DNA of 64,000 bases from NCBI GenBank assembly GCA_937927915.1, contig CALGKB010000004.1:186001-250000 (forward strand). Reading direction: 5' to 3'. This DNA comes from an uncultured Pseudanabaenaceae cyanobacterium. Lineage in GTDB: Bacteria > Cyanobacteriota > Cyanobacteriia > Pseudanabaenales > Pseudanabaenaceae. The translations under genes and the position numbers were made by a program. The notes under the pieces were generated by a model. That model worked only from the letters and a program-made list of their open reading frames with translations, ran no database searches and was not told the DNA's origin. Shown here piece by piece: positions 1-64,000 of the stretch (the first letter of the stretch is position 1; every line of letters starts with the position of its first letter).

Positions 1-1
1 G

Positions 2-388
2 GTAGCTTTTTGGCAATTACGCAACACCAACCCCCTGCGCAACTCTTACCAGCGGGAAGCCCTGCAGTGGGAGGAGGCAAAAGCCCTTGTAGCGATCGTC
101 TGTCGGGTGGCACAGCAGCTACACACTGTCCTGCGCTTTTTGGTCACCACTTACCAGCAACAACTAGAGGGGAAATTGGAGGCGTTAGGTATGCAACAAA
201 ATCAGGGCTACGTTGACTTCTATGTCGATCGCTTTCAAGAACTCTACGCCCACCGTATGCGTTCCCCCCTCTCCCGCCCAGAAGGGCAGGAACTGGCATT
301 GCAGCTGTTGGTAGAACTATTTTTCATCAGTGGCAGTGGGGGAGAGCAACGCCTGTGGCATAGTTTGATGGATGGGGCAGTGGAATAG
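2..388 (+). CDS. DUF3038 family protein, C-terminal part (partial)
   Basis: The reading frame is open from the first bases of the window, so the start lies upstream; 128 residues are visible. The visible part is soluble, helical and rich in Gln and Leu, without membrane segments. It stops with TAG, and the next gene begins with a GTG sharing the last base of that stop, so the two are probably translated together. The following gene is a DUF4335 protein; as far as I know these two uncharacterised families are usually neighbours in cyanobacteria, and that pairing is the main reason for this name. The function is unknown. Confidence 0.7.
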   Translation, partial: VAFWQLRNTNPLRNSYQREALQWEEAKALVAIVCRVAQQLHTVLRFLVTTYQQQLEGKLEALGMQQNQGYVDFYVDRFQELYAHRMRSPLSRPEGQELALQLLVELFFISGSGGEQRLWHSLMDGAVE

Positions 389-1275
389 TGTTACAGCGGT
401 CTTACATCACACCCAGTTGTGCTTTGCTGGTAGAGGGGCTGAGTACCGTTGATGACCAGCAGATGACTCTCCTAACCCGCTTTATCTGTCAGGTGGGGGG
501 CAAAGAAATCAGTGGCGGCAAAGAGTTACTCATTTATTTAACCCAAGGGGTCAGTCACTTCTGTCAGCGCTTACTTAGCGGCGAAGGGGCAGAATATCAT
601 CACGATCAGGTCAAGATCACCCCCCAGGGGCAGCGGTATCATCTGCGTATAACCAGCGAGGATGGGGAAGTAGAGCTAGACCTCGATCGGATACAGCTGT
701 TTGACCTCATGGAAGTCCTGGACCAGCTGTGCCTGGATGCCCAGACTCTGCCGGATGTGGTAATTCCCTTCCCTGCCCTGCGTCCCCCCACTAGCCCCGT
801 CAACCCCGCCGTTCCTGCTGTTGTAGGTATTACCAGCGTTTTGGCAATTGCCCTTGCCCTGTGGTTTGTCCCCATTCCTGAACCCAAGCGGGAGGAGACT
901 GTGCCCGCCCCTACCCCTGTCAGTCCTGTACCTGCCCCTGTCCTTGTCCCCAAACCAATCACTGACCCCGCTGAGTTGGCAAAATTGCGATCGGATTTAT
1001 TTACTCTCCTCGATCGGGCGTGGGTGAATACGCGTACCTTTACCGTACCTTTAACTTACAAAGTGACTGTGGATGAGCGGGGTAGGATTATTGGCTACCA
1101 AGAGACTCCTGAAACCAGAGAAAGACTGGGGGAAGAAGCAGAAGAAGTCTTGGCAAGAATGACAGAAGAATTACCCCTAGAAACCCTAAAACAGCAAAAT
1201 CAAGACCTAAAGCCCGATCGGGTAGCTACTTTTACCGTTACGTTTGACATTACCAACCAACTACTTGTGGAGTAA
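388..1275 (+). CDS. DUF4335 family protein with one membrane segment
   Basis: A 295-residue protein starting with GTG, overlapping the preceding stop codon by one base. Residues 1-130 form a soluble N-terminal domain. One hydrophobic segment of about 20 residues follows at roughly 142-162, then a Pro/Val-rich linker (about 165-195) and a C-terminal alpha/beta domain. The arrangement suggests a single-pass membrane protein with a domain on each side. It matches the cyanobacterial DUF4335 family, whose role is not known. Its coupling to the DUF3038 gene suggests that the two products act together; this is inference. Confidence 0.75.
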   Translation: MLQRSYITPSCALLVEGLSTVDDQQMTLLTRFICQVGGKEISGGKELLIYLTQGVSHFCQRLLSGEGAEYHHDQVKITPQGQRYHLRITSEDGEVELDLDRIQLFDLMEVLDQLCLDAQTLPDVVIPFPALRPPTSPVNPAVPAVVGITSVLAIALALWFVPIPEPKREETVPAPTPVSPVPAPVLVPKPITDPAELAKLRSDLFTLLDRAWVNTRTFTVPLTYKVTVDERGRIIGYQETPETRERLGEEAEEVLARMTEELPLETLKQQNQDLKPDRVATFTVTFDITNQLLVE

Positions 1276-1326
1276 GGCGGGGGCAGTATTCTAGAGAGGG
1301 GGAGATTTCTACCCCGCTAAAGAGGT

Positions 1327-1332
1327 TATAAT
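1327..1332 (+). promoter_or_regulatory. -10 element upstream of gyrB
   Basis: A perfect TATAAT lies 30 bases before the chosen gyrB ATG. No good -35 hexamer is found 16-18 bases upstream. A G-rich/C-rich inverted repeat (GGGG...CCCC, about 1299-1315) sits just in front of it. This is a plausible but unproven start region for gyrB and perhaps argS. Confidence 0.45.
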
Positions 1333-1362
1333 TTAGCTCTGTTCCATTGCGTGGACTTCCCT

Positions 1363-3303
1363 ATGGCAAACCCCCAAGCAGCGACAGACAACTACAGTGC
1401 TGACAAAATCCAAGTCCTAGAAGGGATCGAACACGTCCGCAAACGTCCGGGGATGTACATCGGCTCTACGGGGGCAAAGGGCTTGCACCATCTAGTCTTT
1501 GAGGTGGTGGACAACAGTGTGGATGAGTCCCTGGCGGGCTATTGCAGTCATATCATTGTGGAGGTACACCCTGATAATTCCGTCTCTGTGACCGATAACG
1601 GGCGGGGTATTCCCACAGACATTCACTCTAAAACGGGGAAATCGGCGCTGGAAACGGTGATGACAGTACTGGGGGCAGGGGGTAAATTTGGCGGTGGCGG
1701 CTACAAGGTTTCTGGCGGATTACACGGCGTGGGAGTTTCGGTTGTCAATGCTCTGTCTGAATGGGTGGAGGTGACAGTATGGCGGCAGGGGCAATGTTTT
1801 CGCCAGCGTTATGCTAGAGGCGTCCCACAAACCGAAGTGACAGTAGCTCCCGAACCCACCGATCGGCGTGGTACAAGAGTTCATTTCAAACCCGATCCTC
1901 AGATTTTCACCACAACCACTGTGTTTGACAATGCCATTTTGATTGGCAGATTGCGGGAACTGGCTTATCTCAACGGTGGGCTGAAGATTGAATACAGTGA
2001 CCACCGCGAAACACCCCCCATTACCGAAGTCTTTTTATATCATGGCGGCATCAAAGAGTATGTCTCCTACATGAACAGAGAAAAAGAACCCTTGCATAAT
2101 GACATCATCTATGTGCAGGGGGAAAGAGATAACGTGCAACTGGAAGTGGCTTTGCAGTGGTGTGCCGATTCCTACAATGAAAACATCTTGGGCTTTGCTA
2201 ATAACATCAGAACGATCGATGGGGGGACACATTTAGAAGGACTGAAGGCAGTTCTAACGCGGACGATCAACAACACCGCCAGAAAACTGAAAAAACTAAA
2301 AGAGAGTGACAGCAACCTGGCAGGGGAAAACGTGCGGGAAGGTCTGACGGCGGTTATTTCTGTCAAAGTACCAGAGCCTGAGTTTGAAGGACAGACGAAA
2401 ACAAAACTGGGTAACCCTGAAGTGCGGGGTATTGTGGAGTCCTTTGTGGGGGAGGTTTTAAGTGAATATTTGGAATTTCATCCTGCCGTTGCCCAGACAA
2501 TTGTAGAAAAAGCCATTCAATCCTTCCAAGCGGCGGAGGCAGCTAGAAAAGCACGGGAATTAGTGCGGCGCAAATCGGCGTTAGAATCCTCAACTTTGCC
2601 AGGGAAATTAGCAGATTGTAGTTGTCGTGACCCCAAGGAAGCAGAGATATTCATCGTGGAAGGTGACAGTGCAGGCGGCAGTGCAAAGCAAGGGAGAGAT
2701 AGACATTTCCAAGCTGTTTTACCCCTGCGCGGTAAGGTATTAAATATTGAGAAAGCAGAGGACAGCAAAATCTATAAAAACGCCGAGATTCAATCCCTGA
2801 TTACAGGTTTGGGTTTGGGCATTAAGGGGGAAGAATTCAATATCAATCAGTTGCGCTACCACAAAATTATTCTCCTTGCTGATGCTGATGTAGATGGTGC
2901 CCATATCCGTACTTTGTTGCTGACCTTTTTCTATCGCTATCAACGGGAATTAGTGGACCAAGGATTTATCTACATCGCCTGTCCTCCTCTCTACAAGGTG
3001 GAAAGAGGGAAACAAATTCAATATTGCTACTCCGATCGGGAACTGCAACAATTACTGAGTACCTTTCCCCCCAACGCTAACTACACGATCCAAAGGTTCA
3101 AAGGGCTAGGGGAAATGATGCCCCAACAACTGTGGGAAACAACCATGAATCCTGCCACCCGAAAACTGAAACAGATCACGATCGAGGATGCCGCAGAAGC
3201 CGATCGTATCTTCACAATTTTGATGGGGGACAAAGTGGGACCCAGGCGGGAATTTATTGAGACCTACGGACCAAAGTTAAGTTTAGCGGAGTTGGATATT
3301 TAG
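1363..3303 (+). CDS. gyrB: DNA gyrase subunit B
   Basis: The ATPase subunit of DNA gyrase, which introduces negative supercoils together with GyrA. The protein is about 646 residues, usual for the family. The N-terminal GHKL domain shows GMYIG, the ATP-binding Asn in VVDNSVDE and the glycine-rich [14 protein letters not shown]. The TOPRIM region shows [15 protein letters not shown] and DADVDGAHI, and the C-terminal part has [10 protein letters not shown] chose ATG 1363; an in-frame GTG at 1351 would add four residues. argS starts two bases after the stop, so the two genes are probably cotranscribed. gyrA is not in the window. Confidence 0.98.
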
Positions 3304-3304
3304 T

Positions 3305-5029
3305 ATGTCAGTTTTACAGGAACTAAAGGGGCGCTTCCGGTCAGCTATTAGGCAGGGTTTGCAGTTAGAAATTGACCCCCAAATTACTGCCGCCAAGGAA
3401 CCCAAATTCGGCGATTACCAGTGCAATGATGCTATGGGTTTGGCAAAGAAACTAGGCAGTAAACCCCGCGATGTTGCCCAAAAAATTGTAGAAAATTTAG
3501 ACATTGCTGACATAGCAGAACCACCTACAATCGAAGGACCGGGTTTTATCAATTTACGGCTGCAGGTGGCATATATCAATCGCAAGTTGGAGTCGATCTG
3601 GCACGACGATCGGTTGGGGATTCCTCTAGCAGACCCGCCACAGCGAATTGTAGTGGACTTTTCCAGCCCTAACATTGCCAAAGAGATGCACGTTGGTCAT
3701 TTGCGTTCCACGATCATCGGCGATTGTATTGCTAGGATTTTGGAATTCCTAGGGCATGAGGTTTTGCGACTGAATCATGTGGGGGATTGGGGCACGCAGT
3801 TTGGGATGTTGATTACCCATCTCAAAGAAGCTTTCCCCCAGGCGTTGGTGGCGGCGGATGTCTTAGCGTTGGGGGATTTGGTCAATTTTTACCGCGAGGC
3901 TAAAAAACGCTTTGATGAGGATGAGAGTTTTCGGGAAAGGGCGCGTTTAGCTGTGGTGGATTTACAGGCAGGGGAGGCAACCGCTCGCCAGGCATGGCAG
4001 TTGTTGTGTGAACAGTCCCGCCGCGAGTTCCAAAAGATCTATGACCTCTTGGATGTGCGTCTGCAAGAGAGGGGGGAGTCTTTTTACAATCCCTTTTTAC
4101 CGGCTGTCGTTGAAGACTTGGCAGCACTGGGACTGCTGCAGGAGGATGCAGGGGCTAAATGCGTCTTCCTAGAGGGATTTCAGAACAAAGAAGGACAACC
4201 CTTACCCCTGATTGTGCAAAAGTCCGACGGTGGTTACAACTATGCCACGACAGACCTAGCTGCCCTGCGTTATCGCATCAATGTGGACAAGGCGGATCGG
4301 ATTATCTATGTGACAGACAGCGGACAGGCAGACCACTTTGCCCAGGTCTTTCAAGTGGCAAGAAGAGCAGGTTGGTTGCCCGATCGTGTACAAGTAGAAC
4401 ATGTGCCCTTTGGGCTGGTGTTGGGGGAAGACGGCAAGAAGTTCAAAACCCGATCGGGGGATACAGTAGCTCTCAAAGAATTGCTCCATGAGGCGATCGA
4501 GCGTGCCTTTGCTGACATTGACAGTCGCAATCCCGATGCACCCTTGTCTTTCAAGCAGGAGGTGGCAAAAGTGGTGGGAATTGGTGCTGTGAAATACGCT
4601 GACCTCTCCCAAAATCGCCACAGCAACTATGTCTTTAGCTTTGACAAGATGTTATCGCTGCAGGGGAACACGGCTCCCTATCTCCTCTATGCCTATGTGC
4701 GCATCCAGGGCATTGGCAGAAAATCCACAAAACCCATCGATCGGTCTCTGCCTATCCACATCAGTCATCCCAGCGAAATAGTTTTGGCAAAGCATCTCCT
4801 GCAGTGTGCAGAAGTGATTGACGCCGTAGCCACTGACCTTATGCCCAATCGCCTCTGTCAATATCTGTTTGAACTGAGTCAGAAATTCAATCAATTTTAC
4901 GACCAATGCCCAATTCTGCAGGCAGAAGATGGAGAACGGCATTCTCGTCTTGCCCTCTGTGAGATTACAGCGCGGACACTGCGGCTGGGCTTAGGTCTGT
5001 TGGGGATTCCCGTCTTGGAAAGGATGTAA
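3305..5029 (+). CDS. argS: Arginyl-tRNA synthetase
   Basis: A class I aminoacyl-tRNA synthetase that charges tRNA-Arg in the cytoplasm; 574 residues. The N-terminal additional domain (about 1-110) is followed by the catalytic core with [17 protein letters not shown], the HIGH-type signature, and later KFKTRSG, the usual ArgRS variant of KMSKS. The C-terminal DALR anticodon-binding domain ends the protein. The ATG lies two bases after the gyrB stop. It is one of four aminoacyl-tRNA synthetases in this window, each in a different transcription unit. Confidence 0.98.
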
Positions 5030-5047
5030 AAATTTCGGTACACCCCG

Positions 5048-5056
5048 TGATACAAT
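5048..5056 (+). promoter_or_regulatory. Extended -10 upstream of plsX
   Basis: TG-A-TACAAT, an extended -10 element, lies 27 bases before the plsX GTG, in the 54-base gap after argS. No clear -35 was found, which is common for extended -10 promoters. It suggests that plsX-fabH has its own promoter. Confidence 0.4.
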
Positions 5057-5083
5057 GCCAGGGGCAGTTCAAGTGAAGTCGCA

Positions 5084-6067
5084 GTGCGGATTGCAGTCGA
5101 TGGCATGGGGGGCGACCACGCTCCCAAGGAAATAGTGGCAGGGGCTGTACTGGCTACCGATCGCCTAGGGGTAGAAATCCTACTGGTGGGGGATGAGCAG
5201 CAACTGCAGCAATACCTGCCCCCCAAAACCAAGGGAATCACGATCGTGGCAGCGGAAGGGCAAATTGGGATGGAGGAAGAACCCCTGGAAGCACTGCGCA
5301 AAAAGCCGAAAGCCTCTATCAATGTGGCAATGGACTTGGTAAAACAGGGGGAAGCCCAGGCAGTGGTCTCGGCGGGGCATACGGGGGCAGCAATGGCAGC
5401 TGCTCTGTTGCGTTTGGGCAGGTTAAAGGGAGTCGATCGACCTGCCATCGGGGCATTGCTACCGACAATGATTCCCCATAAGCCTGTGTTGCTATTGGAC
5501 GTAGGGGCAAATGTAGATTGTCGTCCCAAATTTCTGTGTCAGTTTGCCACTATGGGAGTCCTATTCAGTCGTTTGGCATTGGGGGTGCCGGAACCGAAAT
5601 TGGGTTTGTTGAACATTGGGGAAGAAGCAGTCAAGGGCAATGATTTGGCTGTGCAGGTACACCAACTGTTGCGGGAGAGTGACCTCCCTTTTGTCGGCAA
5701 TGCGGAGGGCAGGGATGTGATGTCAGGCAAGTTTGATGTGATCGTCTGCGATGGTTTTGTCGGCAATGTCCTGCTCAAATTTGCAGAAGGGGTGGGCTTG
5801 GTGGCAATGCAAATTCTAAAGGAGGAATTACCCAGGGGCTGGCACGGGCAATTGGGTTGTGCTTTCTTGAAGCCAAATTTAGCGAGGGTAAAAGAGCGCA
5901 TGGATTACGACGAATACGGCGGCGGTTTGCTGTTGGGGGTAGCTGGTATCTGTGTGATTGGGCATGGCAGTTCTAAGGCAACGGGTCTGTATCACTCTGT
6001 ACGGGTGGCGCGGGATGCCGTCCAAAACCGACTCCTAGAACAACTCAAGGAAGCCCTCGATCGATGA
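5084..6067 (+). CDS. plsX: Phosphate acyltransferase PlsX
   Basis: Converts acyl-ACP to acyl-phosphate, the first step toward phosphatidic acid. The 327 residues start with the family signature IAVDGMGGDHAP directly after a GTG start; no earlier start fits. SAGHTGA and DVGANVDCRP are also typical. The stop overlaps the fabH start in ATGA, so plsX and fabH are translationally coupled. In many cyanobacteria the cluster continues with fabD and plsC; here fabD is absent, and a plsC-type gene lies separately at 12979. Confidence 0.96.
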   Translation: MRIAVDGMGGDHAPKEIVAGAVLATDRLGVEILLVGDEQQLQQYLPPKTKGITIVAAEGQIGMEEEPLEALRKKPKASINVAMDLVKQGEAQAVVSAGHTGAAMAAALLRLGRLKGVDRPAIGALLPTMIPHKPVLLLDVGANVDCRPKFLCQFATMGVLFSRLALGVPEPKLGLLNIGEEAVKGNDLAVQVHQLLRESDLPFVGNAEGRDVMSGKFDVIVCDGFVGNVLLKFAEGVGLVAMQILKEELPRGWHGQLGCAFLKPNLARVKERMDYDEYGGGLLLGVAGICVIGHGSSKATGLYHSVRVARDAVQNRLLEQLKEALDR

Positions 6068-7017
6068 TGGCGGTACGCATTTGGGGGCACGGGGCAGCGC
6101 TACCCCCGTTGGTGCTGACTAATGACGACTTAGCGCACAAAGTGGACACCTCGGATGAATGGATTTTCACCCGCACGGGGATCAAGGAGCGGCGTATTAT
6201 GCCCCAAACTCCCGATGCCCTGGTGCAATTGGCGGTGGAAGCGGGGATGCAGGCGTTGACCAGTACGGGTGTTGCCCCCCAAGAGCTGGATTTGATTTTG
6301 CTCACTTCTTCTACCCCCGATGACCTTTTTGGTTCTGCCGCCCAGGTGCAACAACGGTTGGGAGCGACCCGATCGGTAGCCTTTGATCTGACCGCCGCTT
6401 GTTCGGGCTTTGTCTTTGGTTTGATTACAGCAGCCCAGTTTATTCAGGCGGGGACATTTCGCCATATTTTGGTGGTGGGGGCAGATGTCCTGTCGCGCTG
6501 GGTGGATTGGCAAGACCGGCGGACCTGTATTTTGTTTGGCGATGGGGCAGGGGCAGTCCTCGTCAGTCAAGGGGCAGAGAACAATCTTTTGGGTTTCACT
6601 ATGGCGACGGATGGCAAGGGCTATGAATTATTGAATTTGCCCTATGACCCCGATCGGTCTGGTTTTGCCCCGATTTACATGAACGGCAGGGAGGTATATC
6701 GTTTTGCTGTCACCAAGGTACCAGAGACGATCGAGGCAATTTTACAGACAGCCCAACAGCAGCCCCAGGACATTGATTGGTATATCCTGCACCAGGCAAA
6801 CCAGCGCATTATTGAGGCGGTAGGGGAACGGTTGGGGGTGGAATCCCACAGGATGGTCAGTAACATTGCCCAGGTGGGGAATACATCGGCGGCTTCCATT
6901 CCCATTGCCCTAGATGAGTATGTGCGGGCAGGCAAGATCAGAGCAGGGGACAAGATTATGGCAGTGGGGTTTGGGGCAGGCTTGAGTTGGGGGGGGATAC
7001 TCTTTCAATGGGGATAG
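6064..7017 (+). CDS. fabH: 3-oxoacyl-ACP synthase III (KAS III)
   Basis: Condenses acetyl-CoA with malonyl-ACP to start fatty acid synthesis. The 317 residues carry the full Cys-His-Asn triad: Cys in TAACSGF, His in LHQANQRI and Asn in GNTSAAS. The N-terminus WGHGAALPPLVLTNDD and TSDEWIFTRTGIKERR are characteristic. The start overlaps the plsX stop by four bases; a second ATG follows immediately at 6067. Linkage with plsX places initiation of acyl chains beside their transfer to phosphate. Confidence 0.96.
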   Translation: MMAVRIWGHGAALPPLVLTNDDLAHKVDTSDEWIFTRTGIKERRIMPQTPDALVQLAVEAGMQALTSTGVAPQELDLILLTSSTPDDLFGSAAQVQQRLGATRSVAFDLTAACSGFVFGLITAAQFIQAGTFRHILVVGADVLSRWVDWQDRRTCILFGDGAGAVLVSQGAENNLLGFTMATDGKGYELLNLPYDPDRSGFAPIYMNGREVYRFAVTKVPETIEAILQTAQQQPQDIDWYILHQANQRIIEAVGERLGVESHRMVSNIAQVGNTSAASIPIALDEYVRAGKIRAGDKIMAVGFGAGLSWGGILFQWG

Positions 7018-7095
7018 AAAACCTGTGTTATCCTATACTACGGATTGCCTGGTTTGGGGGTAGTGGTAGAGCCTTGATTGCGTGCAGTTGTACTG

Positions 7096-7374
7096 ATGAA
7101 TGACCGTGTTGTCTATCAAGTTTGGATCAGTGGCAAAGTGCAGGGAGTGGGCTATCGCTACGCTACCCAGCGTATGGCACAAAAGTTAGGAGTGACGGGG
7201 TGGGTGCAAAACCTACCGGATGGCAGAGTGGAAGCAATGTTTGCGGGCAGCCGTGCCCAGGTGGAAGCGATGCTGCAGTGGTGTTACCAGGGGACCAAGG
7301 AATCTAAGGTGGAAAAGGTGGAGTACGTGCCAGTCCCCGATCGGGTCTTCTACCGCTTTGAAATTCGTCGATGA
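7096..7374 (+). CDS. acyP: Acylphosphatase
   Basis: A small (92-residue) enzyme hydrolysing the carboxyl-phosphate bond of acylphosphates. It has the signature VQGVGYR, with the catalytic Arg, and VTGWVQNLPDG, with the catalytic Asn. I chose ATG 7096, which gives MNDRVVYQVWISGKVQGVGYR; a TTG at 7078 would add six residues unlike the family. The stop overlaps the lpxB start in ATGA, so the pair is coupled. Its proximity to plsX is curious, since acyl-phosphate is the PlsX product, but any functional link is inference. Confidence 0.93.
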   Translation: MNDRVVYQVWISGKVQGVGYRYATQRMAQKLGVTGWVQNLPDGRVEAMFAGSRAQVEAMLQWCYQGTKESKVEKVEYVPVPDRVFYRFEIRR

Positions 7375-8525
7375 CCTATCACATTTTTATCAGTACGGGG
7401 GAAGTGTCGGGGGACTTACAGGGAGCGGCTCTTGCCCAAGCACTCTACAGGGAAGCCCAGAGGCACAATCTGCCGTTGACTATCTCAGGCTTAGGGGGGG
7501 AAAAAATGGCAAAGGCGGGGGTCAATCTCTGGGGCAACACGGCAGCGATCGGTTCCATTGGTCTGTTGGAAGCTCTCCCCTTTGTCCTGCCCTCTTTTTG
7601 GTTACAACAGCGGGTTAGGCAAAAACTGCGGCAGTATCCCCCCCACCTAGCGGTGTTCATTGACTATGTCACCCCTAACTTGGCGATGGGGCAGTTCCTC
7701 AAGCGTCATTTCGCCATCCCTATTGTTTACTACATTGCCCCCCAGGAATGGGTATGGGAGTTTCGCAACAATACGCAGTTAATCACCCAGTTCACCGATC
7801 GTATCCTGGCTATCTTTCCCGCCGAAGCCGCCTACTACCAACAAAAGGGTATCCAAGTGACATGGGTGGGGCATCCCCTGGTGGAGATGATGGCAACAGT
7901 CCCCGATCGTTCTAGTTGTCGTGCCCAGTTGGGGATTGCGCCAGAGGCTTTGGTAGTGACTCTCTTGCCCGCTTCCCGCCGCCAGGAAATTCAATTTTTA
8001 CTGCCTGTGATGTTGCAAGTTGCCCGTCTACTGCGCCAGCAATTACCTGAGGTGGAGTTTCTGCTGCCGTTGTCTTTGCCCCACTATCGCCCCCAGGTGG
8101 AACGTTGCCTAACCCAGTTTGACCTGCCCGTAAGGGTAATTGCCGATCGTGCCCATATTGCCATTCGCGCTGCTGACCTGGCGCTATCCAAATCGGGGAC
8201 AGTGAACCTGGAAACAGCCCTCTTGGGAGTCCCGCAAGTGGTGATATACCGCGTCAGTGCCTTGACTGCTTGGGTCGCCCGTCGTGTACTGCAGTTTCGC
8301 ATTCCGTTCATGTCCCCTGTAAACTTGGTATTGATGCAGGAAGTAGTGCCAGAATTTTTCCAGGAGCAAGTGGAACCCCAGGGAATTGCCCATACCTGTC
8401 TGCAGTTACTCACGGATGGAGAGCGCCGCCAGCAGCTGTTAAGCCAGTACGAAGTGATTAAAAGCAAGCTAGGGGATGGCACCACTACCAGCCAAGCTGC
8501 CCAAGCGATTCTCTCTATGCTCTAG
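7371..8525 (+). CDS. lpxB: Lipid-A-disaccharide synthase
   Basis: A GT19 glycosyltransferase that joins UDP-diacylglucosamine and lipid X into the lipid A disaccharide at the inner membrane. It has 384 residues, usual for the family. The N-terminus YHIFISTGEVSGDLQGA is the classic LpxB start. Further family hallmarks are the PQEWVW segment, the YYIAP region and the sugar-nucleotide motif around ALSKSGTVNLETAL with GVPQVV. It shows that the organism makes lipopolysaccharide. The ATG overlaps the acyP stop. The other lpx genes are not in the window. Confidence 0.95.
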   Translation: MTYHIFISTGEVSGDLQGAALAQALYREAQRHNLPLTISGLGGEKMAKAGVNLWGNTAAIGSIGLLEALPFVLPSFWLQQRVRQKLRQYPPHLAVFIDYVTPNLAMGQFLKRHFAIPIVYYIAPQEWVWEFRNNTQLITQFTDRILAIFPAEAAYYQQKGIQVTWVGHPLVEMMATVPDRSSCRAQLGIAPEALVVTLLPASRRQEIQFLLPVMLQVARLLRQQLPEVEFLLPLSLPHYRPQVERCLTQFDLPVRVIADRAHIAIRAADLALSKSGTVNLETALLGVPQVVIYRVSALTAWVARRVLQFRIPFMSPVNLVLMQEVVPEFFQEQVEPQGIAHTCLQLLTDGERRQQLLSQYEVIKSKLGDGTTTSQAAQAILSML

Positions 8526-8593
8526 GGGAGATTTCCCCAAAACCTCCCGACAGGACGGGCAAGTTCTTTTACAATTGACGTGAAGATATGTAA

Positions 8594-9583
8594 ATGGCTA
8601 TGGGTTCTAAAACTGTAACGATCGCTGACCTCCTAGCACCTGTCCAGGACGATCTACAGGTATTGACCCAGAACCTAAAGGAACTTGTGGGGGCTAGCCA
8701 CCCCATTTTACGCGCCGCGGCAGAGCATTTATTTGAAGCCAAGGGGAAGGGACTGCGACCTGCCTTAGTGCTGTTAACCTCTAGGGCGACAATGGGAACA
8801 GGGGATATTACCCCCCGTCACCGCCGGCTGGCAGAAATTACGGAGATGATCCACACCGCTAGTCTTGTCCACGACGATGTCATCGATGAAGCAGAAGTGC
8901 GGCGGGGTATCCCCACGGTCAACTCCTACTTTGGCAATCGCATTGCGGTTTTGGCAGGGGATTTCCTGTTTGCCCAGTCCTCCTGGTACCTGGCAAATTT
9001 GGACAACTTGGAAGTGGTAAAGCTGTTGTCTAAGGTCATCAAGGACTTTGCGGAAGGAGAAATTCGCCAGAGTTTGACTGCCTTTGATGTCACTGTCAGC
9101 CTCAATGACTATTTAGAAAAGAGTTTTTACAAGACGGCTTCTCTAATGGCGGGCAGCTGCAAAGCGGCAGCGGTGTTGAGCGAGCGGGACCCCGCTGAGT
9201 GTGAACAGTTTTACCTGTTTGGCAAGCACTTTGGCATTGCCTTTCAAATCATGGATGATATTCTGGATTTCACCAGCTCTACGGAAACCCTCGGTAAGCC
9301 CGCTGGCTCCGACCTCAGGGATGGCAACCTCACTGCCCCTGTCATTTTTGCCCTGGAAGAAAAGCCCCAACTCCACACCCTTATCGCCCGTGAACTAAAG
9401 GAGGAACTGGACCTCACTGCCGCCCTTGCCCTCATAGAACAAAGTTCTGGTATTGAGCGATCGAAGGAATTGGCAAAACAACACACCAAATTAGCCATCC
9501 AAGCCCTGGAATTTTTGCCCCACTCCCCCTACAAAAAATCTTTAATCGGTCTAGCGGAATTTAACCTCGATCGAATTTTTTAA
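8594..9583 (+). CDS. sds: Long-chain all-trans polyprenyl diphosphate synthase (solanesyl type)
   Basis: Elongates allylic diphosphates with isopentenyl diphosphate; in cyanobacteria this family makes the C45 tail of plastoquinone. The 329 residues contain GKGLRPALV, the first Asp-rich motif in LVHDDVIDEAEVRRG, the second in QIMDDILDF, and the KPAGSDLRDGN segment. A second ATG two codons downstream (8600) is equally possible. It stands alone between lpxB and a hairpin-containing gap. The product chain length cannot be read from sequence with certainty. Confidence 0.92.
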   Translation: MAMGSKTVTIADLLAPVQDDLQVLTQNLKELVGASHPILRAAAEHLFEAKGKGLRPALVLLTSRATMGTGDITPRHRRLAEITEMIHTASLVHDDVIDEAEVRRGIPTVNSYFGNRIAVLAGDFLFAQSSWYLANLDNLEVVKLLSKVIKDFAEGEIRQSLTAFDVTVSLNDYLEKSFYKTASLMAGSCKAAAVLSERDPAECEQFYLFGKHFGIAFQIMDDILDFTSSTETLGKPAGSDLRDGNLTAPVIFALEEKPQLHTLIARELKEELDLTAALALIEQSSGIERSKELAKQHTKLAIQALEFLPHSPYKKSLIGLAEFNLDRIF

Positions 9584-9625
9584 GATTTTCTTTAGAATTG
9601 TGTGATTACTCTCTCAGGAGCGGAA

Positions 9626-9672
9626 TACAAGGCAGGGCAAGCCTTGTAGCGGTCTTACCCTCTATCGGAGGG
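9626..9672 (+). other. Two adjacent stem-loops downstream of sds
   Basis: The first is a perfect 8-bp stem, TACAAGGC with GCCTTGTA, around a 7-base loop (9626-9648). The second is CCCTC/GAGGG with a 5-base loop (9658-9672). An A-rich stretch follows on the plus strand, not a T tract, so these are not typical intrinsic terminators. They may protect the 3' end of the sds message. Confidence 0.4.
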
Positions 9673-9698
9673 CAGAAAAATAACCTATTCCTACAAAC

Positions 9699-9704
9699 TA
9701 TAAT
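9699..9704 (+). promoter_or_regulatory. -10 element upstream of the zinc-ribbon gene
   Basis: A perfect TATAAT lies 79 bases before the ATG at 9783. It is followed at once by an imperfect palindrome centred on CCTA-CTA-TAGG (about 9705-9721). The leader would be about 70 bases and AT-rich. There is no convincing -35. Confidence 0.35.
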
Positions 9705-9782
9705 ATGCCTACTATAGGTATCCTAAATAAGTGTTTAGAAACTTTGCTTTTTAATAACAAATTTTAAGGGGAGAGGTGCGTT

Positions 9783-10031
9783 ATGGCTTTAGTAGAGATG
9801 GTGCGGTGTCCCAATTGTGGTGCCCCTGCAGAGCGGCATCATTTGCCCCTGGCGGGTCAGGTGAAGACGGAATGTGAGGTGTGTGATTACTTACTGATTT
9901 TAGACACGAAGACGGGACAGGTGATCGAGTTTCATGCCCCTGGGACAGATGCAGAGTATTTGTATATGCGCAGGAAGCGGCTGTTTGTCAAGGTGATGGA
10001 CGCGATCGCTCACAAAGTTCTAAGTCATTGA
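9783..10031 (+). CDS. Small zinc-ribbon protein
   Basis: An 82-residue protein with CPNCGAP near residue 10 and CEVCDY near residue 35: two CxxC pairs spaced as in zinc ribbons. The C-terminal half is charged and probably helical. A good ribosome site (GGGGAG) precedes the ATG. It resembles small conserved cyanobacterial zinc-ribbon proteins of unknown function; a nucleic acid or protein-binding role is only a guess. Its last 44 bases overlap the 3' end of the convergent dacB gene. Confidence 0.8.
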   Translation: MALVEMVRCPNCGAPAERHHLPLAGQVKTECEVCDYLLILDTKTGQVIEFHAPGTDAEYLYMRRKRLFVKVMDAIAHKVLSH

Positions 10032-11271
10032 TGGTAGTAACAAAGCGGTCAATCTGTTGGCGCAGTAGTGCTGTCGGCAGCAGACTATGGTTGACCATGA
10101 TCACCACAATTACAGGGGGATGGCGGGGGGGAGTGAGATAGCCCGCTAGGGTGGCAATGCCCCGCAGAGTGCCGGTTTTAGCCTGCAGAGAGAGGTGGGA
10201 TAGGCGGTTAGTGAGGGTGCCATCTCTGCCCGCCTGGGGTAGACTCTGACGGAAGGGGAGATTATCTGCCATCTGCAGCAGGAGATGAGCGACTTGGTGG
10301 GGGGTAACCTGATTGTGGCGGGACAGTCCCGATCCATCGGCGGCATAGAAGCCTGGCGTAGGCACAGCTTGCGTGATTAAGTCCCTACCGGTGGTGGCGT
10401 AGTCTTGGTTAGGTTGGCGGAATTGTCTGCCTAGCAAGCGCAGAATTTGTTCAGCATAGAGGTTGTTGCTCTCTTTGTTGGTGATTTTAATCAGTTCTTG
10501 CAAGGGGGGAGAAAACCAGGTCGCCGTCCCCACTGCTACTTCTGTGAGATTTTGTCTTTGCAGTTCTGCCTGCAATAAGTTGATAAATTGCTGGGGGGGG
10601 TCAGGAATGGGAGTAGCGTACTCAATCGGCTCTGGGATTGTTCCCCTTAGGAGGAGTTTTTGCCCTTGCACCTGTATTTGCAGGGTATCTGTGGTGCCCA
10701 GTTGCACCTGATTTTCCACCTGCCAACCAAAGGCACGATCGGGAAATTGCCAGCTAAAACTGGGGTCGAGCCGCCATGGCAGGACATTGCCATCGATCAC
10801 CACGCCACCAGCAGGGGGAGCATAGGGTGCCTGCAAGTCTGCCCACTCCCAACCATAGCCGTAGCTGTTCCCCCAGGGTTCTGACTCCCACTCAATTTGG
10901 GCAATAGCAACATTCCCTGGCTTAATTTGGGCGACTAAAGCAGGGAGAGACCGATCGCTAGTAAAACTGGGGTCACCGCCCCCCCGCAGGTGCAACTTAC
11001 CGTCTTCCCCCACCGTCACACTGGTGCTAGTGCGAAATTCTGCCCCCAATTTCTGCAGCGCCACCGCCGTTGTAAACAATTTTTGCAGGGAGGCAGGAAT
11101 AAATGCTTGTTCCCCCTGGCGATCGACAATTACCCGCTCAGGAGTGCGTACTACAATTCCTAATCTAGCAGTTGGTTCTGTCCACTGTTGTTCCAGTTGC
11201 CTAGCTAAACGATCGGGGCATATACTCCAACTAGGAAAACTGCATAATAAGAAGAGCCACAGGTATTTCAT
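9988..11271 (-). CDS. dacB: D-alanyl-D-alanine carboxypeptidase/endopeptidase (S13, PBP4 family)
   Basis: A periplasmic penicillin-binding protein that trims or cleaves peptidoglycan cross-links. The 427 residues start with a signal peptide (KYLWLFLLCSFPSWS). The three active-site motifs are present: SxxK as SLQK near residue 82, SxN as SNN in ESNNLYAEQ, and KTG in AKTGTLRG. The AADGSGLSRHN segment is typical of family S13. The gene is convergent with the zinc-ribbon gene and overlaps it by 44 bases, which is long for a convergent pair. Confidence 0.93.
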   Translation of the reverse strand: MKYLWLFLLCSFPSWSICPDRLARQLEQQWTEPTARLGIVVRTPERVIVDRQGEQAFIPASLQKLFTTAVALQKLGAEFRTSTSVTVGEDGKLHLRGGGDPSFTSDRSLPALVAQIKPGNVAIAQIEWESEPWGNSYGYGWEWADLQAPYAPPAGGVVIDGNVLPWRLDPSFSWQFPDRAFGWQVENQVQLGTTDTLQIQVQGQKLLLRGTIPEPIEYATPIPDPPQQFINLLQAELQRQNLTEVAVGTATWFSPPLQELIKITNKESNNLYAEQILRLLGRQFRQPNQDYATTGRDLITQAVPTPGFYAADGSGLSRHNQVTPHQVAHLLLQMADNLPFRQSLPQAGRDGTLTNRLSHLSLQAKTGTLRGIATLAGYLTPPRHPPVIVVIMVNHSLLPTALLRQQIDRFVTTINDLELCERSRPSP

Positions 11272-11400
11272 GGGGAGAATAGTTAATTGTCAATCTTACG
11301 CCAAGGTTGGAGAAAATTATAATAAAATCTTTGCCAATTCTATACCCCCCGTACTTTCCCCTATGATATGTAACCCCAGGGAGGTGGGTAATATGGGGGT

Positions 11401-12480
11401 ATGCTGAGCTTTAATGCTGCCCTGGAAACAGAGTATGTAAATGCCCAGAGCCACAGGAATCTTTTGGTGGCACGCTTTCTCTATCTGGCTAACTGTTGTT
11501 TTCTCCTAGGCTTTGTGTTGTGGGATTATTATATCGACCCCCAGACAGCTAGTTCTACTCTGTTTGTGCGGGGCTTAGCCGCTAGTTTTTCCCTCACTAT
11601 TTTTGCCCTCTCTTTTCTCCCCCTCCTGTATAAATTTACTTTTTTGCTTGCCTATAGTAGCGCCCTCATCAGTCATCTTGCCCAGGCATTTATCCTTGTT
11701 TCCCTCAATGGCGGTCTCCTCTATGGCACCACCGCCCTCACTTTTTTCCCCCTGGTTTTAGTGACCATTCCCCCCACTTCCCGCTCTACTTTAAGTATCA
11801 GCGCCCTTGGTTTCTTTGTCATTCCCAATGGCGTAATGTGGCTCAACAAAACCGATCGGTTTCTGTGGCTTAATGCCAATATTTTTTTACTGGCTATTTG
11901 CCTTTTGTTTTATATCCTGGGACTGCTGACCGATCGGGCAAGGCGACAGCGTTTTTTGCTGGAAAAAAGTTTAGAAAAACAGGCAAATCAAGATGTTTTG
12001 ACCGGGGTGGCAAACCGCCGCCATTTCCTGGAACTTGCCCAGCGGGAACTAGCCCTAGCCCAGCGCCATCACAAGTCCCTTAGTTTATTACTTGTGGATA
12101 TTGACCACTTCAAACGCATCAACGACAATTACGGTCATCCTGTCGGGGACCAAGCCATTATTGCCCTAGCAGAATTACTGTTGCGGGTTGTGCGCCATAC
12201 CGATATTGTGGGGAGATTCGGAGGGGAAGAATTTGCCGTATTACTCCCAGAAACCGATCGAGCGGGGGCAGAGTGTGTGGCGGAGCGACTACGCCAAGCG
12301 GTGGCAGAAATGGTACTGCCCCTTGGGGATGCGGTGATTCAGTACACCGTCAGTGTGGGGGTAGCGGTTTGGCAGGGGAGAGATATGGAGCACCTCATTC
12401 GGCAGGCGGACGATGCCCTCTACCAAGCAAAACATCGGGGGAGAAACTGTGTCGTAGTTGCCAAAAACGGGTATGATTAG
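11401..12480 (+). CDS. Membrane-anchored diguanylate cyclase (GGDEF)
   Basis: Makes cyclic di-GMP from two GTP. The 359 residues contain about five to six membrane segments (residues 20-175, a MASE-like sensor region), a short coiled linker and a GGDEF domain. The active site is GRFGGEEF. RHTD lies five residues before it and matches the RxxD inhibitory site, so product inhibition is likely. DVLTGVANRR and the DIDHFKRIND metal motif are intact. The next gene, ylqD-like, begins close to its stop. A ComFB-type protein, a family reported to bind c-di-GMP, is encoded at 32881. Confidence 0.94.
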   Translation: MLSFNAALETEYVNAQSHRNLLVARFLYLANCCFLLGFVLWDYYIDPQTASSTLFVRGLAASFSLTIFALSFLPLLYKFTFLLAYSSALISHLAQAFILVSLNGGLLYGTTALTFFPLVLVTIPPTSRSTLSISALGFFVIPNGVMWLNKTDRFLWLNANIFLLAICLLFYILGLLTDRARRQRFLLEKSLEKQANQDVLTGVANRRHFLELAQRELALAQRHHKSLSLLLVDIDHFKRINDNYGHPVGDQAIIALAELLLRVVRHTDIVGRFGGEEFAVLLPETDRAGAECVAERLRQAVAEMVLPLGDAVIQYTVSVGVAVWQGRDMEHLIRQADDALYQAKHRGRNCVVVAKNGYD

Positions 12481-12502
12481 CAGGGTGTTTCACAAAATAG
12501 CT

Positions 12503-12973
12503 ATGACTTCCATCGATTTCGCCAACCAACTGTTGCTCAAGCGCACCGTCAATATCAAAGTCATTGTCACTCCCCGCTGGAAAGAGGAAATGCAACAGCA
12601 ATTGCAGGCCATGATTGCCCAGTGCGATACGCAAATTCAACAAATCGATAGCCAAGGCAACCGCGCCATCACAGAAATTGAACGGCAGAGTATTAAACCC
12701 ATTCCCCTGGAGGTACAGCGGCAAATCGACAGTATTCGGGTGGAAATGAATCAAAAGAAGACGGAGGTGTTGCAGCAAAAAAATCAACTCCTGCAACAAC
12801 TCAACCAAGTGCAAGTGCTGGAGTTAGAACAGGAAGTTAACCAGGGACAATTGGAGAGCTTTTTCCCAGTGGGCAAAGGGGATAATTTGATTGCTCTCAT
12901 GCAAGTAGATGTTGTCCTCCGAGATGGCGTCGTAGAAGATATTAAGGTGGGATTTCCTTCCGTCTTCCAGTAA
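12503..12973 (+). CDS. YlqD-like coiled-coil protein
   Basis: About 156 residues from ATG 12503; in-frame starts at 12458 and 12473 would overlap the cyclase gene. An N-terminal beta-type segment (LLLKRTVNIKVIVTPRW) is followed by a Gln-rich coiled coil (about residues 30-105) and a C-terminal part ending in IKVGFPSVFQ. It resembles the YlqD family found in Bacillus and cyanobacteria, whose function is unknown. plsC starts five bases after the stop, so the two are probably cotranscribed. Confidence 0.75.
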   Translation: MTSIDFANQLLLKRTVNIKVIVTPRWKEEMQQQLQAMIAQCDTQIQQIDSQGNRAITEIERQSIKPIPLEVQRQIDSIRVEMNQKKTEVLQQKNQLLQQLNQVQVLELEQEVNQGQLESFFPVGKGDNLIALMQVDVVLRDGVVEDIKVGFPSVFQ

Positions 12974-12978
12974 TAACC

Positions 12979-13653
12979 ATGACAGAACAGTTAGAGACTA
13001 GTCTCCCTCTTGCCGCTAAAGATGGTCGCGAACCCCCCTTTTATCTGGTCATGTACCACCTGTTTAAGTGGTCAGTCGTGGCGCCCACTTTCTATGGTCT
13101 GCTGCGGGGGCGGGTGTATGGAGCGGAGAATGTGCCTAAGCGGGGAGCGTTTGTAGTGGTGAGTAACCATGCCAGCGATTTTGACCCTCCCTTGCTCTCT
13201 AACTGTGTCGGTCGACCCGTTGCTTTTATGGCGAAGGAAGAGCTATTCCGCATTCCTGTCCTGCGGGAGGCAATCCAGCTCTATGGTGCCTATCCAGTGC
13301 GCAGGGGGGAGTCTGACCGCCAAGCTATCCGCAGAGCACTGCAATTTTTAGCCGAGGGCTGGGCAACAGGGATTTTTCTGCAGGGAACCCGTACTCCCGA
13401 TGGTAAAATTACAGAGCCTAAACTGGGGGCAATGTTAATTGCTGCTAAAGCCCAGGTGCCTATCCTGCCTGCCTGTTTGTGGGGTACCCATGCCCTGCTG
13501 CCCAAGGGTGCCACTGTCCCCCGCCTTGTCCCTGTCACTGTCCGCTTTGGGGAACTGCTGCCCCCCCCAAAAACTACCGATCGATCGGAATTGGAAGCCC
13601 TCGCCCGCACCTGTCAAGAGATCATCAATCGCCTCCATGCTTTGGGTAGATAA
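12979..13653 (+). CDS. plsC: 1-acyl-glycerol-3-phosphate acyltransferase (PlsC family)
   Basis: Transfers an acyl chain to lysophosphatidic acid to give phosphatidic acid at the membrane. The 224 residues contain the catalytic HX4D motif as NHASDFDPP and the glycerophosphate-binding motif FLQGTRTPDG, where Gln replaces the common Glu. A PILPACLWG segment follows. It may complete the PlsX route whose first gene lies at 5084. Other PlsC-like enzymes act on different lysolipids, so substrate preference is uncertain. Confidence 0.9.
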   Translation: MTEQLETSLPLAAKDGREPPFYLVMYHLFKWSVVAPTFYGLLRGRVYGAENVPKRGAFVVVSNHASDFDPPLLSNCVGRPVAFMAKEELFRIPVLREAIQLYGAYPVRRGESDRQAIRRALQFLAEGWATGIFLQGTRTPDGKITEPKLGAMLIAAKAQVPILPACLWGTHALLPKGATVPRLVPVTVRFGELLPPPKTTDRSELEALARTCQEIINRLHALGR

Positions 13654-13705
13654 TAGGTAATGCTACGATAGAGGGAAGCTTTGGCTATAACTAGCGCACC
13701 TGCTC

Positions 13706-15649
13706 ATGGATAACGCCCCAGCCCTGACAACAATGATGATAATCACGATCGGGTCTGGGGTACTAGCACAGGTTATTGCCAATTATTTTAAGCTACCGAG
13801 TATTGTTTTTCTCCTCATTTTTGGCATCACAGCGGGCAACGATGGGTTGGGGTGGGTGCGTCCCCAGGAGTTGGGCACGGGTTTGGAGGTGATTGTCTCC
13901 CTCTCTGTGTCTTTGATTTTGTTTGAGGGGGGCTTAAACCTCAAGTTACAGGACTTGGGCAGGGTGTCAGGCAGTTTGCGCAATCTGGTCACGATCGGTG
14001 CTCTCTTTACCCTGGTGGGGGGGGGTATAGCTGCCCATTACCTCAGTGAATTTCCTTGGCAGTTAGCCTTTTTGTATGGCGCCCTGGTGGTGGTGACGGG
14101 TCCGACGGTGATCAACCCCCTGTTGAAAAATATCGGCGTGGACAAGCGCTTGAGTACTCTGCTGGAGGGGGAGGGGGTGTTAATTGACGCCCTAGGGGCG
14201 ATCGTGGCGGTAGCAGTGTTGAATGTAGTAGTGAATCGGGATGCCAGTGCCATTGAGGTCGTCAAGGGCTTGATCTCCCGCTTGGGTATCGGAGGCGCCA
14301 TCGGCATTGTGGGGGGCTACAGCCTGGGGGAGTTTTTGAAACGATCGCAGTTTTTAGCGGATGACCTCAAGAGTTCCGTCGTGCTTGCCTCGGTGTTGGG
14401 TTTAGCGGGTTTGTCCCAGTCCATAGAAAGTGAATCGGGGCTGACGACGGCGGTGTTGACGGGGATTATGGTGAGGGCAGCAGCTATCCCCGATGAAAGG
14501 TTGCTCCTGCGGTTTAAGGGGCAGCTCACCCTCCTGACTATCTCTGTTGTTTTTATTCTCTTGTCCGCCAATCTTTCCATTCCCAGTTTGTTTGCCCTCG
14601 GCTGGGGGGGGGTTTACACAGTTTTGACGCTGATGTTTGTCATTCGTCCCCTCAGTGTCTTGGTGTGTACGTGGAATAGCAATCTCAACTGGCGGCAAAA
14701 AGCCTTCCTTGCCTGGTGTGCCCCCAGGGGAATTGTGGCAGCCTCAGTAGCTTCTCTCTTTTCTCTATTGTTGACGCAGCGGGGGATCAGCGGAGGAGAA
14801 GCCGTAAAAGCCCAGGTGTTTTTGACAATCTTAATGACCGTCTTCTTGCAGGGGCTGACAGCCAACTGGGTGGCAAAATTGCTACGGTTGCGGGATGACC
14901 CTAGCCTGTCCAATCTGGTGATTGTGGGGGCGAATGAACTAGGTCTATTCCTTGCCCGCATTTGCAAAGAGCGGGGGAAAAAGGTAGCAGTGATTGACAC
15001 TAATCCCGATTCCTGTCGCCGTGCCCAGGCAGATAATATCCCCGCCTTTGTCAGCAGTGGCTTGGATGTCAATACCCTCAACTCAGCCGGTTTGGATGGG
15101 GTGGGCACTTTTATTGCTGTTACCGTCAACACGGATGTAAACCTGGTCCTAGCACAGCGCGCCCTGGAGGAATTTCGCCCTTCCCGTGTTTTTGCCGTCT
15201 ATCCCCCCCAGGTAGAGGAAATGACGGATATTATTCCCGCCTTTGGCTATCGTGTCCCCATCAAAACCTGGAACCAATATATCAACCAGCAGGAATGCAA
15301 ACTGGGGGAAGTGGTACTCGGCAAAGACATCGATCGGCAACTCTCCCAGTTCAATCTCTTTTACAGTGCCAACCTCTTGCTGCCCCTCCTCTATGAAAGG
15401 AACGATCGGTTGGAAATTGTCCCCGCCAACATTACTTGGATGGAGGGAGACCGCATTTTGTACCTTTTCCACCGTCCCAATTTGCTGCCCAACAACGACC
15501 GCCGCAGCATCAGCACCATCCCCGACAACTTTGACCTCGATGCCCCCACGATCGATGTGGAATCGGTCACTATTCCCCGCCTGGAGGGGGAGCAGGATTA
15601 CCTCAAGATGGCAAGGGAGATTCTCAAGCGCAACCGCAACTCCCAGTAG
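13706..15649 (+). CDS. CPA1 sodium/proton antiporter with TrkA-N domain
   Basis: A 647-residue membrane protein. The first 390 residues have about twelve hydrophobic segments with typical Na+/H+ exchanger motifs (FEGGLNL, TGPTVINPLL, LIDALGAIVAV). Residues about 405-520 form a Rossmann fold of the TrkA-N type, with NLVIVGANELGLFLA for nucleotide binding, and a further cytoplasmic domain follows. This architecture fits cation/proton antiporters gated by a nucleotide-binding domain, used in pH and salt homeostasis. Ion preference cannot be decided here. It ends three bases before the stop of the convergent GH57 gene. Confidence 0.92.
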   Translation: MDNAPALTTMMIITIGSGVLAQVIANYFKLPSIVFLLIFGITAGNDGLGWVRPQELGTGLEVIVSLSVSLILFEGGLNLKLQDLGRVSGSLRNLVTIGALFTLVGGGIAAHYLSEFPWQLAFLYGALVVVTGPTVINPLLKNIGVDKRLSTLLEGEGVLIDALGAIVAVAVLNVVVNRDASAIEVVKGLISRLGIGGAIGIVGGYSLGEFLKRSQFLADDLKSSVVLASVLGLAGLSQSIESESGLTTAVLTGIMVRAAAIPDERLLLRFKGQLTLLTISVVFILLSANLSIPSLFALGWGGVYTVLTLMFVIRPLSVLVCTWNSNLNWRQKAFLAWCAPRGIVAASVASLFSLLLTQRGISGGEAVKAQVFLTILMTVFLQGLTANWVAKLLRLRDDPSLSNLVIVGANELGLFLARICKERGKKVAVIDTNPDSCRRAQADNIPAFVSSGLDVNTLNSAGLDGVGTFIAVTVNTDVNLVLAQRALEEFRPSRVFAVYPPQVEEMTDIIPAFGYRVPIKTWNQYINQQECKLGEVVLGKDIDRQLSQFNLFYSANLLLPLLYERNDRLEIVPANITWMEGDRILYLFHRPNLLPNNDRRSISTIPDNFDLDAPTIDVESVTIPRLEGEQDYLKMAREILKRNRNSQ

Positions 15650-15652
15650 GCA

Positions 15653-17833
15653 CTAGGGCACTTCTACGGAAATAATCCCCTTTTGGTCTAGGCAGGTTTG
15701 GAACGTGACATCCTGGCTAAAAAAAATGACACAGCGCAAACTCACCCCCGTTTCAGGAATGAGGTCAGCCCAGGGTACCCCGATTTCCAAACAGTTTTGT
15801 AATTTGACTATAGCCCCAGTCTCCCGCCGCTGCCATTGGTGAAAAGGAACTGCCTGCCAAAGAGTTGCCTGGGTTGCTTGGGGCACGATCGCTAGGTGGT
15901 GGTGGAAAAGATAGTTAGCGGGGGCGACATCGGGGACATGATGGAGGGGAATAGGACTGATGAAGTGAATGCGGCCGGGGTAGAAGAAACAGAGGTGCAC
16001 ATGGGGTAACTTTGCCAATTCTGTACTGACGAAATCGAGGCGGAGGTAGAAATAGAAATGGTTGTAGCCATACCACAACTTTTTGAGGGTGACATGGTGG
16101 GTAGGGTCACCGCTAATGATATTGATGTCCCGCTGGTAGCCACTACGCCAGTAGTAGTCATTGCCCAGCCCGTCGAGGACAGGGGCTAAATATCTGTGGC
16201 AGGGGTGGGGATTTTTCTCCCTCGGCAGGGGATAGAGCAAACTGAGGGGGATACTCTCATTGACGGCGCGGTAAACTGCCTGCAGATGTTCACGGAAGAG
16301 CGCATCAAACTCAGGTTCAGGGCAGGGCTGTTGTCCAAAGCAGAGAAACCAGCAACTATTTTCCGCCTCGTAGAGATGTTCCCAAGCCTCAGGGTTATTG
16401 GTGGGGGTAGCTTCCGGATGCTGGGACAGCAACTGCCTTGTCCCCTGCAGGAGTTCCCAGGCGCGATTTTGTGCCATAGTGCCAATCCAGGGCGTAAAGC
16501 CCGCCTCTACCCAGGAACCACTGTGCAATTGGTGGGGGGGGATGCGCTCTTGGGGGGGATAACGCTCAAGGAAATCCGTGATGGTGGTGGTTTTAATCCA
16601 AGGGGCTTGGGTGAGACAGTAGCCCAGGAGGGTGAGAAATTCCCTGCCCTGGTCAGGATAGGCATCCCAGCAGTTTTCCCCCGGCGAAATGGTAACCAGC
16701 CAGGGACGATCGCTGCGTTGGCGTTGTTGGGCGCGGTAAATTACTTTTAGGTGGTCGATGAAATCCTGGCAAGCCGCCTGGGCAGAGAGGGTGGGATAAC
16801 TATAGCGAATTAAATCCGACAGACGCTGGTCGCGAAAGACAATTGCCAATTCCCCCTGATTGGTCTCCAGGCGATAGGGCTGATAGAGGAGCTGGGGACT
16901 GAGGACATTGCCCTGGGCATCCCGCCAGAAATAGTGCCCCAAACTCCAGCCCAAAATACTCTCATCCGCAATTAACCAACCATAGCCCTGCTTGGCAATG
17001 GGGCATAAAATACCAGGACTAACTGCCTGCTCCGCTGCCCAAAAACCCCTGGGACTGCGGTAGAAGTGCTGTTCGTAGATTTGTCTGCCCCGCTGTAACT
17101 GCCCCCCTATATCCCCCTCCCAGCGTACCTTTGCCCCCGGTGTCAAGAGTTGGGGATGGGCAGCTTTCCCTGCTTGGGTATCCCACAGGAGGGGCAGCAG
17201 GGCATGGGTATAGGTACTCCCCAACAGTTCAATTTTGCCCTGGTCTTGCATTTGGCGGTGCTTGGGTATAACCTGCCCCAGAATTTGCCGCTGTTTGGCA
17301 TAGATAAACTGCCGATCGCTGAGACTAAAACCTCTACCCCGTTCCAACCAGGTCTCCACTTGCCGATCGGGTAATGCTGTGGTCAGCCAGCAGAGATTGT
17401 GCCACGCCACTAAGTCACTATAGTCTTGCTCTTGCCAGCGTTCTAGACAGCCCTCCGTCCCCCAGTAGTAGTGCTGCTCCCACAGTTCCTGGTAACGGGG
17501 GTAGGGAAAAATCAGATGGGCGGGATGGGCGCTAAAGCAATTTTCTAAGGCAAACCGTTTTTGTCTATCCGTAAAGCGAGGGGACAGTAAAAGTTCTAGG
17601 AGGGGGTCAAAGCCCGTACCCAGGGCATAGTCTTGTAATTGCAGAATAGTACTCGGTAAAATATTGATAGTTTGGCGCAGGTCGGGGTATAGCTCCCCAG
17701 GGCGCAGGACATTCAGGTAGTCTTTTACACCGTAGAGCCTTGCCCAGGGCTGGCGGTATCTTCCCATCGGAAAATCTCTGCAGACAGGGTGGTAGTGGTG
17801 CCAGACTAACGCAACGTGGAGGGGAACAGACAT
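15653..17833 (-). CDS. Glycoside hydrolase family 57 protein
   Basis: A 726-residue protein starting with VALVWHHYHP, the GH57 N-terminal signature. The likely nucleophile is Glu268 in GFWAAEQAVSP, and the ELLGSTYTHALLPLL motif is present. In the fourth conserved region the usual DGEN reads PGEN, with Pro384 where the acid/base Asp is expected. The enzyme may therefore be altered or inactive, or use another residue. GH57 enzymes act on alpha-glucans such as glycogen. The ATG lies three bases from the ATG of the divergent DUF192 gene, so its leader must come from inside that gene. Confidence 0.88.
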   Translation of the reverse strand: MSVPLHVALVWHHYHPVCRDFPMGRYRQPWARLYGVKDYLNVLRPGELYPDLRQTINILPSTILQLQDYALGTGFDPLLELLLSPRFTDRQKRFALENCFSAHPAHLIFPYPRYQELWEQHYYWGTEGCLERWQEQDYSDLVAWHNLCWLTTALPDRQVETWLERGRGFSLSDRQFIYAKQRQILGQVIPKHRQMQDQGKIELLGSTYTHALLPLLWDTQAGKAAHPQLLTPGAKVRWEGDIGGQLQRGRQIYEQHFYRSPRGFWAAEQAVSPGILCPIAKQGYGWLIADESILGWSLGHYFWRDAQGNVLSPQLLYQPYRLETNQGELAIVFRDQRLSDLIRYSYPTLSAQAACQDFIDHLKVIYRAQQRQRSDRPWLVTISPGENCWDAYPDQGREFLTLLGYCLTQAPWIKTTTITDFLERYPPQERIPPHQLHSGSWVEAGFTPWIGTMAQNRAWELLQGTRQLLSQHPEATPTNNPEAWEHLYEAENSCWFLCFGQQPCPEPEFDALFREHLQAVYRAVNESIPLSLLYPLPREKNPHPCHRYLAPVLDGLGNDYYWRSGYQRDINIISGDPTHHVTLKKLWYGYNHFYFYLRLDFVSTELAKLPHVHLCFFYPGRIHFISPIPLHHVPDVAPANYLFHHHLAIVPQATQATLWQAVPFHQWQRRETGAIVKLQNCLEIGVPWADLIPETGVSLRCVIFFSQDVTFQTCLDQKGIISVEVP

Positions 17834-17836
17834 AGA

Positions 17837-18349
17837 ATGAAGACTGGCAATACCTATAAAAATTGTGGCATACCTTTAACAGTTCTTATGTTGGCAATTA
17901 CACTGGGGAGTTGCCATCCTGGGTTTAGTATTCCTCCTCAGGTGCCTGTGATTGACCCCCAGCGTGCCCAATTTTTACCTATCAGTGCCACCGCTGAGAT
18001 CAAGGGGAAAAAGTTCCGCCTGGAGGTAGCCCGTACGCCCCAACAACAGGCAAAGGGTTTGATGTTCCGTCCGCCCCTGGAACCCGATCGGGGCATGGCA
18101 TTTCCCTATCCTGCTCCCCAGCCCCTGGCGTTCTGGATGTACAACACCCCTGTCCCCCTGGATATGATCTTTTTGGAAAAAGGAATAGTCAAGGCTCTTG
18201 CCCCTAATGTCCCTCCCTGTACCACTGACCCTTGTCCCACCTATCCTCCCAACGGCGTGGTAGGGGATTTGGTAATTGAGTTGCGGGCAGGCACGATCGA
18301 GAAATTGCAACTCCGAGTGGGGGATAAAGTTAAGCTGCAGGGCATTTGA
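17837..18349 (+). CDS. DUF192 family lipoprotein
   Basis: About 170 residues from ATG 17837. The N-terminus has a hydrophobic segment ending in a lipobox (LAITLGSC), so it is probably a lipoprotein anchored outside the cytoplasmic membrane. The rest is a DUF192 domain, with EVARTPQQQAKGLMFR and FWMYNTPVPLDMIFL typical of the family. The function is unknown; archaeal relatives have solved structures but no assigned reaction. An upstream in-frame GTG (17816) would precede the signal peptide and lies inside the opposite GH57 gene. Confidence 0.9.
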   Translation: MKTGNTYKNCGIPLTVLMLAITLGSCHPGFSIPPQVPVIDPQRAQFLPISATAEIKGKKFRLEVARTPQQQAKGLMFRPPLEPDRGMAFPYPAPQPLAFWMYNTPVPLDMIFLEKGIVKALAPNVPPCTTDPCPTYPPNGVVGDLVIELRAGTIEKLQLRVGDKVKLQGI

Positions 18350-18350
18350 G

Positions 18351-19244
18351 CTAGAGTAGCAACCACAGGGGGAGGGTAAACATCAACAATATAGTGCCGA
18401 TAGACAGAGCTGTTACCGTCAGTTCCCGGTCGAGGGCATAGACTTCTGCCAAAACCACTGTGGCAAAAGCGGGGGGCATCGCCATTTCCACTAACAAGAT
18501 ACGGCGGGGCAGAGGGTCCAATCCTAGCCAAGGAGAAACGGCAGCAAACAGGAGGGGCACGATCGCCATTTTGATCACCACACTCCCCCAGGCACGCCCC
18601 AGGTCAGAGAAGTTTTTCACGCCCCCCAGGCGCATACCAATCAAGAGGAGGGCAAACCACACCATCCCCCAACCCGCCGTTTTAAGGGGGAGCAATACCC
18701 CAGGGGGCAAAGACCACCAGCGGAGGATGAAACCCAAGCCCAGACTCCACAACGTCGGATTTTGCCATAGTTCCCGCCACCAGGCATAGGACTGCTTTGC
18801 CCCACAGCGGGCGGCAATTACTACCCCCAAACCAAAGGAGCCAAAGAGAGTGCCCAGTAAATCATAAAATAATGCCCAGGCAAAATGCGCTTCTCCCCCG
18901 ATCGCTAATGCTACAGGATAACCAATGTAGCCGGTGTTACCCACCATAGCAGCTAACACAAAACTGCCCTTACTTTTTGTTGCCCATGGGCGGTCTTTTA
19001 TAGATAGCCACGCGATCAACAAGCCTGTTAAAATTCCCCCCCAGGCGACGATGGGGGCGAGCCACACCCCTCCTGTCAAATTTGCCCGTTGTAAAAACGC
19101 CACAATACTAATAGGAATACCAAAATAGTAAAGGAACTGACCAAGGCGGATCGGCACAGAAGCCGGTAAATAACGCACTGCCACCATCCCCACTACCACC
19201 ACTGTTACTAGGGGCAAATATAGACGAAAAAGGGTATCTAACAA
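18351..19244 (-). CDS. AEC (auxin efflux carrier) family transporter
   Basis: A 297-residue integral membrane protein with about eight to ten hydrophobic segments. Motifs such as NTGYIGYPVALAI, with a GNTGY core, and MAMPPAFATVVLAEVY are typical of AEC permeases, which in bacteria move organic anions such as malate or amino acids. The substrate cannot be predicted. The gene is convergent with the DUF192 gene, with one base between the stop codons. A further minus-strand gene lies 52 bases upstream of its start. Confidence 0.87.
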   Translation of the reverse strand: MLDTLFRLYLPLVTVVVVGMVAVRYLPASVPIRLGQFLYYFGIPISIVAFLQRANLTGGVWLAPIVAWGGILTGLLIAWLSIKDRPWATKSKGSFVLAAMVGNTGYIGYPVALAIGGEAHFAWALFYDLLGTLFGSFGLGVVIAARCGAKQSYAWWRELWQNPTLWSLGLGFILRWWSLPPGVLLPLKTAGWGMVWFALLLIGMRLGGVKNFSDLGRAWGSVVIKMAIVPLLFAAVSPWLGLDPLPRRILLVEMAMPPAFATVVLAEVYALDRELTVTALSIGTILLMFTLPLWLLL

Positions 19245-19295
19245 TACATTTCTTGCCTCAACGCTGCAATCTAGTGTTCATATTATCTTAATTAT

Positions 19296-20468
19296 TTAAT
19301 TGATGGTGGGAGCAGGTAGATCAAAGGGCAGTTCTTGATTAATTGCTTCAATTTCCTTTGCTTCATAGATATTGTATTCCTGCATATAGGGGAGAATAAT
19401 TTTGGCTAGCATGGGGTGGTAAAATTTGTGCAAGCTAAAGTTGGGGGTAGCGGGAAAACCTCTCCTTTTTTTATGTCCCCCCCCGGCGCCAGGATCAAAC
19501 ATTTGAATCCCCTCCTGAATTGCCCACTCGATCGGTTTGTAGTAACAAGCTTCAAAATGGAGGCAGTCAATTTCCTCAAAACAGCCCCAGTAGCGCCCAT
19601 ACAAACGGTCATTTTTGCGAATACAAAAAGACATGGCAACTGGTTTCTTGTCCCCCTCCCGTTCAGCAGCAAAAAATACTACTTTATCCCGGAAACAGTC
19701 GTAGAGATTTTCAAAAAAACGCCTGGTTAAATACTTACTACCCCACCAACCAAACTTGTCGCAGTGGTCGCTATAGAAGTTATACATTAAGCCAAACAAA
19801 AAGTGGGGAACGTTTTCTCCTGTATAAGGCACAACGGTAATACCAGCATTGGCAATTGCCTTCCGCTCCCGTTTGATGTTGCGGCGTTGATTGGCATTAA
19901 ATGTCTGCAGGAATTGGTCAAAGTTCTGAAAATTCTGATTCCTCCAAATAAAACTGTGGTGCATCCAAGGGGCAAATCCCCTCTCTACCATCTCCTCCTG
20001 CCACTGCCCATCTACATATAAAAAATGACAACTAGAAATCTGATGCCGCAGACAAAAACGATCGATTTCCTCCACCATTAAATCAAGGGCAAGAGCACGA
20101 TCGTTAAAGCCTTCACGGAAGATAAACTGATAGCCACCGGCAGGAGTAAAGGGAGACATTCCTAATAGCTTGGGGTAATATCTAATACCCAAACGGTGGG
20201 CTAAATCGGCAAACTGGTGGTCAAAGACAAATTCCCCTTGACTATGCCCCTTGAGATAGAGCGGCGCTACTGCTACCAATTCCTGCCCCTCCCACAGGGT
20301 CAAATGTTGGGGTACCCACCCCGCCTGCCGCACTGCACTCCCCGATGCCTCCAGATTGTGCAGCCATTCCCACTCCAAAAAAGGCGTAGCTAGGGGGACT
20401 GCCAACTCATTCCACACCCCAGGGGCAATATCCGCTATCCTGGTCAGCCATCGACAACTGAGAGCCAT
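19296..20468 (-). CDS. GNAT/FemAB-like acyltransferase (DUF482 type)
   Basis: About 390 residues from ATG 20468; a TTG at 20480 would add four. Segments such as TPFLEWEWLHNLEASG, APLYLKGHSQGEFVFD and FDPGAGGGHKKRRGF, near the C-terminus, match peptidogalycan/GNAT proteins formerly called DUF482. The fold is expected to hold two N-acetyltransferase-like halves. The reaction and acceptor are unknown. No membrane segment is seen, so it should be cytoplasmic. It points the same way as the AEC gene. Confidence 0.82.
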   Translation of the reverse strand: MALSCRWLTRIADIAPGVWNELAVPLATPFLEWEWLHNLEASGSAVRQAGWVPQHLTLWEGQELVAVAPLYLKGHSQGEFVFDHQFADLAHRLGIRYYPKLLGMSPFTPAGGYQFIFREGFNDRALALDLMVEEIDRFCLRHQISSCHFLYVDGQWQEEMVERGFAPWMHHSFIWRNQNFQNFDQFLQTFNANQRRNIKRERKAIANAGITVVPYTGENVPHFLFGLMYNFYSDHCDKFGWWGSKYLTRRFFENLYDCFRDKVVFFAAEREGDKKPVAMSFCIRKNDRLYGRYWGCFEEIDCLHFEACYYKPIEWAIQEGIQMFDPGAGGGHKKRRGFPATPNFSLHKFYHPMLAKIILPYMQEYNIYEAKEIEAINQELPFDLPAPTIN

Positions 20469-20684
20469 AAATTTGTCCAACCACCTTGCCCCATTTTAGT
20501 CCAGGATTTGACAGCCATCGGCTGCTCTTGTGCCCCCACAGGGAGGTAGTCAATTTTTGCCTATAGGACTATTCCCCTGCTCCCCCCACAGTAACTGGAA
20601 GAAATTATTAAGAAAAGGGAAAAGCACCGCTGCCTTGTTTAGGATAGTAAGAATTAGAAGGGCGACGGAACACACTGCGATAAG

Positions 20685-20915
20685 ATGCAAAACTTACAGG
20701 AAATAGAAATAACCATACCTAAAGTTACCCATTGTCATCTTTGTAAATTTTATGAACCCCAAGGTACAAGGGGAGGTTTATGTCTGAAATTACAAGTGCC
20801 TGTTGTTAGTCACTGGTCTGCTTGTTGTCTTGCTAGAAGTCCTTTTACGTGGGAAGAAACTGCTCCCAGGAAGCAGGATGCCCAGCTTTTAACCACAGAC
20901 CCAGAGCTTGTTTGA
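20685..20915 (+). CDS. Small cysteine-rich protein
   Basis: A 76-residue protein with CHLCKFYEPQG (CxxC near residues 17-20), then Cys in GGLCLKL and a Cys pair in WSACCLA. Together these could hold a metal or a disulfide. The pattern is familiar from small uncharacterised cyanobacterial proteins. The last 71 bases overlap the 3' end of trpS on the opposite strand, yet the conserved Cys region lies before the overlap. No specific function can be given. Confidence 0.7.
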   Translation: MQNLQEIEITIPKVTHCHLCKFYEPQGTRGGLCLKLQVPVVSHWSACCLARSPFTWEETAPRKQDAQLLTTDPELV

Positions 20916-21876
20916 CCCGTGCCAGGGTGTGGGAAGCAACTGCTTCTGCTTTGGCAGTCCCCGATCGGATTATCTCCTCTAAATAGCCCTGTTCCTTCAT
21001 TACTTCTTTGTATTTTTGTTGAATGGGGGCAAGGTGACTTATAACTACTTCTGTCAGGGCAGTCTTGAAATCCCCCCAACCGCGCATTTGACTGCAATCT
21101 TTTTCCACTTCCTCCCTAGTTTTGTTCCCCAGTACTTGATAGAGGGTGAGGAGATTCATTGCCTCCGGCCGATGGGGGTCATAGGTAATCTCTCGAATGG
21201 CATCGGTCTTACAGCGTTTGATTTTCTTAGCAATGGTATCGGGGTCATCTAGTAAATTTATGCGACTCATGTCCGAGGGATCGGATTTGGACATCTTGAC
21301 AGTGCCGTCTTGCAAACTCATCACCCGCGCCCCCTCTGCCCGAATCAAAGGCTCCGGAATTTTGAAGGTTTCGCCAAACTGGTCGTTAAAACGCCGCGCA
21401 ATGTCCCTGGTCAGTTCCAAGTGCTGCTTCTGGTCTTCCCCTACGGGCACCCGATCGGTGTCATAGAGCAAAATATCCGCTGCCATGAGCACGGGATAGT
21501 CTAACAGACCAACTCCTACATTTTCCCCCTGTTTGATTGCTTTTTCTTTGAATTGGATCATCCGTTCCAGCCAGTTGAGGGGAGTAATACAGTTAAGAAG
21601 CCAGGCTAATTCTGCATGGGCAGGGATGTGGGACTGCACAAAAATTGTCGACCGTTGGGGGTCAATGCCGCAGGCAAGGTAGAGGGCAGCCGTAGTGCGA
21701 GTATGGACCGCCAGCAGTTGGGGGTCGTGGGGTACAGTGAGGGCATGGAGGTCAACGACACAGAAAAAAGTTTCATATTCCCCTTGGGTCTCCACCCAGT
21801 TGCGAATTGCCCCCAGATAATTGCCGATGTGCAGGTTCCCCGTGGGCTGTACGCCCGATAGTACCCGTTTGCCCAT
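20845..21876 (-). CDS. trpS: Tryptophanyl-tRNA synthetase
   Basis: A class I aminoacyl-tRNA synthetase charging tRNA-Trp. The 343 residues start with the ATP-binding [13 protein letters not shown] and carry VKMSKSDPSD, a perfect KMSKS loop. DYPVLMAADILLY and VPVGEDQKQHLEL are family hallmarks. The ridA stop lies three bases upstream of its start, so ridA and trpS are probably one operon. The 3' end overlaps a small convergent gene by 71 bases. Confidence 0.97.
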   Translation of the reverse strand: MGKRVLSGVQPTGNLHIGNYLGAIRNWVETQGEYETFFCVVDLHALTVPHDPQLLAVHTRTTAALYLACGIDPQRSTIFVQSHIPAHAELAWLLNCITPLNWLERMIQFKEKAIKQGENVGVGLLDYPVLMAADILLYDTDRVPVGEDQKQHLELTRDIARRFNDQFGETFKIPEPLIRAEGARVMSLQDGTVKMSKSDPSDMSRINLLDDPDTIAKKIKRCKTDAIREITYDPHRPEAMNLLTLYQVLGNKTREEVEKDCSQMRGWGDFKTALTEVVISHLAPIQQKYKEVMKEQGYLEEIIRSGTAKAEAVASHTLARVKQALGLWLKAGHPASWEQFLPT

Positions 21877-21879
21877 TGC

Positions 21880-22260
21880 CTAGATGACTGCGATACACTC
21901 AATTTCAATTCTAGCGCCCAGGGGTAAAGCCGCAACCTGGATGCAGGAACGCGCTGGCGGACGATCGCTAAAGTATTTGCCATAAATAGCATTTACCTGA
22001 CTAAAATCCGCCATATCCACTAGAAAAACTGTGGTTTTGACGATGTGGCTAAAGTCTGCTCCCGCCGCTGCCAGGACTGCCCCGATGTTGTCCATCACCC
22101 GCTCGGTCTGCACAGTTATATCCCCCTCTACTAACTTGCCGCTGCTGGGATCAAGGGGAATTTGCCCAGATAGGAACAAAAATTTGCCTTCTACTTTGAT
22201 TGCCTGACTATAGGGACCCACAGGCAAAGGGGCACGATCGGTGGTTACTGCTTCTAACAT
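21880..22260 (-). CDS. ridA: RidA family enamine/imine deaminase
   Basis: Hydrolyses reactive enamine or imine intermediates released by PLP enzymes, preventing damage. The 126 residues show GPYSQAIKV, FLSGQIPLDP, and RSCIQVAALPLGARIEIECIA, with the conserved Arg that binds the substrate carboxylate. It is a small trimeric cytoplasmic protein. It precedes trpS by three bases on the same strand; no special link to tryptophan is known to me. Confidence 0.95.
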   Translation of the reverse strand: MLEAVTTDRAPLPVGPYSQAIKVEGKFLFLSGQIPLDPSSGKLVEGDITVQTERVMDNIGAVLAAAGADFSHIVKTTVFLVDMADFSQVNAIYGKYFSDRPPARSCIQVAALPLGARIEIECIAVI

Positions 22261-22359
22261 AGCTAGGGATTTTGCAACGTCCTTCTATGCTACCCCACCT
22301 TCTTTACGCAGGCACCCCTAGGTATTAAAATTTGGCAAGCTAGTTGTCCAGAGTCAGCC

Positions 22360-23883
22360 ATGTCCCGTAACGAAGCGGAAGTCCGCGCCGAAAAAGCCGA
22401 GGAGCTGCGGCAAGCCCACATCAATCCCTATCCTAGCCAGTCGGTGCCCCGCACCCATACTACCCAGGCAGTAGTAGAGGAATTCGGCGATCGTTTAGAA
22501 AGTGGCATGGTTGACCCAGCCGGCAAGGTGCTTACACTCTGCGGTCGCATTACGGCGAAGCGGGATAGTGGCAATCTTGTCTTCCTTGATCTCAGGGATG
22601 AGTTCGGCAGACTGCAACTCAAGATTGAAAAAAAAGGCGTCAAAGAGGACTCGGTTTTATCTTTTGCCCAGATCAAAAAGCTCCTGGATGAGGGAGATTT
22701 CATCAGCGCCGAAGGTATTGCCTGTAGGACAAACAAGGGGGAACTCTCTTTACAGGTGGAAAGACTCTCTATTCTGGCAAAAGCGCAAATTCCTTTTCCT
22801 GATGTCTATTACGGTGTCCATGATGTAGAGGTCTGTCGTCGCCACCGCGAAATGCACCTTGCTAGTAATCCTGCTATCCTACAGCGGTTCAAGTTGCGCA
22901 GCCAGATTATCTTCCAAATCCGATCGTTTTTAACGGAGCGGGGTTTTTATGAAATGGAGACGCCTATTTTGCAGGCTATTTATGGGGGAGCGGCTGCCCG
23001 TCCCTTTGTTACCCATCACAACGCTTTGGATGTGGATTTGTATCTGCGCATTGCCCCCGAACTCTATTTGAAACGGGCGATCTGTGGGGGCTTTGAACGG
23101 GTGTTTGAACTGGGTAGGGTCTTTCGCAATGAAGGTATTGACAGTACCCACAATCCAGAATTTACCTCTTTAGAAGTCTATCAGGCCTATGCTGACTACA
23201 TTGATATTTTAACCTTGGTGGAAGAAGTGATCATCCACGCTGCCAAGACTGTCTATACTGACATAAGTCAGATTCCTTACCAGGGAAAAACGATTGATTT
23301 AACTCCATCTTATGAGTACAACGGCCAGAAACACTGGCGTATTCTCACCATGACAGCGGCAGTAAAAGAGTATGTGGGCATTGATTTCGACAATATTGAC
23401 CTGGAGACAGCCCTAGCTGCAGTCAAAGCTAAAGGTATTCATCTATCCAAGCTAGAGGAGCAGAGTTTAGGCTATTTGCTCTATGGGGTGTTTGACAAGT
23501 GCGTTGCTCCCCAGTTAGAACAGCCCACCTTTGTCATTGATTTTCCCGTCGAGGTCAGTCCCCTAGCCAAACAACATCGCGCCAAGGAGGGCTTTGTCGA
23601 ACGGTTTGAGTTGTTCATCCAAGGTATGGAGTACGCCAATGGTTTTTCAGAGTTGAATGACCCCCAGGAACAGCGCCGCCGTTTTGAACAACAGTTAGCG
23701 CAAAAATATGCTGGCGATGAGGAAGCCCACCCGATGGATGAAGACTTTATTCAAGCCCTTGCCCTGGGTATGCCCACCTGTGCGGGGATGGGAATTGGCA
23801 TCGATCGTTTGATCATGCTCTTAACAGATACTGCTAGTATTCGGGATGTGGTCATGTTTCCCACCATGCGCCCTAGACAATAG
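22360..23883 (+). CDS. lysS: Lysyl-tRNA synthetase, class II
   Basis: Charges tRNA-Lys. The 507 residues comprise an N-terminal OB-fold anticodon-binding domain (about 55-160) and a class II catalytic core. Motif 2 is FRNEGIDSTHNPEFTSLE and motif 3 is GMGIGIDRLIML; the C-terminus FPTMRPRQ is typical. ATG 22360 is the first start. A likely -10 (TAAAAT, near 22327) lies upstream. The last 11 bases overlap the 3' end of the convergent ftsE-like gene. Confidence 0.97.
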   Translation: MSRNEAEVRAEKAEELRQAHINPYPSQSVPRTHTTQAVVEEFGDRLESGMVDPAGKVLTLCGRITAKRDSGNLVFLDLRDEFGRLQLKIEKKGVKEDSVLSFAQIKKLLDEGDFISAEGIACRTNKGELSLQVERLSILAKAQIPFPDVYYGVHDVEVCRRHREMHLASNPAILQRFKLRSQIIFQIRSFLTERGFYEMETPILQAIYGGAAARPFVTHHNALDVDLYLRIAPELYLKRAICGGFERVFELGRVFRNEGIDSTHNPEFTSLEVYQAYADYIDILTLVEEVIIHAAKTVYTDISQIPYQGKTIDLTPSYEYNGQKHWRILTMTAAVKEYVGIDFDNIDLETALAAVKAKGIHLSKLEEQSLGYLLYGVFDKCVAPQLEQPTFVIDFPVEVSPLAKQHRAKEGFVERFELFIQGMEYANGFSELNDPQEQRRRFEQQLAQKYAGDEEAHPMDEDFIQALALGMPTCAGMGIGIDRLIMLLTDTASIRDVVMFPTMRPRQ

Positions 23884-24532
23884 TTTGGATGCGCCCATGA
23901 TTTAGTTCTAGGCGGCGATAGGGATAGTCACAGCTCAGCCACTGCCGATCGTGGGTGGTCAAGAGAATAGTCATGCCTTCCTGGTGGAGTTTGTGCAGAA
24001 TTTGCATTACCTGCCAGGTGTTTTCTGGGTCGAGATTGCCCGTCGGTTCATCTGCCAAGAGTAGGGGGGGATGGTGGACAATTGCCCTCGCAATACTCAC
24101 CCGTTGTTGCTCTCCGCCGGATAATTCCCCTGGTAGGCACTGCCCCTTGTCCGCCAGATGCACTCTTTGCAAGGCGTAGCTCACCCGTTTTTTCACCTCC
24201 AGGGGACTGTAACCTTGACATTGCAAGACTAGGGCAATATTTTCCCGTACCGTCCGATCGGCAAGCAGTTTGTAGTCCTGGAAGATAATCCCCAAACGCC
24301 GCCGTAGCGGCAGTAGATTTGCCGGTGTCACGGGTAGCTCCTGTACTTCTACTGTCCCCCTTGTGGGAAACTCGCCGCCGTAGAGCAACTTCAACAGAGT
24401 GGATTTGCCTGACCCTGAATGCCCCGTAATCAGCCAAAACTCCCCCGCCTGTACAGTGAGGGAGATGTTCTGCAAACCGATCGTGCCGTTGGCATAGATT
24501 TTATCTACCCGATCGAGACGGATTATGGGCAC
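23873..24532 (-). CDS. ftsE: ABC transporter ATP-binding protein, FtsE type
   Basis: A 219-residue ATPase with Walker A GHSGSGKST, Q-loop FQDYKLL, signature LSGGEQQR and Walker B PLLLADEPTGNLD. The DYKLL segment after the Q-loop and the start IIRLDRVDKIY are typical of FtsE, which with FtsX controls peptidoglycan hydrolases at division. No ftsX is adjacent: downstream is the 3' end of lysS on the other strand, and upstream is a metallopeptidase. Other small ABC ATPases are similar, so the name rests on these motifs. Confidence 0.85.
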   Translation of the reverse strand: MPIIRLDRVDKIYANGTIGLQNISLTVQAGEFWLITGHSGSGKSTLLKLLYGGEFPTRGTVEVQELPVTPANLLPLRRRLGIIFQDYKLLADRTVRENIALVLQCQGYSPLEVKKRVSYALQRVHLADKGQCLPGELSGGEQQRVSIARAIVHHPPLLLADEPTGNLDPENTWQVMQILHKLHQEGMTILLTTHDRQWLSCDYPYRRLELNHGRIQTIV

Positions 24533-24600
24533 AGACTACATGAGTTATACAAACAAGCATAGATATACAGGAGAGTGGAGCTTTTGACTAGAGGCAAACT

Positions 24601-25284
24601 CTAATCCCGCCGGCTACCCGTCAAGATGTAGACATAGTAAAGTAGCGTTAAAATTGCCTGTACTGCTGCTGCCACATAGGTCCAAGCGGCGGCATCCAAA
24701 ACTGCTCCTGCCCCCTCCGCCTCAGCGGGGTAAATAATCCCTTCTGCCAGCAAGAGCTTTTTAGCGCGGTTACTGGCATCAAATTCTACTGGTAAAGTGA
24801 CCAGGGTAAAGAGGGCAACCAAGCCGTAGAGGATGATCCCTACCCACGCCAGAGTGTGGTTGATAAACAGCCCAATCATAAACAGGATGGGAGCGAGATT
24901 GCTGCCAATAACTACCCCTGGCACGATCGCCGATCGGAATTGCAGGGGTGCATAACCTGTCTTGTGTTGCAGAGCGTGCCCTGCTTCGTGGGCTGCCACT
25001 CCTACTGCGGCTAGGGTAGCTCTGTCATAGACAGCGGGACTGAGGCGCAATACGCGGTTGATGGGGTCATAGTGGTCGCTTAAAAAACCCCCTACCCTCT
25101 CTACTGCCACATCGTACAAACCATAGGCATCCAAAATAGCACGGGCAGCCCTTGCCCCTGTGATACCAGTTTGGGTGGGCACCTGGGAATAGCGACTAAA
25201 TTGCGATTGCACCCGCACTTGCGCAATCAAACCCAGGATCAAAGCAGGCGCGACAAATAGCAAATACATGGGATCAAAAAACAT
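24601..25284 (-). CDS. Membrane zinc metallopeptidase (YugP-like)
   Basis: About 227 residues from the ATG at 25284, giving MFFDPMYLLFVAPALILGL, the family start; the frame stays open further upstream but that part looks non-coding. The zinc site is HEAGHALQH. Hydrophobic segments occur at the N-terminus (residues 5-22), in the middle (about 130-180) and at the C-terminus. The YugP/DUF2268-like neutral zinc metallopeptidases are membrane proteins of unknown substrate. It lies upstream of ftsE on the same strand, 68 bases away. Confidence 0.9.
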   Translation of the reverse strand: MFFDPMYLLFVAPALILGLIAQVRVQSQFSRYSQVPTQTGITGARAARAILDAYGLYDVAVERVGGFLSDHYDPINRVLRLSPAVYDRATLAAVGVAAHEAGHALQHKTGYAPLQFRSAIVPGVVIGSNLAPILFMIGLFINHTLAWVGIILYGLVALFTLVTLPVEFDASNRAKKLLLAEGIIYPAEAEGAGAVLDAAAWTYVAAAVQAILTLLYYVYILTGSRRD

Positions 25285-25394
25285 AATTACCCTCCCAATC
25301 ACTAATTCCAGGTTAGCGCAAGCCCAAACCTCCCTAGGTGGTGTTAACCGATCGTTACCCAAGTAAGATAGATACAGGAAGTAGGGGGGTAGGG

Positions 25395-25871
25395 ATGTAC
25401 AAGTTTGTAGCAGAAATACAAAGGGAACTCGATCGGCTAGGTGCCCAGGCAGGCACACCCCTGGATCAAAGACAGATCATGGATTGCTATTGGTATGCAG
25501 GGGGACAGCGAGATTGGCAGTACACAGACCCCCAGGGAGAACTGACAGAAATTGCTGACTTTTACAAACACTTTTTCGGGCTGTATTGGGGGGAATTAGT
25601 CTACATTGATCCCTACAATAACCAGGCAAGGGAAGTGAGTATGCTGCGTGCCAATGCGAACTATGATGTTGTATTAGAGGGAAAGCGGCGACTGCTGTAT
25701 GCCTTTGCCTATGATGAAACCTATCAGAATATTTACAGCTTTGATCTCCTCACCCAGGGGGATGACCCCGCCGTCTACATTGTCGACTATGTTGATATAG
25801 AAGACGCCCACATTTACTTTAGGAAGCTGTCTACTTTTTTAAGCACCCTCCAGAGGGCAGGCAGTTTATAA
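25395..25871 (+). CDS. Hypothetical acidic protein
   Basis: A 158-residue soluble, acidic protein rich in Tyr and Asp. I chose ATG 25395, which has a G-rich ribosome site (GGGGGGTAGGG); an earlier in-frame GTG is less likely. Predicted alternation of strands and helices is all that can be said. The C-terminal part (VYIVDYVDIEDAHIYFRKLSTFL) is faintly like SMI1/KNR4-type proteins, but too weak to name. The stop overlaps that of the convergent permease by six bases (TTATAA). Confidence 0.75.
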   Translation: MYKFVAEIQRELDRLGAQAGTPLDQRQIMDCYWYAGGQRDWQYTDPQGELTEIADFYKHFFGLYWGELVYIDPYNNQAREVSMLRANANYDVVLEGKRRLLYAFAYDETYQNIYSFDLLTQGDDPAVYIVDYVDIEDAHIYFRKLSTFLSTLQRAGSL

Positions 25872-26993
25872 TTTTTCGCAGGCAGAATCTATGTCAGGGG
25901 AGGGCAACTCCAGAGCATCTACTACAGTTTCTGCCGTGGGGAGGGGGGGAGTATTGTCTTGGTCTTCTACTAAGTTATATTTCTTGGCAATGTGATTGAA
26001 AATAATGCGGGCAGTACCAGCTACAGGGGGAGCAATTAATACCCCCAGGACACCTGCTATTTCCGCACCGATGAGCAAAGACAGTAACAGTTCAAAGGGA
26101 TCAAGGTTGAGGTAGGGACCCACTAACCAGGGCTGCAGAAACCAGGCTTCTAGTTGCTGGAGGACAAAGGATATAGCAACAACGGTGACCACAATAGTCG
26201 TGCCCATTTTCCAAGCCGCAATCACCATAGGAATTAGACCCAAGACAGGACCAATAAAAGGGATTAAATTAGTAACAGCTACTAACAATCCCAAGGCTCC
26301 CGCGTAGGGGACTTTTACAGTGGAAATTGCCAAGTAGGTGAGAAAGCCCAACAACGCCGATGTACCAATTTTACCTAGCACATAAGCTCCCAGACAGCGG
26401 TTAATGGGGGGCAGTAATACCTCTACTTCTACACGCAATTTAGGAGGCAATAAAAATAATAATCGCGGCACTAGGGTAGGGGCATTGATGACAAAGTAGG
26501 CTGTAAATACCAGCGTTAACAAAGTGATACCCAAAGCATTGATCAAACTAACGGTGATACTAACAGTGCGACTGGCTAATTCTCTCCCCACTTCCTGTAA
26601 CCGATCGAGAATAAATGTGGACTGTAACAGGTTGAGAACTTGCTCCCTAGTAATGCCAAAGACACTGACATCAGGAATGTTGATTTGATTGATTAGTTCA
26701 GGCAGTTTAGTAAAGAATAAGCTCAGTTCAGCAATGATGCTAGGGGCAGGAGCGATCGTTAAAACAATGACAAATAAAAGCACAGTGTAGATGATGGCAA
26801 TTGCCCAGGCGCGGGGGATTTTGCGCTTTTCTAATTCCTCTACTAGGGGGCTAATGGCAGCGGCAAAAAAGGCACTGATTAGCAACAGGTTGATAGTCTT
26901 TCCGATAAAATGAAAGAGGAGATATAATACAACCAAGACTCCTACAACAATTCCTGCCCAGCGCAAGTAGCGCCCCAGTGTTTCTGTCTGCAT
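25866..26993 (-). CDS. AI-2E family transporter
   Basis: About 375 residues from the ATG at 26993; an upstream in-frame start at 27041 would lie inside the divergent response regulator. Around seven to eight membrane segments, a central soluble part (about 125-190) and motifs such as GLIPMVIAAW and FLQPWLVGPYLNLDP fit the AI-2E (PerM/TqsA) family. Members have been linked to autoinducer-2 export or Na+/H+ exchange; the substrate here is unknown. Its start codon and that of the divergent gene overlap in the four bases CATG. Confidence 0.88.
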   Translation of the reverse strand: MQTETLGRYLRWAGIVVGVLVVLYLLFHFIGKTINLLLISAFFAAAISPLVEELEKRKIPRAWAIAIIYTVLLFVIVLTIAPAPSIIAELSLFFTKLPELINQINIPDVSVFGITREQVLNLLQSTFILDRLQEVGRELASRTVSITVSLINALGITLLTLVFTAYFVINAPTLVPRLLFLLPPKLRVEVEVLLPPINRCLGAYVLGKIGTSALLGFLTYLAISTVKVPYAGALGLLVAVTNLIPFIGPVLGLIPMVIAAWKMGTTIVVTVVAISFVLQQLEAWFLQPWLVGPYLNLDPFELLLSLLIGAEIAGVLGVLIAPPVAGTARIIFNHIAKKYNLVEDQDNTPPLPTAETVVDALELPSPDIDSACEKL

Positions 26994-27693
26994 GACCTGC
27001 CCCCAATCTGTCCCTGGTATTTTAATACGTCTCTTGCTCATCGATGACGAGGTGGAACTAACGAAACCTTTGCAGGCATTTTTACAACAACAGGGCTATT
27101 TTGTCACGATCGCTCAGTCAGGGGAGGAGGGGTGGCAGCTGTGGCAAAGGGAGAAGTTTCACTTGGTCATCCTAGACTGGTTGATGCCTGGTCTGTCGGG
27201 GCTGGATTTATGTCGCCGTTTGCGGCAAGTTGACCCTACAGTGCCCATTTTGTTCCTCACCGCTAAAGATACCCTAGACGATCGGGTGTTGGGGCTAGAA
27301 ATGGGGGCGGATGACTATCTGGTCAAACCCTTTGAGTTGCGGGAATTGCTGGCGCGGGTGCGGGCTTTGTTGCGGCGGGTTAATTATCCCCCTGCCCTCA
27401 GTTACGGCAATTTGTCCTTGGATAGGGATAATTCCCTCTGTCGGCGGGGTGGGCGGGTGATTCATCTGTCAGACAAGGAGTTGCAGTTGTTGCATTTCTT
27501 TTTACAAAATCCCCACCGTGTCATCAGTCACAGGGAGCTAATTCACCATTTATGGGGGGAGGAAAACAGTCCTAATAGTAATGCCTTAGTGGCACAAATT
27601 AAACTGCTACGCCGCAAAATTGACATTCCCCCTGACCCGCCCCTCATCCACACGGTCTATGGCAAAGGCTATTGGTTTGGGCAGAAAAATTAG
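26992..27693 (+). CDS. Two-component response regulator, OmpR family
   Basis: A 233-residue regulator. The receiver domain (residues 12-125) has the acidic pocket LLIDDEVE, the phosphorylated Asp in LVILDWLMPGLSG, the Thr in FLTAKD and the Lys in DYLVKPFELRE. The C-terminal winged helix (about 135-230) ends with HTVYGKGYWF, typical of OmpR-type DNA-binding domains. Its nearest look is RppA/ManR-like regulators of cyanobacteria, but the family is large. No histidine kinase is adjacent. The stop overlaps that of the convergent HAS-barrel gene in TTAG. Confidence 0.93.
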   Translation: MTCPQSVPGILIRLLLIDDEVELTKPLQAFLQQQGYFVTIAQSGEEGWQLWQREKFHLVILDWLMPGLSGLDLCRRLRQVDPTVPILFLTAKDTLDDRVLGLEMGADDYLVKPFELRELLARVRALLRRVNYPPALSYGNLSLDRDNSLCRRGGRVIHLSDKELQLLHFFLQNPHRVISHRELIHHLWGEENSPNSNALVAQIKLLRRKIDIPPDPPLIHTVYGKGYWFGQKN

Positions 27694-28304
27694 GGATGCA
27701 CTTGGGCAAGGATGGCAGCTAAGCGATCGTAGTCGTCCTTGAGGAGGGTGCTGAGGAATCTACCTGCCTGCACTAGCCAGTTGCGGTCGCATTGGCGCAC
27801 TTGATAGACATCCCTTAGGATGGCGCTAATCAGTTCATCGGTGGGAATGCCCGTCGCCTGCCAGAGGGAACGCAAAAAATGAAAGGAGCTAGTGAAGTTC
27901 TCAATTTCCTGGGGAGTGCAGAAATAGACCCCTTGGTGGATTTGGGGAGGACGACTAGGTAGATGTTGATAAATCACGCCGTTGTGACTAAAGCCCAATA
28001 ACTTCACCCGCACTTCTGTCTGGAAGAGAGCAAAAATGTGGGGTTGTTCTTGCCGTAGTTGTTTTAAGCCCATGCCTAAAGCCCTTGCCTTGTGCACAGA
28101 ATCGATGGGGCTGGTGGTGACATGATAAACCACACCGTAGATGATCTCAGGGTTCTCTTTTTCTTCCTCAAAGGATTTAACCCAGCTGGCAAAGGGAGGC
28201 ATCACAGCAAAATCCAGGTTGTCTGGCTGTAAACACTGGGCTAGGTATTCTGTTGTGCTGGTCTCTATTACTTCCGCAAACCGATCGTTGTTGCCGAAAA
28301 TCAT
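27690..28304 (-). CDS. HAS-barrel domain protein (HerA/ATP synthase-type barrel)
   Basis: A 204-residue protein without an ATPase domain. The N-terminal part (about 1-110) resembles the HAS barrel found at the start of HerA: FGNNDRFAEVIETSTTEY, IIYGVVYHVTTSP and a LFQTEVRVKLLGF strand. The C-terminal half is helical and unassigned. It is transcribed divergently from a nurA gene 74 bases away. In archaea NurA works with HerA, docking on its hexamer; here the barrel alone is encoded beside NurA. I recall similar pairs in other cyanobacteria. Function is inferred only. Confidence 0.75.
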   Translation of the reverse strand: MIFGNNDRFAEVIETSTTEYLAQCLQPDNLDFAVMPPFASWVKSFEEEKENPEIIYGVVYHVTTSPIDSVHKARALGMGLKQLRQEQPHIFALFQTEVRVKLLGFSHNGVIYQHLPSRPPQIHQGVYFCTPQEIENFTSSFHFLRSLWQATGIPTDELISAILRDVYQVRQCDRNWLVQAGRFLSTLLKDDYDRLAAILAQVHP

Positions 28305-28324
28305 AAATTTGTCGTGCTCAGTGG

Positions 28325-28353
28325 TTGCGTTGTTTGGTAGTCCGTCCTACACT
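28325..28353 (+). promoter_or_regulatory. Possible promoter for nurA
   Basis: TTGCGT (28325-28330) and TACACT (28348-28353) are separated by 17 bases and lie 25 bases before the nurA ATG, in the 74-base divergent gap. Both hexamers are moderate matches to sigma-70 consensus. Confidence 0.35.
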
Positions 28354-28378
28354 CAAGCATATAGCCGATCGGTGAGGT

Positions 28379-29551
28379 ATGCTCAACTTTGTCAAACTCA
28401 GCGCCCAAATGGCGGGGATGTCCTCCCACCTAGCAGAAGAAGTCAGTCATCTCTCGCGCAAAAGTGCCTGGGCTTTGTCTCTCCTGCAGGAATTACAGCA
28501 AAAACAACGGCAGCTGCAAGAGAATTTTCAGCAGTACCGATCGGGTTTAGCCTTCACTTGTGCAACACCCGTTGACCTCACTCCCTCCCTGGTTACCCCC
28601 TTTACGGACTGCCATAGTGTGATTGCCACCGATGGTTCCCAAATTGCCCCCAACCGCCACGAAATTGCTTACTGCTATTTGCTCAACATTGGCAGAGTGG
28701 TTTTGCACTACGGCACGGGGGAATATCCCACCCTGGACAGCGTCCCTGAGATTTACTACAAAGCCACTGACCTCTACAGGGCAAGGCAATGGGGGATCAG
28801 TGTAGAGGAGTGGATGGGGTTACAGCGACGGGTGGCGGAAGTAAAAAATCTCACGGAACTCTGTTGTGGGCAAACTCGCTCTACTCCTATCCTTGCCCTA
28901 GAAGATGGGTCTCTCATTCATTGGCACTTGGAGTCCTATCCCCCGGAAGCAAGACAGGAATTTCTCACCCCTATTTTGCAGTGTTGGCAGGAGTTGGCAG
29001 CCCGTCGTATTCCCCTGGTGGGCTATGTCAGCGCTCCCCGATCGGTGGAAGTCACCAATTTTCTGCGGCTGTTGGTCTGTCCCTATGCAGCGCCGGCATG
29101 CCAGCAACACTGTGCCCATCTGGCTTTGGAGAATGCCCCCTGCAGTAAGCTGCACCCCCTGCGGGATGCTACCCTGTGGCAAAAGTGCCTACCCCCTGGT
29201 TATGCCTGTGGACTGTGGCAGAGTCAAGCCCGCATCCTAAGTGAGTACGGTGAGCATCAAATTTATGTGACATACCTCAACATAGGGGATGAAGTTGCTC
29301 GCCTGGAAATGCCTGCCTGGACTGCTCTTGACCCCCATCTCCGTCAGCAAGCCCTCCGCATGGTGTTCGCCCAGGTGCAGAAAGGGTATGGCTATCCCGT
29401 TGCCCTAGCAGAGGCCCACAACCAAGCAGTGGTAACTAGTAGCGATCGGCGCCGCTTCTTTCTCCTCCTGGAACAGCAGTTGATGCAATCAGGCTTGACG
29501 CAATTTGGTATTTCCCTGAAAGAGACTCGCAAGCGCCGCAGTATTGCCTAA
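28379..29551 (+). CDS. nurA: NurA-family DNA double-strand break repair nuclease
   Basis: A 390-residue protein of the NurA nuclease family, which in archaea resects DNA ends with the HerA helicase. The first metal-binding Asp lies in VIATDGSQIAPNRH (about residue 84). LALEDGSLIHWHLE (about 183) and the late YPVALAEAHNQAVV segment are also typical. An N-terminal coiled segment (25-60) precedes the nuclease core. A GAGG ribosome site lies in front of the ATG. No HerA-like ATPase is encoded in the window, but a HAS-barrel protein is divergently adjacent. Confidence 0.88.
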   Translation: MLNFVKLSAQMAGMSSHLAEEVSHLSRKSAWALSLLQELQQKQRQLQENFQQYRSGLAFTCATPVDLTPSLVTPFTDCHSVIATDGSQIAPNRHEIAYCYLLNIGRVVLHYGTGEYPTLDSVPEIYYKATDLYRARQWGISVEEWMGLQRRVAEVKNLTELCCGQTRSTPILALEDGSLIHWHLESYPPEARQEFLTPILQCWQELAARRIPLVGYVSAPRSVEVTNFLRLLVCPYAAPACQQHCAHLALENAPCSKLHPLRDATLWQKCLPPGYACGLWQSQARILSEYGEHQIYVTYLNIGDEVARLEMPAWTALDPHLRQQALRMVFAQVQKGYGYPVALAEAHNQAVVTSSDRRRFFLLLEQQLMQSGLTQFGISLKETRKRRSIA

Positions 29552-29586
29552 AATTGCCTATCCTAGAAGTAGCGCTTTTCCCCCCT

Positions 29587-32289
29587 ATGCCGCAACCCGC
29601 CTGGTTTAGCCTGCCTGTTTCTGAGGTCTTGCACTATTGGCGTACTGACCCCGATCGGGGTTTAGATTACCCCACTGTCAAACACCGTCAACAGGAATTT
29701 GGCAAAAATGAGTTGCCCCAAGGTCGCACCCGATCGCCCCTGCGCATTTTTTACGAGCAGTTCACCAATATCATGTTGCTTTTGCTGTTGGGAGTAGCAG
29801 CGGTCTCAGGGGCACTGGATTTCTATGAACAGCAGTTGCCCAAGGATGCCATCGCCATTTTGGCAATTGTATTCCTCAATGCCATTTTGGGTTTTGTACA
29901 GGAAAGTCGGGCGGAGAAAGCCCTGCAAGCCCTCAAACAACTCTCTGCCCCCCTGGTGCGGGTGGTGCGCCAAGGCATAGTCCAGGATGTAAGGTCCTCG
30001 GAAGTAGTGCCGGGGGACATCATCTGGTTGGAAGCGGGGGTACAGGTTGCTGCTGATGCCCGTCTCATTGAGGCAGTTAATTTGCAAGTGCGGGAAGCAG
30101 CCCTCACAGGGGAATCGCAACCGATCAGCAAAAACAGTGGGCTAGTCCTCGATGGGGATACACCCCTTGCCGATCGTCTCAACATGGTCTATCAGGGCAC
30201 GGAGGTAGTGCAAGGGCGGGGCAAAGGCGTGGTGGTAGCCACAGGCAAACAAACTGTGTTGGGACAGATTGCCCAATCCCTCCAGACAGTGGCGGCAGAA
30301 CCTACTCCCCTGCAGCGGCGGATGGAACAACTAAGTCGGGCACTGGTCACAGGGGCATTAATATTGGTGGCAGTAGTGGTGGCGATCGGGGTGGGGCAAA
30401 GCGGTGTCCTCCAGACGGCAAACCTCACCTGGGCAGAATTTTGGCGGCGCAGCAATCTGGAAATGCTCCTCAACACCTCCCTCAGTATGGCAGTAGCTGT
30501 TGTGCCAGAGGGCTTACCAGCGGTAGTGACCGTCACCCTCGCCCTAGGGACGCAACGCATGGTGAAGCGCAATGCTCTGATTCGCAAACTCCCCGCCGTG
30601 GAAACCCTGGGTTCTGTCACGGTCATCTGCACGGACAAGACGGGCACACTAACCCAGAACAAGATGGTGGTGGACACGATCGTTTTAGGCAATACCACTA
30701 TCACCGTGACGGGGGAAGGCTACCAACCCGAGGGGAAACTGTGTGTGGAAGATGTACCCATCCTAGCTCCGGATGCCCAACTAACCCATTTGCTATACGC
30801 CTGTGCCCTTTGCAATGACGCGCAGTTGCAGTTTGACCAGGGATGGCAGATTCTCGGCGACCCCACGGAAGGTGCGCTGTTGACCCTCGTGGCAAAGGCA
30901 GGTATAGACCCCGATCGGTTACGGCAGCAATTTCCCCGCCAGGAAGAGAAACCCTTTACCCCGGAACGCAAGCGGATGTCTGTGTGGTGTCCCCCCTATA
31001 TCTTCACCAAAGGCTCGGTGGAAAGTGTGCTGGAGTGTTGCCAATTTGTCTACAGGGAGGAGGGGAATGCGCCTATTACAGTGGCAGAGCGGGAGAAAAT
31101 TTTACTGCAGAACGACCTCCTGGCAAGGCAGGGCAAACGGGTGTTAGGGTTTGCCTACGCTACCCCCGCTGAGGAACTGCAGGAACAGGGACTCACTTGG
31201 TTGGGTTTAGTAGCCATGCGGGATGCCCCCCGCCCTGAAGCCAAGGCTGCCGTTGCCCTCTGTTACCAAGCCGGTATTCGCCCCATTATGATTACAGGGG
31301 ACTACCCCGCCACTGCCCAAGCGATCGCTTTGGAACTAGGGATTCTGCGGGAAGCCCAGCCCCCCATCACAGGGAAAGAACTAGCCACCATGGACATGAC
31401 CCAACTCCGCCGCGTGGTCGCCCAGCAACAGGTTTTTGCCCGCGTCAACCCCGAACACAAACTAGCGATCGTGCAGGCACTGCAACAAAACGGGGAATTT
31501 GTGGCAATGACAGGGGATGGCATCAACGACGCCCCCGCCCTCAAACAGGCAAACATTGGGATCAGCATGGGCATAGCGGGAACAGACATTGCCAAGGAAG
31601 CCAGTGACATGATTTTGCGGGATGACAATTTTGCCACCATCCTGGCGGCTGCGGAAGAGGGGAGGGTAGTCTATGCCAACATTCGGCGCTTCATCAAATA
31701 CATCCTCGGTAGCAACATCGGCGAGGTCTTGACCATTGGCATGTCCCCCCTCTTGGGCTTACCTGATGTGCCCCTCACCCCCTTGCAAATTCTGTGGATG
31801 AACCTGGTAACCGATGGCTTACCCGCCCTAGCACTAGCAGTAGAACCGGGGGAAGCAGACATAATGAAACAGCCGCCCATCAACCCCCAGGAAAGTATCT
31901 TCGCCAGAGGACTAGGCAGCTATATTCTACGGATTGGTGTTGTATTTGGCTCCCTCACAATTGCTTTGATGCTGAGGGCTTACTACACTCCCTCTACCCA
32001 CTGGCGCACCGTCGTCTTTACCACCCTTTGTTTAGCCCAGATGGGGCACGCCCTCTCCTGCCGCTCCGATCGCTACTTTTTGTTCCAACTCCCGCCCCTG
32101 GGGAATCCATTTTTATTGGGAGCCGTCCTCTGCACCACTGCTTTGCAGATTTTACTTCTCTATGTCCCCGTCCTGCGGCAGTTTTTCGCGACTGAGGTTT
32201 TGACTGGGGGGGAATTGGGAGTATGCTTAGGGGCGAGTTTGGCAATCTTTATCACGATCGAGGCGGACAAACTCTTTAGGAAGGGATGA
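29587..32289 (+). CDS. P-type cation ATPase (type II, calcium-pump-like)
   Basis: About 900 residues from ATG 29587; a TTG at 29554 would add eleven. The N-terminal cation ATPase domain is followed by the actuator motif LTGESQP, the membrane motif [11 protein letters not shown] (PEGLP, typical of type II pumps), the phosphorylation site [12 protein letters not shown] and the hinge [16 protein letters not shown]. The C-terminal six-helix block contains [16 protein letters not shown]. Such pumps export Ca2+ or exchange other cations; the exact ion is not settled. It follows nurA by 35 bases. Its 3' end overlaps a small gene on the opposite strand. Confidence 0.95.
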
Positions 32290-32440
32290 CTGTGACTGCC
32301 TGCTTATTCCCCGTATTGCGGATGCCCACCACCATGTAGGTTTTGGAATCCCTACAGAACTTGGCACCTACTTTGAGGGGGGTTTCCAGCACAACCATAC
32401 CCAAAAAGCGCTGATGGGTGTCCATCATCAAGTATTGCAT
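32276..32440 (-). CDS. Small ORF, 54 residues
   Basis: The frame runs from ATG (complement of 32438-32440) to TAA (complement of 32276-32278). The product begins MQYLMMDTHQRFLGMVVLE and continues with TPLKVGAKF, KTYMVVGIR and a C-terminal AVTVIPS, a pattern of short beta strands like a small barrel. AAGGA lies eight bases before the ATG and TATAAT lies about 35 bases upstream, so expression signals exist. Fourteen bases overlap the ATPase 3' end. I do not recognise the family. It is shorter than usual gene-calling cutoffs, so it could be chance, but the signals argue against that. Confidence 0.65.
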   Translation of the reverse strand: MQYLMMDTHQRFLGMVVLETPLKVGAKFCRDSKTYMVVGIRNTGNKQAVTVIPS

Positions 32441-32474
32441 AGAGACTGTCCTTATACGCGTAAGCGGGTCTACG

Positions 32475-32480
32475 ATTATA
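32475..32480 (-). promoter_or_regulatory. -10 element for the 54-residue ORF
   Basis: TATAAT on the minus strand, 34 bases before the ATG, would give a leader of about 28 bases that carries AAGGA at proper spacing. No consensus -35 was found. Confidence 0.4.
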
Positions 32481-32529
32481 TCTTAGCAAGAAGACAATTT
32501 CTAGTACCCTGCCACGATCTGGGCATGTT

Positions 32530-32695
32530 CTGTGGGAGGCAGTGAAGGTGCGCAGATGGTTGTAGGAACCCTGCAACAAATCAACTTGATGTCAGCTCCC
32601 CTCCTTTCCCTAGGCAACGAGTTGGGTTTACAGTTCCTACGGGCTACCAGGGTATCGTTTGCCCTGACCGATCGATTCCTCCTCCCCCATCCACA
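32530..32695. ncRNA. Candidate structured RNA, 6S-like shape
   Basis: The ends CTGTGG (32530-32535) and CCACAG (32690-32695) are complementary, with GAGG/CCTC nearby. An inner arm is closed by a perfect 8-bp match, GTAGGAAC (32562-32569) with GTTCCTAC (32633-32640), enclosing CAACT/AGTTG. A closing stem, a large internal bubble and a long arm within about 166 bases is the general shape of 6S RNA. Strand is undetermined, and no strong promoter was found for either strand. Complementary segments of this size can also occur by chance. Confidence 0.25.
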
Positions 32696-32842
32696 GTAGT
32701 GTTTCCCACCACCTGAAGAGGGCGAACCTGCCAGTAAAACCAAGCCCGTCAGCATCTTCGTAGACAACCTTCCTATTAAACTCTCACTTTGGTTTGCCCG
32801 ATTGGATAGCGCCAAAACAGACAAGGTTCTCCTGGTTTTTCT

Positions 32843-32851
32843 TGCTAAAAT
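32843..32851 (+). promoter_or_regulatory. Extended -10 upstream of the ComFB gene
   Basis: TG-C-TAAAAT, an extended -10, lies 30 bases before the GTG at 32881. No -35 match was found. Confidence 0.4.
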
Positions 32852-32880
32852 AGTCAACAAAGGTAGGGAAACAAACCTCA

Positions 32881-33417
32881 GTGCAGCCAAAACAAATTGT
32901 CAAAATTGTGGAGCAAGCCCTCAAAGACGGTTACCTTACTCCTGCTATGGAAGCCGAGGTAGGCAGGATTTGTGACAGCAATGAGGAACTGTCCGTGGAG
33001 GAATACATGGCTCTCGATCGGTTGATGGGTGCCTTACTGACAGGGGAAGTGGTGGCAGTGCCCCGCAAACAGTTTGTAAACATCATGGAAGAATTAGTTT
33101 TAGACTATGCCATCCGCCGTATTGCTGAACTGGAAACCAATGGGCTATCCCTCAACCTCAGCGATATTGCCGCCTATGCCCTCAACCGCCTGCCTCCCCT
33201 CTATGCCACAACCCAGGAAGGTGCCCGCTACCAAGAGGAACGCGCCCACAAAGAACTCCACCACCTCATTGCCCAACGGGTAGAGGAAGCGATCGCTCTC
33301 AACCAGCAACGCCCCCGCCTGGAGGACCGCATTGCCCTCACCCCCCAAAAACAAGCTGACCTGGTTACCCAGATCAGTGAACTTCTTAAGGCTTACGCCC
33401 CTACTATGGAACCCTAA
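32881..33417 (+). CDS. comFB: ComFB family protein (late competence / c-di-GMP receptor type)
   Basis: A 178-residue protein with GTG start. The ComFB domain spans about residues 58-130: [40 protein letters not shown] and QEERA are typical. Flanking N- and C-terminal helical regions are present. ComFB-like proteins of cyanobacteria have been reported to bind cyclic di-GMP and affect motility, competence or cell size. A diguanylate cyclase lies 20 kb away in this window; a link is inference. The stop overlaps that of the convergent rpsI gene in CTAA. Confidence 0.85.
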
Positions 33418-33821
33418 CGCTTGGAGTACTGGGGAGCCTTGCGTGCTTTCTTTAAGCCATACTTCCGCCTTTCTTTGGAGCGGGGGTCCCGTCGGAGGTA
33501 GCCTTCCACCTTCAAAGGCTTGCGATTGTCAGGGCTGAGTTCACACAGTGCCCGCGCTACCCCCAAACGGATGGCATCTGCCTGTCCCGTCACACCACCG
33601 CCGTGGGCATTCACCAGCACATCGTATTCATTCTCCAAACCCAAGGTGGCTAAGGGCGCCTTTACCCCCTCAATGTGAATGGGATTAAACTGCAGGTATT
33701 GATCCCCTGGACGACCGTTGATGATCACCTTGCCTGTCCCCGGTACCAAGCGCACCCTGGCAATTGCCGATTTCCTGCGTCCTGTACCCCAGTACACCAC
33801 GCGATTAGTTGCCTGTGCCAT
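33414..33821 (-). CDS. rpsI: Ribosomal protein uS9
   Basis: A 135-residue small-subunit protein. [19 protein letters not shown] at the N-terminus and the basic C-terminus [20 protein letters not shown] are diagnostic; the tail reaches the ribosomal P site. The ATG shares one base with the rplM stop. It is the last gene of the minus-strand ribosomal block. rpmE and prfA, which often follow in cyanobacteria, are absent here. Confidence 0.98.
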
Positions 33822-34270
33822 TATTTACCTCCTGGAATCGTGTTAATCTGCAGAACCTCTGGTTGCTGGGCGCTGTGGGGATGGTTAGGTCCCGCGTAGA
33901 CCTTGAGCTTGGTAAACAGGTGCCGTCCTAATGTCCCCTTGGGCAACATCCCCTTGACAGCGTGTTCTAACACCCGCGCCGGCAGTCGCTCCATCAACTT
34001 CGCAAAAGTCTCCATCTTCATCCCCCCTGGGCGACCAGAGTGACGACGATAGATTTTCTGTGTCCGTTTTTTGCCCGTGACCACCAGCTTGTCGGCGTTG
34101 ATCACAATCACGTAATCCCCTGTATCCAGGTGAGGAGTGTAGGTTGGTTTGTTCTTGCCCCGCAAAATCATGGCAATCTTAGCCGCCAGACGACCGAGGC
34201 GCTGTCCCTGGGCATCGATGAGATACCATTTGGGAGTAATATCCTTGGGTAAGTAGGTTTTGTTGTCCAT
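33821..34270 (-). CDS. rplM: Ribosomal protein uL13
   Basis: A large-subunit protein of about 149 residues. I chose the ATG at 34270, giving [20 protein letters not shown], the usual start; upstream frame to 34402 lies inside tru[22 protein letters not shown] and [14 protein letters not shown] are typical. It is followed by rpsI with a one-base overlap, forming the normal L13-S9 pair. Confidence 0.97.
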
Positions 34271-34275
34271 AGCAG

Positions 34276-35061
34276 TTAGATAAGATAAGCGAAAGGTTGA
34301 TCTTGCCATTGAAAGGGGGATTCGGGATAGCCTACCCCCAACAAACATAAGCCCTGGGGCGGAGCAGCATATTTTACCGCACTGCGCTGGTGCTGTTGCC
34401 AAATCTCCCGAAACTCCTGCAGGGACTTGCGCCCCGACCCCACTTCCACCAGCATCCCCACCAATAGCCGCATCATACCGTAGAGAAAGCCACTAGCCCT
34501 GACTTCCACCAGGATAAAATCCCGATCCCGCCAGCACTTTGCCTCCTGTACCTCTAGACGGGCGTGGGGACGACTGGAACCCGATCGTTGGAACGCTTTT
34601 AACTCCCTTTCCCCCACTAGGGGAGTGAGAGCTGCCTGCATCCGATCGACATCCAGGGGATAGTAATAGTAGTGCCAACTGAGGGGACGGACAAAGATAT
34701 TGGGTACCGCCGCCGTAAACAAAGTGTAGCGATATTTGCGCCACAGAGCAGAAAACCGTGCGTGCCAAGTGGGAGGGACCGCCACAGACTCCCGCACCAA
34801 AATATCCTTGGGCAGACGACTGTTGAGGATGCGCGCCCACCGATCGGCAGGAATAGTAGAGTCCGTATCAAAGTGTGCCACCTGTCCCGCTGCGTGTACC
34901 CCCGTATCTGTGCGCCCCGCCCCATGCAAAACAACGGGATGACCACAGACAGAAGCGATCGTGTCCTCCAGCACCTCTTGAATACTGGGATCATGGGGTT
35001 GCCGTTGCCACCCACAGTAGTTAGTACCCACATACTGCAGCAGCAGCGCTATCCGTGCCAT
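34276..35061 (-). CDS. truA: tRNA pseudouridine(38-40) synthase
   Basis: Converts uridines 38-40 in the anticodon arm of tRNAs to pseudouridine. About 261 residues from ATG 35061; an ATG five codons earlier (35076) is possible. The catalytic Asp lies in [15 protein letters not shown], and the start [19 protein letters not shown] is typical. It sits between rplQ and rplM, the usual order in cyanobacterial alpha-operon extensions. Confidence 0.96.
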
Positions 35062-35078
35062 GACCCACCCCAGCATGA

Positions 35079-35459
35079 CTACACCAGCTCGATGATTGCC
35101 ATCTCGGCGTTATCCCCGCGGCGGGGTACGGTACGGTAAATACGGGTATAGCCCCCCTGCCGACCGCCGTAGCGCTCCTGTGCTTTATCAAACAGCAATT
35201 GCACCAGCGTCCGCACAGAGTCATCCTCCTGCTTTACTTCCCTGGGGTAGAGGTAGGCAATCACCTGTCGCCGCGCATGGAGAGTGCCCTCCTTCGCCAA
35301 AGTGATCATCTTATCCACCCAAGGACGCATAGCATCTGCCCTTGCCCTTGTGGTTTTTATTTGCCCTCGCAACAGCAACTCCGTCACTAGGGAGCGCAGG
35401 AGTGCCTTTCTTTGGTCAGCGGCTTTGCCTAATTTTGGTACTTTACGACGATGACGCAT
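35079..35459 (-). CDS. rplQ: Ribosomal protein bL17
   Basis: A 126-residue large-subunit protein that begins [41 protein letters not shown] and [20 protein letters not shown] are diagnostic. It follows rpoA by one base on the minus strand, as is standard. Confidence 0.98.
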
Positions 35460-35460
35460 A

Positions 35461-36405
35461 TCAATGTCCTTTTTGCGATTTGGTTTCTGGTAACGTGAGA
35501 CCCAGCTTGTTCTTGAGGGCTTCCACTACTTCCTCGGCGGACTTTTGCCCAAAGTTCTTGATTTCGAGCAAATCTTCCTGGCTGTAGGCTAGCAAATCCG
35601 CTACCGTGTTGATTTGGGCACGTTTTAGACAGTTGTAAGCCCGCACCGATAGACCCAGTTCCTCGATGTGGATGTGTTTGATCTCGCTGTCCTCCTGATC
35701 CGCTTTGCCCTGGGGCTGAATCAAGGTAATCTCCTGCAGAGGACTAAATAACCCTACTAAAATCTGGGCTGCTTGGGAGAGGGATTCCTGGGGGGTAATA
35801 CTGCCGTCCGTAGTAATTTCTATCACTAACTTGTCCTTGGTCACACCCCCTACCCGCGTATCCTCCACAAAGTAGCGCACATTCTTGACAGGCATAAACA
35901 CCGCATCGATCTGGAGATAGTCAATGGAGAGAGCATCTTCTCTGCTGCGGTCAATCATGCGGTAGCCTACGCCCGTCTCAATTTTGCACTCCATTTCCAG
36001 TATTGCCCCCTCCGAGACCGTAGCAATGTACTGGGCAGGGTTGACAACTTCTACTTCTGAAGGGAGGTTAAGATCTGCCGCTGTGACGGTGCAGGGACCC
36101 CGCGCCACAATCCGCCCAATCTGGGGGTCGGAGGTGTAGGACTTCAGGGTAATCTGCTTGAGGTTGAGCATCAAATCCATCACGTCTTCCCGCACCCCTG
36201 GCACGGTAGAATACTCGTGGTTGACCCCCGCAATCCGTACCGCCGTAATACCCGCCCCTGGCAAGTTACCTAAAAGTACCCGCCGTAGAGCATTCCCTAC
36301 CGTAATGCCCTGCCCCCGATCGAGGGGACTAATGACAAAGCGGCTGTACTGGGACTTGGATTTGTCGGTGTAGGACTCTACACACTCTACCTGAAAGTTC
36401 GCCAT
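35461..36405 (-). CDS. rpoA: RNA polymerase alpha subunit
   Basis: A 314-residue subunit with the dimerising N-terminal domain (about 1-230) and C-terminal domain (about 245-314). [21 protein letters not shown] and [16 protein letters not shown] mark the first; [23 protein letters not shown] and [15 protein letters not shown] mark the second. Both assembly and promoter/activator contact functions should be intact. It lies between rpsK and rplQ. Confidence 0.98.
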
Positions 36406-36413
36406 AGCTCACT

Positions 36414-36809
36414 CTACACTCTGCGCCGCTTGGGAGGACGACAACCGTTGTGAGGTATAGGGGTAATGTCCCGAATGAGGGTGATCTCTAAGCCCGCCGC
36501 CTGCAGGGCACGGATGGCAGTTTCCCGCCCCGCCCCTGGACCCGATACCATCACCTCAATCTGGCGCATCCCCTGCTCGATCGCTTTTTTGGCAGCATTT
36601 TCCGCCGCTGTCTGGGCTGCAAAGGGTGTCCCCTTCTTTGCTCCCTTAAATCCACTGGACCCCGCCGATGCCCAGGAAATTACATCCCCCGCTGTGTCCG
36701 CGATCGTGACGATCGTATTATTAAAGGTGGACTGGATATAAGCCACCCCATTAGGAACATTGCGTTTGGGTTTGCGCGGTCCTGATTTCCGCCCTTGCCG
36801 AGTAGCCAT
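36414..36809 (-). CDS. rpsK: Ribosomal protein uS11
   Basis: A 131-residue small-subunit protein. [40 protein letters not shown] and the end [18 protein letters not shown] are diagnostic. It lies eight bases upstream of rpoA and 18 bases after rpsM in one minus-strand unit. Confidence 0.98.
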
Positions 36810-36827
36810 ACCTTACCTAAATCCTCT

Positions 36828-37211
36828 CTATTTCTTACTTGGAGCCTTTTTCTTCCCTGCCACTGTCCGTCTTACCCCCTTGCGTGTGCGGGCATTGGTA
36901 CGCGTCCGCTGTCCTCGCACCGGTAGACCCATACGATGGCGACGACCCCGATAGCAGCCAATATCCATTAGGCGCTTGATGCTCAAACCCACAACCCGCC
37001 TTAAGTCCCCTTCCACTTGGTAGTTTTCCTCTATCTCCTGCCGCAGAGCTGCTACCTCCTGGTCAGTTAAATCTTTAACACGGGTGTCGGGATTTACCCC
37101 CGTTGCCGCTAAAATTTTCCGGGAACTGGTCAAACCAATCCCGTATATATAGGTCAAGCCAATTTCCACGCGCTTATCCCTGGGTAGGTCAACGCCTGCA
37201 ATCCGAGCCAC
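36828..37211 (-). CDS. rpsM: Ribosomal protein uS13
   Basis: A 127-residue small-subunit protein beginning [20 protein letters not shown], with [14 protein letters not shown] and the end [18 protein letters not shown]. It is the first gene of this minus-strand block. In most cyanobacteria secY, adk, infA and rpmJ precede it; here the upstream neighbour is a divergent LOG-family gene, and a strong promoter occupies the gap. Confidence 0.98.
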
Positions 37212-37272
37212 TCTCTATCTCCTTAAAAACAATAAGCAGGGGTACTGCTGTAAAAATTGTCGCAAAAATCAT

Positions 37273-37301
37273 AATATACTGATTAAGCCCTGTCGTGTCA
37301 A
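37273..37301 (-). promoter_or_regulatory. Near-consensus sigma-70 promoter of the rpsM operon
   Basis: On the minus strand, TTGACA (37301-37296) and TATATT (37278-37273) are separated by exactly 17 bases. The -35 is perfect and the -10 has one mismatch. The leader to the rpsM start is about 55 bases. The -35 lies only ten bases from the ATG of the divergent LOG-family gene. This is one of the best promoter matches in the window and fits a highly expressed ribosomal operon. Confidence 0.8.
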
Positions 37302-37311
37302 GTAAGATTTT

Positions 37312-38373
37312 ATGGTTTCTACTGCCGAGATAAGAGCACTACGCCACGCCACAGAGCGATTACTCGATCGTTTAGAGGATATGCCCCACCGCAAGTTTAT
37401 TTTCCGTGCTCTGCGGGTGATTGCGGAGTTGAGTGAACAGGAGGTGGAGCGCCTGGATTGGAAGTTGATGAGTGGTGCCCTAGAAGACATGGAAAAGGGG
37501 TTAAAGGTGTTCCATCCCTATCGGCATATTAGGAAGGTGAGTATTTTTGGGTCAGCGCGCATGGGCAGGGAGGAGCCAGAGTATCAGCAGGCGGTGCGTT
37601 TTGCTCGGTGTATTGCGGAGTGTGGCTTTATGGTGCTCACGGGGGCAGGGGGGGGCATCATGGCAGCGGGCAACGAAGGAGCAGGGCAAACCCATTCCTT
37701 CGGTCTTAACATTTCTTTACCCTTTGAGCAGTCCCACAATGAGTTCATCGATGGCTCCGATCGGTTGATTGAGTTTCGCTATTTCTTCACCCGTAAATTA
37801 TTTTTCTTAAAAGAAAGTGATGCTATTGCCTTGTTTCCAGGGGGGTTTGGCACACAGGATGAGTTTTTTGAGTGTTTAACTTTGTGTCAGACGGGGAAAT
37901 CGCCCCCGAAGCCCCTAGTTTTGATTGACAAGGTGGGGGGGGATTACTGGCGGCAGTGGGATGCCTATATTGAGAAACATCTGGTGCAACGCAACTTAAT
38001 TAGCCCCCAAGACCGTTATTTATACTACATCACTGACGATGTGGCAGATGCCTGTGCCAGTATTAAAAATTTCTACAGAGTTTATCACTCCAGCCGTTGG
38101 GTAGATGATTTGTTGGTGATCCGTTTATGTCAGGATATTAGTGATGCGGATTTACGCCGCTTGAACAGTGAGTTTAGGGATATTGTGGTGAAGGGGGAGA
38201 TTGAAAAATCGAAGGCATTAGCCAAGGAAAAAAACGAACCCCATCTCCTAGAATTGCCCCGCTTGTTGCTCTATTTTGACCAGCGCAGCTATGGGCGATT
38301 GCAACAGTTAATTCATGCCCTCAATCAATGCGCCACTGACCCTGACCCTACTATGCCTTGCTTTAAGAAGTGA
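37312..38373 (+). CDS. LOG family protein (TIGR00730-like)
   Basis: A 353-residue protein with a Rossmann-like LOG domain in the middle: SIFGSARMG, TGAGGGIMAAGNEGA and the signature FPGGFGTQDEFFE. LOG proteins are nucleotide 5'-monophosphate phosphoribohydrolases related to cytokinin activators. This one is longer than the classical 190-residue form, with N-terminal (1-80) and C-terminal (270-353) extensions, and its substrate is uncertain. The galE ATG overlaps its stop by one base. Confidence 0.87.
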   Translation: MVSTAEIRALRHATERLLDRLEDMPHRKFIFRALRVIAELSEQEVERLDWKLMSGALEDMEKGLKVFHPYRHIRKVSIFGSARMGREEPEYQQAVRFARCIAECGFMVLTGAGGGIMAAGNEGAGQTHSFGLNISLPFEQSHNEFIDGSDRLIEFRYFFTRKLFFLKESDAIALFPGGFGTQDEFFECLTLCQTGKSPPKPLVLIDKVGGDYWRQWDAYIEKHLVQRNLISPQDRYLYYITDDVADACASIKNFYRVYHSSRWVDDLLVIRLCQDISDADLRRLNSEFRDIVVKGEIEKSKALAKEKNEPHLLELPRLLLYFDQRSYGRLQQLIHALNQCATDPDPTMPCFKK

Positions 38374-39356
38374 TGAAAGTATTAGTGACAGGTGGCGGCG
38401 GCTATATTGGTTCCCATTGCGTCTTAGCTTTGCAGGAACGAGGCTATGATGTGCTCGTAATTGACAACCTGGTCTATGGGCATCGCGACTTTTTAACGGA
38501 TGTCCTCAGGGTAAACTGGGTGCAGGGGGATATCAACGATCGTGCTTTGCTGGCGGAAATTTTTACTACCTATAAAATCAGTGCTGTGCTGCATTTTGCT
38601 GCCTATGCCTATGTGGGGGAATCGGTGCAATTCCCTGCTAAGTATTACCGCAATAATGTGGGGGGTAGCCTCACTCTCCTAGAAGCAATGGTAGCCCATA
38701 GTGTGCCCTACTTTATTTTCTCCTCTACCTGTGCCACCTATGGCATTCCCCAGGTAATTCCCATTCCTGAAACACACCCCCAACAGCCCATCAACCCCTA
38801 CGGCAAATCAAAATTGATGGTGGAGGAAATGTTGGCGGACTTTGAACAAGCCTATGGCATCCGATCGGTGATTTTTCGCTATTTTAATGCCGCTGGTGCT
38901 GACCCCCAAGCTCGCCTCGGCGAAGACCACAATCCTGAAACCCATCTCATTCCCTTGGTGTTTTATACTGCCTTGGGGAAACGGTCGGCAATTTCGATCT
39001 ACGGCAAGGATTATCCCACCCCCGATGGCACTTGTATTCGGGATTATATTCATGTCATGGATTTGGCTACAGCCCATGTTTTAGGCTTAGAATATTTACT
39101 GGGTGGCAACCCCAGTGCTGCCTTTAATCTGGGCAATGGCAATGGTTTTTCTGTGCAACAAGTGATTGACTGCGCTCAAATAGTCTGTGGCAGACAACTA
39201 AAAGTAATCGTAACCGATCGGCGACCAGGTGATCCCCCGATACTGGTGGGCAGTAGTGAGAGGGCAAGGGCAATTTTAGGTTGGCAACCCCGTTACTGTG
39301 CCCTGGAACAAATTTTGACGGATGCCTGGCGCTGGCATCAAAAACGGCATGGGTAA
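38373..39356 (+). CDS. galE: UDP-glucose 4-epimerase
   Basis: An extended short-chain dehydrogenase interconverting UDP-glucose and UDP-galactose, used for cell surface sugars. 327 residues: NAD-binding VTGGGGYIGSHC, FAAYAYVGESV, Ser/Thr in FSSTCATYG, and the Tyr-Lys pair in YGKSKLMVE. The ending NLGNGNGFSVQQVI and RPGDPPILVG is typical. It is coupled to the LOG gene by a TGATG junction; a functional link is not obvious. Confidence 0.94.
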   Translation: MKVLVTGGGGYIGSHCVLALQERGYDVLVIDNLVYGHRDFLTDVLRVNWVQGDINDRALLAEIFTTYKISAVLHFAAYAYVGESVQFPAKYYRNNVGGSLTLLEAMVAHSVPYFIFSSTCATYGIPQVIPIPETHPQQPINPYGKSKLMVEEMLADFEQAYGIRSVIFRYFNAAGADPQARLGEDHNPETHLIPLVFYTALGKRSAISIYGKDYPTPDGTCIRDYIHVMDLATAHVLGLEYLLGGNPSAAFNLGNGNGFSVQQVIDCAQIVCGRQLKVIVTDRRPGDPPILVGSSERARAILGWQPRYCALEQILTDAWRWHQKRHG

Positions 39357-39378
39357 TAAAAATACGAGGTGAACAGTT

Positions 39379-40035
39379 ATGGTGATTTCTGCTCCTCCCA
39401 CACACCCGCTATTACTAGGAGAAAAACGGGTGACTCTCCACCATTTGACCTGGCAATCCTATCAACAAATCCTACAGGCTCTCCCCCACAGTCGGGCAGC
39501 AAAGCTCACCTACGATCGCGGTGTTTTGGAAATTACTATGCCCTTAGAAGAACACGAGTCATTTAGTGAATTGCTTGGTTTATTCGTGCGTATTCTGGTG
39601 GTAGAGATGGGTTACAAGCTCAAGTCCTTACGGTCTACTACTCTGAATCGTCAGGATTTACAAAGGGGAGCAGAACCTGACAACGCTTACTACATTCAAA
39701 ATCAACCACAGGTAGCAGGGCGTAAGATAGATTTACACTCTGACCCTCCCCCCGACTTAGTGATAGAAGTGGATATTGCTCATACGGATATTGACAAAAA
39801 CAATCTCTATGCTGCTTTGGGCGTGCCCGAACTTTGGCGGTTTAATGGTCAAGAATGGCGGATTTGGCAGTTAGTAGAGGGGGTTTATCAAGAATGCGAT
39901 CGCTCCCCCACTTTTCCCTGGGTAAAAAAGGAATATCTCTATAATTTCTTGGCAGAAGCACAACAGGATGAGGTCTTAGCAGAACAAAACTGGCGCAGGT
40001 TTATTCGGGACCATTTAGGACAAGAATCACTATGA
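39379..40035 (+). CDS. Uma2 family putative endonuclease, copy 1
   Basis: A 218-residue protein of the Uma2 (DUF820) family, which has a PD-(D/E)xK nuclease-like fold and is greatly expanded in cyanobacteria. LTYDRGVLEITMPLEEHE, PDNAYYIQN and PPDLVIEVDIAHTDID hold the putative acidic core residues. The function of these proteins is unsettled. The next gene is a close relative of the same length, overlapping in ATGA. Confidence 0.88.
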   Translation: MVISAPPTHPLLLGEKRVTLHHLTWQSYQQILQALPHSRAAKLTYDRGVLEITMPLEEHESFSELLGLFVRILVVEMGYKLKSLRSTTLNRQDLQRGAEPDNAYYIQNQPQVAGRKIDLHSDPPPDLVIEVDIAHTDIDKNNLYAALGVPELWRFNGQEWRIWQLVEGVYQECDRSPTFPWVKKEYLYNFLAEAQQDEVLAEQNWRRFIRDHLGQESL

Positions 40036-40644
40036 AGACTATTTCTTTACCCCCGCTAGAAACGATGGGGGAAAAACGGGTGACTCTCCACCATTTGACC
40101 TGGCAATCCTATCAACAAATCCTACAGGCTCTCCCCCACAGTCGGGCGGCGCGACTCACCTACGATCGTGGTGTTTTGGAAATTACTATGCCTTTACAAG
40201 ACCATGAATTTTTTGTCCGTCTCCTGGAGCGATTCATCATAATTTTGGTTGTAGAGATGGGTATGAAGGTGAAGACAATGGGTTCCGCAACGATCGATCG
40301 GGAGGACTTACAGCGGGGAGCAGAGCCAGATTGTGCCTACTACATACAAAACTATGCCCAAGTAGCGGGACGACAGGTCAATTTTGCCAGCGATCCTCCC
40401 CCTGATTTAGTAGTAGAAGTAGATATTACCCACACGGATATTGATAAAAATCTTTTTTATGCTGTTTTGGGTGTGCCCGAACTTTGGCGGTTTAATGGTC
40501 AAGAATGGCGGATTTGGCAGTTAGTAGAGGGGGTTTATCAAGAATGCGATCGCTCCCCTACTTTCCCCTGGGTAAAAAAGGAATATCTCTATAATTTCTT
40601 GGCAGCAGCACAACAGGATGAGGTCTTAGCAGAACAAAACTGGC
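39421..40644 (+). repeat. Tandem duplication of the Uma2 gene, offset 650 bases
   Basis: Bases 39421-39497 equal 40071-40147 without a mismatch, and similarity continues to about 39540/40190. Bases 39822-39908 equal 40472-40558 without a mismatch, and near-identity continues to about 39994/40644. The intervening 280 bases are clearly diverged. The constant offset shows a simple tandem duplication without indels in these blocks. Confidence 0.9.
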
Positions 40645-40688
40645 GTCAGTTTGTACGGGACTATCTAAGTCAACAAAAATCAGACTAG
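40032..40688 (+). CDS. Uma2 family putative endonuclease, copy 2
   Basis: A 218-residue paralogue of the preceding gene, of equal length. Both ends are almost identical to copy 1, while residues about 55-145 have many differences (for example FFVRLLERFIIILVVEMGMKV). The core motifs PDCAYYIQN and PPDLVVEVDI are kept. The start overlaps the first copy in ATGA, so both are probably translated from one message. Its last nine bases overlap the convergent maf gene. Confidence 0.88.
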   Translation: MKTISLPPLETMGEKRVTLHHLTWQSYQQILQALPHSRAARLTYDRGVLEITMPLQDHEFFVRLLERFIIILVVEMGMKVKTMGSATIDREDLQRGAEPDCAYYIQNYAQVAGRQVNFASDPPPDLVVEVDITHTDIDKNLFYAVLGVPELWRFNGQEWRIWQLVEGVYQECDRSPTFPWVKKEYLYNFLAAAQQDEVLAEQNWRQFVRDYLSQQKSD

Positions 40689-41297
40689 GTAGGCTTTGCG
40701 ATCGCTAGTGAAACTCAAGCTGTAACCCAATTCTTTCAACATTTGTCGTAGCAGGGGTAAGCTCAAGCCCAAAATATTACTAGAACAGCCCTCTATGCGC
40801 TCAATGAACCAGCCCCCCAATCCCTCCAAAGTAAAACAACCAGCACAAAAGAGGGGTTCCCTACTGTGGATATATTCCTCAATTTCTCGATCGGTGGCGT
40901 TGGCAAAATAGACAGTGCTCCGCTTAGCCCTGACCACACGGCGGTTGTGGAGAACATCAATCAAACAGTGCCCTGTCACCAATGCCCCCTTGCCCCCCCG
41001 CATCTGCTCCCACATTTTAAGGGCGTTGGGGATAGTCTCTGGTTTACCATAGATGCCTGAACTTAGCTCTAGGACAGAGTCACACCCCAACACCAGGGCT
41101 GCCTGACCGGCAAACTTGGGGGCTACCGTCTCCGCTTTGCCCTGGGCGAGGATGGTTACAAGGGTATCGGCATCTTCCGCCTTTACCTGGTCCTCATCAA
41201 AGTTGCTGGGCCACACGATGGGGTTAATCCCCGCCTGTTGCAGGATGCGGCGACGGGAGGTAGAAGCAGAGGCAAGGACGAGAAAAGGACGGCTCAA
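40680..41297 (-). CDS. maf: Maf-like nucleotide pyrophosphatase
   Basis: A 205-residue house-cleaning enzyme that hydrolyses non-canonical or selected nucleoside triphosphates. It begins with LVLASASTSRRRILQQAG, with the SxSxRR signature, and has LGCDSVLEL and KMWEQMRGG..VTGH. It overlaps the stop of the upstream E2 gene by four bases and so is cotranscribed with it. Older literature ties Maf to septum formation; pyrophosphatase activity is better supported. Confidence 0.92.
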   Translation of the reverse strand: MSRPFLVLASASTSRRRILQQAGINPIVWPSNFDEDQVKAEDADTLVTILAQGKAETVAPKFAGQAALVLGCDSVLELSSGIYGKPETIPNALKMWEQMRGGKGALVTGHCLIDVLHNRRVVRAKRSTVYFANATDREIEEYIHSREPLFCAGCFTLEGLGGWFIERIEGCSSNILGLSLPLLRQMLKELGYSLSFTSDRKAYLV

Positions 41298-42514
41298 AGG
41301 GTCAATTGCTCCACTTGGTTTTCTAGGAGGTCAGCAAGGTCCCGCAGGAACTGGGCAGCTTGGGCACCGTAGATTGTGCGATGGTCGCAGGTGAGATTGA
41401 CTTCCATCTGAGTTTTGACGAGGATTGCCCCCTCTGCCGTTGCCACTACCCTGGGCTGGGATGCACCCACAGCTAAAATTGCCCCCGTGCCTGGCGGTAG
41501 GATGGCTGTAAACCGATCGACGCCGTACATCCCCAAGTTAGAAATTGTGAAAGTGCCTGTTGTGTACTCCTGGGGTTGCAGCTGTTTCTGCCTTGCCCGC
41601 TCCACCAGGGACTGCCATTGGCGAGCGAGGGAGTAGATGTCTGTCTTGTCGGCATCCTGTAGGACAGGGGTAATCAGCCCGCCGTCGTCCATCGCCACCG
41701 CCACGGCAATATTGATCTCACCGCGATAGGCAATCCCCCGATCGGTGTAGTAGGCGTTGATGATGGGGTGCTTCTGGAGAGTGAGTGCCACCGCCTTTGC
41801 CAAGAGGACAGTCATGGTCACCCCTTTGGATTTTACCTGCTTGTACAGACGATCGAGGGCTGTGGTGGTAATTGTGTAACCGACATAGAAAACTGGCACC
41901 GCCAAGCTAGCGTTCATGTTGCGCACCACCGCCTGTTGCAGGGTGGTTAGGGGTTTAATTTCAGGTTCTGGGGCAGGAGTGGCTGCCACAGTGGGAGCAG
42001 GAGCCTTGATCACAGCAGCAGTTTGTGGTTGTACTTTTTGTAAGACATCAGCGGCAGTAATTCTGCCATGGGGACCTGTACCCGCGATCGTGGCTAGGTC
42101 AACTCCCTGTTCCTTTGCCAATTTCTTTGCCCTTGGGCTGGCAATTACTCTCCCTCTCTCACCATTGCGATCGTTGGCAGGAGCAGCCATAGGAGTGGCT
42201 TTAGCTACATTCACTGCCGTTACTGCAGGGGCAGTTTGGGGGGGGGCAGAGGACGGTAAATTCTGTAATTCTGCTTCCGTGTCGGCAATGTAAGCTAAAA
42301 CGGCACCGACGGGGGCATTGCTACCAGCAGGGACTAAAATCTGCCCCAAATAGCCGTCATAAAAACTTTCTACATCCATGTCCGCCTTGTCCGATTCCAC
42401 CACCAAGACTGTCTCCCCCTTCTTCACCTTATCGCCAGGGGACTTAAGCCAAGCGGTGATCTTCCCTTCTGTCATTGTGGAGCTAAGGGCAGGCATGAAA
42501 ACTTCGTGGATCAT
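41294..42514 (-). CDS. pdhC: Dihydrolipoamide acetyltransferase (E2) of pyruvate dehydrogenase
   Basis: The E2 core of the pyruvate dehydrogenase complex, forming acetyl-CoA. 406 residues: a lipoyl domain (1-76) with the lipoylated Lys in VESDKADMDVES, an Ala/Pro linker, an E1/E3-binding domain (about 125-165, with SPRAKKLAKEQGVDL and GTGPHGRITAADV), and the catalytic domain (about 190-406). The active-site His is in CDHRTIYGAQAAQF; the YG form in place of DG is the cyanobacterial and plastid version. One lipoyl domain only. E1 and E3 genes are not nearby. Confidence 0.94.
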   Translation of the reverse strand: MIHEVFMPALSSTMTEGKITAWLKSPGDKVKKGETVLVVESDKADMDVESFYDGYLGQILVPAGSNAPVGAVLAYIADTEAELQNLPSSAPPQTAPAVTAVNVAKATPMAAPANDRNGERGRVIASPRAKKLAKEQGVDLATIAGTGPHGRITAADVLQKVQPQTAAVIKAPAPTVAATPAPEPEIKPLTTLQQAVVRNMNASLAVPVFYVGYTITTTALDRLYKQVKSKGVTMTVLLAKAVALTLQKHPIINAYYTDRGIAYRGEINIAVAVAMDDGGLITPVLQDADKTDIYSLARQWQSLVERARQKQLQPQEYTTGTFTISNLGMYGVDRFTAILPPGTGAILAVGASQPRVVATAEGAILVKTQMEVNLTCDHRTIYGAQAAQFLRDLADLLENQVEQLTL

Positions 42515-42547
42515 GGTGGCAATCTCTCAGAACTTCCCTATCATAGC

Positions 42548-43534
42548 TCACCTTGTCCCTATCCGCGCAAACCCGATCGTGCCTCCCTCTGCGCGGTACC
42601 AGACTAGGGATGGCTCCTGGGGCAAGGGCAACTCCAGGGCTAGGCGGGGATTGATTGCCGCTAACCTAATCGCCTCCTCTAACTCACACACCCCCCATCT
42701 GACCAGGTTGAGTGCTCCCCCCCATAGACCGAGGGTAGTTCCCGCCAAGGTGCCGTCAGGTAAATAACAACTGTTGTCAGTAACCGTTACCGATCGCTCA
42801 TCCCAGGGATAGGTACCAGGTGGCAAGCCCAGGGGGGCAAGAGCATCACTGACCACAAACAAACGTTCCTGCTTGAGGCGATAGACCAAACTGACAACTT
42901 GGGGGTGCAAATGCTGACCGTCGGCAATGAGACCGCACCAGAGGGGAGCAGAGAGGGCAAAACCCACCAAACCCGGCTGGCGGTGATGGAGGGGGGGCAT
43001 AGCATTAAACAGATGGGTGACGAAATGTATCCCCTGCCTGTATGCCCGCTGTGCCTCTGCCCAGGTACAAGTCGTGTGTCCCATACTGAGCTTAATACCT
43101 AAATTGTGCAAAAAACAAATTGCCTCCCCTGTGCTATCCAACTCCGGCGCCATCGTCATCAGACGAATTAGGGGGGCAAAATCTCCTATTACGCGTTGGG
43201 CATTTTCCACAGTCAGGGGTAACAAAAACTGGGACGGATGGGCACCCCGTTTGGCAGGATGCAAAAAAGGACCCTCCAAATGGACACCCAAAATCTGCGC
43301 TCCTTCTGGTTCTTCCGCCATCACCTTCTCTATGACAGCCAAGGATCGGTGTAAAGACTGCAGATCCGTCGTAACTAAAGTGGGGAGAAAGGCATCAATA
43401 CCCTGGTCATACAAAAAGCGACAAACCTGCCCTAGTTTCTCAGCCTCTGACCAATCCAGACGATTAAAAGCTAACCCCAGGGCACCGTTGATCTGCAAAT
43501 CCACACCACCAGCGGAATAGGCGAGCACCTCCAT
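42548..43534 (-). CDS. nagA: N-acetylglucosamine-6-phosphate deacetylase, short form
   Basis: Removes acetate from GlcNAc-6-phosphate in amino sugar recycling. About 328 residues from ATG 43534. The metal and substrate motifs are GVDLQINGA (near residue 10), GVHLEGPFLHPAKRGAHP, SMGHTTCTWAEA, FNAMPPLHHRQPG and VSDALAPLG. It lacks most of the N-terminal beta domain of enteric NagA, which is about 380 residues. It precedes the E2 gene on the same strand by 33 bases. An in-frame start at 43573 cannot be excluded. Confidence 0.88.
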   Translation of the reverse strand: MEVLAYSAGGVDLQINGALGLAFNRLDWSEAEKLGQVCRFLYDQGIDAFLPTLVTTDLQSLHRSLAVIEKVMAEEPEGAQILGVHLEGPFLHPAKRGAHPSQFLLPLTVENAQRVIGDFAPLIRLMTMAPELDSTGEAICFLHNLGIKLSMGHTTCTWAEAQRAYRQGIHFVTHLFNAMPPLHHRQPGLVGFALSAPLWCGLIADGQHLHPQVVSLVYRLKQERLFVVSDALAPLGLPPGTYPWDERSVTVTDNSCYLPDGTLAGTTLGLWGGALNLVRWGVCELEEAIRLAAINPRLALELPLPQEPSLVWYRAEGGTIGFARIGTR

Positions 43535-43653
43535 TGGCAAATCTCCCAATTTATTACCGCTACAATTTGCCAAATGTTAAATGTTTTGCCAATCCCTGGA
43601 GTCCCTGCTTTTCTTAGGCTATCCTGATTACAGCAACTTCACCGCACTAAACC

Positions 43654-46194
43654 ATGCGCGCAATTGTCATGGCAGGGGGATCGGGTACACGCCTGCGCCC
43701 CCTCACGTGTGACCTCCCCAAACCAATGGTGCCCATCCTCAACCGCCCGATCGTGGGGCACTTAGTCAACTTATTGCGACAACATGGCATCAAGGAAATT
43801 ATCCTCACCCTCCACTTTATGCCGGACGCCATTCGCAACTATTTTGGTGACGGGAGTGAATGGGGGGTGACCTTTCACTATGTGGTGGAGGAAGAACAGC
43901 CCCTGGGAACAGCGGGTTCCGTTAAAAATGTAGAAAGTCTCCTGACGGATACCTTTGTGGTGGTCAGTGGAGACAGTGTCACGGATGTGGACTTGACAGA
44001 GGCAATCAAATTTCACCGCGCCAAGCGATCGGCGGCAACTCTAGTGCTACGGCGGGTAACTGACCCCATGGCGTTTGGGGTAGTGATTACAGATAGTGAA
44101 GGCAGAATCCTGCGCTTTTTGGAAAAGCCTGCCCAGAGTGAAGTATTTTCTGACACTGTCAACACGGGGATTTACATCCTGGAACCCAGTGTGCTGCAGC
44201 ATTTGCCCCCTAATACCCCCTCTGATTTTTCCCAAGACCTCTTCCCCGTGCTCCTAGCAAAGGGTGTACCCATGTATGGCTATATTACTGATGCCTACTG
44301 GTGCGATGTGGGTTCCCTGGAGGCTTACCGTCAGGCACAGTACGATGCCATTCGCGGACGTGTCCACCTGCAGTTGGATTATCTGCAAACCCGCACGGGG
44401 CTGTGGGTAGGGCACAACACCATCATTGACCCGACGGCAAAAATTGAAACTCCCTCTATGATTGGGGATAACTGCTACATTGGACCCCACGTCAGTATTG
44501 CCGCCGGCACAATTATTGGCAACCATGTCACCGTAGAAGCCTACGCCGATTTACAACGCCCGATCATCGGCAATGGGGTGTTTGTGGGAGAGGAAAGCCA
44601 TCTCTGGTCCTGCACGATCGGTCGCAATGTACGGATTGGTCGCCGCAGTCACATCATGGAAGGGGCAGTGATTGGGGCAGAATGCACGATCGGGGAGGAA
44701 GCTTGCATTTTAACCAATGTACGGGTGTGGCCCAGCAAGCAGATTGAACCGGGGGCATCCCTCAACCACAATCTCATTTGGGGTGCCATCGCTCGGCGCA
44801 ACCTGTTTGGGCAACGGGGGGTGAGTGGCATTGCCAATGTGGACATCACACCGGAATTTGCAGTGAAGTTGGGGGCTGCCTACGGCGCTACTCTCAAACC
44901 CGGCAATCACGTCATGGTCTCCCGGGACCAACGCACAATTTGTCGTATGATCTCCCGCTCCCTTATCTCTGGCTTGATGTCCGTGGGGGTGAACGTGCAT
45001 AACCTAGAGGCAACTGCCATTCCCATAGCCCGCTTCATTGCCCCTCGCCTGGAGACCGCCGGCGGTATTCATGTGCGTATTGACCCCGATCGGGCTGACT
45101 ACATTTTGATTGAATTTTTAGACCGCACGGGCATCAACATCAGCAAGGAGAAGGAGAAAAAGATCGAAAGTACCTACTTCAAAGAGGACTTCCGCCGCGC
45201 CCGCATTGAGGAGATCGGAGACATCAACTACCCTGCCCGTGTCCTGGACTACTATAACAGCGGTTTTGCTGAGCAGTTGAACATTGAAGCCATCCGCCAA
45301 AGTTGCTGTAAAAAGGTGGTGATTGACTATGTCTATGCCGTATCGGGGGCGGTGTTGCCGCGCATCTTAGGTAAATTTGGCTCCGATGTGGTGGTGCTCA
45401 ATGCTAGCCTCAATGAACTAGGGGCTGACCCCAGGACCCGTGTGCGGATGCTAGGGCAATTACAGGAGGTGGTGCGAGCATTACAGGCAAATTTTGGTGC
45501 CCAAGTGTTCGCCAACGGCGAAAAATTTATCCTCGTAGACGAGACGGGCAAGGCGATAGAGGGGGAGGAGTTGACAGGGGTGATGCTGGAAATGGCGCTG
45601 ACGGAGCGACCGGGGGGAACCGTGATTGTACCTGTGAATGTATCGGCGATGGCAGAGGCGATCGCTAGTCGCCATCAGGGGCAGGTCATTCGCACCAAGG
45701 CTAATCCCAGTGCCGTGATGAGTGGTGCCCTCAGCCATAGCAACGCTGTGATCTGTGGCTGCAGCGAGATGGGATTTATCTTTCCCCAACTGCATTTTGG
45801 TTTTGATGCCATGTTTGCCATCGCCAAGATCATCGAGTGGCTGACCGTACAACAACGGACCCTGGGGGAAGTACGCATGTCTTTGCCCCGTTTCCACCAC
45901 CAACTGCGGACTGTCCGCTGTCCCTGGTCCATCAAGGGTTCCCTCATGCGCCACCTAGTGGAATCACAAAATCCGGAGTTCATCGAGCTGATCGATGGGG
46001 TCAAAATTCTCAATAACCACAACAACTGGGTGTTGATCCTACCAGATGCCTACGAACCCGCTGTCCATATCTACGCCAGCAGCGATCGGGAGGACTGGGT
46101 TGCCCAACAAATTAAGCAATACCAAACCCACGTGGAATCCTTCTGCCGCCTACAGAATGCCCTCTCCCAGGATAGCTCCCTGCTGGAAGTTTAG
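43654..46194 (+). CDS. Mannose-1-phosphate guanylyltransferase / phosphomannomutase-like fusion
   Basis: An 846-residue protein of three parts. Residues 1-235 form a nucleotidyltransferase with MAGGSGTRLRPLTCDLPKPM. Residues about 250-375 are left-handed beta-helix hexapeptide repeats (IGDNCYIGPHVSIAAGTIIG). The rest resembles alpha-D-phosphohexomutases. In that part the loop expected to carry the phosphoserine reads VSRDQRTICRMIS, with Cys430 where Ser would be expected; SGALSHSNAVICGCSEMGF is the late sugar-binding region. It would supply GDP-mannose, but the mutase half may be inactive. The stop overlaps that of the convergent kinase-like gene. Confidence 0.87.
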   Translation: MRAIVMAGGSGTRLRPLTCDLPKPMVPILNRPIVGHLVNLLRQHGIKEIILTLHFMPDAIRNYFGDGSEWGVTFHYVVEEEQPLGTAGSVKNVESLLTDTFVVVSGDSVTDVDLTEAIKFHRAKRSAATLVLRRVTDPMAFGVVITDSEGRILRFLEKPAQSEVFSDTVNTGIYILEPSVLQHLPPNTPSDFSQDLFPVLLAKGVPMYGYITDAYWCDVGSLEAYRQAQYDAIRGRVHLQLDYLQTRTGLWVGHNTIIDPTAKIETPSMIGDNCYIGPHVSIAAGTIIGNHVTVEAYADLQRPIIGNGVFVGEESHLWSCTIGRNVRIGRRSHIMEGAVIGAECTIGEEACILTNVRVWPSKQIEPGASLNHNLIWGAIARRNLFGQRGVSGIANVDITPEFAVKLGAAYGATLKPGNHVMVSRDQRTICRMISRSLISGLMSVGVNVHNLEATAIPIARFIAPRLETAGGIHVRIDPDRADYILIEFLDRTGINISKEKEKKIESTYFKEDFRRARIEEIGDINYPARVLDYYNSGFAEQLNIEAIRQSCCKKVVIDYVYAVSGAVLPRILGKFGSDVVVLNASLNELGADPRTRVRMLGQLQEVVRALQANFGAQVFANGEKFILVDETGKAIEGEELTGVMLEMALTERPGGTVIVPVNVSAMAEAIASRHQGQVIRTKANPSAVMSGALSHSNAVICGCSEMGFIFPQLHFGFDAMFAIAKIIEWLTVQQRTLGEVRMSLPRFHHQLRTVRCPWSIKGSLMRHLVESQNPEFIELIDGVKILNNHNNWVLILPDAYEPAVHIYASSDREDWVAQQIKQYQTHVESFCRLQNALSQDSSLLEV

Positions 46195-47456
46195 ATAGAA
46201 CGATCGATCGGTTCTGGTGGGGGGGATGGTTGGGAGGGTCGTTGTCGTTGCCAGATAATAATACCAGCGAAAATACTTACTCCCAAGACCGTGGCAGCTG
46301 TGATAGTCAAGAGGACAGGGAGGAAATTCTGCCGTTTGGGGGTAGTTTCCCAAAAAGTGCGGTAGTTGCTGTAGGTATTAGGGGTAGTGAAGGAGTCCAC
46401 AACGGTAGCAGCATCCTGGGGATCAAACCAGGCAGTGGGGTTATCTCCTCTGGGGGCATAGACAGTAGGGGCGTCGTCTTTCCCAGGGGTGAACATATCG
46501 CCAGCTCCTGCCCCAGGGGAAAGACTGACAGTAGCAGAGGCATCGGGTTTCGCAGTAATCAGGGAATGGGGATCAAGGACTTGGGTGTCTTGGTCATTCT
46601 CTTGCCGCTGTAAACTGCCAATTACCTGCAAAGCCTGCCATAGTTCCCCCGCCTCGGGGTAGCGTTCCCTCGGGGATTTAGCCAGACAACGCCCCACCAC
46701 CTCCTCTAACTCTGGGGGAAAATGATGACAACCCGATCGTTGCCGCAAAGGGACAGGTGCAGTGGTGGTATGAGCCATCCGCCAGGGCAAACCGTTTTGT
46801 ACCTCTACATTGTAGGGATTAGTGCCACTGAGAATTTCGTAGAGAATTAAACCCAACACATAGACATCCGAGCGGGGGGTTGACTCCTGTTTCTCCACCT
46901 GTTCAGGGGCCACATAGTGCCATTCTCCCTCCACTGCTGTCACTAAAGTTTGCGATTCCTCCCTCTCTCCTTCCCTGATAAAACCAAAATTCAACACCTT
47001 CACCCGATCGTCGGCGGTGACAATAATATGCTCAGGATGCAGTTTTTGGTGGGGCAAGACAACAATCGCGTTCCCCCAGTGGGGCAAATTTACGCCGCGA
47101 TGGGCAGTCTGGAGGGCAAGGCACACCTGTTTTATCAAGGTCAGGGCACGATCGGGGCTGAGGGTGGCTGCTAGTTTAGCTAGGGTCTGCCCCTCCACAT
47201 ATTCCATAGCATAAAAATAGTGTCCCGTCTTGGTTGTACCGTAGTCCTGGATGGCGGCTATGTAGTCATTAGCGATCGCAGCGTAGAGAGCCATCTCATA
47301 GGTGAAGTCAGGGTTGTCCTGGGGGCAGCGATGTAACAGTTTGACCGCCACTCTGTCACCACGCCAGAGGTCCAGAGCTAAATAGACCCGACCGCCGAGG
47401 GGTTGCAGCAATTGATAGCGATTATCGGTATCAAGGAGTTCCGCCATTCTCTGCAT
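46191..47456 (-). CDS. Hanks-type kinase-like protein, predicted pseudokinase
   Basis: About 421 residues from ATG 47456. The N-terminal 280 residues follow the Ser/Thr kinase fold: VAVKLL (Lys39), MEYVEGQTL hinge, APEQV and SDVYVLGLILYEILSG. However, the glycine loop is shortened (PLGGRVYLAL), the catalytic HRDxKxxN reads HQKLHPEH (136-143, no Asp), and DFG reads NFG (Asn156). A membrane segment near residues 380-400 (TITAATVLGVSIFAGIII) follows a low-complexity linker, with a short Pro-rich tail. It is probably a membrane-bound scaffold or sensor without phosphotransfer. Confidence 0.85.
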   Translation of the reverse strand: MQRMAELLDTDNRYQLLQPLGGRVYLALDLWRGDRVAVKLLHRCPQDNPDFTYEMALYAAIANDYIAAIQDYGTTKTGHYFYAMEYVEGQTLAKLAATLSPDRALTLIKQVCLALQTAHRGVNLPHWGNAIVVLPHQKLHPEHIIVTADDRVKVLNFGFIREGEREESQTLVTAVEGEWHYVAPEQVEKQESTPRSDVYVLGLILYEILSGTNPYNVEVQNGLPWRMAHTTTAPVPLRQRSGCHHFPPELEEVVGRCLAKSPRERYPEAGELWQALQVIGSLQRQENDQDTQVLDPHSLITAKPDASATVSLSPGAGAGDMFTPGKDDAPTVYAPRGDNPTAWFDPQDAATVVDSFTTPNTYSNYRTFWETTPKRQNFLPVLLTITAATVLGVSIFAGIIIWQRQRPSQPSPPPEPIDRSI

Positions 47457-47630
47457 AATGTTATTGCCACCTGTGGAGAAAATAGTCCAAGATACCCCCC
47501 GCCCCACCACAATAGATCGTGCGTAGTTTTATTTTCGCCGCAAATACTTGAAACGACAAGGGAAGCTAGTGCTAAGATGGCAGATAAAATTGGTTACACA
47601 CACTACGGTTAAGTTGGGAGGGCAGCTGTC

Positions 47631-49352
47631 TTGCGTACAACGGGGGCATTTGCTTTAGTTGACAGTCTGATTCGGCATGGGGTCAAGCATATTTTTGGCT
47701 ACCCTGGCGGGGCGATCCTGCCAGTATATGACGAAATCTACAAAGCAGAGATGCGAGGGGCAATCAAGCACTTTTTAGTCCGCCATGAGCAGGGAGCAGT
47801 GCACGCTGCCGATGGTTATGCCAGAGCAACGGGGCAAGTGGGGGTATGCATAGCCACTTCCGGACCGGGGGCGACCAACCTGGTGACAGGAATTGCCACT
47901 GCCCACATGGACTCTATCCCCCTCGTGGTAATCACAGGACAAGTGCCCTCCTACGCCATCGGCACGGATGCCTTCCAGGAGACAGATATTTTTGGCATCA
48001 CCCTCCCCATCGTCAAGCACTCCTACATGGTGCGCCGCCCTGAGGATATTCCCCGGATCATGGCTGAGTCCTTCCACATTGCCAGCACGGGGAGACCAGG
48101 TCCCGTTTTGATTGATGTGCCCAAGGATATAGGACAAAAGGAATTTGATTACGAGCCGGAAGTAACGGTCAATTTGCGGGGCTACAAGCCCACTGTCAAG
48201 GGGCATAGTCAACAGATTGCCGCGGCAATTAAGCTGATTCGGGAGGCAGACCGTCCTCTGCTCTATGTGGGTGGGGGGGCGATTATCTCCGGTGCCCATG
48301 GGGAAATCAAGCAACTGGCGGAGCGCTTCCAAATTCCCGTCACTACAACTTTGATGGGCAAGGGAGCCTTTGATGAAAATCACTACCTTTCCGTGGGGAT
48401 GTTGGGAATGCACGGTACTGCCTATGCTAACTTTGCCGTCCAAAACTGCGACCTCTTGATCGCCGTCGGTGCCCGCTTTGACGATCGTGTGACAGGCAGG
48501 CTAGATAAATTTGCCCCCCTGGCGAAAGTCATTCATATTGATATTGACCCCGCTGAGGTCGGCAAGAACCGTGTCCCCAATGTCCCGATCGTGGGGGATG
48601 TGAAGATGGTGCTAAGGCATATGCTAGAACACACCTCCTACGAAGAGACTGTGCGCACCCAGGCATGGCTAAAACAAATTGAGGAATGGAAGGAGGACTA
48701 CCCCCTGCAGGTACCCCACTACGAAGGCGAACTGGCACCCCAGGAAGTAATCGTAGAATTTGCCAAGCAAGCCCCCCATGCCTACTACACCACCGATGTA
48801 GGACAACACCAGATGTGGGCAGCCCAGTTCCTGAAAAACGGACCGCGCCGTTGGATTTCTAGCTCTGGTTTAGGGACAATGGGGTTCGGGTTGCCAGCGG
48901 CAATGGGAGCTAAGGTCGGTGTGGGCAACGAACAGGTCATCTGTATTGCCGGGGATGCCAGTGTGCTGATGAACATCCAAGAACTAGGTACCCTTGCCCA
49001 GTACGGCATTGCTGCCAAAATTGCCATCATCAACAACGGTTGGCAGGGAATGGTACGGCAGTGGCAGGAAGCTTTTTACAGTGAACGCTATTCCGCTTCC
49101 AACATGGAGTTGGGGATGCCCGACTTTGTGAAGCTGGCAGAAGCCTTTGGCGTCAAGGGAATGCTGGTGACAGCCCAGGACGACCTATCCCAGGCAGTGG
49201 CAGAAATTTTAGACTACCCCGGACCGATCGTGGCGGACTTCCGTGTGAAGCGGGATGAGAACTGCTATCCGATGGTACCGCCGGGGGCAAGCAATTCCGA
49301 GATGGTGGGCTTACCTGTACCGAAGCGGCAGCGAATCAAAGAGTTTGTCTGA
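47631..49352 (+). CDS. ilvB: Acetolactate synthase, catalytic subunit
   Basis: A thiamine diphosphate enzyme of branched-chain amino acid synthesis; 573 residues. [33 protein letters not shown] with the catalytic Glu, and [18 protein letters not shown]...[12 protein letters not shown] with the cofactor motif are all present. The start must be TTG 47631, since a stop lies at 47610 and no other start intervenes. The regulatory subunit gene ilvN is not adjacent. The next gene begins at its stop (TGATG). Confidence 0.96.
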
Positions 49353-49624
49353 TGCGTCTAATTGGTTTGGCATTTTTAACGGTTCTGGTGGCGGAGTTGG
49401 GAGACAAGACCCAGCTTTCTACGTTTATGCTCTCCGCAGAATCGGACGCTCCCTGGACGGTGTTTTTAGCAGCCAGTAGTGCCCTGTTCCTCACTACCCT
49501 GTTGGGGGTGCTGGCGGGAACCTGGTTAGCTAAATATGCCACCCCTCACCTCCTGCAAACCTTGACGGGGACCAGTTATCTCATCCTTGCCGTTAGCTTA
49601 CTGTGGGATGCCGTCAGCACTTAA
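49352..49624 (+). CDS. TMEM165/GDT1 family half-size protein (UPF0016)
   Basis: A 90-residue membrane protein with three hydrophobic segments and a single family motif, VAELGDKTQLSTFML (ExGDKT). Full-length family members have two such motifs and act as Mn2+ or Ca2+/H+ exchangers, for example Mnx in Synechocystis. A half-size protein must pair with itself or with another half to form a pore. The ATG overlaps the ilvB stop by one base, so it is translationally coupled to it. No second half is adjacent. Confidence 0.88.
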   Translation: MRLIGLAFLTVLVAELGDKTQLSTFMLSAESDAPWTVFLAASSALFLTTLLGVLAGTWLAKYATPHLLQTLTGTSYLILAVSLLWDAVST

Positions 49625-49636
49625 AGGAGTACCCCA

Positions 49637-49665
49637 TTGACTTACTTGCCCTCTGTTTCTAAAAT
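49637..49665 (+). promoter_or_regulatory. Sigma-70 promoter of the DsrE-like gene
   Basis: TTGACT (49637-49642) and TAAAAT (49660-49665) are separated by exactly 17 bases. Each hexamer has one mismatch to consensus. Transcription would start near 49672, inside the palindrome that follows. Confidence 0.7.
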
Positions 49666-49667
49666 TG

Positions 49668-49684
49668 AGAATGATTATCATTCT
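49668..49684 (+). promoter_or_regulatory. Fur-family operator (perfect 8-1-8 palindrome)
   Basis: AGAATGAT-T-ATCATTCT is a perfect inverted repeat and matches 15 of 19 positions of the Fur box GATAATGATAATCATTATC. It begins two bases after the -10 hexamer and covers the expected transcription start, the classical position for a repressor. Fur (iron) or Zur (zinc) are the main candidates; the two cannot be told apart by eye. Confidence 0.7.
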
Positions 49685-49700
49685 ATTGAGGGCGGTAGAG

Positions 49701-50102
49701 GTGAAAGTAGCTTACATATTTAGCCATCCCCGTTGTGGGACATATAAACTAGGGCAGATGATTTTGCCGCAACTGGAGGCGGGGGTACATGGTGTACAGG
49801 TGGTGGGGATGTTTTTCTTTGATGACAACTGTTTTGTGCTCAGAAAGGGAGACCCGATCGGGGAACGTCTGGCTGTAGTTGCCAAGGAGCAGAACATTTT
49901 ATTGATGATGTGTGATATGTGTGCTTTGGAGCGGCATTTGGCGGTGGGGCAACCGCGGTGGTGCAATCCCGATGGGACAGGACGCAGAGAACCAGCCACT
50001 TGTACAGTGAAAGATGTAGTAGAAGGAGTAACAGTTGGTTGTTTTCCTGATTTGTATGCCGCCTTGGCAGGAAATATGCCCGATCAGGTGATTACTTTGT
50101 AG
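49701..50102 (+). CDS. DsrE-like (SaoD-like) protein
   Basis: About 133 residues from GTG 49701; upstream in-frame starts lie in or at the promoter and cannot be used. The sequence starts KVAYIFSHPRCGTYKLG and shows a DsrE/DsrF-like alternating pattern. Five or more Cys are present, including MMCDMCALERHL and the later WCNPDG and ATCTVKD, so metal or sulfur handling is plausible. Related proteins are annotated as DsrE family; the exact role is unknown. Regulation by a Fur-type repressor is suggested by the operator in front of it. Confidence 0.78.
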   Translation: MKVAYIFSHPRCGTYKLGQMILPQLEAGVHGVQVVGMFFFDDNCFVLRKGDPIGERLAVVAKEQNILLMMCDMCALERHLAVGQPRWCNPDGTGRREPATCTVKDVVEGVTVGCFPDLYAALAGNMPDQVITL

Positions 50103-50156
50103 TTATAAAAGAAACAGAGGTGATTTGTTTGCCTGCTTGCTATTTTGCTCTTTCGC

Positions 50157-50196
50157 AAGGGTAGATGGTGAAGCTGGCACTTTCTACCCTTTCTTT
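50157..50196 (+). terminator. Possible terminator after the DsrE-like gene
   Basis: A perfect 9-bp stem, AAGGGTAGA (50157-50165) with TCTACCCTT (50183-50191), encloses a 17-base loop and is followed by a T-rich stretch with one C. It lies 55 bases after the stop codon. The loop is long and the stem only moderately GC-rich, so termination strength is uncertain. Confidence 0.5.
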
Positions 50197-50366
50197 AGTT
50201 CTGCACTATTGTTCAAATTGTGGCTTATAGTTCTTGAGGAGTAGAGACCGATCGGTCTTTGCCAAAATCTCCTAGATTTCTCTTGTCATGCGTGAAACAG
50301 ATTGTTATAGATGTGATAGGTAGGAATCAATGATTATAGCTACTGGCAGGGAGAGGACTGGCGATT

Positions 50367-50375
50367 TGCTATAAT
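50367..50375 (+). promoter_or_regulatory. Extended -10 upstream of sufS
   Basis: TG-C-TATAAT, a perfect extended -10, lies 25 bases before the sufS ATG. No good -35 and no SufR-type CAAC-N6-GTTG repeat were seen near it. Confidence 0.55.
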
Positions 50376-50399
50376 GATGTCAAAATTGACGTTAGAAAC

Positions 50400-51647
50400 A
50401 TGGTACTGACCTCCGATCGGTGTTTAGCAGATTTTGTACGGGCTGACTTTCCCATCCTGCACCAGACAGTCAATGGCAAACCGTTGATTTACTTTGACAA
50501 CGCCGCTAGCTCCCAAAAACCTGAGCCTGTCCTGCAAGCCTGGCTGGACTACTACCACCGCCACAACGCCAACGTGCATCGGGGAGCGCACACCCTCAGT
50601 ACCAGGGCAACGGAAGAATTTGAAGCTGCCAGGGATAAAGTCGCCAAATTTATCAACGCCCGATCGTCCCAGGAAATTATTTACACCCGCAATGCAACGG
50701 AAGCGATCAACTTGGTGGCGCGCACCTGGGGGGAGGCAAATCTGCAGGAGGGGGATGAAATTGTGTTGACGGTGATGGAGCACCATAGCAATATTGTCCC
50801 CTGGCAAATTCTAGCGCAAAAGACGGGGGCAGTGCTGAAATTTTTAACCCCTACTAATCTGGGTAAGTTGGATTTAGGGCAGTTACAACAGGTGTTAACC
50901 GATCGGACAAAATTAGTCTCCGTTGTCCATGTTTCCAATGTTTTAGGCTGTATCAATCCTGTAGAGGAAATCACGCAGTTAGCCCACAGAGCAGGGGCGA
51001 AAGTGTTAATTGATGCCTGTCAAAGTGTCCCCCATATGCCCATTGATGTACAAGCTCTAGACTGTGATTGGTTGGTAGCTTCAGGACATAAAATGTGTGC
51101 ACCGACGGGGATTGGTTTCCTCTACGGCAAGGCGGAAATTCTGACAGAAATGCCCCCCTTTCTGGGCGGTGGGGAAATGATTGCTGAGGTCTATCTCTAT
51201 CACTCCACCTACGCGGATTTACCCCACAAATTTGAAGCGGGTACCCCTGCCATTGGGGAAGCGATCGCTTTGGGAGCAGCGGTGGACTATCTCACAAAAA
51301 TTGGCATGGCAAAAATCCACGCCTACGAACAGGAATTGGTCACTTACTTGCTGGCAAAATTACAGGAAATTCCCCAACTGACGATCTATGGACCAAAGGA
51401 ACAGCGGGCGGGACTAGTAGCTTTTAATGCTCCCCCTGGTATTCATGCCAACGACCTAGCAGCTTTCCTCGACCAAGAGGGGATTGCCATCCGATCGGGT
51501 CACCACTGTACCCAACCGCTCCACCGTCACTTAGGAGTCAATGGCAGTGCCAGAGCTAGCCTCTATTTCTACAATACGCAGGAGGAGATCGATCGCTTTG
51601 TCGCCGTCTTGCAAGATACTTTGGCATTGTTGGGCAAGCTGGTCTAA
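50400..51647 (+). CDS. sufS: Cysteine desulfurase SufS
   Basis: A PLP enzyme that takes sulfur from cysteine for iron-sulfur cluster assembly. 415 residues. Starting region [34 protein letters not shown] Lys in [17 protein letters not shown], and the catalytic Cys in [14 protein letters not shown] mark the group II (SufS) type. sufB, sufC and sufD are not adjacent, although they usually form one cluster with sufS in cyanobacteria. The gap before it holds a possible terminator and an extended -10. Confidence 0.96.
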
Positions 51648-51680
51648 GATAGAATTCTGCACTGCTAGAGGGTTCATCTG

Positions 51681-53105
51681 GTGTCTGTTCGTGTCCGTAT
51701 TGCTCCTAGTCCAACAGGGAATCTCCATATCGGTACAGCCCGCACTGCTCTGTTTAATTGGCTTTTTGCGCGGCACCACGGCGGTCAGTTTCTCCTGCGC
51801 ATTGAGGATACGGATATAGAACGATCGAAGCCAGAGTATGTGGAGAACATCCTCAGTGGTCTGCAGTGGCTGGGGTTGCAGTGGGATGAAGGACCCTTCT
51901 TTCAGACGCAGCGACTCCACCTCTACCAAGCGGGTATTCAAAAGTTGTTGGCAAAAGGTCTTGCCTATCGCAGCTACGAAACACCAGAGGAACTGGAACA
52001 ACTGCGGGAAGCACAGCGGGCACAGGGTTTGCCCCCCCGTTACGACAATCGCCATCGCCATCTGACGCCAGAAGAGGAGGCTAAGTTCATCGCGGAAGGC
52101 AGACAGCCGGTGATTAGATTCAAAATTGACGACGATCGGGAGATTCGCTGGCAGGACATGGTGCGGGGGGAAGTGGTCTGGCAGGGCAAGGATTTGGGGG
52201 GAGATATGGTAATTGCCAGGGCATCGGGACAGCCCCTCTACAATTTTGTGGTAGTTATGGATGATATTGATATGGGCATCACCCATGTCATTCGGGGGGA
52301 AGACCACATTGGCAATACACCAAAGCAGATTCTCTTGTACGAGGCTTTAGGCGCGCCGGTGCCCAAGTTTGGACATACACCCCTCATTCTCAATCAGCAG
52401 GGAGCAAAACTGTCAAAACGGGATGGGGCTACTTCTGTGGATGAATATCGGATGATGGGCTATCTGCCAGAGGCTTTCAACAACTATATGTTATTATTGG
52501 GCTGGTCACCCCCTGACACCAGGGAACTGTACACCCTAGAAGAAGCTATACCTGTCTTTGATTTCGATCGGATTAACAAGGCGGGAGCACGGTTTGACCT
52601 GGACAAACTAAATTGGATTAACAGTCAGTATCTGCACCAAAAAGAGACAAAGGAGTTATTACCTCTAGTTCTACCTTTTTGGCAGGCGGCGGGTTATAGC
52701 ATAGACCAGGAGGGGGACAGGGAATGGCTGATGGCTATTCTGGATTTGATCAAACCCAGTATGACAGTGCTAAAGGATGCTGTGGGTTTAGCGAGCTATT
52801 TCTTTACCGATTTGCCTGACTACAAGGAAGCAGCGAAAGAGATTTTACAACAGCCCCAGACAAAGACAGTGTTACAAAAGGCTAAGGAGATATTAGAAAC
52901 AACCCCTAGGCTGGCAGCAGAGCAGGCAAAGGCAACGATCGATGGGTTAGGGAAGGAGTTGGGGTTGAAGAAGGGGGCAGTAATGAAACCGCTACGCTGT
53001 GCCCTGACGGGGGATGTGCATGGACCTGATCTACTCATCTCCCTGGCTCTGTTGCACCAAAAGCATAAGGCATTGCCGCGTCTGCACTATGCTCTCCATC
53101 TATAA
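51681..53105 (+). CDS. gltX: Glutamyl-tRNA synthetase
   Basis: Charges tRNA-Glu; in cyanobacteria the product also feeds tetrapyrrole synthesis through glutamyl-tRNA reductase. 474 residues from a GTG start. [20 protein letters not shown] holds the HIGH motif, [10 protein letters not shown] the KMSKS variant, and [12 protein letters not shown] is typical. The C-terminal anticodon domain ends with [13 protein letters not shown]. dnaE starts two bases after its stop. Confidence 0.97.
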
Positions 53106-53107
53106 CT

Positions 53108-55732
53108 ATGTCTTTTGTACCTTTACACAACCACAGTGAATACAGTCTGTTAGACGGGGCGAGTCAAATCCCCCAACTCATCGATCGGATTGTGGAACTG
53201 GGGATGCCTGCCATTGCCCTTACGGATCATGGGGTGATGTATGGTGCCATCGAGTTATATAAAACCTGCAAGGCAAAGGGAATCAAGCCCATCATTGGCA
53301 ATGAAATGTATGTCATCAATGGGGATATAACAGTCAAAAGACCAAAGGTGCGAAAATACCACCAGGTGGTGTTGGCAAAGGATACAGAGGGGTATCGCCA
53401 TCTGGTTAAGTTAACGACGATTTCTCATCTGCATGGCTTTCAAGGTACGGGTATCTATGCGCGCCCCTGTATCAATAAAGAACTGTTGGAGAAATACCGA
53501 TCGGGTTTGATCGTTACCTCTGGTTGTTTGGCGGGGGAAGTACCGCAGGCAATTCTGCAAAATCGCTTGGATATAGCCAGGGAAGTGGCAGCTTGGTACA
53601 AAGAAGTATTTGGGGATGATTACTATCTGGAAATTCAGGACCATGGTTATCCCGAAGACCGCATTGTCAATGTGGAAATAGTGCGCATTAGCCGCGAATT
53701 GGGAATTAAAATTATTGCCACTAACGATTCCCATTTTATCGGCTGTTATGATGTAGAAGCTCATGATGCCCTCCTCTGTATTCAGATTGGCAAGTCCATT
53801 AGGGAATTAAAACGCCTGCGCTATTCTGGTACAGAATATGTCAAATCCAGGGCAGAAATGGCGAAATTATTTCGCGATCACTTACCACCAGAAATCATCG
53901 AAGAGGCACTCAACAATACCCTGGAGGTAGCAGACAAAATTAAGGACTATCAAATCCTCGGCGAACCGAAAGCCCCCGATTTCCCTGTCCCCCCTGGCTA
54001 TAATCCTGATACTTATTTGGAGGCAAAGGCGTGGGAAGGGCTGAAACAGAGATTGCATGCTCAGACAAAGCAAGATATACCAGAAGATTATCAACAGAGA
54101 TTACAGCGGGAATTAGGTGTCATTCAACAAAAGGGATTTTCTAATTATTTTCTGGTGGTGTGGGACTACATTCGCTATGCCAGGGAACACAAGATTCCTG
54201 TGGGACCAGGGCGTGGTTCAGCGGCGGGTTCTTTGGTGGCCTATGCCCTAGGAATTACCAACATTGACCCTATTCACCACGGCTTGCTGTTTGAAAGATT
54301 TCTCAATCCTGAACGCAAATCCATGCCTGATATTGACACGGACTTCTGTATGGACCACCGTGATCAGCTCATTCGCTATGTGACAGAGAAATACGGGCAG
54401 GAAAGGGTGGCACAGATTGTTACCTTTAACCGCCTGACTTCTAAAGCAGTGGTGAAAGATGTCGGTAGAGTGTTAGACATTCCCTACAGCGATACGGATA
54501 AGATGGCAAAGTTAATTCCGGTGTCGCGGGGCAAACCTGCTCCCCTCAAGGAGATGATCGGTGAGGAAACTCCTGCTCCTGAGTTCAAAGAAAGATATGA
54601 GAAAGACCCCCTTGTCAAACAGTGGATTGATATGGCAATGCGGCTGGAGGGGGTAAACAAAAGTACAGGAGTGCACGCGGCGGGGGTAGTGATTGCTCCT
54701 ATGCCTTTGGATGAGCTAGTGCCTTTACAACTGAGCAATGAAGGTTTGATCATGACGCAATACCCCATGGAGGACTTGGAGTCCTTGGGTCTGTTGAAGA
54801 TGGACTTCCTGGGGCTGCGAAACTTGACGATCATTCAAAACACGATCGATCTAATCAAAAAACGCCAACCTGATTTTGATTTCAGCCAGGTAGTGCCTGA
54901 CCAACCAACGCCGGAAAATGAAGCGACCTACAAATTGCTGGCAAGGGGGGAATTAGAGGGCATCTTTCAGTTGGAATCAACGGGCATGAAGCAGATTGTG
55001 AAAGACTTAAAACCCTCTAACATTGAAGACATTTCTTCCATTTTGGCGCTCTATCGTCCTGGTCCCTTGGATGCGGGGCTAATTCCCAAGTTTATCAATC
55101 GCAAACACGGCAAAGAACCCCTGGAGTACGCCCACAAGAGCTTAGAGCCAATTTTGCGGGATACCTATTCCATTCTTGTCTATCAAGAACAGATCATGCG
55201 TATTGCCCAGGACTTGGCGGGTTATTCCCTAGGGGAAGCAGATTTACTGCGGCGGGCGATGGGGAAAAAGAAACCGGAGGAGATGGAAAAACAGCGGGAG
55301 AAATTCCTAGACGGGGCGGCAAAAAACGGTATTCCTGCCAAGATTGCCAAAGAACTGTTTGATCAGATGGTGATGTTTGCGGAGTATTGTCTCAGTTATG
55401 ATACTTTGGTCTTGACGGTGGAGTACGGCTGGTTACCGATCGGTCATATTGTCACAGAACGCCTTGCCTGTCATGTCTATTCTCTGTCCCCCCAGGGTTT
55501 TATCTATGCTCAACCCATAGTGCAATGGCATGAACGGGGCACCCAACCTGTCTTTGCCTACACTTTGGCAGATGGCACGGTGATTGAAGCTACGCCTGAC
55601 CACAAATTTATGACCACTGGGGGGGAAATGTTACCGATCGAGCAAATTTGGCAGGAGAGTTTGTCTTTAATGACTGTGGAAGACTTACAAAAACAGCAAG
55701 ATGTATTCCCCTTGGTTACAAGTCCTGCCTAA
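53108..55732 (+). CDS. dnaE: DNA polymerase III alpha subunit, N-terminal part with split intein-N
   Basis: The first half of the replicative polymerase, 874 residues. The PHP domain (1-200) starts [17 protein letters not shown], and the palm shows [13 protein letters not shown] (near 407) and [10 protein letters not shown]. The polymerase part ends at Tyr760 in MVMFAEY. Residues 761-874 are the N-intein, starting [14 protein letters not shown], with the TPDHKF block B motif. Splicing with a DnaE-C half encoded elsewhere makes full-length DnaE. The last 32 bases overlap the next gene in another frame. Confidence 0.97.
55388..55732 (+). other. Split DnaE intein, N-terminal fragment (114 residues)
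   Basis: The intein starts at Cys761 (codon 55388-55390) after the conserved extein end FAEY. Block [20 protein letters not shown], the middle QPVFAYTL and block [11 protein letters not shown] match the cyanobacterial DnaE family (Npu, Ssp). The ending [21 protein letters not shown] is longer than in the Npu fragment. The C-terminal partner is outside the window, so trans-splicing is inferred from the family. Confidence 0.95.
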
Positions 55733-56891
55733 CGGTATCCGATCGTTTTTCTGGGAATCGCCTTTTACCAAGATTGCCACCGTGCAGTGTTTTTTTCCTG
55801 GGGGCAGGCGCTTGGAGACACCAGAAAAGGCAGGAATTAGCAAGTTAATCACCCATTGTCTGTTCTATGAGCAGCAGGATGTTTTGGAGGAGCTGGGCAG
55901 TGCCGTGACAGTGGAGGCAGAAGCGGATTATTTTCTCATCAGTGCTAAGTGTTTGGAGGAAGATTTACCAGGGTTATTGCAGTTTTTAGCTGTCACTCTT
56001 CCCCAGGTGCAATTTAGTGCCTCCACTCTTGCTGCTGTGAAAGCAGAAACGATCGTTAGTTTGCAACAACAAAACTATAACCCTTTTGCCTGTGCCTACC
56101 GCCAATTGCAGCCCCTCCTCTACGACCACCACCCCTACAGTTTAAGCAGTGAAGGCACAATGGAGACTATATCTGCCCTGCAGACGCCAGACCTGCAAGA
56201 CCATTACGATCGGTTTTATCTACCCTCAGCCATGATCCTGGCAATTACTGCTAACAGAGACCCCAAACAAATTAGCGAGTTAGTAATGGCAACTTTTAGC
56301 ACCTGGCACAACAAAAGGGAAATGGATTATCCCCACCTGCCAGCGGGCTTTATCCCCTACCGCCAACAACAAAACAGCGATCGGGAACAAGCCTGGGTGT
56401 TAGTTGGGTTTCCTGCCCCTGCCAGCCACGAGGAGGATTTTTTTGCCATGAAAATTATCAATGCTCACCTGGGGAATGGCTCCTCCAGTCGTCTATTTCA
56501 GGTCCTGCGGGAACAGACAGGACTAGTCTACGATGTAGCTACCCACTACCCCACCAGATACGATCGTTCCCATTTGCTTATTCACTGTACAACTGCGGTT
56601 GACTACGTGCCCAAAGTACAAGAGTTAATCTGGCAGGAATGTCAAAAACTGCAGACAGAACTCCTGCCGGCAGCAGACTTGGAGTTGGCGAAAAGTAAAT
56701 TGCTCGGTCACTACGCCTTGGCAAAACAAACCCCCTCCCAACTTGCCCACATCCACAGCTGGTATCATGCCCTGCAGTTGCCCCCTGACTTCGATTTCCA
56801 ATTTATTAAACAGATAGAAATAACCACCCCCCAACAGGTACAAGAGGTGGCACAGAAATATCTGACGCACTGCGCTATCTCAGTTGTGTAA
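55701..56891 (+). CDS. M16 family peptidase-like protein, zinc site missing
   Basis: A 396-residue member of the insulinase/processing peptidase family. It starts [20 protein letters not shown] and has the C-terminal [20 protein letters not shown], with the Arg/Tyr pair that binds substrate. The zinc motif HxxEH is absent: at its place the sequence is [15 protein letters not shown], and no downstream Glu is properly placed. It is probably the non-catalytic partner of an M16 heterodimer; the active partner is not adjacent. The start lies inside the dnaE intein gene, overlapping by 32 bases in another frame. Confidence 0.86.
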
Positions 56892-56899
56892 GATTCAGA

Positions 56900-57259
56900 T
56901 CAAATCGCAAACTTCTTTAATTCCTCCAGGCTGGCGTATTCCAACATACGGATATGGGTAGCCTCCAAAATGACAGGGGGCGCTACTCCTGCCCGGTAAG
57001 CCTCCACCCAGCGACTGGCACAGATACACCACCGATCGCCTGGTTTCAAGCCAGGAAATCTGTACTGGGGTACGGGAGTAGAAAGGTCATTGCCTACTTG
57101 GCGGGAAAAGGCTAAAAATTCCGCCGTCACCTGGCAACAAACCCCATGCACACCGTAGTCACCTTCTACACGGCAATAGCCATCGCGGTAATAGCCCGTT
57201 AGGGGATTGGTGCAACAAATTTGTAACGCACCTCCTAAAACATTTTTTGCTTCCTGCAT
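56900..57259 (-). CDS. DUF2237 family protein
   Basis: About 119 residues from ATG 57259; an open upstream part to 57319 overlaps the next divergent gene. The sequence has LQICCTNPLTGYYRDGYCR, VHGVCCQVTAEFLAFSRQVGN and GDRWCICASRWVEAY, with five or more conserved Cys, typical of DUF2237. The function is unknown; conserved Cys suggest metal binding or redox activity. The gene is convergent with the M16 gene. Confidence 0.9.
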   Translation of the reverse strand: MQEAKNVLGGALQICCTNPLTGYYRDGYCRVEGDYGVHGVCCQVTAEFLAFSRQVGNDLSTPVPQYRFPGLKPGDRWCICASRWVEAYRAGVAPPVILEATHIRMLEYASLEELKKFAI

Positions 57260-57313
57260 AAGTAAACTTTTTACCAGTGAGGTTATGATACTCCAGGTGA
57301 GCGATCGTTGACT

Positions 57314-58048
57314 ATGCAAGTCATCATTCCCCCTGCCATCCGCCGCATCATGCAGGCTTATCCCCCCGTCGAACCTTTGGCACTCACACCCCCCCTGCCA
57401 CCTTCTCCACCTCCGCCCCTAAATTTTGTGCTGGTCATAGGGCAACTGCTGCTAGTTTTTGTGGTGTGTGGGGTGATTTTAAAATCTAGTCGGTGGTTGG
57501 GGGGCATATTGTTAGCCATTGGTTTGGTGGCAATTATCATCCAGGTTATGGTGCGTCTGAGACAACAACTGCGCCCCAATCGTCGCCAGGAGGAAGAATA
57601 TATCCAAGCTCTGGCAGTCTATGCCCAAGCGGAAAAAGCACACCAAGAAAAGATACAAAGAAAACATACACCACAAAAGATTGCTGCCTACCGCCGTCAA
57701 CAATTAGCAGAACTGCGCCAAAAAACCGATCGTTTATCCTTTGCTGCTACCCCCCAACCCCTCCCCCCCTGGCTACAGGAACTACAGGCGAGCAAAAATG
57801 GTGGTCATTGGTTCTATTTGCCGGCTGTGACCGTGCCTGGACTCGATCGCCCCTATACCCCCCAATGCCTGTACCAAAGCGAAGACAAGATGATCACGAT
57901 CGTGATTGACTATGCTGACACTGATCAGAGTTTTATCCGCGATTTCTTTAGTCAGCAGGGGATAATTTGGATTCTAGCTACTCCTACAGAATTGCAGTCC
58001 CCCAAATTGCAGGCAGAATTAGAACAAATCTGGTCCAGTTTGAGTTAG
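57314..58048 (+). CDS. Membrane protein of unknown function
   Basis: About 244 residues from ATG 57314. A Pro-rich N-terminus (about 18-36) is followed by two adjacent hydrophobic segments (about 38-82), a basic coiled stretch (about 85-145, rich in Gln, Lys and Arg) and a C-terminal alpha/beta part with ITIVIDYADTDQSFIRDFF, which hints at a nuclease- or Rossmann-like fold without clear catalytic residues. The stop overlaps that of the convergent ribE gene in TTAG. I do not recognise the family. Confidence 0.75.
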   Translation: MQVIIPPAIRRIMQAYPPVEPLALTPPLPPSPPPPLNFVLVIGQLLLVFVVCGVILKSSRWLGGILLAIGLVAIIIQVMVRLRQQLRPNRRQEEEYIQALAVYAQAEKAHQEKIQRKHTPQKIAAYRRQQLAELRQKTDRLSFAATPQPLPPWLQELQASKNGGHWFYLPAVTVPGLDRPYTPQCLYQSEDKMITIVIDYADTDQSFIRDFFSQQGIIWILATPTELQSPKLQAELEQIWSSLS

Positions 58049-58665
58049 AGATAGCCGTGTTCCTGCAGAAATTCGGAGGTGATAGGAGGTTCCGATGGGT
58101 GAAAACGTAGGAGACTTTCCACATATTTTGCCAGTATATCTACCTCTAGGTTGACGGGGACATTACTATTAACGTGCTGCAAATTTGTATTATAAAAAGT
58201 ATGGGGAATAACAGACACCTGAAAGCCGTCATTGCAAGTAGCGATCGTCAGGCTGACCCCATTGACCGCGATACTGCCCTTCTCCGCCAGGTATTTCTGC
58301 AGATGGGGAGGGACAGTAAAATCCAACCACCAGGAATTACCCTGCAAAGTCAGAGACCGCAGGACGCCCAGCCCGTCCACATGCCCCGTGACAAAGTGAC
58401 CGCCAATTTTTTCCCCCACTGCCAGGGAGGGTTCCAGATTGACGCGATTGCCTGGCTTTAGGTAGCCCAAATTCGTGCGCCGCCATGTTTCCGGAGAGAC
58501 ATCTGCCCCAAATCCATCTTTGATTAAATAGGAGACGGTCAAACACACGCCATTGACGGCTATACTATCCCCCACAGCAAAGGGGAAATTCACGTAGGCT
58601 ACTTCCAATTGCCGATCGTTTATACTGTGCACGATTCCTAAACTTCTGATTAAGCCAGTGAACAT
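58045..58665 (-). CDS. ribE: Riboflavin synthase
   Basis: Dismutates two 6,7-dimethyl-8-ribityllumazine molecules to riboflavin. 206 residues with the two-fold lumazine-binding repeat: MFTGLIRSLGIV at the start, then SIAVNGVCLTV in the first half and SIAVNGVSLTIA in the second; the segment GGHFVTGHVDGLG is typical. It is a lone rib gene here. No FMN riboswitch was seen in the 55-base upstream gap. Confidence 0.95.
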   Translation of the reverse strand: MFTGLIRSLGIVHSINDRQLEVAYVNFPFAVGDSIAVNGVCLTVSYLIKDGFGADVSPETWRRTNLGYLKPGNRVNLEPSLAVGEKIGGHFVTGHVDGLGVLRSLTLQGNSWWLDFTVPPHLQKYLAEKGSIAVNGVSLTIATCNDGFQVSVIPHTFYNTNLQHVNSNVPVNLEVDILAKYVESLLRFHPSEPPITSEFLQEHGYL

Positions 58666-58720
58666 ATGCTTGCCAATCTATTACAATCTTGTTAAATTTT
58701 AGGGCGTTTGTGCGGTGCTA

Positions 58721-59878
58721 ATGGTAGCGGTTAAATTTATTGCCTGTATTTTCCTGGCTGTAGTTTGGGTGGAGGTGTGCCGCGACATCTATCACATAGG
58801 GGGGCACTATTGGAAACCCCTACAGCCCTGGCACAATTTGCACCATCGCGTCTTCACCGTTGATTTAGAGGTCAAGGATGGGGAACTCTACCGCCGCGCG
58901 GAATTATTTAACGATGTTCCAGAAGCGATATTCATGGTGGCAATGAGTTTGCTACTGGCGGTAGGGGGCTATTTCTATCAATTGCCGGGGCTATACCTCG
59001 GGACAATTTATGCGGGGGTGTTCTTGATAGCTGCCCTTGCCCGCGCCCAGGGTATCTTCCTCCAGACGGATTTTACCCACAAGCCAGGGGCATTTACTGC
59101 CTTGCCAGGGGAATGGTTAGTCAATCGTCCCTACCATTGGCGGCATCATTTTGATAGCGGCAGAGCCTATTTCAGTGGTACCATAGCCCTCATGGACAAA
59201 ATTCTGGGCACAGCACTGTCATTGCAGGGGAAAACTATTGCTGTTACGGGAGCCTCCGGCACGATGGGGCAGGCACTGATTGCCGAATTAAAAAAGCAGG
59301 GGGCAAGGGTGATCCCCCTTACCTCCAGTGGGACAGAGGGAGTGCAATGGCATGTTGGGGCAGAAGCAGACCACCGCGAACTCCTAGAGGGGGTGGACAT
59401 CCTTATTCTCAACCACGGTGTGAATGTCTATGGGGCACGATCGCCTGAGGCAATTACTACTTCCTATGAGGTGAATGCCTATTCTGTCTGGCGGTGGCTG
59501 GAGTTATTCTTTGCCACTGTGGAGAGTAACCGCGATCGGGCTATCAAGGAAGTGTGGGTCAACACCTCGGAAGCGGAAGTGAGTCCCGCCTTTAGTCCCC
59601 TCTATGAACTGTCCAAGCGCTGGATTGGGGATATAATTACCCTGCGTCGCCTCGATGCCCCCTGTATTGTGCGCAAAATTATCCTTGGTCCCTTCAAAAG
59701 TAAACTCAATCCCTACGGGGTGATGTCGGCACAGTGGGTGGCATGGGCGATCGTGGCATTGGCAAAGCGGGATGTGCGGGATATTATCGTGACCATCAAT
59801 CCCTTGACTTATATTTTCTTCCCCCTCAAGGAATTTAGCCGCTCTCTGTACTTTCGTTTGTTTACGAGAAAAGCATGA
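58721..59878 (+). CDS. Bifunctional sterol desaturase / short-chain dehydrogenase
   Basis: About 385 residues from ATG 58721; a GTG two codons upstream is possible. The N-terminal half (1-165) is a membrane fatty acid hydroxylase/sterol desaturase-type region with hydrophobic segments and His clusters HNLHH, DFTH and HWRHHF. The C-terminal half (about 170-380) is a short-chain dehydrogenase with AVTGASGTMG and YELSK. The fusion is known in cyanobacteria, but its substrate is not. The following gene overlaps its stop in ATGA. Confidence 0.87.
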   Translation: MVAVKFIACIFLAVVWVEVCRDIYHIGGHYWKPLQPWHNLHHRVFTVDLEVKDGELYRRAELFNDVPEAIFMVAMSLLLAVGGYFYQLPGLYLGTIYAGVFLIAALARAQGIFLQTDFTHKPGAFTALPGEWLVNRPYHWRHHFDSGRAYFSGTIALMDKILGTALSLQGKTIAVTGASGTMGQALIAELKKQGARVIPLTSSGTEGVQWHVGAEADHRELLEGVDILILNHGVNVYGARSPEAITTSYEVNAYSVWRWLELFFATVESNRDRAIKEVWVNTSEAEVSPAFSPLYELSKRWIGDIITLRRLDAPCIVRKIILGPFKSKLNPYGVMSAQWVAWAIVALAKRDVRDIIVTINPLTYIFFPLKEFSRSLYFRLFTRKA

Positions 59879-60693
59879 ACTATCAACTAATTAGTAACCT
59901 TGTGCGCAGGTGGGGACAGCAGGCTTATGAGTGGCGGCAGGCGGGGGATTTTAGCATCAAAGAGAAGACGCCAGGAGATTATGTCACCACGATCGACCTC
60001 CGTTTGAACGAAGCTTTGGTAGACAGCATCAGGGAGTGGTTTCCCGCCGATGGCATTTTAGCGGAAGAAGACCCGCAGGTGTATGACTGGTGGTATCGCG
60101 GCTACGACCGCCTCTGGTGTATTGACCCCATTGATGGCACCTCTGACCTGATTGCCGGCAACCTGGGCTATGCGGTGATGGTGGGCTTGCTGGATAAAAA
60201 AGAGCCAAGGGCAGGGTGGATTTATGCCCCAGGGATGGATATTTTGTATTTTGGCGACAGAGATACAGGCAAAATTTATCGCCGGATCGGGGACATCACA
60301 GAGGAGTTGATCATCACACCGCCGCCTCAGTTACAAATGCAAGTAATTCTCAGTAGCAAGGACGATCGGAATTATGGGCAACAAATTCGCCAGGTTTTCC
60401 GTGATGCCCAATTTTATAGTCTGGGCAGTTTTGGCTTAAAAATTATGGAGGTGGTGTTGGGTAAGTCCTCTATTTATTTATACTTAAACCGTCGTGTCAA
60501 AGTGTGGGATACCGTGGCACCCCTGGCAATAGCGGAAATCGCTGGTTTAGTCTGTTGTGACCTCGATGGCAAGCCCCTCAACTACAGCGATATTCACCCC
60601 GAAACCCTTGCCCATTTGCAGGTAGTAATTATCGGTTGGGCGGATGTGATTGAGCGCTATTTACCACAATTACAGCAAGTGTTAACGATTTAG
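59875..60693 (+). CDS. Inositol monophosphatase family protein (CysQ-like)
   Basis: A 272-residue lithium-sensitive-type phosphatase. KEKTPGDYVTTIDLRLNE, LAEEDP (Glu pair) and CIDPIDGTSDLIAG with the metal-binding Asp residues form the active site; the late motif around VKVWDTVAPLAIAEIAG includes the last Asp. Members hydrolyse inositol phosphates, 3'-phosphoadenosine 5'-phosphate or fructose bisphosphate; which applies here is open. It is coupled to the desaturase/dehydrogenase fusion. Confidence 0.9.
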   Translation: MNYQLISNLVRRWGQQAYEWRQAGDFSIKEKTPGDYVTTIDLRLNEALVDSIREWFPADGILAEEDPQVYDWWYRGYDRLWCIDPIDGTSDLIAGNLGYAVMVGLLDKKEPRAGWIYAPGMDILYFGDRDTGKIYRRIGDITEELIITPPPQLQMQVILSSKDDRNYGQQIRQVFRDAQFYSLGSFGLKIMEVVLGKSSIYLYLNRRVKVWDTVAPLAIAEIAGLVCCDLDGKPLNYSDIHPETLAHLQVVIIGWADVIERYLPQLQQVLTI

Positions 60694-61034
60694 TCTCCCA
60701 GCAGAGCGATCGCTGCTTCTAGGGGGGAGGGATAGTGCTTGGCAAATGCATCAAACCAAATGCCGTCAGCGGACAGGGGGTCTAGATTTTGCAGCCAGGC
60801 TTTTGCCTTCTCTACTTTTTGTTGGTGTAAGTCCTGCTGTATCGCTTTTAATTCCGGTACTTCGGGGGCGGGGGACAGTGATTGTGGTGCAGGAGAGTCT
60901 GCCTTGCTGGTATTACTAGCGGGAGGATTTGACGCTGGGGTGGCAGGTTGATCTAATTCCTCTAGCAGTTTGTCCAGGGGGTCAGGAGCTTTTTTCAGTT
61001 GCGCCAAAATGTCCTCGATCGATTCTGCCGCCAT
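60690..61034 (-). CDS. Slr1339-like salt stress family protein
   Basis: About 114 residues from ATG 61034; a TTG at 61046 would overlap the upstream gene. A short N-terminal helix (SIEDILAQLKK) is followed by a Pro/Ser/Ala-rich linker and a C-terminal motif WLQNLDPLSADGIWFDAFAK that I associate with the Slr1339 family of cyanobacteria. The molecular function is not known. The stop overlaps that of the preceding phosphatase gene in TTAG, and its start lies five bases past the VWA gene's stop. Confidence 0.65.
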   Translation of the reverse strand: MAAESIEDILAQLKKAPDPLDKLLEELDQPATPASNPPASNTSKADSPAPQSLSPAPEVPELKAIQQDLHQQKVEKAKAWLQNLDPLSADGIWFDAFAKHYPSPLEAAIALLGD

Positions 61035-61038
61035 AGCC

Positions 61039-61629
61039 CTAGTCAACGATCGCGTTAGTTAAAACCTCTGTAATGGTCATGTCTTCCATGTCTGCGAAGG
61101 TGACTGTATCGACTATATCAAATTTTGCTCCCACCCCTGTCAGTTTGTCATCGAGGGACTTCAGGAATTGTGTTGCTTGGGGGTCATTGCCGATCTGCAA
61201 AAAGGAAATTGCCAACTCTTCATCAGCCGTCATTCTCTGGGTCGCTTGTATGATCGCTTCAAACACCGATTTGCGATCGTCCGGTTCCCCATCCGTTACC
61301 ACCAAAATCGTAGTGGGGCGTTTGTGGGTTTTAGTGAAATGACGATCGAGGGCATCCTGCAATACAGCAGTTAGGTTGGTATTCCCACTGGGTTCATTTT
61401 CCTGGAAGATTTGTTGCACTTTAGCAGCAGTCACCTGGTCATAGCGCTTGAATTTGCCAGCAAACAAATAGACCGTTATACCATCGGGGTCTAGTTCTTC
61501 ACAGCGGCTCGCTACTGCCATAGTTGACTCCTTGATGGCTTCCCAGCGAGATTTGCCCCCTGGCTGGTCTTTGGTTGCCATGCTCCCACTTTTGTCAATA
61601 ATTAGGATGTAATCTCGATTAGACAACAT
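61039..61629 (-). CDS. VWA domain protein
   Basis: A 196-residue protein that is almost entirely one von Willebrand A domain. The metal ion-dependent adhesion site is complete: DKSGSM (residues 12-17), Thr in SGNTNLTAV and Asp in VVTDGEPDD. There is no signal peptide or membrane segment, so it is cytoplasmic. Partner and role are unknown. The next gene on the strand, Slr1339-like, follows without a gap, so the two may act together. Confidence 0.92.
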   Translation of the reverse strand: MLSNRDYILIIDKSGSMATKDQPGGKSRWEAIKESTMAVASRCEELDPDGITVYLFAGKFKRYDQVTAAKVQQIFQENEPSGNTNLTAVLQDALDRHFTKTHKRPTTILVVTDGEPDDRKSVFEAIIQATQRMTADEELAISFLQIGNDPQATQFLKSLDDKLTGVGAKFDIVDTVTFADMEDMTITEVLTNAIVD

Positions 61630-61776
61630 GTTACCTCAATCTCTTACTGGCAGTGTATTGTACCTTTCCCCCCGCGGTCAAGGATAGCATTGGTTTGCGG
61701 CTGTCTCTGGGGAAGTGGAATAATTAGGGGAGCTGCTCCCTATAAAGGAATGTAAGCATTTGCTGGAGCAACACCC

Positions 61777-62826
61777 ATGAACATCATTCCTGCTGCCATT
61801 GACTTCACCGCTATCAACTCCCTCAATCCCCTCCCCCCTGTCAACCCCAATGGCACAGCCCTACCAGAAACACGGCTAGAGTTTGTCCCTGCTTTCCTCG
61901 ACGGAGTTGTGACCACTGTAGTCAACACTATCAACAGTGTTTTCGCCCCTGCTCCCAGCACGCCTGTTGTTACTCCCATGCCGCCATCTGAGGCTCTGCC
62001 CACTGCTCTGGCAGCAGAAGGGTTTGATTTCCCCCCCATTACTCCTATCGATCGGTCTGGTTTTGACCCCCTCACCAATGTAGTAGAAGTAGAAGGATTC
62101 TTACCCGCTGATTTTACCTTTGACATCGCCGCTCTGAATGGGGACAAGGATATAAATGCTGCTGCTGTCCTTAATACAGATGACCGTTTGCCCGTCCATC
62201 GCCCTGACTGCCGTATCGGTATGGTGTCTTTACCAAATTGTTTTGGGACCGGCACGATCGTGGGCAGATTTACCATCATCACTAACGCTCATGTAGTCGA
62301 GAGTGCGAAGTCTATCAATGACATCAAGTTTATCCCTGGGAAGACCAGAGACGGCAATCAAAGGGAATACATTGCTAACCGCTGCCTGTACTGGAATGAT
62401 AACCCTAACACCCCCTGGAAAGATGATTTCGCAATCATAACCTTCTCCGAACCGATCGGCGATCGTTTTGGCTGGTTTGGCTACACAGATAGGGCAACTG
62501 TCACCCCTAACTTTACGGAAACTGGCAGACTGACTGGCTATTCTGGCGATATCTGGAACCGCTACGGCTTGCCTAGTACTGATTTCGATATTGTGCGGGG
62601 GGATGTGGAAGGCACAAGCAAAGATAACGATTGGACACACAGAATTGACACCAACCCCGGTGCCTCTGGTTCTGCCATAGTTTCTGAACGGGACAACTTG
62701 GTGCTGGGGGTACATTGGGGCGGCAGCTCCAGCAATAATCACTGGACTCCCCTCAACCGCAATTTCTTGGAGTGGATTCAACGTGCCGATCGGGAAGCTG
62801 CAGAAGCCTATGCCCGCCGTAAGTAA
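61777..62826 (+). CDS. Trypsin-like serine protease (V8/glutamyl endopeptidase type)
   Basis: A 349-residue protein with a good ribosome site (GGAG, eight bases before ATG). The N-terminal 145 residues are Pro- and Asn-rich with no signal peptide. The protease domain has His172 in TNAHVV, Asp217 in DDFAIITF and Ser297 in NPGASGSAIVS, a complete triad. The end is a charged helix (ADREAAEAYARRK). A strong terminator follows. The next gene encodes a PrcA-like subtilase. Export without a Sec signal is inferred, not shown. Confidence 0.9.
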   Translation: MNIIPAAIDFTAINSLNPLPPVNPNGTALPETRLEFVPAFLDGVVTTVVNTINSVFAPAPSTPVVTPMPPSEALPTALAAEGFDFPPITPIDRSGFDPLTNVVEVEGFLPADFTFDIAALNGDKDINAAAVLNTDDRLPVHRPDCRIGMVSLPNCFGTGTIVGRFTIITNAHVVESAKSINDIKFIPGKTRDGNQREYIANRCLYWNDNPNTPWKDDFAIITFSEPIGDRFGWFGYTDRATVTPNFTETGRLTGYSGDIWNRYGLPSTDFDIVRGDVEGTSKDNDWTHRIDTNPGASGSAIVSERDNLVLGVHWGGSSSNNHWTPLNRNFLEWIQRADREAAEAYARRK

Positions 62827-62847
62827 GACGAGGTAACTTCTCTGGCT

Positions 62848-62872
62848 GCCTGTGCCCAGCGCAGGCTTTTTT
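62848..62872 (+). terminator. Intrinsic terminator after the trypsin-like protease gene
   Basis: An 8-bp stem, GCCTGTGC with GCGCAGGC (one G-U pair), and a three-base CCA loop are followed by six T residues. It lies 22 bases after the stop codon. It is the best intrinsic terminator in the window and separates the two protease genes. Confidence 0.85.
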
Positions 62873-62936
62873 GTTGGGGGTGAATAAATTGATTCCGTCT
62901 TGCCTACTTACTAGTGGAGATGTTGCAGGAACCAAT

Positions 62937-64000
62937 ATGTTGACTAACTATGACCAAGTTGCTATTGCCAGCTGTGACCTGTTTTCCCCTTTGCCCCCTG
63001 TAGAACCGATCGTTGTCGGCGAAGAAGAGATACAACCGCAGTTCCTGGGAGACTTGGATAACCTCATCAAGCAATTACCGCTCCTAGGGGATGGGGTCAA
63101 CAGGATCGGTGACCTTTTACAGCCCCATTTAGACAACCTTTCCGACCTAGCTCCCCGCTTTGAGGACTTAATACCCAACTTCTTTAACACAGCCAAGTAT
63201 GATCCCTTGACGGGCTACGGTCTGGTCAACGCTGCCGCCGCAGTATCTGTAGCTCTGTTTGGTTCCTTTTCCACCCCGTTTTGGAATGTGCAGGACCTGG
63301 GGGGCAACGAATGGGCAAATGATTTGATCAAAAGCCCGGAAGTTTGGCAGGGCACTCCATTCAATCGTCCCATTACAGGGGAGGGCGTAGTAGTAGCAGT
63401 CATCGATGACGGTGTAGACATTAGTCACCCTGATATTGCTGCTAACATTTGGCGCAACCCCAGAGAGATTCCAGACAATGGTATTGATGACGACGGCAAC
63501 GGCTTTACTGATGACATTCACGGCTGGAACTTTACCACCGACTCCAACAACAACGATGTACGACCTGCCTCGCCCCTAGATGTGCACGGTACCCATGTAG
63601 CAGGCACGATCGCTGCCCTCAGAAATGACCTAGGCAGTACTGGTGTGGCACCAAACGCTAAAATTATGCCCATCAAAATTGCCGACACCACCCCCGATCG
63701 CCGTTGGCAGAATGTTTCCCCATCCAACATTGCCAGAGCAATCCGCTATGCCGTTGACAATGGGGCGGCAGTAATCAACATGAGCTTTGGCTTCAATGGC
63801 TTTGCTCCAGAAATGCGGGACGCCTTAGAGTATGCAGCGAGCAAAAACGTGGTCACAGTAGCTGCAGCAGGGAATAAAAGTGGCAATACCCCCATGTTCC
63901 CCGCCAATCAGGCAATTAGTTGGGGTATTTCTGTTGGTTCTGTTGGTCGAGATATGAATTTGTCTGACTTTAGTAACCGAGCAGGCAACCACAGCGGAAT
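62937..64000 (+). CDS. PrcA-like calcium-type subtilisin protease (partial, continues beyond the window)
   Basis: The frame is open from ATG 62937 to the window end, 354 residues seen. An N-terminal propeptide-like region contains YDPLTGYGLVNAAAAV, a motif I associate with PrcA-type proteases. The S8 catalytic core has Asp157 in VAVIDDGVDISHPD, His217 in DVHGTHVAGTIAA and the oxyanion Asn313 in AAAGN; the Ser lies beyond the window. IDDDGNGFTDDIHGWNF is a typical calcium-related insertion. There is no signal peptide. It directly follows the trypsin-like protease gene. Confidence 0.9.
   Translation, partial: MLTNYDQVAIASCDLFSPLPPVEPIVVGEEEIQPQFLGDLDNLIKQLPLLGDGVNRIGDLLQPHLDNLSDLAPRFEDLIPNFFNTAKYDPLTGYGLVNAAAAVSVALFGSFSTPFWNVQDLGGNEWANDLIKSPEVWQGTPFNRPITGEGVVVAVIDDGVDISHPDIAANIWRNPREIPDNGIDDDGNGFTDDIHGWNFTTDSNNNDVRPASPLDVHGTHVAGTIAALRNDLGSTGVAPNAKIMPIKIADTTPDRRWQNVSPSNIARAIRYAVDNGAAVINMSFGFNGFAPEMRDALEYAASKNVVTVAAAGNKSGNTPMFPANQAISWGISVGSVGRDMNLSDFSNRAGNHSG

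Follow-up and report, generated by a model that had tools for sequence, protein, structure and literature searches.

The NurA-HerA complex, the main end-resection machine of archaea, has been described as containing two types of subunit; to our knowledge, it has been little studied in cyanobacteria. In the locus considered here, a nurA gene (nurA1) lies divergent from a gene encoding a small protein (HAS1) with a predicted HerA-like barrel, and a search with the DUF87 profile found no HerA-type ATPase in the window, by which is meant the whole 64,000-nt stretch of DNA analysed (contig C4, positions 186001-250000). The question raised is what such a barrel does beside nurA, and whether it acts with a HerA or in place of one. 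A sequence-only reading of the locus had favoured the latter, proposing that the barrel protein could replace the docking part of HerA or lend NurA to another motor. The features concerned are as follows, in positions of the window.

27690 to 28304, reverse strand: HAS1, stand-alone HAS-barrel protein of 204 aa (Pfam HAS-barrel, predicted model, homologues)
27921 to 28283, reverse strand: predicted beta-barrel of HAS1, about residues 8-128, like the N-terminal barrel of HerA (Pfam residues 10-105, model strands, Foldseek)
27705 to 27914, reverse strand: predicted helical domain at the C-terminus of HAS1, approximately residues 131-200, where HerA has its ATPase (model helices)
28305 to 28378: 74-bp gap separating the start codons of the divergent genes HAS1 and nurA1 (both other genomes of the genus share the divergent arrangement)
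28379 to 29551, forward strand: nurA1, NurA nuclease of 390 aa (Pfam PF09376, conserved acidic and basic residues)
28631 to 28633, forward strand: D85 codon, within the TDGSQ motif of NurA1 (invariant in 46 of 46 sequences)
28904 to 28906, forward strand: D176 codon, within the EDGSL motif, the second conserved acidic residue of NurA1 (invariant in 46 of 46 sequences)

The identity of the nuclease, already proposed from the sequence, was borne out. The nurA1 product matched Pfam PF09376 over the complete profile (positions 1-254 of 254, E=5.8e-41, above the cut-off), and residues D85, G86, S87, E154, D176, R308, D356 and R357 were invariant in all or nearly all of 46 NurA1 and NurA2 sequences. 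Its profile and signature residues assign NurA1 to the NurA family of nucleases; a sequence search of the PDB returned no match for it. D85 is probably the catalytic aspartate, by analogy with D53 of Deinococcus radiodurans NurA (PMC9960219). At the family level, the source assembly (2.4 Mb, 98.9% complete) contains a single NurA, that of the window.

For HAS1, the Pfam HAS-barrel profile (PF09378) gave 22.3 bits over residues 10-105, slightly below the cut-off of 25.2, and was matched by 21 of the 23 members of the HAS1 family (top E=7.8e-11); HAS1 homologues were present in 54 of 58 relatives. Inspection of the 204-residue sequence and a Pfam search of it revealed neither a Walker A motif nor a DUF87 match, and as judged from its sequence HAS1 is not a HerA, the P-loop ATPase domain being absent. 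The protein is acidic (pI about 5.7), and no match to it was obtained by sequence in the PDB. A first AlphaFold model, built from 24 close relatives, was discarded (pLDDT 54, with meaningless Foldseek matches), and a usable model was built from 73 natural relatives (pLDDT 80.7, pTM 0.78). The latter contains strands at residues 8-14, 19-24, 41-45, 54-63, 97-107 and 125-128, forming a barrel of moderate model confidence (block-mean pLDDT about 61-89), followed by helices at 131-137, 143-148, 155-169, 174-187 and 192-200 (pLDDT mostly 89-95); the helical region, residues 131-200, is highly conserved. When the model was compared with 350,542 PDB chains using Foldseek, 44 matches were obtained at E<=0.001, every one of them a HerA-type ATPase, the top match being 9x1m, the HerA-NurA complex of Thermococcus kodakarensis. 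A viral-fold search returned nothing significant. No signal was obtained when the profiles of HAS1 and HAS2 (a second family, described below) were compared directly with HerA N-termini, a result which is uninformative because the two HerA paralogues, HerA1 and HerA2, also failed to find each other. In HerA, NurA is held by the HAS barrel (PMC9960219). Given a barrel model whose matches were all of HerA type, HAS1 is predicted to be the NurA-docking type of domain found in HerA, carrying a helical domain instead of the motor. An N-terminal HAS-like barrel lacking Walker motifs, as first read from the sequence, is thus upheld by the family-wide Pfam matches, the model and the missing Walker A motif; a prediction showing no barrel fold had been named as evidence that would count against that reading, and the model obtained has a HerA-like barrel.

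The absence of HerA noted earlier holds for the window but not for the genome, since a HerA (HerA1; C7:72774-74468, 565 aa) is encoded on another contig. This protein has a P-loop, matches solved HerAs and carries a HAS barrel of its own that scores above the Pfam cut-off. No nurA adjoins it, so that nurA1 and herA1 are unlinked in the source genome. The sequence-only reading had regarded a HerA elsewhere, with its own barrel and an adjacent second nurA, as an argument against its own proposal; the HerA with a barrel was found, whereas an ordinary adjacent nurA was not.

The distribution of HAS1, NurA and HerA1 was surveyed in one set of 214 genomes of the phylum, each at least 95% complete. 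HAS1 was present in 89 genomes, NurA in 91 and HerA1 in 87; all 89 HAS1-positive genomes contained NurA, and 87 of the 89 contained HerA1. The two NurA-positive genomes lacking HAS1, G045 and G071, have a NurA of a second type, and every NurA-positive genome sampled contained HAS1 or HAS2. Outside the class, HAS1 was found in five genomes from three families, again with NurA in all five; the description of the pair as being of cyanobacterial type was correct but narrow, as non-photosynthetic families of the phylum carry HAS1 as well. Raw hypergeometric P values for the co-occurrence were tiny, but they count genomes as independent despite their kinship; the three genes are scattered in most Cyanobacteriia, so a small number of gains or losses accounts for most of the co-occurrence, and these P values overstate independence. 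Plasmids yielded no relatives of HAS1, viral contigs yielded none of either HAS1 or HAS2, and HAS1 had no PADLOC match.

Some genomes depart from the common pattern. HAS1, NurA and HerA1 are all missing from one family of the class, f2, of which 18 genomes of 1.6-3.0 Mb were sampled, and these small-genome cyanobacteria must therefore process DNA ends otherwise. Two genomes retain NurA1 and HAS1 with HerA1 undetected: G119 and G095, the latter being a single contig of 3.76 Mb in which no HerA1 was seen at any E-value up to 10, and no HerA2. In G108 (L211:4875-6916), nurA1 is broken, with its N-terminal part repeated and frameshifts, while HAS1 and HerA1 are intact; the damage may be real decay or sequencing error.

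The 74-base divergent spacing of nurA and the barrel gene was confirmed from the start-codon positions, and both remaining genomes of the genus show the divergent arrangement too, with different spacer lengths. When the neighbourhood was compared across cyanobacteria, as the sequence-only reading had proposed, adjacency proved local (three of three genomes of the window's genus against none of 20 elsewhere in the class, with no conserved neighbour of HAS1 among those 20), whereas co-occurrence was complete. In G060 and G081, nurA1 and HAS1 lie on the same strand with a 1-nt overlap, the stop codon of nurA1 having one base in common with the start codon of HAS1 (TGATG and TAGTG, respectively), and on this gene order the two form one transcription unit in both families, which are non-photosynthetic. 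Where HAS1 is linked to one of its presumptive partners, as in these two genomes and the window's genus, it is linked to nurA and not to herA.

A second matched set, consisting of NurA2, HAS2 and HerA2, provided a further view of the association. Before the search, the NurA counts were used to list the genomes expected to encode a second barrel protein, namely twelve Cyanobacteriia genomes with NurA2, plus G071; the search found exactly these and G078. HAS2 is thus present in 14 genomes, which are precisely those that encode HerA2 and include each of the 13 that encode NurA2. Its profile aligned with that of HAS1 over nearly the full length (88%, E=3e-6), scoring 46.8 against at most 27 for reversed-sequence decoys; HAS2 itself went unrecognised by Pfam, so that it is tied to the family solely through HAS1. 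In G038 (L219:5227-13681), the order sbcD, sbcC, nurA2, HAS2 (197 aa), herA2 forms an operon-like run, and in G071 nurA2, HAS2 and herA2 follow in a row, so that in both genomes HAS2 lies between nurA2 and herA2 in one run of genes. HAS2 lies 4 nt before nurA2 in G054, and directly precedes herA2 in G078 (L260:7139), an assembly with 7% contamination in which NurA2 was not found upstream of HAS2, or anywhere in the genome at E<=1e-5. Counted by family, the second set matched in eight of eight within the class, the sample containing about 40 families. A further HAS2 candidate, in G253, was rejected, being short, weak (E=0.0065) and interrupted by stops.

The HerA-like predicted fold, the co-inheritance with NurA, the existence of partners for two NurA/HerA paralogues and the operon linkage together suggest that the NurA-HerA machine by which this phylum processes DNA ends probably has HAS1 as a regular third member. 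In the source genome, this machine would comprise NurA1, HAS1 and the unlinked HerA1. HerA would pump duplex DNA into a NurA dimer docked on its barrel crown, and the barrel surface of HAS1 would bind NurA, join the crown of HerA, or both, supplementing HerA's own barrel rather than substituting for it. The helical domain may act as an additional handle by which NurA is recruited, positioned or restrained. We infer physical contact among NurA, HAS1 and HerA, with its stoichiometry and an effect on resection. A three-part machine is also the simplest account of the pairing of each NurA paralogue with a barrel-only protein and a HerA of its own. Against this role of HAS1 stand the scattering of the genes in most Cyanobacteriia, the failure of Pfam to recognise HAS2, and the persistence of HAS1 in G108 beside a broken nurA1. 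A bolder version, which we put forward only tentatively and regard as doubtful, is that all NurA-HerA machines of the phylum are three-part, with a HAS-barrel ring or clutch between the HerA crown and the NurA dimer, in a form specific to each NurA paralogue, and that the NurA-HAS pair is kept, and perhaps works, where HerA is absent.

The original proposal, in which HAS1 takes the place of HerA's docking part and NurA works either with no partner but HAS1 or with a different motor, draws on G095 and G119 and on the linkage of HAS1 to nurA rather than herA. Since HerA1 keeps its own barrel, however, replacement is unlikely as a rule; HerA1 accompanies HAS1 in all but those two genomes, the source genome included, and the position of HAS2 between nurA2 and herA2 in one operon points to joint work of the three. 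We consider this reading quite improbable overall: its first half found no support, and the lending of NurA to another motor would survive as a special case in those two genomes but not elsewhere. Somewhat less improbable, but still unlikely, is that HAS1 is a negative regulator, capping NurA on its HerA-docking face and holding the nuclease inactive until the cap is displaced by HerA or by a DNA end. From PMC9960219 we infer that the barrel could compete with that of HerA for one surface of NurA, and the strict co-inheritance with NurA, even where HerA1 is missing, would suit such a cap; the placement of HAS2 in the sbcD-sbcC-nurA2-HAS2-herA2 run, on the other hand, is equally consistent with a working subunit.

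Chance was also considered, in that HAS1 and NurA might be functionally unrelated core genes of the phylum which happen to lie 74 bp apart. The lack of adjacency and of conserved neighbours in the 20 genomes outside the genus is what this view would predict, but it leaves unexplained the matched gains and losses across both paralogous sets, the overlap of nurA and HAS1 in two other families, the occurrence of HAS2 in repair operons and the fold that HAS1 shares with the NurA-docking barrel, and we hold it to be very unlikely. A role as a DNA- or RNA-binding small barrel of some other process, rather than a nuclease-machine subunit, seems just as improbable: HAS barrels have been classed with DNA-binding small beta-barrels, as in BrxHI (PMC12839542), but the linkage and co-inheritance of HAS1 with NurA argue against it, and its pI is atypical for a nucleic-acid binder.

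Seen against known systems, HAS1 resembles the N-terminal HAS-barrel domain of HerA (PF09378), which docks NurA, in both sequence profile and predicted fold, but it differs in that it is a protein by itself, lacks the ATPase and has a helical domain of its own at the C-terminus. As in the NurA-HerA systems of Sulfolobus, D. radiodurans and T. kodakarensis, a NurA nuclease is accompanied by a HerA translocase; the known complexes, however, comprise two kinds of protein (HerA6:NurA2), whereas the genes of this phylum point to a third, barrel-only protein for each NurA paralogue. The second set of G038, with its sbcD and sbcC genes (Mre11/Rad50-type), recalls the archaeal Mre11-Rad50-HerA-NurA operons. 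A stand-alone HAS-barrel partner of NurA, or HAS1 itself, was not described in the literature searched, although the comparative genomics of FtsK and HerA from 2004 may mention solo HAS proteins. Should the proposed role of HAS1 as a third component be correct, an uncharacterised and near-universal cyanobacterial protein would gain a function, the recruitment of NurA to HerA and its control there would be directly testable in culturable, transformable strains, and the two paralogous sets would serve as internal controls.

The HerA-based defence systems (SIR2-HerA, DUF4297-HerA and TdpAB) likewise have a HerA-type barrel in their motor, and the HAS1 model matched those chains; unlike these systems, HAS1 is adjoined by no defence genes. 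Elsewhere in the source genome, contig C9 encodes a second, divergent HerA-like ATPase (552 aa) beside a 410-aa NurA-like protein with FYAIDGSY and ILRDGTL motifs (L220:890-10502); a shorter reading of the latter gene (317 aa) had no PADLOC match. With DNA methylase-like genes and a further 358-aa protein as neighbours, this locus is probably a HerA-based defence island, separate from the HAS1 finding.

Follow-up and report, generated by a model that had tools for sequence, protein, structure and literature searches.

The gene at 46191..47456 on the minus strand of the window (the whole 64,000-nucleotide stretch of DNA analysed) encodes a membrane-anchored Hanks-type pseudokinase, which would be catalytically dead, serve an active Hanks kinase as scaffold or allosteric partner, and descend from an active cyanobacterial kinase subfamily through duplication and fast divergence in this genus; we give this explanation, taken as a whole, a probability of about 0.6. 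Its status as a pseudokinase, judged from sequence, is well supported by alignment with the intact kinases of the subfamily and by the conservation of its changes in both orthologues, as the first-pass annotation had proposed. The open reading frame, whose coordinates include the stop codon, specifies 421 amino acids from an ATG at 47456 to a stop at 46191-46193, and an identical start site in the orthologue in L018 backs this ATG; all features of the gene given below lie on the same strand.

The kinase fold that had been read from the motifs of this product is borne out by profile and structure comparisons. The Pfam Pkinase model matches residues 22-266 with 87.8 bits (E 1e-24, cut-off 31.7), and PF00069 and PF07714 are the only Pfam models that reach E 0.001; the 8 NCBIfam matches are all under their curated cut-offs, the best of them being PknB_PASTA_kin with 168.3 bits versus 450. 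By sequence the nearest solved chains are those of PknB (E 1.7e-26, alignment over residues 12-275). The Pfam match, the PknB alignment and a subfamily profile that extends to about residue 285 together define a kinase-fold domain at residues 12-285 (46602..47423). An AlphaFold2 model computed from six sequences has a mean pLDDT of 64.1 and a pTM of 0.57, with a fair N-lobe and a poor activation segment and linker, and its top PDB match in Foldseek is again PknB (E 2.9e-20, TM-score 0.72 by target length). This model, whose input alignment was itself built of kinases, supports the kinase fold and nothing finer. Further, the 89 rows of intact relatives have 84 columns with at least 85% conservation, and all three pseudokinases keep 51 of these, so that the fold is preserved.

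Within this fold the catalytic motifs have been replaced, at exactly the residues that the first-pass annotation had numbered. HQKLHPEH stands in place of HRDLKPEN at residues 136-143 (47028..47051) and NFG in place of DFG at residues 156-158 (46983..46991), with Gln137 at the HRD Arg, Lys138 at the HRD (catalytic) Asp, His143 at the catalytic-loop Asn and Asn156 at the DFG (magnesium) Asp. Two further replacements extend this list: the catalytic-loop Lys has become His140 and, in the subfamily alignment, Glu178 (46923..46925) replaces the Thr of the P+1 loop, which we take to be the equivalent of PKA Thr201. The glycine loop, PLGGRVYLA at residues 19-27 (47376..47402), is indeed shortened, by four residues in alignment with an intact paralogue; the beta3 Lys39 of VAVK (47340..47342) is kept in all three orthologues, and the alpha-C Glu, which reads E, A or K across them, is not. 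All of the HRD Asp, catalytic-loop Asn and DFG Asp that mark an active PknB-type Hanks kinase are thus missing. The sequence definition of a bacterial Ser/Thr pseudokinase in the available portion of PMC12599244 is replacement of at least one of the beta3 Lys, HRD Asp and DFG Asp, and the window protein combines a kinase fold with replacement of both the HRD Asp and the DFG Asp. Among intact relatives the corresponding Asp, Lys, Asn and Asp are present in 88/88 subfamily rows with letters at the C-lobe sites (of 89 rows, one is gapped there), a count from which 3 pseudokinase rows and the degenerate kinase of G216 (L099 minus strand, L167) had been set aside beforehand by a name list, and which also leaves out all L051 rows (one degenerate, one intact), non-subfamily kinases, short rows and duplicates. 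When all 121 matched stretches are counted, 113 have Asp at the position of the catalytic Asp, three have Lys, two have Glu (both from one gene), one has Asn and two are gapped there. The set of Asp, Lys and Thr or Ser provided by the catalytic and P+1 loops is found in 110 of these stretches, and in the three pseudokinases it reads Lys, His and Glu.

The pseudokinase is present in 3/3 genomes of the genus examined, the two orthologues being 64% and 53% identical to the window protein. Neither has an intact HRD or DFG: both carry HQK...H and NFG, and all three proteins read HQKLHP[DE]H, with 7/8 positions of the motif identical, and NFGF. Since the changes recur in both orthologues, and the closest kinases that are not orthologues have intact motifs, the catalytic loss is fixed in the genus. 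A DNA pattern for HQKLHP[DE]H matched three of 388 genomes of the class, drawn evenly from a larger group, and all three belong to this genus; its reversed control gave no match among the matches listed. In a profile search of the 388 genomes (E 1e-20) the three pseudokinases scored 776-835 bits versus 234 for the next sequence, and a search of genome contigs that used exact octapeptides of the window protein as seeds returned 6 loci of 25-30% identity, with no orthologue among them. The genomes searched contained only three members of the family. Identical changes in three species, together with purifying selection (see below), rule out a sequencing error or a pseudogene.

At its 3' end the gene shares four bases with the end of a convergent gene (43654-46194), presumably encoding a mannose-1-phosphate guanylyltransferase-like protein to go by its sequence; on its 5' side, after a gap of about 175 bp, the opposite strand bears the start of a gene that we take, likewise from sequence, to be acetolactate synthase-like. 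By eye, no adjoining kinase or FHA gene was recognised among the open reading frames of at least 80 residues that surround it in the window, and Pkinase and FHA searches of its own genome listed no neighbouring gene within 25 kb of it. The gene order of the window is common to G002 only, where about 1.6 kb and one extra open reading frame of more than 70 residues separate the pseudokinase and acetolactate synthase genes. The G001 pseudokinase is located elsewhere, on a 10.4 kb contig where 0/12 other window genes tried were matched; it sits behind a 143-residue open reading frame whose start resembles a kinase N-lobe.

In a tree of 112 kinase domains the three pseudokinases form one branch (support 100/100) on a long stem of 1.16, which lies inside a cyanobacterial subfamily that includes two intact paralogues from the same genomes, kinB (G000 C7:17788-18648) and kinC (G000 C2:265875-266708). 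These share about 40% identity with the pseudokinase over the kinase domain and, like it, have their membrane segment C-terminal to that domain, but they evolve more slowly, and the intact kinases of the subfamily, kinB and kinC included, retain HRD or HCD together with DFG and have a short linker before the membrane segment. The window genome has 14 Pkinase matches over the cut-off, among which the catalytic Asp is present in 13 and the DFG Asp in 12; the pseudokinase is the lowest-scoring of them. A grouping with the second degenerate kinase, that of G216, received a support of 88/88, but both branches are long and we do not rely on it.

C-terminal to the kinase domain is a Thr-rich linker (residues 286-382, 46311..46601), with a pLDDT under 50 at residues 294-376. 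It is about 90 residues long and 44.6% and 34.1% identical across the orthologues; that of the window protein contains three acidic-Thr-Val sites. The best-conserved acidic-Thr-hydrophobic site is DAATVVD (residues 348-354, 46395..46415), whose D348, A349 and T351 are kept in 3/3 and whose pattern D-A-[AP]-T-[VL]-[VL]-[DE] around Thr351 is likewise present in all three. Several intact relatives have striking D-x-T-[IVL]-x-Q arrays at the linker position, which are not kept as such in the pseudokinases. A position matrix, for which eight intact kinases served as the training set and the WD40-like repeats of L107 were left out by eye, is a weak test and gave shuffle P values of 0.017 for the window protein, 0.16 for G002 and 1.0 for G001. 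A looser count of an acidic residue within four positions before T-[VILM] found 3, 4 and 2 sites in the window, G001 and G002 proteins, with shuffle P values of 0.0175, 0.0255 and 0.052 that are uncorrected over 95 linkers, in a count that also scored the repeats resembling WD40 (L107). Because the matrix score exceeds that of shuffled sequences in the window protein but in neither orthologue, we make no claim for a phospho-acceptor array in the pseudokinase linker.

The membrane segment and tail reported earlier are also recovered: a single membrane segment is predicted at residues 383-401 (46254..46310; 19-residue hydrophobicity mean 2.26), where the model has a helix at 373-405, and beyond it is a proline-rich tail of about 20 residues ending in PIDRSI (residues 416-421, 46194..46211). 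As the first-pass annotation had suggested, we infer a role in sensing or scaffolding. In the alternative that gives most weight to sensing, the tail or the membrane segment would take up a signal and the kinase fold would relay it by a change of shape or dimerization, with no phosphorylation of the linker. The identity of PIDRSI in 3/3 proteins despite the diverging linker speaks for this, but so small a tail could hardly house a folded sensor domain, and we consider it unlikely.

All five changed catalytic residues of the C-lobe share their new residue in the three proteins, where 129/285 columns of the domain are invariant. The chance of five such identical replacements is about 0.02 if sites are alike, a weak figure given that catalytic sites are slow anyway. 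A further reading, which we advance tentatively and at odds well short of even, is that the catalytic site was rebuilt, and not simply lost, in the ancestor of the genus, with the Asp/Lys/Thr network between catalytic loop and P+1 loop becoming Lys/His/Glu, and that a Lys138-Glu178 salt bridge perhaps locks the activation segment in one shape; the locked fold might then serve an active kinase at the membrane as its dedicated allosteric partner, with a linker inherited from kinases with phospho-acceptor arrays and serving multivalent FHA docking. The Lys138-Glu178 contact is unreadable from the model because of its mean pLDDT and because residues 158-177 are under 50. Alternatively, the protein might still bind nucleotide or carry out another chemistry, through Lys39 and the new His and Lys residues, in the manner of SelO and SidJ, kinase folds that perform other chemistry according to the available text of PMC12599244. 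The invariance of Lys39 and the fixation of Lys138, His140, His143, Asn156 and Glu178 in all three proteins are compatible with this, but the deletion of the glycine loop, the unconserved alpha-C Glu and the loss of both metal ligands make it a distinctly poor prospect. The retained beta3 Lys could still allow the protein to bind nucleotide.

Between the window genome and G002 the dN/dS of the pseudokinase is 0.180 (bootstrap 0.121-0.248), versus 0.056 for kinB, 0.072 for kinC and, for the two genes on either side, 0.034 and 0.014. These values are approximate, since dS approaches saturation (in the kinase genes it is about 1.2-1.4); in some comparisons involving G001 dS was not finite. As estimated from these sequence comparisons the gene is kept by selection, with its protein changing about three times faster than the intact paralogues. 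That it is a decaying duplicate heading to loss might be argued from this faster change and from its protein identity with G002 of 64.7%, versus 94.8% and 97.2% for the flanking genes, but the frame is open in 3/3 species, the upper bound of dN/dS is 0.248, the replacement residues are identical and the C-terminus is conserved, and decay is accordingly very improbable. Least probable of all is an unconventional active kinase: Lys39 is kept and some kinases without canonical residues are active, but 3/3 proteins carry replacements of the catalytic Asp, the loop Lys and Asn and the DFG Asp at the same time.

The pseudokinase is therefore probably a scaffold or regulator and not an enzyme, insofar as sequence can tell. 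In the preferred reading, that of a partner of an active kinase, its fold would no longer phosphorylate and would instead dock on an active Hanks kinase, for which kinB and kinC are candidates, and hold or switch the docked kinase at the membrane. By analogy with MviN and FhaA, trans-phosphorylation of acidic-Thr-hydrophobic sites in the linker, for example at Thr351, might recruit an FHA protein. The window genome has 9 FHA matches in 8 reading frames, and hence such partners could exist, although no result ties one to the pseudokinase.

MviN is a multi-pass membrane protein, unlike the window pseudokinase with its single predicted membrane segment. In the portion of PMC12599244 available, the tail of MviN (MurJ) of Mycobacterium tuberculosis, a membrane pseudokinase, is described as a substrate of PknB that recruits FhaA; the likeness is that of a dead kinase fold on a membrane protein, judged in our case from sequence. 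The beta3 strand of MviN reads VALT, without a Lys, whereas the window protein keeps VAVK, and ActPs3, the family to which MviN belongs, has an activation-loop deletion and all three motifs degraded (same source and portion). The window protein resembles the MviN/FhaA pair at most in its working and is not of the ActPs3 family. EssB/YukC of Firmicutes, compared here by its description in that text only, is likewise a membrane-anchored pseudokinase scaffold with a degraded glycine loop, but it is part of type VII secretion and the beta3 strand of EssB reads LDMR. The CP1 family, from cyanobacteria and proteobacteria, is about 40% pseudokinases, and the same portion of PMC12599244 gives it no membrane segments and links every CP1 pseudokinase to a COG3899 domain; the window protein, in which Pfam finds kinase models only, has a membrane segment and therefore does not fit CP1. 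Among the matches listed in literature searches on bacterial and cyanobacterial pseudokinases, judged by titles and the starts of abstracts, there was no paper on this protein, and the word pseudokinase has 0 occurrences in the part of PMC2877116 available. The published classification cited in the accessible part of PMC12599244 is a scheme of 42 bSTK families; the window protein adds a bacterial pseudokinase whose clade is unplaced in that scheme, to the extent that it is given there. As this pseudokinase is small, has one membrane segment, shares its cell with intact paralogues and carries a compact set of fixed substitutions, the role of a dead bacterial kinase becomes testable in it.

In the two congeneric genomes that carry an orthologue of the window pseudokinase, the gene is accompanied by a small ORF. 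In one (G001), a 143-residue ORF on the minus strand (L068:4963-5394) lies immediately upstream of the pseudokinase frame and overlaps it; its kinase glycine loop and β3 lysine appear intact, but it lacks a C-lobe. In the other (G002), a 182-aa ORF on the minus strand (L067:7793-8341), which we take to resemble a doubled nitrile-hydratase-type leader peptide, is lodged between the acetolactate synthase and pseudokinase genes, whereas the corresponding gap in the window is only ~175 bp. Elsewhere in the window, two similar 218-aa ORFs, presumably Uma2-like, lie in tandem and overlap (39379-40688), apparently representing a duplication. An 874-aa ORF resembling DNA polymerase III alpha (53108-55732) closes with a segment that resembles the N-terminal half of split DnaE inteins.

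Altered catalytic motifs were also seen in other kinases. A further kinase of the window's genome (L013, G000 C4:179593-180348) has NFG for DFG with HRD intact, and a minus-strand frame starting from 1202 in a Planctomycetota MAG (L051) encodes a degenerate kinase domain with HQN for HRD and DLM for DFG. A second degenerate kinase, with PHE for HRD and DCG for DFG (L167, G216 C77:6621-7664, minus strand), is situated in an 873-residue frame and neighbors an intact kinase on the opposite strand (C77:7947-8861); its linker contains 11 acidic-Thr-type sites by the loose count, i.e. an acidic residue within the four positions before T-[VILM].

Some cyanobacterial kinases with intact catalytic motifs display, C-terminal to the kinase domain, 5 to 15 D-x-T-[IVL]-x-Q-like sites per protein. 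Kinases from cyanobacterial genomes (L085, L091, L092, L132, L115, L087, L148, L098 and L162) bear these arrays, which in most of them precede a membrane segment; the L085 kinase has 14 sites against a shuffle mean of 0.64. These arrays are possibly of greater interest than the window pseudokinase itself, and they look like phospho-acceptor or FHA-docking arrays.
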